DNA of 37,619 nt. Origin: Spirochaetaceae bacterium. Lineage in GTDB: Bacteria; Spirochaetota; Spirochaetia; DSM-27196; SLST01. This document shows positions 1 to 37,619 of the stretch, piece by piece. Below the pieces are notes generated by a model. The model had not been told where the DNA came from. It saw only the letters and a program-made list of their open reading frames with translations, and ran no database searches. Within the stretch, counting starts at the first letter, position 1; each line of letters starts with the position of its first letter. The translations under genes were made by a program, and so were the position numbers. The stretch spans positions 1 through 37,619 of the forward strand of contig RECL01000266.1 of assembly GCA_007694025.1 (NCBI GenBank). Reading direction: 5' to 3'.

Positions 1-758
1 CGCTCGCCCTTGTGGTAGCCGATCGGGTACGCGGTGTCGTCGCCGACTTCGCTGTACAGCAGATCGAGCAGCCCGTTCTTGCTCTCGAACTTCTGCTTGC
101 CCAGGTAGAGCGACAGACCGCTGTTGAGGTACGCGTAGTTCCACAGCCGCTGCTCGATGAACTCGTGGTTGAACGTGAACTCACCGAAGATCTGTTCGTC
201 GGGCTCGAACTCGACGTACGTACCGTTCTTCTCGCTGCTCTTGCCCTTCTTCTCCGACACGAGCACGCCGCGCTCGAACCGCGCTTCGGCGTACCGGCCG
301 TCGCGGATCGCGACAACCCTGAACGCGCTCGACAGCGCGTTGACGGCCTTCGTTCCTACACCGTTGAGACCGACCGAGAACTGAAACACGTCGTCGTTGT
401 ACTTCGCGCCGGTGTTGATGATGCTGACGCATTCGACGACCTTGCCGAGCGGGATTCCGCGTCCGAAGTCGCGCACCTTCACCGTGCTCCCCGAGATGTC
501 GATCCGGATCGTCGATCCGGCGCCCATGATGTACTCGTCGACGCTGTTGTCGATCACTTCCTTCAGCAGGATATAGATCCCGTCGTCAAGGTTCGATCCA
601 TCACCAAGCCGACCGATGTACATCCCGGTACGCAGCCGGATGTGCTCGAGCGAACTGAGCGTCTTGATCTTGCTTTCGTCGTACGTTGCGGCGGCTGTGG
701 ATGACGCCGTATCCTGGACCTTACGGCGCGGTGCCGCGGCGGTTGCTCCCCTTCCCAT
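1..758 (-). CDS. parE: DNA topoisomerase IV subunit B / gyrase B-type ATPase subunit, N-terminal part (runs off window start)
   Basis: Manual translation of minus strand from ATG at 758: MGRGATAAAPRRKVQD...HIRLRTGMYIGRLGDGSNLDDGIYILLKEVIDNSVDEYIMGAG...VRDFGRGIPLGKVVECVSIINTGAKY...FSVGLNGVGTKAVNALS (GHKL ATPase motifs of type II topoisomerases). Open ORF to window edge, so absent from the ORF track. Confidence 0.88.
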   Translation of the reverse strand, partial: MGRGATAAAPRRKVQDTASSTAAATYDESKIKTLSSLEHIRLRTGMYIGRLGDGSNLDDGIYILLKEVIDNSVDEYIMGAGSTIRIDISGSTVKVRDFGRGIPLGKVVECVSIINTGAKYNDDVFQFSVGLNGVGTKAVNALSSAFRVVAIRDGRYAEARFERGVLVSEKKGKSSEKNGTYVEFEPDEQIFGEFTFNHEFIEQRLWNYAYLNSGLSLYLGKQKFESKNGLLDLLYSEVGDDTAYPIGYHKGE

Positions 759-807
759 TACAACCTCACCGTGACCTGCCTGCGAGAGGCGGGCTTTTGT
801 AAGCTAG

Positions 808-857
808 AGAGTACCACAGCGCACGGGCTTGATCAAATTGCCGCGGTAACCGACAAT
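808..857. promoter_or_regulatory. Divergent promoters sharing a palindromic -35 (TTGATCAA)
   Basis: Plus: TTGATC 829-834, N17, GACAAT 852-857. Minus: TTGATC 836..831, N17, TACTCT 813..808. Confidence 0.5.
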
Positions 858-862
858 CAGGC

Positions 863-1855
863 ATGGCAAGATCGTGCCGCGCGCGCGCGGCGGTATCGAT
901 GACGCGTCTCCTGGTTGCGGTTGTACTCGTCGTGGTCGCCGGCTGCGCGACGGTACCGCAGGCGCAGTTCGACGCGGCCGAGCAGCGGATCGCAGAACTC
1001 GAGGCGGAGAATACCGACCTGCGGGCGCGTCTGGCCGCCAACGAGCGCGCCCGCGACGCGCTCGTCGTCGATCTCAACCGGGCGAACAGCACGATCGCCG
1101 GCCTCCAGTCAGAACTGGAAGCGCTTGGTGCCGACCGTGCGCTCGCACTCGCGCAGCTTGGCAGCCTGCGCGAGGAACGCATCGAACTGATCGAACGGAT
1201 CGGATTGCTCGAGGACGAGGCAGTCGCGCTGCGCCTTGCCGCCGAGATAGAGAGCCCCCCGGAGGATTCGGCGAGCATCGCCCGATCACCCCAGGAACGC
1301 CTTACCGAAGCGCTCTCCGGGGGCGACGGGTTCAGACGCGTCGACCGGATCGGCCTTCAGAACGATCCGCGACTCGCGGCTCGCTTCGCGAATGCCGCGC
1401 CGGGAATAGCGGCCGACACGGCCGAAGACACGCCGCTGCTGTTCGACATAAGGCTCGACTACCGTCAGACCATTGTCTTCCTGACCATCCACGACCCGGC
1501 CGGCCGCGCACCGGAGCTTCGCGTCAACGTTCAGTACGTGTCGGATCGGGAACCGCTGCACATCCGCGCGGCGGTCCTGACTATCGAGGGGATCGACCCG
1601 GTCGCGCCGATCGAGCCGATCGTGCTATCTGAGCGAGTGATCCGAGAAACCGACGGGACGATTCTGCGCGAAGGTTTCGTCCTGCCGGCCGACCGGTCGA
1701 TCGTCGACCGGCTCGCGACGATCCTCACGGGTGGCCGATTCACGGTGACGATGCTCGGCACCACGCGCCAGGTCCAGCACCGACCGTCGACCGCCGAACG
1801 CGCAGCGATGTCGAACATCCTGTTCGCGTACCTCGACATCGGCGGCCTGCGTTAG
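863..1855 (+). CDS. Putative lipoprotein with N-terminal coiled coil
   Basis: Signal peptide and lipobox-like VVVAGC, then coiled coil AEQRIAELEAENTDLRARLAANER; start at 863 or 899 (MTRLLVAVVLVVVAGCATV). Confidence 0.75.
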   Translation: MARSCRARAAVSMTRLLVAVVLVVVAGCATVPQAQFDAAEQRIAELEAENTDLRARLAANERARDALVVDLNRANSTIAGLQSELEALGADRALALAQLGSLREERIELIERIGLLEDEAVALRLAAEIESPPEDSASIARSPQERLTEALSGGDGFRRVDRIGLQNDPRLAARFANAAPGIAADTAEDTPLLFDIRLDYRQTIVFLTIHDPAGRAPELRVNVQYVSDREPLHIRAAVLTIEGIDPVAPIEPIVLSERVIRETDGTILREGFVLPADRSIVDRLATILTGGRFTVTMLGTTRQVQHRPSTAERAAMSNILFAYLDIGGLR

Positions 1856-1877
1856 CCGGGCGGTTTGCGTTAGCCGG
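1848..1877. repeat. 18-bp-period direct repeat spanning both convergent stop codons
   Basis: TGCGTTAGCCGG at 1848 and 1866. Confidence 0.9.
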
Positions 1878-4380
1878 CTGCGACCGGCTCTTCCTGCTTC
1901 GCTTCGACGCGGCGCTTCTCACGGAAGCCGATCTTGCCGCTTCGCAACGTGACGACGATGTGACTACCCTCGCCGAATCGGGTGCGTAGCAGCTCCATCG
2001 CGAGCGGATCCTCGATCTCGCGCTGAATCGTCCGGCGAAGCGGTCGGGCGCCGAACTTCACGTCGTAGCCGACGTCGATCAGATGCTGCTTCGCCTTGCT
2101 CGTGACCTCGAGCACGATCTGCTTCTCCATCAACCTCTTCTGCACGTCCTCAAGCTCGATATCGAAGATCGACTCGACCTGGACGCGATTGAGGCTGTGA
2201 AACACGACGATCTCGTCGACGCGGTTGATGAACTCGGGACGGAAGAGTCGCTTCAGTTCGTTCATCGCGCTCGACTTGATGTCGCGGTAGTCCATGAGCC
2301 CTTCGAGCGTCTTGAACCCGACCGCCGAGTCCTGCGTGATCTCTCGCGCACCGGCGTTGCTCGTCATGATCAGAACCGTGTTGCGGAAACTCACCGTGTG
2401 GCCCAGGCTGTCCTGAAGCTGTCCTTCTTCAAGAACCTGCAGCAGGATGTTGAACACGTCGGGGTGCGCCTTTTCGATCTCATCGAACAGGACGACACTG
2501 TAGGGCTTGCGCCGGATTTTTTCGGTCAGCAAACCGCCCTCGTCGTAGCCGATGTAGCCCGGAGGTGCCCCGACGAGCCGGCTCACGTTGTGCTTCTCCA
2601 TGAAGTCCGACATGTCGATGCGAATCAGCGCGTCGTCGCTGCCGAACAGGAAGCGTGCGAGCGTCTTCGCGAGCAGTGTCTTGCCGACACCCGTCGGTCC
2701 AAGGAAGATGAACGACCCCATCGGGCGCTTCGGCGAAGAGAGTCCGGTGCGGCTGCGCCGGATCGAAGAGGAGATCGCCTCGATCGCCGGATCCTGTCCG
2801 ATCACGGTGCGGTGCAGTTCGTCCTCTATCTGGAGCAGCTTCTCGCTCTCGCTCTGCGCGATCCTTGACAACGGTATTCCGGTGATGTCTGAGAGCACGT
2901 ACTGGATGTCGTCGGAGTCGACGATGTTCTGCTCGGTCTTGAGCGTCACCTTCCACTCGCTCTTCATTTCTTCGACCTTGGTCTTCAGCTGCCGGACCTG
3001 GTCGCGAACAGCCGCTGCGCGCTCGTAGTTCTGCCCGTTGACCAGGCTGAGTTTTTCGGCGTTCAACCGCTCGATCTCCCGCTCGAGCTCGGCGAGTTCG
3101 GTAGGACGGACCGAGTTGTGGATCCGCTTGCGACTGCCGGCCTCGTCCATCAGATCGATCGCCTTGTCGGGAAGGAATCGGTCGGGCATGTAGCGCCTGG
3201 CGAGCGTCGCCGATACTTCGAGCGCACCCGGCGTGTACGAGACGTTGTGGTGCTCTTCGTAGCGCTCCTTGATCCCCTTGAGGATCTCAAGCGTCTGCTC
3301 GACCGTCGGCTCGTCGACGTAGATCGTCTGGAAGCGTCGTTCGAGCGCGGCGTCCTTTTCGACGTACTTCTTGTACTCGTTGAGCGTCGTCGCGCCGATG
3401 CACTGGATTTCGCCACGCGACAGCGCGGGCTTGAGCATGTTGCTCGCGTCGATCGCACCCTCGGCACCACCGGCGCCAATGATCGTGTGCAGCTCGTCTA
3501 TGAACAGTACGATGTTTCCGGCGGTGATGATCTCCTTCATCACGCGCTTGAGGCGCTCCTCGAACTCGCCGCGGTACTTCGTGCCGGCGATCAGCGATGC
3601 CAGGTCGAGCGTCATCACGCGCTTGCCGATCAGAACCTCCGGCGCGGTGCCGTCGACGATGCTCTGCGCGAGACCTTCGACGATCGCGGTCTTGCCTACT
3701 CCGGGCTCACCGATGAGAACCGGGTTGTTCTTGGTACGTCGCGCAAGGATCTGGATTACGCGCTGGATCTCTTTCGCGCGCCCGACAACGGGGTCGAGCT
3801 TGTCCTCGCGCGCGTACTGCGTCAGATCGCGGGAGAACTCATCGAGCGTCGGCGTCGTCTTCTTGTTCGCACCGACCGTCGTGGACGCCTTGCGCTTGGC
3901 CTGCGCGGTTCGCGTGGCTGGAGCGGTGGCGGTCGTCTGCGTCGAACCGCTGAGATCGGAGATCAGCTCGCGGAGCGTTTCCACGGTGCACCCGTGTTCC
4001 CCAAGAAACCGGGCGGTCACGCTGTCGGCTTCGCGCGAGCACGCGAGCAGAAGGTGTTCGGTGCCGATGTACTCGTGGCCCAGGTTGCGGGCCTCTTCGG
4101 CGCTGTCTTCCAGAACCTTCTTGCCGCGCGAACTAGGCGGTACGTCGCCCAGGATGAACCCGCCGCGCTTGCGTGGAATCTCCTTCTCGATGTCGATCTG
4201 CATCCGTGCGGGGTCGATCCCGGCCCGCTCGAGCGCCTTGTACCCGAGCCCACCGCCCTCCTTCAGGAGGGCAAGCATGATGTGCTCCGGAAGCAGCTGA
4301 TCGGAGTGGAAGCGCTTGGCCTCATCCTGCGCGAGTATCGTCAGAACCTTTTGAGCGCGTTGTGTCAAACCCTTGAACAT
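1870..4380 (-). CDS. clpC: ATP-dependent Clp protease ATP-binding subunit ClpC
   Basis: [39 protein letters not shown]; Walker A GEPGVGKT and [11 protein letters not shown]-like linker; start trimmed from ORF 4761 to ATG at 4380. Confidence 0.95.
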
Positions 4381-4393
4381 AAACCCTCCCAGC

Positions 4394-5461
4394 TCAATGA
4401 GCGTGGCAGTCGGCGAGCAGCTCGCGAACGACGCTCGCACGGACCTCGTCGGTGTCTGTATCGTCCTCTCCCGATTCCGGTCGACGCGGTCCCCGACTAC
4501 CACTAATATGGCTATCCTTGCCCAGAAAAAAAAGGGTTGCCAAAAGAGCAGGAGAATAGCCGCCGAAGAGTCCGGCGACGGAAGCGAAGCGCAGGTCGCT
4601 CGCAAGGAGCGCGGTCTGCTCGCGCGAGAGCGTTTCGCTGGTCTGCAGTTCATGGTGCGCGCGTTCGGCGCGCTCGCGGATCTCATCGGCCTGCGTTGCG
4701 GCAATCTGGTCGCGCGCGCGGCGTTCGAGCGCGACGAGCCGCCGGGCGCACGCGTCGACACGCTCGACGATCGCCGATTCGTCGAGCCCGAAGGTGATCC
4801 GGTTACGAAGCACGAACAGGCCGCTACGCGGAGCAGCCATGCTCGGCATTTCGCAGCCGATACGGCCGAGTCGACCGAGAATCCGGCCGATCCGTTTCCG
4901 ACTCAGAAGCCCGGGGAGGTGCAGCACGACCGACGCACGAAGCGCGGTACCGACTTCGGCGATTCGCGACGACAGATACCCGAGGTCCATCGAAACCGCG
5001 TAGTGGAGCGACTCTTCGAGCCGGATATCCGCATCGACCACGCGCTGCACGCAGGCGGTTACCGCGCGTCCCGGCGCGGTACACAGCAGTCGCAGGTGGT
5101 CTTCTCCGCCGACCACCGCGACGAACCGCTCGTCTGACGACAGGAAGACCGAATCGGCCTGCGTACCGTCGACGATTCCTCGCTCCGCGAGCCTGATTCG
5201 ATCGCTGTCGCAGATCGATCGGTCGGTCAGCAGGGTGTACGGCTCCCCGAAAAGCTCTGTTGCGGTCGCGCGAAGCACGGTGTCGACCGTCTCAAGCGCG
5301 TCGCGATACCCGCAGGTCGGCTCGGCGTCGAGAAAAGGATACCCCGACAGGTTGCGCGCGACCTGCACCCGCGACGCGATCGCGACGTCGGAGTCGGTCG
5401 CATCGTCACAGACCCACGGTACGGCCGGCGGAAGCGGCGTACTTCGCGTAGTCACGGTCAC
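4394..5461 (-). CDS. mcsB: McsB-like protein arginine kinase family protein (active-site motifs divergent)
   Basis: ASRVQVARNLSGYPF, VGGEDHLRLL, EVGTALRASVVLHLPGL; located between mcsA-like and clpC genes. Confidence 0.85.
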   Translation of the reverse strand: MTVTTRSTPLPPAVPWVCDDATDSDVAIASRVQVARNLSGYPFLDAEPTCGYRDALETVDTVLRATATELFGEPYTLLTDRSICDSDRIRLAERGIVDGTQADSVFLSSDERFVAVVGGEDHLRLLCTAPGRAVTACVQRVVDADIRLEESLHYAVSMDLGYLSSRIAEVGTALRASVVLHLPGLLSRKRIGRILGRLGRIGCEMPSMAAPRSGLFVLRNRITFGLDESAIVERVDACARRLVALERRARDQIAATQADEIRERAERAHHELQTSETLSREQTALLASDLRFASVAGLFGGYSPALLATLFFLGKDSHISGSRGPRRPESGEDDTDTDEVRASVVRELLADCHAH

Positions 5462-5958
5462 CGCTCTCCCGGGTCGGTCAGACGATCGCGAATCCGGGCG
5501 GCGCGCTCGTAGTCTTCGTGGTCGACGGCGTCGCGCAGCTCCTCGAGTCGGGTTTCACGGTCGATCAGCAGACCGCGGTACACCTCGACACGCCGCGGCA
5601 GACGCCCGCGGTGCACGATCTGGGGCTCTCCACCCGAGTGCGCGCCGCAGCTGTGCGTCAGCAGCTCGTAGATCTGGCTCCGGTACGTGTGGTAGCAATC
5701 GGGGCAGCCGACGGCGCCTCGCTCGCGAATCTGTCGGAACGACGTGCCGCAGCTGCAGCTCGTGGCCGCCTGCGTCGCGATGAGACCGCTCAGGAGCTCG
5801 CGAACGGTCGGCCCGTAGGTCGGATCTCCCGGTGTCACGCCGAGCGCCTCCGCACAACGCGCGCACAGCCACAGCTCATCGTATTCGCTTCCCCGCGTCT
5901 GGTAGGTCTGGACCCAACCGGGTCCTTCCCCACAGACGTCGCACTGCCTGCCACTCAT
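5458..5958 (-). CDS. mcsA: McsA-like protein (zinc-binding cysteines plus UVR motif)
   Basis: CDVCGEGP...LCARCAEAL...CSCGTSFRQIRERGAVGCPDCYHTY and C-terminal RLEELRDAVDHEDYERAARIRDRL; 4-nt overlap with mcsB. Confidence 0.85.
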   Translation of the reverse strand: MSGRQCDVCGEGPGWVQTYQTRGSEYDELWLCARCAEALGVTPGDPTYGPTVRELLSGLIATQAATSCSCGTSFRQIRERGAVGCPDCYHTYRSQIYELLTHSCGAHSGGEPQIVHRGRLPRRVEVYRGLLIDRETRLEELRDAVDHEDYERAARIRDRLTDPGER

Positions 5959-6029
5959 CGACTCTATAGTAGCAAAAAGCCGAACTCTCTGCTCGCGCTT
6001 TCCCACGGGCTCGCAGAAAAAGGGGCAGA

Positions 6030-7325
6030 TCAGCTCCCGCCGGCCGGCTCCCCCGGTTCGAGCCGCGCGACTCCGAGTCGGTCGGCGAGCACGCGTGGCA
6101 GCACGACCGATCCATCGGACTGCTGCCCCTGCTCGACAATAGCGGGCAGGATGCGGCTGGTCGCAAGACCGCTCGCGTTCAGCGAGTGAACGTACTCGAT
6201 CCGGCGATCGCCCCGTCTGAACCGGATATTGCCGCGTCGAGCCTGGTAATCAGCGGCGTTCGACGCCGAACTGACCTCTTTGTACTCGCCCATGCTCGGT
6301 ATCCAGACTTCGATGTCGTACGTCTTGGCCATCGCCGCCGAAGCGTCGCCGGCGGCAAGCCTGCTGACGCGATAGTGAAGACCAAGCCCCTGCACGAGCG
6401 CCTCTGCCTTCGCGATCAGCTCGTCGAGCGCGGTCTCTGAGGTTTCGGGCGTCGTGAACTGGAACATCTCGACCTTGTTGAACTGGTGTCCGCGGATCAT
6501 CCCGCGCTCCTGCGCGCGGTAGCTGCCGGCCTCCTTGCGATAGCACGGCGTGTAGGCGAAGTACTTGCTCGGCAGCTCGTCCTCTGAAAGGATCTCGTCG
6601 CGGTGGAAGTTGATCAGAGCGGTCTCCGCGGTCGGAAGGATGAAGTGCGTGAACGAATCGTCGTCACCGCGTAGCTGAAAGACGTCGTCCTCGAACTTCG
6701 GGAACTGGCCCGCGGTGAACCCGCACTGGTACGTGAGCAGGTGCGGGGGGAGGATGAACTCGTATCCATCGGCCAGGTGCGTATCGATGAAATAGCTCAG
6801 AAGCGCCCACTCCAGCCGCGACCCGATCCCGCGGTAGAGCCAGAAGCCGTTTCCGCCCATCTTGACGCCGCGCTCGTAGTCGACAAGGCCAAGCGACGTG
6901 ACGAGCGACACGTGATCGAGCGGTTCGAACGCAAACGACGGCTTGTCGCCCCACGTCCGGAGCACTTCGTTCGCCTCCTTGCCGCCGGCAGGGACGTCGT
7001 CGGAGGGAAGGTTCGGCAGCCGGGCAAGCTCGTCGTGTATCGCGTCGTCCAGAACCCGGATCTCGGCGTCCATCGACTTGATCGTCGCGGATACCTCCTT
7101 CATCTCGGCGAGCAGACCGTCGACGTCTTCGCCCGCCTTCTTGAGGACGGGTATATCTGCGGAGACCTGATTCCGTCGAGCCTTCAGGGCTTCGACCGAC
7201 GTTACAAACTCGCGGCGCTTTGCGTCGTTGGCAACCAGCCGGGACAGGTCGACGTGCTCCATGCGCTTGCGAAGCGCCGCTTCCACGGCTGGCCGGTTGG
7301 TTCGGATCAGGTTCAGGTCAAGCAT
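6030..7325 (-). CDS. serS: Seryl-tRNA synthetase
   Basis: MLDLNLIRTNRPAVEAALRKR; class II motifs YRKEAGSYRAQERGMIRGHQFNKVEMFQF and KEVSSASNAADYQARRGNIRFR. Confidence 0.95.
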   Translation of the reverse strand: MLDLNLIRTNRPAVEAALRKRMEHVDLSRLVANDAKRREFVTSVEALKARRNQVSADIPVLKKAGEDVDGLLAEMKEVSATIKSMDAEIRVLDDAIHDELARLPNLPSDDVPAGGKEANEVLRTWGDKPSFAFEPLDHVSLVTSLGLVDYERGVKMGGNGFWLYRGIGSRLEWALLSYFIDTHLADGYEFILPPHLLTYQCGFTAGQFPKFEDDVFQLRGDDDSFTHFILPTAETALINFHRDEILSEDELPSKYFAYTPCYRKEAGSYRAQERGMIRGHQFNKVEMFQFTTPETSETALDELIAKAEALVQGLGLHYRVSRLAAGDASAAMAKTYDIEVWIPSMGEYKEVSSASNAADYQARRGNIRFRRGDRRIEYVHSLNASGLATSRILPAIVEQGQQSDGSVVLPRVLADRLGVARLEPGEPAGGS

Positions 7326-7373
7326 TGGTACTCCGGCCCACAGCATATCGAAGCGCAGCGCGGCCGTCCATGC

Positions 7374-8729
7374 TCAGTGCTTGCGCAACACCTCCAGCGG
7401 CCGGATCCGCGACGCGCGCTGCGCGGGAAACCACGCGGCAGCGGTCGACAGCAGGATCGTAAGGAACGCGACGAGCAGCACGTCGGCAAACCGGATCGCG
7501 ATCGGAATGTGCTCGATGTAGAACTCGGGCGACAGGAGTTCGATCGTACCGCCGGGCAGGTCGACGAGCGGAGCGATAATCCATCGGGCAGCCGACGCCG
7601 ACGCGTTCAGCACCCACTCGATCCCGTAGAGCACTTCGTTGATGTTCACCGCGACCAACAGGCCGACCGACAGACCAACGGCCGCGCCGAGCGTCCCGAG
7701 CACGAAGCCGCAGACGATGAACACGCGCCGGATCGCCCCGGGGGAGGCACCCATGCTCTTGAGAACCGCGATCTCCTCCTGCTTCTCGAGTACGAGCATC
7801 ACAAGCGTCGACGAGATGTTGACCGCGGCGACCACGACGATCAGAACCATGATGAACACGAGAAGATCCTTCGTGGTCTTGAAGCTCATGAACTGCGCGC
7901 GGTTCGACTCGAACCACGTCACGACGCGAAACCGGTCGCCGAACAGCGTGCGAAGCTCGGTGAGCGCCGCCTGCGCGCGCTCGCGGTCGGCCCGCGCTCG
8001 TGAAGAGAAGATCGGGTTCGGAAGGTCGAGCGGCGAGTCCATCTTGACGCCGACGATCAGCCGCGAGCTCTCTTCGGGCAGGATAGCCGTTCCGCGGTCG
8101 AACGGTATGAAGACCCACAGCCGATCGAGGTCCGCGTACCCGGCCGACACGATCCCCCGAACGACGAAGGAGCTGCTGCGCGGCAGGAATCTGCCCGATG
8201 CGAGCTGCCGCGCGGTCAGGATCCGCACGGTGTCACCAACCGTGACATCGAGCCGACGCGCAACGTACTCTCCCACGACGATGCTGTCCGGCGAATCGAG
8301 ATCCCACGCGCCCGACCGGACCTCCAGGTAGCGACGCAGCCCGGGATCGCGCGCGTACAGGTCGGGCTCGACCGCCCTGATCGTGACGGCGGTTCGCGTG
8401 TCGGCCCCGGCCGCCAGACCGATTCCCTGGCGTTCGGCGACGACGAGCCGTACACCATCGACCGACCGGGCTGAGGCGAGTGACGAGTCAAGCCCGTCGA
8501 AGGCGCCCGGCGACCGGGAGATACCCTGGATATGGTAGCTTCCGGTCTCCAGGTAGCGCGTCGTGATGCCGGCGATCATCCCGTCGGCCACCTGGAGCAC
8601 GACGACAAGCGGTATCAGACTGAGACCGACGCCGATCACGCCGCCGCGCGTTCGTCGCGAAAATACGCTGACTCGACGACCGCCGAACAGAAAGCGGCGT
8701 GCGAGCGCGATCGTGGCTCGTACGGTCAT
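7374..8729 (-). CDS. LolC/LolE-like ABC transporter permease
   Basis: FtsX/MacB-type topology; adjacent to LolD-like ATPase; 4-nt overlap with it. Confidence 0.85.
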   Translation of the reverse strand: MTVRATIALARRFLFGGRRVSVFSRRTRGGVIGVGLSLIPLVVVLQVADGMIAGITTRYLETGSYHIQGISRSPGAFDGLDSSLASARSVDGVRLVVAERQGIGLAAGADTRTAVTIRAVEPDLYARDPGLRRYLEVRSGAWDLDSPDSIVVGEYVARRLDVTVGDTVRILTARQLASGRFLPRSSSFVVRGIVSAGYADLDRLWVFIPFDRGTAILPEESSRLIVGVKMDSPLDLPNPIFSSRARADRERAQAALTELRTLFGDRFRVVTWFESNRAQFMSFKTTKDLLVFIMVLIVVVAAVNISSTLVMLVLEKQEEIAVLKSMGASPGAIRRVFIVCGFVLGTLGAAVGLSVGLLVAVNINEVLYGIEWVLNASASAARWIIAPLVDLPGGTIELLSPEFYIEHIPIAIRFADVLLVAFLTILLSTAAAWFPAQRASRIRPLEVLRKH

Positions 8730-9415
8730 GCCGGCCCGGGCGCCCCTCTCCCAAGCACTCCCCGCTCGAGCACGTAGCGCGAATCGCCAAGCGCCGACAG
8801 CCGCTCATCGTGGGTTACCAGAACGAGCGTCGTCGCGTGCTCGCGAACAACCGTGAACAGAACTTCTTCGACGAGGGCGCTGTTGGCCGCGTCCAGGTTG
8901 CCCGTTGGCTCATCTGCAAGCAGCAGCCTCGGGTTGTTGATCAGCGCCCGGGCGAGCGCCGCGCGCTGGCGTTCACCGCCTGATAGCTGCGACGGAAAGT
9001 GGTGGAGCCGCTCCGACAGCCCGACTTCACCGAGCAGCTGCTCTGCGCGCTCCACTGCGTCGGCGCGCGGCTGTCCGCGCATGAACGCCGGGAGCATCAC
9101 GTTCTCAAGCGCCGTGAAGTCCTTCAGCAGGTGATGAAACTGGAAGATCAGACCCAGACTCGTGCTGCGATAGTCGGTAAGCTCGTCCTCCGACATCGCG
9201 TCCACGCGGTAGCCGCATGACTCGATCGTACCGGAGGAGACGCGGTCGAGCCCTCCAATCAGGTTCAGTAACGTGCTTTTACCGCTACCCGACGCACCGG
9301 TGACGACGTGTATACCGGCCTCGGAGAGCTCAAGATCGACGGTGTCCAGGACCCTGATCGTGGACTCCCCGCTCGCGTATTCCTTGGTGACCGACTTCAG
9401 CGCGACAATGCTCAT
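8726..9415 (-). CDS. LolD-like ABC transporter ATP-binding protein
   Basis: Walker A GASGSGKS, signature LSGGERQRAALARAL, LLLADEPTGNLD. Confidence 0.92.
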   Translation of the reverse strand: MSIVALKSVTKEYASGESTIRVLDTVDLELSEAGIHVVTGASGSGKSTLLNLIGGLDRVSSGTIESCGYRVDAMSEDELTDYRSTSLGLIFQFHHLLKDFTALENVMLPAFMRGQPRADAVERAEQLLGEVGLSERLHHFPSQLSGGERQRAALARALINNPRLLLADEPTGNLDAANSALVEEVLFTVVREHATTLVLVTHDERLSALGDSRYVLERGVLGRGAPGPA

Positions 9416-10707
9416 TCGTACCTCAATACTTCCGCCGGCGTGATGCGACCGGCCCGGCGCGATGCGCCGTACGCGGCGACTGTCGCCGACAGCACGGCCA
9501 CTACCGCGATGGTGACCACCTCGCCGGCTACCAGCACGGCGGGTACTTCGTCCAGGTAGAAGTACGACGGGCTGAACACCGAAAAGCCGCCGCCGTCGAC
9601 GCCCGCGCCGCTGACTGCACCGACCGCGACCGCAGCGGCGACCGACACCGCGTTGATCGCGCGTTCGACGAACGCGAAGATACGGTTGATGTTCGCGCTG
9701 ACGATCACCCCAAGGACCGTTCCGATCGTCGCCCCGGCGGCACCGATCCAGACGCCTTCGAACACGAACACGAGTTGGAGCGCAAGCGGTGACGCGCCGA
9801 GCGCTTTCAGGACGCCGATCTCCTCCGTCCGTTCCATCACGCTGCGACGAAGCGACTGGTAGATATTGACCGCAACGACCACGAAGATCAGCCCGATCAA
9901 CAGCATCATCAGCGTCTTCTCCAGACGAAGCGCGCCGAAGATCGCGCGGTTGTACTCGCGCCAGCTTTCGACAGAGGCATCGGGAAAGAGGTCGCGGATC
10001 CGCGCGGTCACAACCCGATCGGCAAAACGATCACGGAGCTTCACGCCAACGGTCCCGGCGGGCGTGCCGAGCAGCGACCGCGACGTGTCGAGCGACACGA
10101 AGCTCCACCCGGCGTCGTACTCCAGGAAGCCGGTCTTGAACACGCCAATCACGTCGAGCCGCGGAGAGACGAGCGCGGCCCCGGCCGCGGCACCCTGGAT
10201 CAGATCGAACCCGACAAGCTCAACGGTGTCACCCACGCGGGCTCCGATCCGCCGCGCGAGCTCCTCTCCGAGCACGACAGTGGACGGCTCATCGAGTGCG
10301 AACCGCCCCGAGACGATTTCGAGGCTCCGCGCGAATCCTTCGTCGTCCGAGCCGATCGTGTCGGGCACTCCCCGGACAACTGCCGCTACGGGATCGCGGA
10401 AGTACCCGGCGAGCAGGCTGTGCTGCTCGGCGAACGGTACGGCCGCACGAACTCCCGCAAGCGCGCCAATCTGGCGCGCAGCCGACACCGGATCGACGCC
10501 GGTGACCTGCACGTGGAAGCTACCTACTTCCAGGATGTCTTCGATCGTGCTGTGCTGGAAGCCGTTCATGACCGCAAGGACCGATATCAGAGTCATGACC
10601 CCTGCGGCAATTCCAAGAACCGACAGCACCCCCGCGGTGTGCCCTTTCTCCCGGCGCTTCGTGCGGAAGTGTCGTACTGAAACGAAGAGGATCCAGCGAC
10701 TCGTCAT
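9412..10707 (-). CDS. LolC/LolE-like ABC transporter permease
   Basis: GVLSVLGIAAGVMTLISVLAVMNGFQ...EILEVGSFHVQVTG-type N-terminus and C-terminal TM block; 4-nt overlap with the ATPase gene. Confidence 0.85.
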   Translation of the reverse strand: MTSRWILFVSVRHFRTKRREKGHTAGVLSVLGIAAGVMTLISVLAVMNGFQHSTIEDILEVGSFHVQVTGVDPVSAARQIGALAGVRAAVPFAEQHSLLAGYFRDPVAAVVRGVPDTIGSDDEGFARSLEIVSGRFALDEPSTVVLGEELARRIGARVGDTVELVGFDLIQGAAAGAALVSPRLDVIGVFKTGFLEYDAGWSFVSLDTSRSLLGTPAGTVGVKLRDRFADRVVTARIRDLFPDASVESWREYNRAIFGALRLEKTLMMLLIGLIFVVVAVNIYQSLRRSVMERTEEIGVLKALGASPLALQLVFVFEGVWIGAAGATIGTVLGVIVSANINRIFAFVERAINAVSVAAAVAVGAVSGAGVDGGGFSVFSPSYFYLDEVPAVLVAGEVVTIAVVAVLSATVAAYGASRRAGRITPAEVLRYE

Positions 10708-11684
10708 GACTGTCCGTCCGGGGTCGCGAACTCGCGCGTTCGAATCGCCTCCCCATCGCGGAGTACCGACTCGCGGATTCTGACCTGCCCCCGGAAGTAG
10801 ACGCGAAGCAGCGCCTCGTCACCGCGATGGATCGTCTCGGTACGCGTATAGTCGGCTCCGGGTTCGTGATCGACGACCAGAGTCAGCGCTCCGTCGCGGA
10901 ACACGCGCTCGGCGATCAGCACACCGGCCTCGTAGAAGAACCGGCGCACCAGAAGCCCGGCATCGGTTTCGCTGCGCTCTTCGACCAGCAGGTCGCCGTC
11001 AAAGACCCTGACAAGGGCCGACCTGACAGCCTCGGCCGCGCGGCTGGTGACCCCGACCAGGACACCTCGCTCGTTGTACTGCTCGACGGTGACCTCCCCG
11101 TCTCGGGTACGCGTGACGCTTCGAAGCGGTGAACCAGCGCCGTCGGCCCAGTAGTCGCGCTCCTCCTGCTCAAGGATCGCATCTGAGACGCGAACGCGGC
11201 GCAGCACCAGCCGACCAGCCCGGTCGAACCGGCTCTCCTCGATCGATCTGCCGGTATCGTGCCACTCCAGCACCATCCGCCCCGCCTCGTACCGGTAGGT
11301 GATCGTATCCCCGGAGCCGTCGTGGACGACCGACCGCAACGACCCGTCGGCCCAGTAGGAGTAACGCTCGGTGTACCGGATGGTTCCATCGGGCAACCCG
11401 ACGCGGCGCTCGGCAAGCACTCCATCCACAACGACGAAGTCGGTTCTCTCGATCTCGACTCCATCGCGAAACAGCACGTGCGTTTCACCGACTGCGCTCG
11501 CGTCGACGCGGATGATCCACTCGTGCGCGTCGATCTCGTCGGCGGCAATCGCGTCGCGCACAACGCCCATCGCGTTCGACGCGTAGAAGCTGCCTTCGTC
11601 GGCGATCAAGCCGCGCGCGAACAGCGCGACCAGCGCCAGGGCGCAGACGCCGCGGGTGGGGCCCGGACGGCGGAAACAGTTCAT
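10704..11684 (-). CDS. Exported hypothetical protein with repeated YD/YwqK-like segments
   Basis: N-terminal hydrophobic segment; repeated E-R-Y-W-A-D-G-S-L-R / R-D-G-type strands (SYWADGSLRSVVHDGSGDTITYRYEAGRM). Confidence 0.6.
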   Translation of the reverse strand: MNCFRRPGPTRGVCALALVALFARGLIADEGSFYASNAMGVVRDAIAADEIDAHEWIIRVDASAVGETHVLFRDGVEIERTDFVVVDGVLAERRVGLPDGTIRYTERYSYWADGSLRSVVHDGSGDTITYRYEAGRMVLEWHDTGRSIEESRFDRAGRLVLRRVRVSDAILEQEERDYWADGAGSPLRSVTRTRDGEVTVEQYNERGVLVGVTSRAAEAVRSALVRVFDGDLLVEERSETDAGLLVRRFFYEAGVLIAERVFRDGALTLVVDHEPGADYTRTETIHRGDEALLRVYFRGQVRIRESVLRDGEAIRTREFATPDGQS

Positions 11685-12559
11685 GAAGGCGACACCAACT
11701 CCATCGCGTAATCTCCGGCGCGAAAGGGTCTGATATCGGTGTACGACTCACCGGTGCCCAGGAACACCGCGGGGATCCCGAGCTTTTCGGCTATCGGCAC
11801 CAGTATGCCACCGCGCGCAGTCGCGTCGTACTTCGCGAGCACGATCCCGTCGATCTTGACCGCGCCACTGAAGACCTCCGCCTGCTGAAGTCCGTTCTGA
11901 CCCGTCGTAGCGTCGATGACGAGCAGCTTGCGGTAGACTGCGTCGGGCGCCCGCGTCGCGACGATCCGGTCTATCTTGGCAAGCTCTTCCACCAGGTTCT
12001 TCTTCGTGTGCATCCGCCCCGCGGTGTCGGCCAGTACCAGCTGCTCCCCACGGTTGCGCGCGCTCTCGATCGCGTCGTAAATCACGGCCCCGGAGTCGGC
12101 TCCGGTCGCCTGTTTCACGATCCGGACACCGAGCCGGTCGGCGTGAATCGACAGCTGGTCGACTGCCGCCGCGCGAAAGGTATCTCCGGCGGCAAGACAG
12201 ATCCGGTCGGCCTGTCCCGACCGACGGAAGTGGTCGGCGAGCTTCGCGATCGTCGTCGTCTTGCCCACACCGTTGACACCGAGCACGAGCACCACGTTCA
12301 ACGCGTCGGGGGTCAGCACGAACGGATGCTCGATGACGGTCGACTCGATCCTGCGGCGTAGAATCGCGACCAGATCGCGATGATCCGACGCGGCCTCGAC
12401 CCGGCTCGCATCGCGGACCTCGTCGACCAGGCGCATCGCCATCGCCGCGCCCAGATCCGCCTCGATCAGCAACTCTTCGAGTTCCTCGTACGATTCCTCG
12501 GTTCCAAACCGCCCGCCGAACAGCTCGCGCAGACGGCTTGCGAGCCCACGCTTCTTCAT
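11681..12559 (-). CDS. ftsY: Signal recognition particle receptor FtsY
   Basis: VLGVNGVGKTTTIAKLA, AGDTFRAAAVDQL, DTAGRMHTKKNLVEEL, DATTGQNGLQQAEVF. Confidence 0.94.
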   Translation of the reverse strand: MKKRGLASRLRELFGGRFGTEESYEELEELLIEADLGAAMAMRLVDEVRDASRVEAASDHRDLVAILRRRIESTVIEHPFVLTPDALNVVLVLGVNGVGKTTTIAKLADHFRRSGQADRICLAAGDTFRAAAVDQLSIHADRLGVRIVKQATGADSGAVIYDAIESARNRGEQLVLADTAGRMHTKKNLVEELAKIDRIVATRAPDAVYRKLLVIDATTGQNGLQQAEVFSGAVKIDGIVLAKYDATARGGILVPIAEKLGIPAVFLGTGESYTDIRPFRAGDYAMELVSPS

Positions 12560-12580
12560 CGTTTCGCTCCCTGGACAATC

Positions 12581-14074
12581 TTACTGATTGTGGAACCCCT
12601 CTCCCACCGCGACGTAGTCGACGATGGTGAGCACCACGTTCGCGAGCAGCGCCGCATTGACCATCACGCCGCCGAGTGCCGACCAGTAGAGGATGTTGCC
12701 GGTCCGCACCATCCGCTGGTCCTCCTCAAACGACAGCCTCAGGATATCGGGTCCCGAGCGTACGCCAAGAATACTCTGGTACCCGCCCCAGAGCACGAGC
12801 GTGGCCGGCACGCTCACGACGAACCAGGTCAGCGACCGATAGAAGTCCGCACGCGTGCGGCGGATCTCCTGTCCCCAGTCGATCGAGTCGGGCAGCAGCG
12901 CGCGCGACACCACCGACGCGGTCGTCTGATCCACGACAAAGCGCGACTCCAGATACCCGTCGCGCGTCATGCGCACGGTGGAACTCCCCGGCGCAAACCG
13001 GTGGGTCACGGGAGTCGATCCGACCCAGACCGAATCGACGTAGACGTTCGCGCCCGACGGAGAGCTTTGAAGCCGGACCGGTCGCGCGGTCGACTCGGTC
13101 AGATCGATCCGCAGCGACGCCGCCTCGCCGGCTTCGAGCGTGATGCGTTGGACGACCGGGGCCCGTCCCGACGCAGACACGTGAAGCTCGTAGTCGCCCG
13201 GACGTGCGAACGGAATCCGCGCCGAACCGAGCCCGATCAGCGCCGAATCGACGCGGATCGCAGCGGATGATGGCGTGGCGATCACGTCGATCGCCCCCCA
13301 CGGCCGGCCGAGCAGGCTCGAAGCCACGGCGTCGGCCACATCGGCCGCGTCGGCGGCGATCTCCTCTGCCAGTCGCGTAACAACCGCGATCCGCTCGATC
13401 GTAGCAAGAAACGCGTGATACAGGTAGATGTCGATCACAACGTACCCGGCGATCTGTTCGGCGTATCCAAACACAAGCGCGTCAAGGTCGTCGCGCGCGG
13501 CCGCGTCGCGCAGCGGCCGGTCGTCGGCAAGCAGACTGTCGATGCCGGCGGGAATCGCGGGCAGGAGCCGCCCCGCCTCAAGCGCAGCGACGAACCCGAC
13601 CGGGCGCTCGCGCTCGATCGCAAGCGTGGGCTCCATCGACGCGAGCGTGTCGAACCGAAGGCGTGCGGCAGCCACCGCGTCGCGCGCCGCGCCGATCGCT
13701 GTCGCCGACGGGTTACGCTCGAAGGCGAGCCGGTCGCGACGCTCAACGGCGGCGCTCAACGTTCGTGCCGCGTCGCGGCGTGCCGCCTCGAGCCGCCGCG
13801 TACCGTACGCGACGACCTCCTGATCGGTCAGGGTGCGGGCATCGACCGCCCGGATCGACTCGTACAGAAGCAGGGGAAAGGTCGCTGCGACGAAGCGTCG
13901 CTCAACGGCAACACGGTCGGCCGACAGCGCAGCAACACCGACGCGGAAGACCGGGCGCTGCGGCGGCAGACCCGGATCGGGCTCTTTCGCGACGGCACCG
14001 ATCGCGAGCGCTCCAACGAGTGCGGCTACGCACGCGAACCGATTGAGGCTACGCAGGCACGCGTAGTGCATCAC
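12581..14074 (-). CDS. PEGA-domain membrane-associated protein
   Basis: Signal peptide; two PEGA-like segments (SSPSGANVYVDSVWVGSTPVTHRFAPGSSTVRMTRDGY); C-terminal hydrophobic segments. Confidence 0.7.
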   Translation of the reverse strand: MMHYACLRSLNRFACVAALVGALAIGAVAKEPDPGLPPQRPVFRVGVAALSADRVAVERRFVAATFPLLLYESIRAVDARTLTDQEVVAYGTRRLEAARRDAARTLSAAVERRDRLAFERNPSATAIGAARDAVAAARLRFDTLASMEPTLAIERERPVGFVAALEAGRLLPAIPAGIDSLLADDRPLRDAAARDDLDALVFGYAEQIAGYVVIDIYLYHAFLATIERIAVVTRLAEEIAADAADVADAVASSLLGRPWGAIDVIATPSSAAIRVDSALIGLGSARIPFARPGDYELHVSASGRAPVVQRITLEAGEAASLRIDLTESTARPVRLQSSPSGANVYVDSVWVGSTPVTHRFAPGSSTVRMTRDGYLESRFVVDQTTASVVSRALLPDSIDWGQEIRRTRADFYRSLTWFVVSVPATLVLWGGYQSILGVRSGPDILRLSFEEDQRMVRTGNILYWSALGGVMVNAALLANVVLTIVDYVAVGEGFHNQ

Positions 14075-14450
14075 GCTCCACCCTGTCGGCCGCGAGTACC
14101 TTCGATATCGCGCTGACGACGCGCTGCGGCGTGAACGGCTTCACGACGAAGTCGCGCGCACCGAGCTGGATCGCGCGAACGATCAGCTGCTGCTCGCCGA
14201 GCGCGCTGCACATGATCACCCGCGCGCGCGGTTCGAGCATCCTTATCTTGCGGAGCGTCGTTATCCCGTCCATCACGGGCATCGCTATGTCGAGCAGAAC
14301 CACGTCGGGTTCATGCACCAGGAAGCGGCGCAGCGCCGCACGGCCATCTTCGGCCTCCGCAACCACGTCGGCGCCGGCATCGCTCAGGATACCGCAGAGC
14401 AGTTCTCGCATGAACTGCAGGTCGTCGACGACGAGTACGCGGACCCTCAT
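14049..14450 (-). CDS. CheY-like response regulator receiver protein
   Basis: MRVRVLVVDDLQFMRELL...PDVVLLDIAMPVMDGITTLRKI...CSALGEQ...VVKPFTPQRV; ATG overlaps prfB stop (ATGA). Confidence 0.9.
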   Translation of the reverse strand: MRVRVLVVDDLQFMRELLCGILSDAGADVVAEAEDGRAALRRFLVHEPDVVLLDIAMPVMDGITTLRKIRMLEPRARVIMCSALGEQQLIVRAIQLGARDFVVKPFTPQRVVSAISKVLAADRVERDALRVPA

Positions 14451-15551
14451 GCGCTCCCGTTCCACGAGAAGCGCAGGTATTCCTCGATAAACGGATCAAG
14501 GTCACCGTCCATGACCGCCTGGACGTTGCTGGTCTCGTGCTTGGTGCGGTGGTCCTTGACCATCGTGTACGGCTGAAACACGTACGACCGAATCTGATTG
14601 CCCCAGGAGATATCCTTCTTCTCGGCAGCGTCGGCGGCGTGCTCTGCATCCTGCTTCGCGCGGTAGAACTCGTAGAGTCGGCTCTTCAGCACCTTCATCG
14701 CGGTCGCCCGGTTCTTGTGCTGACTCCGCTCGTTCTGGCACTGGACGACGATACCCGAGTCGAAGTGCGTGATCCGCACAGCGCTGTCGGTCTTGTTGAC
14801 GTGCTGACCGCCGGCGCCGCTTGCGCGGTACGTGTCCACGCGAATGTCGTCGGGCTTGATATCGACCTCGATGTCGTCATCGATTACCGGGCTCACGTAG
14901 ACCGACGCAAACGACGTGTGTCGCCGACCGCTCGAGTCGAACGGACTGATGCGAACGAGCCGATGGATACCGGTCTCGCCCTTGAGATAGCCGTACGCGT
15001 AGTCGCCGTCGAGCTGGATCGTAACGCTCTTGATCCCGCCCTCTGCCTCCTGGATGTCGAGTAGCTCGTAGCGCATCGCGTTGCGGTCGGCCCAGCGTGT
15101 GTACGCGCGATAGAGCATGCTCACCCAGTCGCACGCCTCGGTGCCGCCGGCACCCGAGTGTATCGTGAAGAACGCGTTCGACGCGTCGAATCGATCAGAC
15201 AGCAGTTCCAGGACTTCGAGCCGGTCGAAGACGCGCTGCTGCTCGGCAAGGCCATCGCGGATTTCCCGCTCCAGGTCACCACTCTTTTCGGCGATCGCAA
15301 GCTCCAGGAGTTCGGCGAGCTCGTCGGTCTCAGAGACAAGCCGCTCCCACGGTTCGAGGCGATCCTTCGTGCGCTTCAGTTGCGTCATCACCCGCTCGGC
15401 TTCCTCACGGTTATCCCAGAGGCTCGGGTCAGCGGTGCGATGTTCAAGGTCGGCGATCTCGGACTTCAACCTATCCGAGTCAAAGATGCCTCCAGGTGTC
15501 CAAAACTCGCTTTCTGAGGTCCCGAATCGGCGTGACAAGTTCTTCGAGCAT
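14447..15551 (-). CDS. prfB: Peptide chain release factor 2, expressed via programmed +1 frameshift
   Basis: Zero frame from ATG 15551: MLEELVTPIRDLRKRVLDTWRHL-TGA; +1 frame continues DSDRLKSEIADLEHR...GAGGTEACDW...SGAGGQHVNKTDSAVRITH (GGQ motif). GGAGG, 3-nt spacer and CTT TGA C at the shift site. Confidence 0.95.
15479..15493 (-). promoter_or_regulatory. prfB programmed +1 ribosomal frameshift signal
   Basis: Minus strand reads GGAGG CAT CTT TGA C, as in bacterial prfB recoding sites; TGA at 15482..15480. Confidence 0.93.
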
Positions 15552-15652
15552 ATTGCCTCCGGTCTTCCGGGAGTATAGTGAATGGGGCGCGCCGAGTCAC
15601 CCCGCGGGGAGTACTGTTGCGGGCGACCCGATGTACCGATTATTATGAGTGA

Positions 15653-17071
15653 ATGGTGAACCGCCGGCTCTCCACGACCCGTCAACTCCTCTTTCTTGCG
15701 CTCATCGCAGCACTGACGGGCATCGTATCAGCGCAGACCTCCGGCACAGCGGATCAGAGCCGGTCGACGATGGTCGCGCGACTGCGCGTTTCTATTCGAG
15801 AGCCGCAGATACGGCTCTCATGGGTGCCCGCCGACACCGCGGGCAACACGATCGTGTACCGCTCGACCACCGAGTTCGCAGACGACTCGTTCGAGCACGC
15901 GGAAGTCGTCGGTATAGTGGCAGCGGACGTATCGTCGTTCATCGACGTACCGCCGCAGGCGGGGTCGTATCACTACGCGGTCGTCGCGACCGACGCCGAC
16001 GGAACGCCCTTCCGGTCGATTGTTCCGGGGCGCAACTCAACACTGCGTCCGGTCGAGATCGCCGGACCGCCCGAGCTCGACGGTCCGGCGCGGATCACGT
16101 CGATCGCCGCAATAGCAACGCCTGAGGGCGCGGTCACCATCGCGATCGGCGCCGACCGGACCGACCGGATGATCGCGGTGTACCGGTCGACATCGCCGAT
16201 TCGGGTCGCGACAGACCTGGCCGGGGCGTCTATGTTCCGGCGTATCGACTCGCGGCTGGGGTCGATCGACGACCTGCCGGTACCCGGGATCGGGTACTAC
16301 TACGCGGCATTCGATGCGCAAGAGGTTCTCGACGGCACCGTGACGGTACGACCCGGAGAAAACGCGACGGTTCAGTCGGTTACGATCCCTCTGCCGGAGT
16401 CGGCTCGTCCGCCGACGCCGCGACCGGCCCCGGCGCGCGTAGCCGAACCGGCGGCGCCCGATAGCGACGTTGACGCCGACGGACGGCTCGCACCCGAACC
16501 TGACGCCGCACCCGAACCTGGAGTCGCGCCCCAACCGGAGGTCGACGCCGTGCAGCCGCCGACGGTCGTGACGCGGGGTATTCCACTGCCGTTCCTGCGG
16601 CCGCAGGCGGGCTTCACGACGGGAACCGCGCTGAGCGACCCGCGGCGGTTCCTGCCGGAGCCGGTTGCGGTTAGTGTCGATACCGAGCGCGCGATCGGCC
16701 GACTGATGGAACGAAGCGTGCCGGTCACGATACCCGAGGGCCCCCCGATTCTGCGCGAAGACCGTCTGGCCGATCCACAGGGCATCGAGTACAGGTTGCG
16801 AACGATCATCGACGGCCCGATCAGGCTCTTCGCGTGGGAAGAGGCGATCGAACAGATCGACGCGCTCGCGTCGCTACCGCTGCCGTCTGATCTGCGCGCG
16901 CGGACGCATTACTATCGGGGCCGGGCGCTGCATGCGATCGGCGAGCGGCGTGAGGCTCTGCTGGAGTTCCTGGTAGCCAGGGAGTACCACTACGCGGAGT
17001 CGCAGGCATGGATCCGCGTCATTCTGGCCGAACTCGCCGGTTCGGCTACAGCTTCTCAAACCGGATTCTGA
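15653..17071 (+). CDS. Exported hypothetical protein with FN3-like region and Pro-rich linker
   Basis: Signal peptide MVNRRLSTTRQLLFLALIAALTGIVSAQ; central APEPDAAPEPGVAPQPEV; helical C-terminus. Confidence 0.7.
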   Translation: MVNRRLSTTRQLLFLALIAALTGIVSAQTSGTADQSRSTMVARLRVSIREPQIRLSWVPADTAGNTIVYRSTTEFADDSFEHAEVVGIVAADVSSFIDVPPQAGSYHYAVVATDADGTPFRSIVPGRNSTLRPVEIAGPPELDGPARITSIAAIATPEGAVTIAIGADRTDRMIAVYRSTSPIRVATDLAGASMFRRIDSRLGSIDDLPVPGIGYYYAAFDAQEVLDGTVTVRPGENATVQSVTIPLPESARPPTPRPAPARVAEPAAPDSDVDADGRLAPEPDAAPEPGVAPQPEVDAVQPPTVVTRGIPLPFLRPQAGFTTGTALSDPRRFLPEPVAVSVDTERAIGRLMERSVPVTIPEGPPILREDRLADPQGIEYRLRTIIDGPIRLFAWEEAIEQIDALASLPLPSDLRARTHYYRGRALHAIGERREALLEFLVAREYHYAESQAWIRVILAELAGSATASQTGF

Positions 17072-19073
17072 TCGCCGCCTGCACGCGCGCGCCCGGGTCG
17101 ACGCTGAGCGCGAACCGCGGCACGATGCATGTACTCTGATACTCGACTATCCGGCCCTCCGTTCCGTTTTCGCCGGTTCGTCGGACGGTACGGACCGGAA
17201 AGCACCACGGGTCGCACTCGGGGAACGTCACGGTGATCGCAGTGTGATTCGCCAGATCCTCGATGCGAATCTCCGACACGGTCTCGTGCCGGTTGTCATC
17301 GGGGGCAACCTCCTGGAGCCGCCGGCGTCCACCGCGGACGAAGATCCGCTGACTGTCCGGATCGGCCGACTCGAACGCGAGGTTGATCTCCGGAGCAAAC
17401 AGACCCTCGAGTCTCGAGTCCCCGGTGCATCTGATCGTGTACTCCAGGTCGATGATACCGCGCTTGAACTCGTACCGCTTATCGAGCTCGACCGGCAGTC
17501 GGGCCTTGCCGTTCGCCCGCACGGAACCGGCGGCGGACAGATCGAGTCGCTGGGTGTCGCGCTTGCCGACCGACCGCGCGTACAGCGCGTCGGTGAAGTT
17601 ACCGAGCTCGGATGCGGTCCCCGCGATGAACTGCTCTACGGTCGTGTCCGACGAAAGGAAGTGGTCGACAAAGCCCCTGCGAGGATACCGGTCGTAGCCG
17701 AGCGCCTGGTCGTCGGTCGAGTGATAGCTCTCGCGTTGCCGTGAAAAGGTGTCGAGGTAGTTCCAGCTCGTCGGGAGGTAGTCGAGTTCGAACAGCATAC
17801 CGCCGACCTGATGGACGTACGCGTTGAGATCGGTACCCTGATAGAGGTACTCGTCGAGCCCGTCCATATCGAAGTCGACGGCTACGATCGACGGGCTGAA
17901 TATGCCACGCTCGCGGGTCTTCTTCTCCGCCTCGATCAGCGCGCGGTAGACCTGTTTGCGCAGGTGCCCCTGGTAGATCCCGCCGTGCTGTCCGTGCCAG
18001 TACGCGTTGTGGCACTGCCCGCGCCATAGCTCCTCGCGGGCGGCCTGCTTTCGGTACTTGTCGCCGCGGATCTGATTCACGAGCACGTGCGTATACTGCA
18101 TCTTCGCGTACATCTGGTTGCTTTCGGCGTACCTCGTGAGAAACTGCCGGAAGTGGCCGCCGATCATGTATCCGTTGCGGCCGTTGGACGCGTTGTCGCG
18201 TACGCTCGAGTAGGAGTCCTGCTGGTCGGGCGTCATCGACCAGTAGAGCAACTCCTCAGACCCCGCGGAGTGGAAGTAGGCGCGCCGACGCGGCCGACTC
18301 TCCTTCACGTACTGCGATGGGAGCCCGACCTCGATCCATTCCCGGTTCTCCTTGAGCAGCTCGACGAACTGCTCGAGCCATGGACTCGGTGGCGAAGGTC
18401 GCTCAGGCAGTCGTCGGCCCCCGTCGTCGATCAGGACGTGCACGCGCGACCCGTCATCGTCGCTTTGATCGCGCAGGTAATCGACGATACGCTCGGGCGG
18501 TTCGGTTCGTGCGAGGAGTTTGAGGTCGTGACAGACCGGGAACACAACGATGGTCTTGCCCTGATCCTCGGTGAGGCACGGACGACACAGGTCTTCGTCG
18601 CGCATCCCGGCGGTCAGGAAGTGGTAATCGTCAAGGAAGACGTATTCCATCCCGCTTGAGCGCAGCGTGCTCGCAAGACTCGGCTCCCATACATGCTCGG
18701 TTATCCACGTGCCACGAGGCCTGCGTCCGAACCGCTTGCGGAGATAGGTCGTGAGGCTTTCGATCTGTCCAAGCCGGTCGAGCCGTGGTATCAGGCTCAG
18801 AACCGGGTCGTAGAAGCCGCCGCCGAGGATCTCGCACTGCTTGCGGGTGATCATCTCCGACAGGACGTCGGTGTACTCGGAGTGGTGCTTCTCGAGCCAC
18901 TGCAGCAGCTGTCCGGAATAGTGCAGCGTCACAGGAATCTGGGGTGCATGGTAGAGCACGCGCAGGTAGGGCTTGAGCGAGGTCTGGTATACGTGTTCTA
19001 TCTCGTCATCGCTGGCTCCGACGGGCAGACTGTTCGTCGAACCAAGGATGAGCCTGGCCTTCTTCATCGCCAT
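17046..19073 (-). CDS. Glycoside hydrolase family 57 protein (4-alpha-glucanotransferase-like)
   Basis: TWITEHVWEPSLASTLRSSGMEYVFLDD (motif with nucleophile Glu), HVLIDDGG, HNAYWHGQHGGIYQGHLRKQVYRALI; C-terminal domains as in GH57 transferases. Confidence 0.88.
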   Translation of the reverse strand: MAMKKARLILGSTNSLPVGASDDEIEHVYQTSLKPYLRVLYHAPQIPVTLHYSGQLLQWLEKHHSEYTDVLSEMITRKQCEILGGGFYDPVLSLIPRLDRLGQIESLTTYLRKRFGRRPRGTWITEHVWEPSLASTLRSSGMEYVFLDDYHFLTAGMRDEDLCRPCLTEDQGKTIVVFPVCHDLKLLARTEPPERIVDYLRDQSDDDGSRVHVLIDDGGRRLPERPSPPSPWLEQFVELLKENREWIEVGLPSQYVKESRPRRRAYFHSAGSEELLYWSMTPDQQDSYSSVRDNASNGRNGYMIGGHFRQFLTRYAESNQMYAKMQYTHVLVNQIRGDKYRKQAAREELWRGQCHNAYWHGQHGGIYQGHLRKQVYRALIEAEKKTRERGIFSPSIVAVDFDMDGLDEYLYQGTDLNAYVHQVGGMLFELDYLPTSWNYLDTFSRQRESYHSTDDQALGYDRYPRRGFVDHFLSSDTTVEQFIAGTASELGNFTDALYARSVGKRDTQRLDLSAAGSVRANGKARLPVELDKRYEFKRGIIDLEYTIRCTGDSRLEGLFAPEINLAFESADPDSQRIFVRGGRRRLQEVAPDDNRHETVSEIRIEDLANHTAITVTFPECDPWCFPVRTVRRTGENGTEGRIVEYQSTCIVPRFALSVDPGARVQAAIRIRFEKL

Positions 19074-19134
19074 CCCACTGGTATCGCGCGGCTTGGCCGG
19101 TGGCACGGAGAGCCGTTGACCCGCCAGTGTAGCG

Positions 19135-19163
19135 ATTCTACCGCCCCGCCGACCGCTTGTAAA
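19135..19163 (-). promoter_or_regulatory. Sigma70-like promoter for GH57 gene
   Basis: Minus strand TTTACA (19163..19158), 17-nt spacer, TAGAAT (19140..19135). Confidence 0.6.
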
Positions 19164-19174
19164 TGGGCCAAGGA

Positions 19175-19765
19175 CTACTGGAGCAGGTTCGACAGGAATC
19201 CCTGGTCGAACGCCGCGAACGCGAGCGCGACGAGCCCGAGCGTGACGAACGTGATCGGCTTTCCGCGCAGACGAGCGGGCACCCACTCGGACTCGATCTG
19301 CGCGACGATCGACGCGACGATCGTCGCGACGAGCACGAAACCCACCCCGGCCGCGACCGCGGCAGCGATGCTGTGGGCGAACCCGAGTCCGACCTCGGCG
19401 ACGATCAGAGAGACCCCGAGCACCGCGCTGTTCACTGCCACAACCATCAGGTCATCCGATACAACCGCGTATACCGACGGCAGCGCTACACGCAACCCGT
19501 GATCGATTGCCGAGACGAGTCCATAGACCGTGAAGACGTAGACGAGAGTCCGGAGAAACCAGAGGCCGAGCGGACCGAGGATCAGGCTGCCCACCAGCCA
19601 CGTCGCGGCGGTCGTCACCGGCATCAGCACCGTCATGATCGCACCGACCCGCACTATGCGCCCCAGCGAGGCCTCGCCGTCGACGATCAGGCAGAAGCCC
19701 AGGAACCGGTCGAGCACGATGTTCGACGCCAGAACGAAGGTCAATACGACAGCGATCGTGCTCAC
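19175..19765 (-). CDS. rnfA: RnfA-like membrane subunit (one [2Fe-2S] Cys replaced by Ser)
   Basis: SNIVLDRFLGFCLIV...LRTLVYVFTVYGLVSAI...VAVNSAVLGVSLI aligns with RnfA NNFVLSRFLGIC / TTNCAVLGVAL patterns; 4-nt overlap with rnfE. Confidence 0.85.
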   Translation of the reverse strand: MSTIAVVLTFVLASNIVLDRFLGFCLIVDGEASLGRIVRVGAIMTVLMPVTTAATWLVGSLILGPLGLWFLRTLVYVFTVYGLVSAIDHGLRVALPSVYAVVSDDLMVVAVNSAVLGVSLIVAEVGLGFAHSIAAAVAAGVGFVLVATIVASIVAQIESEWVPARLRGKPITFVTLGLVALAFAAFDQGFLSNLLQ

Positions 19766-20457
19766 ATGCGCTCCAGGGACTCAGAGTCGAGCTGGGGGTC
19801 GGGACCAGGCTGGGGGTCGGGATCGGGCGCGTCGGCCGGGCGGGTCGCGCGAAGCACCCTTCGCGCATCGATCCACGCGTGAAGCGCCATGATGTATCCG
19901 ACCACAAGAAAAGCGCCGGCCGGAAGCGCGAACGCGGCGACACCGGATGGTTCGGCCGCGAATCGTATCACGCCGTCGAACGATCCGATCGCAAAGAGCG
20001 TCAGCGTGGCGCTTCCGATGATCTCGCGAACGGTGCCGATGAGGGTCAGGCCGAGCAGGAACCCTATGCCCGTCCCGACCGCATCGCGGACGATGTCACC
20101 GGCAGGCTCCCCGTCGGACCGGACGGCCGAGAACCCGCCGGTGAGGATGAGCGAGTTGATCGCAAGAAGCGGTACGTAGATGCCAAGCGCCGCGGAAAGG
20201 TCAGGAGCGTACGCCCGGACGATGAGATCGGCGATCGACACGAAACCGGCGACAACGGCAAGGACCACCGGAAAGCGGATACGCCGGTCGATCAACTCGC
20301 GCAGCAAAACAAGCGTGCCAGCGCTCAGGACCAGTACCAGCGTGAGCACGACGCCCAGGACCAGCGGGTAGATCGCGTGCGTCGCAACCGCGAGCGACGG
20401 ACACAGCCCCACCGTGAGTACGATAACGGGGTTCTCGCGGAAGACGCCGCGCGGCAT
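19762..20457 (-). CDS. rnfE: RnfE-like membrane subunit (one [2Fe-2S] Cys replaced by Ser)
   Basis: MPRGVFRENPVIVLTVGLCPSLAVATHA...GIYVPLLAINSLIL; start trimmed from 20649 to ATG 20457. Confidence 0.85.
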   Translation of the reverse strand: MPRGVFRENPVIVLTVGLCPSLAVATHAIYPLVLGVVLTLVLVLSAGTLVLLRELIDRRIRFPVVLAVVAGFVSIADLIVRAYAPDLSAALGIYVPLLAINSLILTGGFSAVRSDGEPAGDIVRDAVGTGIGFLLGLTLIGTVREIIGSATLTLFAIGSFDGVIRFAAEPSGVAAFALPAGAFLVVGYIMALHAWIDARRVLRATRPADAPDPDPQPGPDPQLDSESLERM

Positions 20458-20462
20458 GCCGG

Positions 20463-20615
20463 TCAACGGGCCCTCCACGCGACACGCGCAGCAGCTTCCA
20501 GTTCGGCCGTCGACTCCAGGCGCCCCGACAGCAGAAGCGCGACCAGCGAGATGATCAGCGCTACAATCACGACCACAAGGGTTACGGTACCGACCCTTTG
20601 AACGCTTTCGTTCAC
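20463..20615 (-). CDS. 50-aa single-TM microprotein in the rnfG position
   Basis: GTG start overlapping rnfD stop (GTGA). Manual translation: MNESVQRVGTVTLVVVIVALIISLVALLLSGRLESTAELEAAARVAWRAR*. Stop 5 nt upstream of rnfE ATG. Not in ORF track. Confidence 0.75.
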   Translation of the reverse strand: MNESVQRVGTVTLVVVIVALIISLVALLLSGRLESTAELEAAARVAWRAR

Positions 20616-21730
20616 GGTTTCCTCCCGGCGCCGGCAATCGCACGCACACGGCCTCCGGGGTCGCGGCGACGGCGAGTCCCGAATCGGCGCGGCCGCAACC
20701 CGCGGTTCAGAAGCGGCACAACGGTGTTCATGACCAGCACCGCAAACGCTCCGCTACCGGGGTACGCACCGTAGAAGCGGAACAGAAACGTGAGCGCGCC
20801 GGCTCCCGCTCCGTAGACTAGCATCCCCGTCCGGTTGGTCGGAGCGCTGCTCAGGTCGGGGGCCAGGTAGAACATCGCGAACACCACGCCGCCGGAAAGC
20901 GTATGGAACAGCACATCGCCGGCCATGTACCCGTCGCCGAACACCAACCCGCCGAAGACGCGTGTCACGATCGCGTACGACGCGAAGTAGGCGGCGGGGA
21001 TCTCCCAACGAATAACCCGCGTCGCGACCAGCGCGATAGTGCCGATCAGAAGCAGCGCGACCGCCCCCTCACCGATCGCGCCATCGACGTACCCCAGGAA
21101 GAGGTCGACATAGCCGCCCGGCAGGTTCGCGCCCACAACGGTCAGAACGCGTGCGTTCAACCAATCGGTCACCGACGCATCGACGCTCGAAACGGGGTAA
21201 CCGACCGCGCGCAACAGACCGACGGGTCCACCGACGGGGCCGGATGCGGTCTCGAGCGCGCCGCGCACGGTGGCAAGAACGGTGGCCGACGACTCCCCAT
21301 CGACTCCGGGTCCGATCATCTGACGATTCCAGGAGTAGAACGCAAAGACAAGCCCGCCGGCGGCGGCATTCATCCAGTTTCCGCCAAGGCCACCGAAGCT
21401 CCACTTGACGACGAGCATCGCGAAAATCGCGGCGGTCGCCGGCACGTGCAGACCGACCCAGGGCGGCATCGCCATCCCGATCAGCAACCCGACAAGCACG
21501 GCGCTACCGTCGCGTAGCGTCGGTCGACGCCGGATCAGGCCGATCACGCCTTCGCTGATGACAGCGGCACCGACCGCAACCATGATGATAAACAGCGCGG
21601 GTGTCCCGTACCGGTAGACTCCCCAGCCGGCTGCCGGCAGGAGCGACAGCGCGATTGCCCACATCATGCGGCCGGTCGTTGCCCGATCGTGAAACTGCGG
21701 CGGATTCGCCGACATGACCGTACCTCTCAT
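20612..21730 (-). CDS. rnfD: RnfD-like membrane subunit
   Basis: WSFGGLGGNWMNAAAGG, VDGESSATVLATV (flavinylation-like), YVDLFLGYVDGAIGEGAVALLLIG, FHTLSGGVVFAMFYLAPDLSSAP, YGAYPGSGAFAVLVMN. ATG overlaps rnfC stop; MSANPP at 21715 is an alternative start. Confidence 0.87.
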   Translation of the reverse strand: MRGTVMSANPPQFHDRATTGRMMWAIALSLLPAAGWGVYRYGTPALFIIMVAVGAAVISEGVIGLIRRRPTLRDGSAVLVGLLIGMAMPPWVGLHVPATAAIFAMLVVKWSFGGLGGNWMNAAAGGLVFAFYSWNRQMIGPGVDGESSATVLATVRGALETASGPVGGPVGLLRAVGYPVSSVDASVTDWLNARVLTVVGANLPGGYVDLFLGYVDGAIGEGAVALLLIGTIALVATRVIRWEIPAAYFASYAIVTRVFGGLVFGDGYMAGDVLFHTLSGGVVFAMFYLAPDLSSAPTNRTGMLVYGAGAGALTFLFRFYGAYPGSGAFAVLVMNTVVPLLNRGLRPRRFGTRRRRDPGGRVRAIAGAGRKP

Positions 21731-23034
21731 CGGTTCGCCTTACCGTTGCGTAACCCGTCGACGAGCGGGATCCGCGACGGGCAGACGTACCCGCACCCGC
21801 CGCACTCGGTACAATCGAAGAGCCCGTAGTCGACCGCATCGCCCGAGCGACCGTGAGCCACCAGCTTGTAGAGCTGCGCGGGATCGAGCCCCATCGGGCA
21901 CGCCTCGGCGCACCGACCGCACCGGATGCATCCAACGATCGGCGCCGCGTTCACTTCGGCCGCGGTCAGCACAAGGACGGCCGTCGTGTACTTGAGTACG
22001 GGAGTCGTCAGGTCCGTTGTGGCGTAGCCGCGTAACGGTCCACCGATGACGATCCGGGCGACCGGGTCGGTCACGCCGCCACATTCGGCAAGCAGGCCCC
22101 CGATCGGGGTCCCGATACGCACCTTGATGTTCCCCGGCCGGGCGACGCCTCTCCCGGCCACGGTGACGACCCGCTCGTAGAGCGGCTTGCGGGTGACGAC
22201 GGCCTCCCAGATCGCGTAGAGCGTCGCGGCCGAAATCGTTACGCAGCCGACATCAATCGCGTGCCCATCAGACGGCACTTCCAGACCCGTGACCGCGCGG
22301 ATGAGCTGCCGTTCGTCACCCTGCGGGTACTTGACCGACAGCCGCACGTAGTCGCGTCGGCGACCGTCGTTGTCGTGTGCCCGCATGCGTCGCATAGCAT
22401 CCCGCTTGTCCGCGCCGATTCCGACCGCGACGCGGTCGGGTGCGAGCAGTCGCTCGACGATCTGAAGCCCCTCGAAGATCTCGGCAGGGTGCTCGACCAT
22501 CAGCCGGTGATCGGCACAGACGTACGGCTCGCTCTCTGCACCGTTGACGATCAGCCACCGGCACGAAGCAGCCGCCGTGGCGTCGATCGCCGCGTGCGTC
22601 GGCTGTGATACGCCCGACATACCAACCACGCCTGCGTCCTCTATGAGCCGAAGGAGCGTACCCGGGCGTAACGTCTTCCATTCATGCCTCGCAAGGACCT
22701 TTCCCAGGCGGTCAAAGGAACCGGCAAGGTCGATGACTGCCGCCGTGGAGATGACGCCGTCGGGAAGCGTCACGGGGCGAATCTCACGGACCAGCCCGGG
22801 AATCGGGCTGTGCACGTGAGCGCAGAGGTCGCCGACCGCCCGACCGATTCGCGTGCCCTCGCCGACCCTGTCGCCGGGAGCCACGCACAGTTCGGCGTCG
22901 GGACCGTGCGACTGCCGTAGCGGGACGATCGAGACCGCCGGAAGGATCGCGTTCCTGATCGCGCGCCGGTGCGCCGCGTGCTTGTGGTGGACCGGATAGA
23001 GACCCCCGACCGGAAAGGTTGCCGTACGCATCAT
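21727..23034 (-). CDS. rnfC: RnfC-like subunit with two [4Fe-4S] motifs
   Basis: GGLYPVHHKH, LIVNGAESEPYVCADHRLM, VKYPQGDERQLIRAVTGLEVPSDG, CIRCGRCAEACP and CTECGGCGYVCP. Confidence 0.9.
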   Translation of the reverse strand: MMRTATFPVGGLYPVHHKHAAHRRAIRNAILPAVSIVPLRQSHGPDAELCVAPGDRVGEGTRIGRAVGDLCAHVHSPIPGLVREIRPVTLPDGVISTAAVIDLAGSFDRLGKVLARHEWKTLRPGTLLRLIEDAGVVGMSGVSQPTHAAIDATAAASCRWLIVNGAESEPYVCADHRLMVEHPAEIFEGLQIVERLLAPDRVAVGIGADKRDAMRRMRAHDNDGRRRDYVRLSVKYPQGDERQLIRAVTGLEVPSDGHAIDVGCVTISAATLYAIWEAVVTRKPLYERVVTVAGRGVARPGNIKVRIGTPIGGLLAECGGVTDPVARIVIGGPLRGYATTDLTTPVLKYTTAVLVLTAAEVNAAPIVGCIRCGRCAEACPMGLDPAQLYKLVAHGRSGDAVDYGLFDCTECGGCGYVCPSRIPLVDGLRNGKANR

Positions 23035-24548
23035 GCCACGAGCCTTCGACGGCGCAGAGCATCAAGAAGGCTCGAATGGAACCTGTATCGCAACGGTCGG
23101 ATTGGTGCGAGTATCAGGAGTGGCAGCGACGTCAGGAGAATGTACATAGCGTGAAGCACGATGTGCGGGTACCGCGAGTATAGTGCGTCGGTCGGTGTCA
23201 GAACAACCCCCACGGGTCGCCCGAACGACGCGAGCATCGAAACGATCCCGCCAGGAGCCGAGCCGATCGCGTGATCGATCCAGCTCTGATCGAACGTCGC
23301 GACGGTCTCGCGAAAGCTCGAGTACGACCCGTCCGCCTCTTCGCGAAACCGGTTCAGCGTGACCACCGTCCCGGGCGCCGGGAAAGCATACGCGTAACCG
23401 TACGCGAGTGCCTCCTGGTACGCGCGGTGCGCGATGTAGTCGGCGATGCTCGGTAACTCGAAGCGGGCATCCGACCAGAGACGCAGCAGGTCCTCATGGT
23501 CGAATCCAGCCGCGCCAGCCGCCTCGACAACGGGTCGACGGACCGGGGCATCGGGCATGAGTCGATCGACGATCGGCGGCAGTACGAGCAACAGGGTCCA
23601 CAGCGCGGGCAACCAGCGCTCGAGGCCTCCGAGACCACGGTGTGAGCGCAGGATTGACACGGGCACGAACGGCCGATGCCCGTCGTCATGGCGCCGTGCC
23701 GCAGCGATCAAATGCGCCACAGAGCGGGCAAGAACGAGCACCGCGCCGGCTCCGCTCGTACCAATCAGGTACGCAACAAGCGCGCGCCCACCCGCCACGG
23801 CGACCACGTAGACGCCCGACAGGCCGACCACCGCGGCGACCATCGCGACCGCGCGCACCGACACGAGCGCGACCACGTCGGACCTTCGGGCGCGCTCGTC
23901 CCGATCGATTCTGTGCCCGACGGCCGTCGATGCAAACGTGACGGCCGCGGCAACCGCGGCGGCGAGCGACCCGGTAGCGATCACCGGTACGAGCGGAACG
24001 GCCAGCGCGAGAACCACCACTCGGCCGCGTCCGTAGAGCACGGCGGTGCCTCCGACGACGAGCGCGAACAGTGCGACCGACAACGCGTACGGAACAGCGT
24101 ACCATTCGGCGACCCGGCTTCCCGAACCAAGCACATCGCGCACAAACCGGTTCGCGTTCCACAAGGTTCCGGGAATCCGCGCGTAGAGCGCGTTCGCGCC
24201 ATCGATCACGAAGTACAGACCAAGGGCCGTGATGAACGGATCGCGACGCGGATCGAGCGGATCGAGCCGGGTCAGCGCCGCCGGAAGCGACACCGCGTCG
24301 ACCCCGTCGAACCTGCTCACAAGCACCTTCGTCGTGTGCGGTGCGACGATGTGGTCGACTCCGGCGGCGGCCAGGAGCGCAGCGGCTTCGTCGTGACTCA
24401 GCGGCGTCACCACCGTGAGGTACGGATCGAGCGGCTGCGAGCGCCGGTACAGCGATGGAACGATAGCGACCGCGGTCACCGCGAACAGCAGGACGACCGA
24501 AGAGAGGCACACGATGAGTGTCTGGAGCGCAGGGAACCGGTCGATCAC
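23031..24548 (-). CDS. Multi-pass membrane protein of unknown function, coupled to rnfC
   Basis: 505 aa with multiple hydrophobic segments; 4-nt overlaps with both the upstream DUF212 gene and downstream rnfC. Confidence 0.75.
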   Translation of the reverse strand: MIDRFPALQTLIVCLSSVVLLFAVTAVAIVPSLYRRSQPLDPYLTVVTPLSHDEAAALLAAAGVDHIVAPHTTKVLVSRFDGVDAVSLPAALTRLDPLDPRRDPFITALGLYFVIDGANALYARIPGTLWNANRFVRDVLGSGSRVAEWYAVPYALSVALFALVVGGTAVLYGRGRVVVLALAVPLVPVIATGSLAAAVAAAVTFASTAVGHRIDRDERARRSDVVALVSVRAVAMVAAVVGLSGVYVVAVAGGRALVAYLIGTSGAGAVLVLARSVAHLIAAARRHDDGHRPFVPVSILRSHRGLGGLERWLPALWTLLLVLPPIVDRLMPDAPVRRPVVEAAGAAGFDHEDLLRLWSDARFELPSIADYIAHRAYQEALAYGYAYAFPAPGTVVTLNRFREEADGSYSSFRETVATFDQSWIDHAIGSAPGGIVSMLASFGRPVGVVLTPTDALYSRYPHIVLHAMYILLTSLPLLILAPIRPLRYRFHSSLLDALRRRRLVA

Positions 24549-25024
24549 AACAGCGAGAACGCGAGCGCTATGAAGAAGCCCAGGATGACGCCAACTGTTA
24601 CCTCGGTGGGAGTATGGCCATTGACCTCCTTGACGGGTTCATACGCGTAGCCGGTGAGTTCGCGCATTCGTGCGCCAAGCTCATTGAGCGCGCGGGCCTG
24701 CATGCCGGCGCTCCTGCGGACACCGAGCGCATCACGGATAACGAGTACGCCATAGAAGACGCTGAGCGCGAAGATCGGCGAGTTGGTCCCGTTCGCGAAG
24801 CCGATCGACGTCGCAAGCGACGTCACCAGCGAGCTATGGCTGCTCGGCATGCCGCCGGTCTTCCAGAACATCGTCGACACGACCTCCCCGGATGTCCGTG
24901 AGCGCTGCCGCGTGATGTCGATAATCGTCTTCAGCAGCTGCGCGATGAACCAGGAGAAGAAAGCCGATAGGAACACCGGCCCCGACACCAGACCGTACAG
25001 GGCGGTGACGCGATGCGCGTCCAT
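24545..25024 (-). CDS. Divergent PAP2 family (DUF212) membrane protein
   Basis: MDAHRVTALYGLVSGPVFLSAFFSWFIAQLLKTIIDI...TGGMPSSHSSLVTSLATSIGF...RDALGVRRSAGMQARALNEL...VNGHTPTEVTVGVILGF; start trimmed to 25024. Confidence 0.88.
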   Translation of the reverse strand: MDAHRVTALYGLVSGPVFLSAFFSWFIAQLLKTIIDITRQRSRTSGEVVSTMFWKTGGMPSSHSSLVTSLATSIGFANGTNSPIFALSVFYGVLVIRDALGVRRSAGMQARALNELGARMRELTGYAYEPVKEVNGHTPTEVTVGVILGFFIALAFSLL

Positions 25025-25031
25025 GCATCGT

Positions 25032-25060
25032 AGAGTGTCGGCACGCAATGGCTTTGTCAA
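25032..25060 (-). promoter_or_regulatory. Candidate promoter for DUF212-rnf operon
   Basis: Minus strand TTGACA (25060..25055), 17-nt spacer, CACTCT (25037..25032); ATG 7 nt later. Confidence 0.45.
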
Positions 25061-25069
25061 GCAAAGCCA
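25049..25069. repeat. Perfect 8-bp inverted repeat in divergent intergenic region
   Basis: TGGCTTTG-TCAAG-CAAAGCCA. Confidence 0.85.
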
Positions 25070-25115
25070 CCGGGTGGTGACGACGGACCCTCGGCGCGTG
25101 GTATGCTCAGAGGCG

Positions 25116-26162
25116 ATGCCAGACGCACCAGTAGTCCGGATTGGAGACGACGACAGCGGCCGCAGGCTCGACCGCGTACTCAGAAAGGCATTCCCGGCGG
25201 TTCCGGTCGGCAGGATCTTTCGCGCGATCCGATCGGGAGAGGTCCGAATCAATGGTCACCGCGTACCGGGCAGCCACCGGGTCGCAAGCGGCGACGAGCT
25301 GCGGATCCCCCCGGCGTTCTCCGGCGAGCAGTCGCTCACCGCCGAGCACTCCCCCTCCCCCGACCTTCCGATCGAGCAGCGCGACCGGATCGTCTTCGCG
25401 AACCACGACATCGTCGTCGTGAACAAACTCGCCGGAGAGCTCACGCACGGCGAGCAATCGCTCGAAACGCTCGTTCGGCGGTGGGCGCCTGCGCCGTCGG
25501 GGATCAGCTTCCGGATCGGCCCCGCGCATCGGCTCGACCGCAACACCAGCGGGCTGATCGTCTTCGGGATCACTCGAAGCGGTGCCGAAGAGGCTGCGGC
25601 GGTCTTTGCGAGCGGATCGGTCGTGAAACGGTACGTTGCGCTGCTCGGCGGGCGGATCGAAACGAGCGCGGTGTGGGACGAGCCGCTCGAACGCGACGGC
25701 TCGTCGATGATCACCCGGGTCCATGGGCGAGAGTACTCGCCCCAGCGAGAGTACTCGCCCCAGCGAGAGTACTCGCCCCAGCGAGAGCACTCGCGGGCGA
25801 TGGCGGTCACCCGCGTCGACCCGATCGCTACCACCGAAACGCGGACGCTCGCGATCGTGACGATCGAAACGGGCCGGACGCACCAGATCCGGGCGCACGC
25901 CGCGTACCACGGGCACGCGCTGTGCGCCGACGTCAAGTACGGCGGAACCGGATCGGGCGTGCCCGCGCGGATGGCGAACGGAAAGCCGTTTCGCCGCTAC
26001 CTGCTGCACGCGGCATCGCTGACGCTTCGTCGACCGTCGCAGATCCTTGGGTTCGACCACCTGTGGGCCCCGCCGCCTCCCGACTCGCTGCGCGCGATCG
26101 AAGCGCTCTTCGGCCGTCGCGTGCTAGAGACTCTCATCGAAACGGTGGCAGCGCACCGGTAG
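25116..26162 (+). CDS. RluA-family pseudouridine synthase with S4 domain
   Basis: MPDAPVVRIGDDDSGRRLDRVLRKAF (S4-like), HRLDRNTSGLIVFG catalytic motif, TGRTHQIRAHAAYHGHALCADVKYGG. Confidence 0.92.
   Translation: MPDAPVVRIGDDDSGRRLDRVLRKAFPAVPVGRIFRAIRSGEVRINGHRVPGSHRVASGDELRIPPAFSGEQSLTAEHSPSPDLPIEQRDRIVFANHDIVVVNKLAGELTHGEQSLETLVRRWAPAPSGISFRIGPAHRLDRNTSGLIVFGITRSGAEEAAAVFASGSVVKRYVALLGGRIETSAVWDEPLERDGSSMITRVHGREYSPQREYSPQREYSPQREHSRAMAVTRVDPIATTETRTLAIVTIETGRTHQIRAHAAYHGHALCADVKYGGTGSGVPARMANGKPFRRYLLHAASLTLRRPSQILGFDHLWAPPPPDSLRAIEALFGRRVLETLIETVAAHR
25727..25794 (+). repeat. 18-bp in-frame tandem repeat (about 3.8 copies)
   Basis: GCGAGAGTACTCGCCCCA repeated, encoding REYSPQ x3 then REHSRA. 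Confidence 0.95.
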
Positions 26163-26183
26163 CAGACCGCAGAGCCGACGGGA

Positions 26184-26212
26184 TTGGTAGTCGGCGTCGT
26201 GCGGTCTATACT
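26184..26212 (+). promoter_or_regulatory. Candidate promoter giving a near-leaderless transcript
   Basis: TTGGTA (26184-26189), 17-nt spacer, TATACT (26207-26212); ATG at 26218. Confidence 0.55.
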
Positions 26213-26217
26213 GAAGC

Positions 26218-27081
26218 ATGGCCAAAATGCTCGAACGCCTGCTGTTCCGGCTGCGCGGTATCAAGGTGTACGCGCTCGTCGGCAAGAGCGGCTCCGGAAA
26301 GAGCTTTCGCGCGCAGCTCCTCGTCGAGAAGTACGGTATCGATCTGATGATCGATGACGGGCTGTTGATCAAGGATCGCAGGATCGTCGCGGGCCGTTCG
26401 GCGAAACGCGAAAAGAACTACCTCGCCGCGGTGAAGACCGCGCTGTTCAACGACCGTCAGCACCGGAACGAAGTCCTCAGCGCGCTCGAATCGATCAAGT
26501 TCAAGCGAGTACTGATCCTCGGAACAAGCGAGCGGATGGTCATCAAGATCGGCAGGGTGCTGAAGCTGCCACCGATCCACAAGGTCGTGCAGATCGAAGA
26601 CATCGCCACCGCGGAGGAGATCAACACCGCGATTCACTATCGCAGCGTCCAGGGGCGACACGTCATCCCGGTTCCGTCGGTAGAAGTGAAGCGCAACTAT
26701 CCGCGAATCATGGCCGACTCGGTTCGCTTCTTCTTCCGCAAGGGGTGGCGCAGACGAAACACGCTCTTCGAGAAGACGGTCGTACGCCCCGAGTTCAGCC
26801 GCAAGGGTGAAGTGAGCATCTCAAAAGGAGCGCTCACGCAGATGATCCTGCACTGCGTCGACGAGTACGGCAACGGCATCGGGATCAAGCGGCTCTCGAT
26901 ATCCAAGGATCGCGAGGGATACCACATAGATCTCTATCTCAACGTGCCGTTCGGAGTACAGCTTGCAGGCACGATCCACGAGCTGCAGCGCTACATCGTA
27001 GAGCAGATCGAACGCTACACCGGCATCATCATCGACGAGCTGAACGTGACAATCGAGAATCTAGAACGACCGGAGCCGTGA
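26218..27081 (+). CDS. P-loop NTPase fused to C-terminal Asp23/DUF322-like domain
   Basis: VYALVGKSGSGKSFRAQLL at N-terminus; GEVSISKGALTQMILHCVDEYG...YHIDLYLNVPFGVQLAGTIHELQRYIVEQIERYTGIIIDELNVTIENL resembles Asp23/Gls24 fold. Confidence 0.7.
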   Translation: MAKMLERLLFRLRGIKVYALVGKSGSGKSFRAQLLVEKYGIDLMIDDGLLIKDRRIVAGRSAKREKNYLAAVKTALFNDRQHRNEVLSALESIKFKRVLILGTSERMVIKIGRVLKLPPIHKVVQIEDIATAEEINTAIHYRSVQGRHVIPVPSVEVKRNYPRIMADSVRFFFRKGWRRRNTLFEKTVVRPEFSRKGEVSISKGALTQMILHCVDEYGNGIGIKRLSISKDREGYHIDLYLNVPFGVQLAGTIHELQRYIVEQIERYTGIIIDELNVTIENLERPEP

Positions 27082-27088
27082 AAAACGT

Positions 27089-27118
27089 TTGACAGCGTAA
27101 TCGGCGAGCGACTACTAT
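27089..27118 (+). promoter_or_regulatory. Sigma70-like promoter upstream of 27139 gene
   Basis: TTGACA (27089-27094), 18-nt spacer, TACTAT (27113-27118); SD AGGAGG at 27126-27131. Confidence 0.65.
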
Positions 27119-27138
27119 TCGAGTCAGGAGGCTCCGGA

Positions 27139-28326
27139 ATGCGTAGAATCGCCATTCTCCTCATGCTTGTCGTCGTCGTGGCGGCGATGCCGGCGCAGAC
27201 ATCGACGTTCGCCGAGTACGAGACGCGTCACTACAGGGTTCTTTCGGAACTCGGTGAGGAGCATGCCCGCGCGACCGCGGAGAAGCTCGAGTCTCTGCTG
27301 GTCGTATTCAACGACTACTTCCACTTTGATCTGGACGAGCTTCCGGTGCGGATGCGCGCACGCTTCTTCAGCTCCAGATCACGGTTCGACACCTACCTTG
27401 ATCGAGTCATCAACGATCGCCGCGACGACTTCGTCTACCTGCACTACACCGATCTGGCACGCAGCGAGCTTGTCGGCTTCCGGACCGACGACGATGCGTT
27501 CGATGTTTCGCTCAAGCATCAGGGGTTCATCCAGTTTCTGCGCGCCTTCGTCCCTCACCCGCCGTTGTGGCTCCGCGAAGGGTTCGCGGTCTACTTCGAG
27601 CAGGTCGCCTTCGATCCGGACCTCGGCGTCGCGCTCTACCGGGAGAACCTTGCGTGGCTGGAGACGCTGCAGTCGATCCTCGACGGCACCGCCGGGCTCG
27701 AACCGATCGGGCTCGCCGAGATGGTCCGCATGACGGTGGAGCAGGCACGGTCGCGGATCGATGTCTTCTACCCGCAGGCGTGGGGTATGGTGAACTTCCT
27801 GCTGAACAGCCCGAATCGCGACCACAACCGCATCATCTGGGACTCGATCAGCGCGCTCGATCCGCAGTCGGGGCTCGCACAGAACTCTGAACGCGTGTAT
27901 CAGCGCGCGTTCCGATGGGTACCCGAGTCGATCCTGGTGGAGGCGTACGTCGACTACGTCGCCGGCCGGCGAAGCTTCCGGACCCTCGTGCAGGACGGTG
28001 TCCGCCAGTACGCGGCAGGCGAACTCGCGGCAGCCGAGGAGAGCTTCGTCACCGGGCTGAAACTGCGTGAGGACAACTTCATCCCGTTCTACTACATGGG
28101 GCTGATCAACTACGATCGCGGGAACCACGCGCTCGCCGACTTCTACTACCAGGAAGCACTCAGCCGCGGCGCGAATGAGGCGCTGACGCTCTACGCGCTT
28201 GGAGTGAACGCGTTCGCCGACAACCGGTTCGACGACGCGGTTGCCTACCTTGAGAGAACCGTCGAGATCGATCCGGATGCGTTCCGCGACAAGGCGGGAC
28301 AGCTGATAGCGCGGATACAGGGCTGA
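27139..28326 (+). CDS. Exported MA-type metallopeptidase-like protein (degenerate) with TPR repeats
   Basis: Signal peptide; VSLKHQGFIQFLRAFVPHPPLWLREGFAVYFE at the usual HExxH...P-WLxEGxAxY position; C-terminal TPR segments. Confidence 0.75.
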   Translation: MRRIAILLMLVVVVAAMPAQTSTFAEYETRHYRVLSELGEEHARATAEKLESLLVVFNDYFHFDLDELPVRMRARFFSSRSRFDTYLDRVINDRRDDFVYLHYTDLARSELVGFRTDDDAFDVSLKHQGFIQFLRAFVPHPPLWLREGFAVYFEQVAFDPDLGVALYRENLAWLETLQSILDGTAGLEPIGLAEMVRMTVEQARSRIDVFYPQAWGMVNFLLNSPNRDHNRIIWDSISALDPQSGLAQNSERVYQRAFRWVPESILVEAYVDYVAGRRSFRTLVQDGVRQYAAGELAAAEESFVTGLKLREDNFIPFYYMGLINYDRGNHALADFYYQEALSRGANEALTLYALGVNAFADNRFDDAVAYLERTVEIDPDAFRDKAGQLIARIQG

Positions 28327-28374
28327 TCGCAGAGCGCATCGGTGACGCGCCCGCTGCGGGTGACGCGCGCCTGC

Positions 28375-29565
28375 CTACTCTTTGGATGAGTCGGTGCGCG
28401 GCCGCCGTGGGCGTCGGCGCCGTCTGCGCGCCGGACGCGGCGACGCGTCAGGATCGGTCTCGTGCCGGTACGGTTCGTCCTCCTGCCGGACGCGTTCGGT
28501 CGCGGGCGTGAGCTCGAGCTCGCCCGCCTTGACGTAGTTCTTCCGCCTTCGGATCAGGTATACAAGCGCGAGTTCGATATCCTTGTTAGCCGGGACGATC
28601 GGTTTCAGGACCGATTTGAGCGCGGAAAACGCGTCGGCAAATGCGATGCGCGGCTCGGCGCCAGCCGCCGTGTGTTCGAACAGGTAGTCGGCGCAGAGGT
28701 AGGCGACGCCGCGCGACCTGCGATCCTCAAGCCCGTCGCGCACCTCGCAATCGAGCGCGGACAGCCGGTGCAGCAGCTTCGAGCGGAACCCCTTGTCGGC
28801 AGCGAGCTTTGCGAACTCGGGCAGCATGTGCTCGAACAGACGGTATCTGATGCACTCCTCGACTATCTTTGACGACGCGCCCGACAGCAGGATCTTGAAG
28901 ACCTCTTCGGTCATCCGTGAGTACGGCGTGTCGGCAAGGAGCGCGCTCGAACGCTTGATCGCCCGTCGCACCGGCGCTACGAGCTTGAAGCCGGTGGTCG
29001 ACGCGTACTTGAGCGCGCGGATCATCCGGACCGGGTCCTCGGTGAAGATACGCTCGATCGGAATCAGGTTTCGCACCCTGCGGTGGCGGATATCGTCAAC
29101 GCCGCCGACGTAGTCGATGATCGTGTTGTCGGCCGGGCAGTAGAACAGCGCGTTCATCGTGAAGTCGCGCCGGAACACGTCCTCCTCGATATCACCGTAC
29201 TCGTTCTGAAACCCGACCGAGTTTTCGCTGCGAAACGTCGAGACTTCGACAATCTTGGTCCCGAAGAAGACGTGGACAAGCCGAAACCGTCGCCCGATGA
29301 CGCGCGAGTTGCGGAACAGACGCCGGATCCGGTTCGGTTGCGCGTCGGTCGCGATGTCGAAGTCCTTCGGGCGCTTGCCGATCAACAGGTCCCTGACCGC
29401 GCCTCCGACGATGTACGCGCGGTGACCGGAGCCCTGGAGACGCTTGGCGATGCGAACCGCGTCGGGATCGAGCGCGTCTGGATCGATGCGGTGCTCCTGG
29501 GGGGTGTAGATGACGGCCTGGCGCACCGCGCGGCCATCTCGGTTTTTCGTGTAACGAACGAGCAA
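28375..29565 (-). CDS. pcnB: Poly(A) polymerase / CCA-adding family nucleotidyltransferase
   Basis: AYIVGGAVRDLLIGKRPKDFDIATDAQPNRIRRLFRNSRVIGRRFRLVHVFFG; RRDFTMNALFYCP. TTG start at 29565 inferred from upstream SD-like AGAGG; ATG at 29616 lies upstream of a candidate -10 (CATACT). Confidence 0.88.
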   Translation of the reverse strand: MLVRYTKNRDGRAVRQAVIYTPQEHRIDPDALDPDAVRIAKRLQGSGHRAYIVGGAVRDLLIGKRPKDFDIATDAQPNRIRRLFRNSRVIGRRFRLVHVFFGTKIVEVSTFRSENSVGFQNEYGDIEEDVFRRDFTMNALFYCPADNTIIDYVGGVDDIRHRRVRNLIPIERIFTEDPVRMIRALKYASTTGFKLVAPVRRAIKRSSALLADTPYSRMTEEVFKILLSGASSKIVEECIRYRLFEHMLPEFAKLAADKGFRSKLLHRLSALDCEVRDGLEDRRSRGVAYLCADYLFEHTAAGAEPRIAFADAFSALKSVLKPIVPANKDIELALVYLIRRRKNYVKAGELELTPATERVRQEDEPYRHETDPDASPRPARRRRRRPRRPRTDSSKE

Positions 29566-29646
29566 AAAAGTACCTCTGGAACCGCAAGTATGGAGACAGA
29601 GAAACGACAGGGTCAAGCCCTTGCTTCAAAAGGGGCGGCCGGTCCG

Positions 29647-31623
29647 ATGGGCAAACGGATATGGCGTCGGTATGTTAGGGGTGTGAAGGTCGTGGCTGCG
29701 CTGCTGGTGCTTGTCGCTGCGTACGGGGTGTTTGTCACCACGGACGGGTCAGCCGATGATCGCGGGTCGATCTCCTCCGCGGTGGAGATCGATGCGATTG
29801 TCGGTACAGGAGGACTCGTGGTACCGGGCACCTGGGTCCCGGTACTCGTAACCGCACGTGCAACCGCATCCGACGTTCGTGGTACCATCACGGTTCTGGT
29901 CGAAAGGGCCGGACGGACGGCCGAACGCGCCGCATCCCGCGTCGTGGAGCTTCCCGCGGGGACGACCAAGTCGTTCCGATTCGCGATCCCGCTCGTTTCC
30001 ACCGCCGAACCGGTCACGGTCGCCGTCGAGCGCGACGGGCGTACCCTCGCGTCAACACGCGTGTCCGTTGCCGGCAGAGGCGCGGCCGACAGCGTCATCG
30101 TCGCGCTGTCACGACAGCCGGCGCTCGACGCGCTGCTGGCGGCGGCGTCCTCAGCGAGGTCACCGTCGGTGCGCACGCCTGCCGTCCGCCCGATACCCGT
30201 CGCGTATCCGCTCCTTGATACGCTACCCGACGTCTGGTACGCCTACGACGGGGTCACGGCGGTCGTGATCCACGATGCGCGCATCCGGAGTCTCGAGACG
30301 AGTCAGATCGAGGCGCTGCGCGACTGGGTCGCAGCGGGGGGCAGGGCGATCGTATCGATCGGAGTGGAGTCGAGCCCGGCAGACCTGCGCGCGCTCGAAC
30401 CGATCCTTGCGCCGTTGCGCCGGACTGCACAAGCGTCCGCACCGCCGGCGGTCCGCCCGGTAGTCGCGACGGTAGCCGATGCCGGGCTCGAAGCGCTCGG
30501 CGTGGGCGTCCCGGCGACCGAGGCCGGCGGGCCGCTCGTGATCGTCGATGTCGCCGGATTCGGCCCGAGGGCGGCACGGTTCGCGCTCGGGCTTGGATCG
30601 GTCACGATCCTGCCGTTCGACGCTATCAACCTGGCGCGGGTCGCGCCGGTGACGAGCGTCGATACATGGCGTGTGCTGCTCGCGTCGGGGTCGACCGTGT
30701 CGGCGCCGTCGGTGACAAGGCGGCGACTTCTGGAGACTGAACTGATCGCAAATCAGCTTGGCGAGCTCGGCGGGGCGTTTGCACCACGTTGGCTCGTCGC
30801 TACCGGGCTGCTGCTCTACGCGGCTGTATGGGTGGCGGGCCTGTCGCTGATCGGTGCCCACCGGGGAGCCTCACGGCGAGTGATCGGCGCGACGATCGTG
30901 ATCGCCGCTACTGTGACTGCCGTCGCGCTGATCAGCGCGCTCGTCCGCCTGCAGCCCGACACACACGCGGTATCGGTCGAGCTCGCGGTCGCCGATTCGG
31001 CAAAGCGCTTTGCGATCGTTGAGCGGGATACCGCGGTGTTCAGCCGTTCGGCGTCGGAGTACTCGGTAGCGTATCAGGGCCGGCCGCTCGTTCCGACCGT
31101 CGGAACGGCCGCGCCTGCGGTCACTGACGACGAAGCCCGTCGGACCGTGACGCTGCCGCTGCGGCGATGGGGCTCGGACCTGTCGTACGCGCTCGACGTC
31201 GTCCCGCTCAACGTGATCGCGACGATCAGCGCGGCCGCGTCGTCGGGACGAACAGTTCGTGTGATCAACGAATCGGGGATGCTCCTCCGCGACGCCGTGG
31301 TAGTCGCCGATGGCGAGCTTCACCGGCTTGGCGACATTGCGGCCGGTGAACAACTCGAACGGCCGATCGGTAGCGGAGAGCGGGTCGACTCGATTCGTGA
31401 CTGGACGCGGTTCGTCGCGGGAAGCATCGATGCCGCACACCGCGCGCGCCTCCTCGGCGATATTGCTCGCGCTCCGGGATTCCACACGCGGAGTGACGGA
31501 CCGATCGCGATCGCGTGGCCGCAGACGCCGCTCCTGCCGGTCGATCTCGACAGCCGGTTTGACGACGCGGTCTCGATACACGTGATAGTGATCCGCCTGT
31601 CGGATCCGGAGACGCAACGATGA
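29647..31623 (+). CDS. Large membrane-anchored protein of Bat-type operon, unknown function
   Basis: N-terminal TM; VVIHDARIRSLETSQIEALRDWVAAGGRAIVSIG resembles GATase1-like/DUF4350 segments; C-terminal TMs. Upstream 564 nt of the ORF is antisense to pcnB. GTG at 29683 is an alternative start. Confidence 0.65.
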   Translation: MGKRIWRRYVRGVKVVAALLVLVAAYGVFVTTDGSADDRGSISSAVEIDAIVGTGGLVVPGTWVPVLVTARATASDVRGTITVLVERAGRTAERAASRVVELPAGTTKSFRFAIPLVSTAEPVTVAVERDGRTLASTRVSVAGRGAADSVIVALSRQPALDALLAAASSARSPSVRTPAVRPIPVAYPLLDTLPDVWYAYDGVTAVVIHDARIRSLETSQIEALRDWVAAGGRAIVSIGVESSPADLRALEPILAPLRRTAQASAPPAVRPVVATVADAGLEALGVGVPATEAGGPLVIVDVAGFGPRAARFALGLGSVTILPFDAINLARVAPVTSVDTWRVLLASGSTVSAPSVTRRRLLETELIANQLGELGGAFAPRWLVATGLLLYAAVWVAGLSLIGAHRGASRRVIGATIVIAATVTAVALISALVRLQPDTHAVSVELAVADSAKRFAIVERDTAVFSRSASEYSVAYQGRPLVPTVGTAAPAVTDDEARRTVTLPLRRWGSDLSYALDVVPLNVIATISAAASSGRTVRVINESGMLLRDAVVVADGELHRLGDIAAGEQLERPIGSGERVDSIRDWTRFVAGSIDAAHRARLLGDIARAPGFHTRSDGPIAIAWPQTPLLPVDLDSRFDDAVSIHVIVIRLSDPETQR

Positions 31624-32399
31624 AACGGCGCCGAACAACCCACCCCATTGTAGCCGAAGCGATATCGCTCTACGTCGAGTCACGGCCGTTCCGGTCGCTC
31701 CATGGCCTCTACGTAGCCGCGCTCGCGATCGTCGTGGTGGTGGCGTGGCCTGGGCGATCGCCGATCTACTTCTACCGCGGCGGTTTCGTGCCACCGGTCT
31801 TTCTGACGGTGATCATCGCGCAGACGGTGCTCATAGGCGCGTTCAGCACGCTGTTCGGACTCGGGCGGCCCGCATCGCGACGAACCACCGGATTCGTTGA
31901 ATGGATTGAGGGTTCACCGCTGCCGACCCGCGAGATTCTTGGCTTCAAGCACGCGATCGGCCTGATCCATACGCTTGTGCTCGTCACGATAGCTACGCCA
32001 ATCGCCGTCGTCGCGGCCGTTCCGGTCGGCGTCCCACCGGTGACGATCGCGTCATCGATCGCCGTAGTAGCGCTGACCGGCATCGTGTGTCGCTCGGCCG
32101 GGCTCCTGATCGGATCGGTCGGTGAGCTCTCCTACGTCGTGCTTGTCGTCGGTCCGTGGGTGTTCGCGGCCGCGCTGTTTATCGGTACGATCGTCGTGTA
32201 TCCCCCGCTGAACCCGATCGCCGCGGTTTCCACGGTCGTGAACGCCGAGTCTGCGAGCGTGATCGCGCGCCAGATCCGCACAACCTTCGTGTCGGCTGTT
32301 CCGCTCTCCGCGCTGATCATCGCGGTGCACGGACGGGTGCTCGCTCGTATCCGAAGGCTCCATCGTGAGCGTACCGGACGCCACGCGGAGGACCGCTGA
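31620..32399 (+). CDS. Multi-pass membrane protein (ABC-2-like)
   Basis: About six hydrophobic segments; 4-nt overlap with preceding gene. Confidence 0.6.
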   Translation: MKRRRTTHPIVAEAISLYVESRPFRSLHGLYVAALAIVVVVAWPGRSPIYFYRGGFVPPVFLTVIIAQTVLIGAFSTLFGLGRPASRRTTGFVEWIEGSPLPTREILGFKHAIGLIHTLVLVTIATPIAVVAAVPVGVPPVTIASSIAVVALTGIVCRSAGLLIGSVGELSYVVLVVGPWVFAAALFIGTIVVYPPLNPIAAVSTVVNAESASVIARQIRTTFVSAVPLSALIIAVHGRVLARIRRLHRERTGRHAEDR

Positions 32400-33937
32400 T
32401 GCCGCGTCGTGACCGGCCAGACCGCGCGATGGAGAGCCTTGTGCGTCGCCTCGACGCGCGAGCAAAGCTGCTCGGCGCGCTGCGCACGGTTCCGATGGCC
32501 GTCGGGGCGTGTACCGCCGTATCGGCGCTGGCCGGACTCGCGCTCCTGATCACCACCTTGGGCGCGCCGTCTCCAGTGCGCGTGGAGTTCTGGCGCATTG
32601 TCGCGCTGGCCAACATCGGCGTGGCGGTCGTCGCGGCGCTTGCTGTTGCGTTGCGACCGGTTCGTCCGCTCGTCCTGCTTCGCGACGCCGACCATGCCTG
32701 CCACCTCCGGTCGCTGCTGGTAACCGGGTACGCGCTTGGGGAGCAGCCCACCGCTGAAGCCGATGCAGCCACCGGCTTCAACGAATCGGTTCTCCGTAGC
32801 GCGGTGTCCGCATCACGATCGGTCGACCCCGCCCGGGTCTACCCGGTCCCCCGGACGCGGGTGACCGCGATCACGGCGCTCCTGGTCGTGATGCTGGTGT
32901 CGATCGCAATCGTCGATCTGTCGCGGCCCGAGCCGCCTCCGCCGACCGACGGATACGGCACGATGCTCGCCGACCGGGGCCGGCGGCTCGCCGAGCGCGC
33001 GGGCACCGACCAGCAGCTCGTCGACCTTGCGGAGCGGATGCAGCGGCTCGGCGACGACCTTGACGACGGACGGATCGGAGTCGGGGAGGCGCGAGACCGG
33101 CTGCTTGAGATCGAATCCGCGATCGAACGGCAGCTCGCGAATATCCCGCGCGCGCAACCGTTCGCATCCGATGGTGCCGGATTGCCCGATGGCCTGGAGG
33201 CCGACATCCGCGCGGCGCTTGAGGCGGGGATGAGCGATGCAGAGGTCATCGACTTCGTGGCCCGGATGGGACGCGACGGATCGATGCTTCCCGACGAGGT
33301 CCGGGCACTCGAAGAGGCGGGCGAAGGCGTCGAAGCAGACGCGGTCGTCGGCTTTGACGAGCAGATGCGCCGACTGATCGATCAGCTGAACATCGCACGA
33401 TCCGACGACAGCGAAACCGGGCTGCTGAACGAGCTCACCGAAAGCCGCCGCGTCGTCGAGCAGGCGGGCGCAGGGCTCGCCGAGCTGACCGAAGGCGACG
33501 ACGACCCGATCGGGACGAGCGACGACAGCGGCGCGGGACGACCGGTGCGGGCCGGGCGCGACGATGCCGGCGCCGCGGACACCGACGGGCAGGCCCCCGG
33601 CGGCGCGCAGGGCGGGTCGGCCGCCGTTCTTGACGGACGCGACGGGTCGTTCGCACGGCTCGACGAGCGTTCGCAGGTCTTGCGACGCATACCGGGCGTT
33701 GTAACCGAAGGGTCGATTGTCGACCTGATCATCAGGCAGGCGCCGACCGAAGCGATCGCGCGACTGCCCGAAGTCGACCGGATGGGGCAGTACGAGCGGG
33801 TAGTCGAGTCGGCGATGGCCGGTGAGTCGGTGCCACAGGAACTCGAGCGGATCGTTCGCGACTACTTCCTGCGCATCGCTTTTGCAGACGTCGCGCCGCG
33901 TGACGGCAATGGAAGCGAAGGAGAGACCAATGAGTGA
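32399..33937 (+). CDS. Membrane protein with long helical, acidic C-terminal region
   Basis: Two to three N-terminal TMs, then charged helices; TGATG junction with the upstream gene. Confidence 0.65.
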   Translation: MPRRDRPDRAMESLVRRLDARAKLLGALRTVPMAVGACTAVSALAGLALLITTLGAPSPVRVEFWRIVALANIGVAVVAALAVALRPVRPLVLLRDADHACHLRSLLVTGYALGEQPTAEADAATGFNESVLRSAVSASRSVDPARVYPVPRTRVTAITALLVVMLVSIAIVDLSRPEPPPPTDGYGTMLADRGRRLAERAGTDQQLVDLAERMQRLGDDLDDGRIGVGEARDRLLEIESAIERQLANIPRAQPFASDGAGLPDGLEADIRAALEAGMSDAEVIDFVARMGRDGSMLPDEVRALEEAGEGVEADAVVGFDEQMRRLIDQLNIARSDDSETGLLNELTESRRVVEQAGAGLAELTEGDDDPIGTSDDSGAGRPVRAGRDDAGAADTDGQAPGGAQGGSAAVLDGRDGSFARLDERSQVLRRIPGVVTEGSIVDLIIRQAPTEAIARLPEVDRMGQYERVVESAMAGESVPQELERIVRDYFLRIAFADVAPRDGNGSEGETNE

Positions 33938-34934
33938 TGCCACTGGCAGTAGCATGAATCACGCGATCACGGACGCGGTCGATCGACTGACCCGCGCGCG
34001 CGAGGAGATCTCCTCGCGGATAGTCGGGCACGGTGAGCTTATCGACGAGCTGTTCGTCTGCCTGCTCTGCCGCGGACACGCGCTGATCGAAGGAGCCCCG
34101 GGACTCGGGAAGACCTATCTGATCAAGACCTTCGGCAACGTCCTTGCGCTGACTACGACGCGGATCCAGTTCACTCCCGATCTTATGCCGGCCGACATCG
34201 TCGGCACGAACGTGCTGATCCGCGACGAAACCGGCGACCAGGTGATCCGGTTCCAGAAGGGGCCGCTGTTCTCGCGGATCGTGCTCGCCGATGAGATCAA
34301 CCGCGCCACGCCGAAGACACAGTCGGCGATGCTCGAAGCCATGCAGGAGCAGGCGATCACGTACGCCGGCACGACCTACCCGCTGTCACACCCCTTCATC
34401 GTACTCGCGACGCAGAACCCGATCGAGATGGAAGGCACCTATCCGCTGCCGGAGGCGCAGCTTGACCGCTTCTTCTTCAAGATCAGCGTCGGGTACCCGA
34501 GCGCGGACGAACTGCTCGCTATCGTCGACCGGACGACGGGGCCGGCGCCATCGGCCGTCGGCCATGTTCTTGACGGAGCTCAGATCGTAGCGTTCCAGGA
34601 ACTCGTTCGCGCGATCGTCGTCGCGCGCCCGATCGCGGAGTACGCGGTCAGACTGGTCACGGCGACGCACCCGGGCTTGCCCGGCGCGCTCGAGGTCGTA
34701 CGGCGCGCGGTTCGTTACGGGTCGAGCCCGCGCGGCGCGCAGGGGCTGGTGCTCGCGGCGAAGGCGTTCGCGTTGATGGATGGTCGCGAACACGCGGGCT
34801 TCGAAGACATCCGCCGCGCGGCGCTGCCGGTGCTGCGCCATCGCCTGATCCCGAGCTTCCAGGGCGAGGCCGAAGGAGTCGATCCGGACACGATCGTGTC
34901 CGCGGTGGTCGACGCGGTTGCGGAGGTCGAGTGA
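33930..34934 (+). CDS. MoxR-family AAA+ ATPase
   Basis: ALIEGAPGLGKTYLIKTF, RIQFTPDLMPADIVGTNV, RIVLADEINRATPKTQSAMLEAMQEQ, ATQNPIEMEGTYPLPEAQLDRF. Confidence 0.95.
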   Translation: MSDATGSSMNHAITDAVDRLTRAREEISSRIVGHGELIDELFVCLLCRGHALIEGAPGLGKTYLIKTFGNVLALTTTRIQFTPDLMPADIVGTNVLIRDETGDQVIRFQKGPLFSRIVLADEINRATPKTQSAMLEAMQEQAITYAGTTYPLSHPFIVLATQNPIEMEGTYPLPEAQLDRFFFKISVGYPSADELLAIVDRTTGPAPSAVGHVLDGAQIVAFQELVRAIVVARPIAEYAVRLVTATHPGLPGALEVVRRAVRYGSSPRGAQGLVLAAKAFALMDGREHAGFEDIRRAALPVLRHRLIPSFQGEAEGVDPDTIVSAVVDAVAEVE

Positions 34935-35815
34935 CGGGGACGCGGATGCTCGACGAGTCTTTTCTGCGCGCGCTCGAGCAGCTGTCGTTCGTATCGCGAA
35001 GGGTTCGCCGCCGAGCCGTTCGGGGCGAGCGCGCGACCGTCAGACACGGAGCGTCACTCGAGTTCTCCGATCACCGCGCGTACCAGCCGGGTGACGACTT
35101 CCGATACCTCGACTGGAACATCTACATGCGACTGCAACGCCTGTTCGTGAAGGTGTTCACCGCAGAGGAAAACCTGACCGTCCACATCCTGATCGACACG
35201 AGCCGCTCGATGTCCTTCGGCGATCCGCCGAAGTTGTGGTACGCGGGTCGGCTGGCGGCGGCGCTTGGGTACCTGGCCGCGGTTGACCTTGACCGGGTCG
35301 GGGTCTGCGCGTTTGCCGACGGGATCGAAAGGTCGATGCCCCCGATCAGGACACGCGCGCAGATCACGTCGCTGTTCGGTTACATCGAGTCGCTGACTGC
35401 CCGCGGCGCGACCGACTTCAACGCAGCGCTCACCGACTACTCGCTCGCCGCGCGCCGGCCCGGACTCGCGATTGTGATCACCGATCTGCTCGATCCTGGA
35501 GGATACGAGCAAGGGCTCGGCGCGCTCCTCTACCGCGCATTTGACGTCGTTCTCCTTCACGTCCTGTCGACGGAGGAAGTCACCCCGTCAGTAAACGGTC
35601 TTGTCCGGCTGGTGGACTCGGAGACCGGCGAACAGACGTCGATAACCGCGGGCGCGGGCCTCACGCGCGAATACTCGGCGCGGCTTTCGAGCTTCCTGGA
35701 GCGCGTCGAGCGGTTCTGCGGAGATCGCGCGATCGATTACGTCCGCGCGACCACCGACATACCGTTCGAGCGGGTCATCCTGGATTCGATGCGCCGGGGG
35801 GCGTTCGTGCGATGA
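34931..35815 (+). CDS. DUF58 domain protein
   Basis: HGASLEFSDHRAYQPGDDFRYLDWNIYMR, ILIDTSRSMSFGDPPKLWYA; GTG start overlapping MoxR stop. Confidence 0.93.
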   Translation: MTGTRMLDESFLRALEQLSFVSRRVRRRAVRGERATVRHGASLEFSDHRAYQPGDDFRYLDWNIYMRLQRLFVKVFTAEENLTVHILIDTSRSMSFGDPPKLWYAGRLAAALGYLAAVDLDRVGVCAFADGIERSMPPIRTRAQITSLFGYIESLTARGATDFNAALTDYSLAARRPGLAIVITDLLDPGGYEQGLGALLYRAFDVVLLHVLSTEEVTPSVNGLVRLVDSETGEQTSITAGAGLTREYSARLSSFLERVERFCGDRAIDYVRATTDIPFERVILDSMRRGAFVR

Positions 35816-37619
35816 CCTTCGCGTACCCTCTCGGGCTGTGGCTGTTGCTCGTACTACCGCTGATCGTCGTTGTCTACCTGCTGCGACAGGAGCGACGGCG
35901 AGTGGAGGTATCATCGCTCTATCTATGGACAGACCTGCTCGCGACGCGCAGCCGTCGCCCCCGACTCGCATCGCTACGAAACCTGAGTCTATTACTGACG
36001 CTGATCGCGGCGGCTCTGATCGCGGCGGCGTCCGCCGGGATCGCGGTCGAGCTATCGGGCGCGAGGGGCTCCGAACACCTTGTCGTCGTGATCGACACGA
36101 GCACGAGCATGTCGGCGGTGGTCAACGGCGTGTCGCAGATCGAACGCGCGCGTAACCGCGCGCGCGAGCGTATCGGCCGAGCGCGGCCGGAGTCGATCAC
36201 GCTTGTCACGATCGGAGCGAACCCGGCGGTAGTTCGGTCGAAAGGAGCCGCCATCGGCGAGATCGCTACCGCAGTCGGTGCGATCAGCGCGGATGGCGGG
36301 GTCCTTGATCCCGACATCTCGATGCAGGTCATCGAACAGCTCGTGGCCGACGATGCGTCGGTAGTCGTGTTCACCGACCTGGCCGGCTACCGGGCACTGA
36401 CGGCGCGTCGGCCGACGGTCCCGCTTGATATCGAGATCGTCGGCCCGATCGCGTCGAACGCGGCGATCACCGCGTTCACGCTTCGACCGTCGCCAGACGG
36501 AACGCCTGACACGTACGCGTCACACGCGTACGCGTCACACGCGTACGCGTACGTGGAGGTGTCGAACTTCGGGGAGGAGCGGCTCGCGACGGCACTCGAG
36601 CTTCACGCCGACACCAACCGCATCGCCACGTTCCCTATCGCGCTCGATCCGGGAGAACGACGGCGTGTCGTGACGACGGTACCCGCGCAGGCGGGTGTAT
36701 ACCACGCAAAGTTCGTCGGCCACACCGACGCGCTCGCCGCCGACGACGCGGCGTGGATCGTCCCGGTGCGAACGTCGGCGGTCGTGCAGCTTGTGACACC
36801 GGGGAACCTCTTCCTGGAGACCTTTCTGTCGATCTACCCCGGACTGACCGTGGTCACCAGAGAGCAGTACGACCAATCGGTCCGGTACGACATCCTTGTG
36901 ATCGACCGGGTCCCTGCGCCCGTCGGAGTGCGAGGCCGCGCGATCGCGATCGCAACGGCGTTCCCCGACGGCCCGTTCATCCCGGATTCAAGAATCGAGC
37001 TGTCGCAGCCGCTCGCGATGTCGGACGACCACCCGCTCGGCAGGGGAATCGTCTCCGGACGCACGACTGTTCGCCACGCACTGTCTGGTCGGCTTGACCC
37101 GCGCGCGACGGTCGTGGCGCGCTCGGGTTCGGTGCCGCTTATCTACGAGTATCGGAGCGGGAACCGTGCGATAGTCGGGCTGACGTTCGCGCTCGACGAC
37201 ACCGATATCGGAGTCCAGACCGCATTCCCGGTGCTGATGAGCAACGCGATTTCGCGACTCATCCCGACGTCGACGACCGACACGGTCCGGCTGTATCGCA
37301 CCGGCGACACGGTAGAGATTCCGGTGCGCCCGGGCGAAGAAGTGGTTGTGATCGCACCGGACGGGACGCCGACCCGGATCAGGCCGCGGACGAACGTCGC
37401 TTCGTTCGACCGTACAGGACAGGTCGGCGTATACCAGGTCCGCGGTGAGTCGTTCACGAGTCGATTCGCCGTGTCGGTCGTATCGGCGTCTGAGTCTGAT
37501 ATCGCCGGCCTTGAGATGGTTCACACCGGGAGCGTGCCGCAAGGGTCGCTCTCCGGCAGGCTCCCGGCCGCCGGGGATCCAACAGAGCGCTACCCGATCT
37601 GGCACCTGGTAGCGGTGCT
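35812..37619 (+). CDS. BatA/VWA domain membrane protein (runs off window end)
   Basis: Manual translation from ATG 35812: MTFAYPLGLWLLLVLPLIVVVYLLRQERRRVEVSSLYLWTDLL...EHLVVVIDTSTSMSAV (MIDAS DxSxS). No stop before window edge, so absent from ORF track. Confidence 0.85.
   Translation, partial: MTFAYPLGLWLLLVLPLIVVVYLLRQERRRVEVSSLYLWTDLLATRSRRPRLASLRNLSLLLTLIAAALIAAASAGIAVELSGARGSEHLVVVIDTSTSMSAVVNGVSQIERARNRARERIGRARPESITLVTIGANPAVVRSKGAAIGEIATAVGAISADGGVLDPDISMQVIEQLVADDASVVVFTDLAGYRALTARRPTVPLDIEIVGPIASNAAITAFTLRPSPDGTPDTYASHAYASHAYAYVEVSNFGEERLATALELHADTNRIATFPIALDPGERRRVVTTVPAQAGVYHAKFVGHTDALAADDAAWIVPVRTSAVVQLVTPGNLFLETFLSIYPGLTVVTREQYDQSVRYDILVIDRVPAPVGVRGRAIAIATAFPDGPFIPDSRIELSQPLAMSDDHPLGRGIVSGRTTVRHALSGRLDPRATVVARSGSVPLIYEYRSGNRAIVGLTFALDDTDIGVQTAFPVLMSNAISRLIPTSTTDTVRLYRTGDTVEIPVRPGEEVVVIAPDGTPTRIRPRTNVASFDRTGQVGVYQVRGESFTSRFAVSVVSASESDIAGLEMVHTGSVPQGSLSGRLPAAGDPTERYPIWHLVAV
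36515..36550 (+). repeat. 15-bp in-frame tandem duplication
   Basis: ACGCGTCACACGCGT x2 plus ACGCGT, encoding YASHAYASHAYAY. Confidence 0.9.

Follow-up and report, generated by a model that had tools for sequence, protein, structure and literature searches.

Sequence comparisons indicate that the Rnf operon of Spirochaetes, ordered U-rnfC-D-G-E-A-B-GH57 in its complete form, is being dismantled within one fast-evolving clade. We analyzed a copy from this clade carried on a 37,619-nucleotide stretch of DNA from a Spirochaetaceae bacterium (contig RECL01000266.1), hereafter called the window. In it the place of rnfG, between rnfD and rnfE, is taken by a 50-codon open reading frame, X, which is most likely the membrane-anchor helix of RnfG stripped of its flavin domain. 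Taken as a whole, the explanation that we favor, and hold to be fairly probable, is that X is a leftover of RnfG in a dismantled Rnf complex that keeps the NADH-RnfC-RnfD arm. Three elements of this picture, namely the loss of rnfB, the replacement of two cysteines by serine and the presence of a complete second Rnf with its own RnfG, had been overlooked in the first-pass annotation of this DNA.

Table 1. Features of the Rnf operon in the window (positions are those of the window).
Feature	Position	Strand	Evidence and remarks
U, 505-aa membrane protein	23031..24548	-	Upstream of rnfC in many spirochaetes
rnfC	21727..23034	-	NADH/FMN motif preserved, as are the two 4Fe-4S motifs
rnfD	20612..21730	-	Pfam/NCBIfam and solved Rnf chains; FMN threonine T150 (SATVLA) kept; N121 and D292 align with the riboflavin ligands of A. 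woodii RnfD
Shine-Dalgarno GGGAGG	20621..20626	-	Sequence; 5 nt 5' of the X GTG, within the rnfD 3' end
X, 50-aa single-helix ORF in place of rnfG (putative remnant of the RnfG anchor helix)	20463..20615	-	GTG start; sequence, relatives, alignment
rnfE, from inferred TTG	19762..20466	-	C19 kept; A. woodii C108 position is Ser102 (numbered from ATG 20457)
rnfA	19175..19765	-	C25 kept; C113 to Ser, T110 to Ala, K32 to Ala, R154 to Val
GH57 alpha-amylase/4-alpha-glucanotransferase	17046..19073	-	Directly after rnfA here, after rnfB in intact operons; ATG at 19073 read from sequence

A small open reading frame in the rnfG slot

The first-pass annotation had drawn attention to a GTG-initiated frame of 50 codons between rnfD and rnfE, and this frame is indeed present (Table 1), its start overlapping the rnfD stop in the sequence GTGA. 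When the 114 open reading frames of 40-70 codons in the window were scanned, X alone had a Shine-Dalgarno motif and X alone had a 19-residue segment with a mean Kyte-Doolittle value above 2.5; these two properties rule it out as a chance frame. The hydrophobic segment, whose mean value is 3.35, is a predicted single N-terminal membrane helix, as in RnfG. X matches no family in Pfam or NCBIfam. The FMN_bind domain (PF04205) is absent from it by Pfam search, as are the flavinylation motif [ST]GA[ST]xT and the ETPGLG motif, both present in same-family rnfG; X stops short of the domain that bears them.

The X stop had also been placed 5 nt before the ATG of rnfE. This holds for the window; however, the ATG is not conserved, the codon being CTG in the sister genome (G004), and rnfE for that reason more likely begins at the TTG at 20466, which overlaps the X stop (TTGA) and is preceded by GGAGGG. 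With rnfE starting there, X would be coupled at both ends, and it is probably translated through coupling to rnfD and rnfE.

Gene content and cofactor sites of the window operon

Pfam and NCBIfam matches and comparison with solved Rnf chains confirm the identities of RnfC, RnfD, RnfE and RnfA. The operon has no rnfB, GH57 following rnfA directly, and the sole rnfB above the cut-off in the window genome belongs to the other Rnf operon, on contig C242. At the RnfA/E [2Fe-2S] site, the window copy has serine in place of two of the four cysteines (RnfA C113S and RnfE C108S, as aligned to 9eri_A and 9eri_E), and the position of A. woodii RnfE E115 falls in a gap of the family alignment; in the cryo-EM structure from A. 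woodii the cluster is held by RnfA C25 and C113 and RnfE C25 and C108 (PMC11889175). RnfD has by alignment the predicted covalent FMN threonine and riboflavin ligands, T150, N121 and D292; the A. woodii FMN sites are RnfG T185 and RnfD T156, with RnfD N123 and D249 at the riboflavin (PMC11889175). The window RnfD is a single PF03116 protein, with no fusion to an NqrF-type NAD-binding domain (PF00175). A. woodii strains mutated in the [2Fe-2S] cysteines, in the FMN residues of RnfG or in the riboflavin ligands show no ferredoxin:NAD+ activity (PMC11889175). Since the U-shaped electron path of the window complex is interrupted in several places on its ferredoxin side and preserved on its NADH side, the complex is unlikely to have this activity.

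Two flanking genes call for comment. U matches no Pfam or NCBIfam family and precedes rnfC in about 50 spirochaete loci, complete operons included; its AF2 model (pLDDT 84.7) bears a weak Foldseek similarity to RND/SecDF proteins. We considered U as a substitute electron carrier and rejected the idea, given that it matches no cofactor family and also accompanies complete Rnf operons. The GH57 gene, which is 4-alpha-glucanotransferase-like, keeps its linkage with the rnf operon across Spirochaetes.

Rnf genes elsewhere in the host genome

The host is a salt-lake spirochaete, and the window Rnf is the second copy in its genome. A complete canonical Rnf, including RnfG and RnfB, is encoded on contig C242, and an Nqr set including NqrC on contig C89. 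A further contig (C311, locus L001) encodes a fusion of an RnfD-like protein with two FMN_bind domains; the next two genes encode small membrane proteins resembling degraded RnfE and RnfA. Judging from its set of subunits, the canonical Rnf on C242 can carry ferredoxin:NAD+ chemistry. An rnfB elsewhere in the genome goes along with operon reduction: rnfB occurs outside the operon in 15 of the 20 genomes with a reduced operon versus 2 of the 17 with an intact one, in a count with contigs assigned by hand and a Fisher p of 1.9e-4 that ignores relatedness. Redundancy afforded by a second Rnf is likely to have been a permissive condition for operon reduction.

The operon in relatives

A scan of named genomes yielded 80 loci; one is titled simply "bacterium", and the others all have titles of the Spirochaetes type. 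The intact order is found in dozens of Spirochaetes, U being missing in some lineages. Departures from it take several forms. In the two genomes with X (the window genome, G000, and G004) the operon lacks rnfB and two of the cysteines are lost. Three other genomes of the window genus (L041, L042 and L047) also lack rnfB in the operon and have no gene between rnfD and rnfE; all four cysteines are kept. RnfG is partly degraded in L051, L053, L059, L061 and L080 of the same clade and gone from L063, L065, L067, L083 and L087, and the RnfG proteins tested from L058, L072, L091, L095 and L098 give no FMN_bind match. The E-values for this domain form a graded series: 1.8e-11, 2e-6, about 0.01, then none. 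At L029, L030 and L031, GH57 comes directly after rnfC-rnfD, the interval being devoid of rnfG, E, A and B. Throughout, the 4Fe-4S motifs of RnfC are kept, and so, nearly always, are the flavin sites of RnfD. A search of the literature, with most subscription papers outside its scope, found no account of Rnf operons without rnfG.

In a tree built from RnfC, RnfD, RnfE and RnfA, the reduced forms fall in one derived, long-branched clade (support 1.00). The window pair adjoins L063/L065 (0.91) and then L041/L042/L047 (0.68), in an internal order that is uncertain because the branches are long. The flavin-less RnfG of L091 gave a confident structural model, and its five best Foldseek matches are all RnfG (probability 0.99-1.00), a result partly prompted by the intact RnfG rows in the alignment used for modeling. 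The match suggests that the clade includes RnfG proteins that bear the anchor and lack the flavin motif.

Other peculiarities were noted along the way. Eight loci (L058, L072, L076, L091, L095, L098, L100 and L108) have proteins of about 150-183 residues in the RnfG slot, mostly without FMN_bind motifs. Where their contigs extend far enough, the rnfB slot holds a divergent Fe-S protein. The RnfC of L098 and L100 is without the usual EPYL NADH/FMN motif, and the RnfD flavin threonine is serine in L031.

X as a probable remnant of RnfG

Genomes of the same family carry full-length rnfG at the position of X, so that X is best read as the remnant of a deletion. The first-pass annotation had named a local deletion as the alternative to its own proposal, and on this point the relatives bear the alternative out. 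Of 25 relatives checked, 16 have an rnfG that begins with the same 4-nt overlap with rnfD as X does. In a MAFFT alignment, X matches up with the anchor and linker helix of RnfG without any gap. With a profile of the RnfG N-terminus, X ranks in the top 0.4% or better against 258 unrelated transmembrane segments, and 6-13% of block-shuffled versions of X score equally; as hydrophobic composition itself reaches such scores, homology to RnfG is unprovable by sequence alone. The earlier suggestion that X is the RnfG anchor helix kept without its flavin domain is thus upheld by slot, start overlap and alignment, and falls short of proof in sequence homology. The companion suggestion, that the membrane core requires X for its packing, finds no support: L041, L042 and L047, in the same genus, and L063 and L065, of a probable sister clade, have neither RnfG nor X, and the clean D-E junctions within the genus rule out a general packing requirement.

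Conservation of X in relatives, which the first-pass annotation had proposed as a check, was sought in 46 genomes of the order. The helix and the frame are kept in the sister genome, G004; in the remaining genomes matches are at chance level. Between G000 and G004, a stretch of 32 helix-core codons, picked after inspection, differs by 4 synonymous substitutions and no nonsynonymous one, the indel in X amounts to exactly one codon and is in frame, and the Shine-Dalgarno sequence and both junctions are preserved. Over its whole length X has a dN/dS of about 0.59, from which we take its ends to be loosely constrained; for RnfC, D, E and A the same genome pair gives 0.11, 0.14, 0.25 and 0.24, X and RnfA/E thus evolving faster than RnfC and RnfD. 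By the helix-core counts, the helix of X looks to be under constraint.

Alternative explanations

Some of these observations sit less well with the favored explanation. The faster evolution of X and RnfA/E also fits simple decay, X is found in two genomes only, and its homology to RnfG is not shown by sequence alone. One could envision X as a functionless scar of RnfG in a decaying operon, whether or not it is translated, short-lived and on its way to a clean D-E junction of the kind already seen in its congeners. Its narrow distribution, its poorly conserved ends and its overall dN/dS would all agree with such a fate. However, the helix core is free of nonsynonymous changes, the indel is in frame, and the Shine-Dalgarno sequence and both junctions are preserved in both genomes, and we consider this reading unlikely, if still to be reckoned with. 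That X is instead an unrelated new small membrane protein, born between rnfD and rnfE after a clean loss of rnfG, draws on the scores of the shuffled sequences and on the empty slot in close relatives; against this, the start position, the register and the N-terminal length of X match those of RnfG in a gap-free alignment, and we deem such an origin improbable.

Much the same can be said of a scheme in which X anchors a dock and the full circuit runs with RnfG (and RnfB) function provided in trans, either from the canonical Rnf or from another FMN_bind protein of the cell. The genome encodes suitable donors in the RnfG and RnfB of C242, the NqrC of C89 and the double FMN_bind protein of C311, but the serines at RnfA C113 and RnfE C108 would break the [2Fe-2S] step whatever the supply of RnfG, which leaves the scheme very improbable. 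Lastly, an assembly or frame error might conceal a full rnfG in what is a fragmented draft of 449 contigs. We give this scarcely any credence: the interval between X and rnfE is too small for the flavin domain in any frame, and G004 (locus L044), 94% identical in RnfD, has the same structure with substitutions of its own, which rules out misassembly.

Discussion

Our preferred explanation, that X is an RnfG leftover in a dismantled complex, would run as follows. The flavin domain of RnfG was presumably deleted and its N-terminal membrane anchor kept, together with the start of the linker helix, as X. The window copy has also lost RnfB and two of the [2Fe-2S] cysteines, and the canonical second Rnf would carry ferredoxin:NAD+ chemistry. 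What remains would most likely be the NADH-RnfC-RnfD arm, which might give electrons to the periplasmic side, or take them from it, through some partner. X itself may serve as a filler helix in the RnfA/E cavity, optional for the complex. A one-way function of the arm is plausible, and perhaps the complex exports electrons to the periplasm.

It is tempting to go further and to regard the window complex as half an Rnf, acting as an NADH-RnfC-RnfD electron exporter or as a periplasmic redox sensor. The complex would have shed its ferredoxin arm, its sodium-pumping redox gate and the flavin of RnfG, X and RnfA/E would be kept as a structural scaffold, and the clade would represent a stepwise series leading to RnfC-RnfD alone. 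We offer this as a tentative idea, more likely wrong than right.

Structural and mutant work has shown that Rnf is inactive without the flavin of RnfG, without RnfB or without the [2Fe-2S] cluster of RnfA/E. With its stepwise loss of these parts and its retention of RnfC and RnfD, the clade amounts to a dissection of the machine carried out by nature, and it opens to testing the capacities of the NADH-RnfC-RnfD arm alone, the role of the RnfG anchor without its flavin and the repurposing of a redundant respiratory complex. Annotation pipelines probably label the window operon as an Rnf pump, a label that is likely wrong.

Comparison with known systems brings out what has been kept and what has gone. 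With the Rnf complex (RnfABCDGE) the window copy shares RnfC, D, E and A in Rnf order, the RnfC motifs and the RnfD flavin sites; it differs in having no RnfB and no RnfG flavin domain and in the loss of two of the four [2Fe-2S] cysteines. X shares with the anchor (TM1) of RnfG (FMN_bind, PF04205) the slot between rnfD and rnfE, the start position and a single N-terminal helix followed by a short charged stretch, whereas RnfG has about 190 residues with an FMN_bind domain and a flavinylation threonine, and X has 50 residues and neither. A precedent for an Rnf that loses rnfB is Na+-NQR, proposed to derive from the rnf operon after duplication and rnfB loss (PMC4014512); Na+-NQR, however, kept NqrC and recruited NqrF, whereas nothing recruited is seen in the window operon. 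A further comparison is with the Nqr/Rnf-like two-subunit systems, for which a one-way transfer from NAD(P)H to the periplasm through an NqrB/RnfD-type subunit has been proposed (PMC8238504, PMC10979944). Those systems have an NqrF-type fusion and an NqrC/RnfG-like flavoprotein, whereas the window operon has a separate RnfC and no such flavoprotein.
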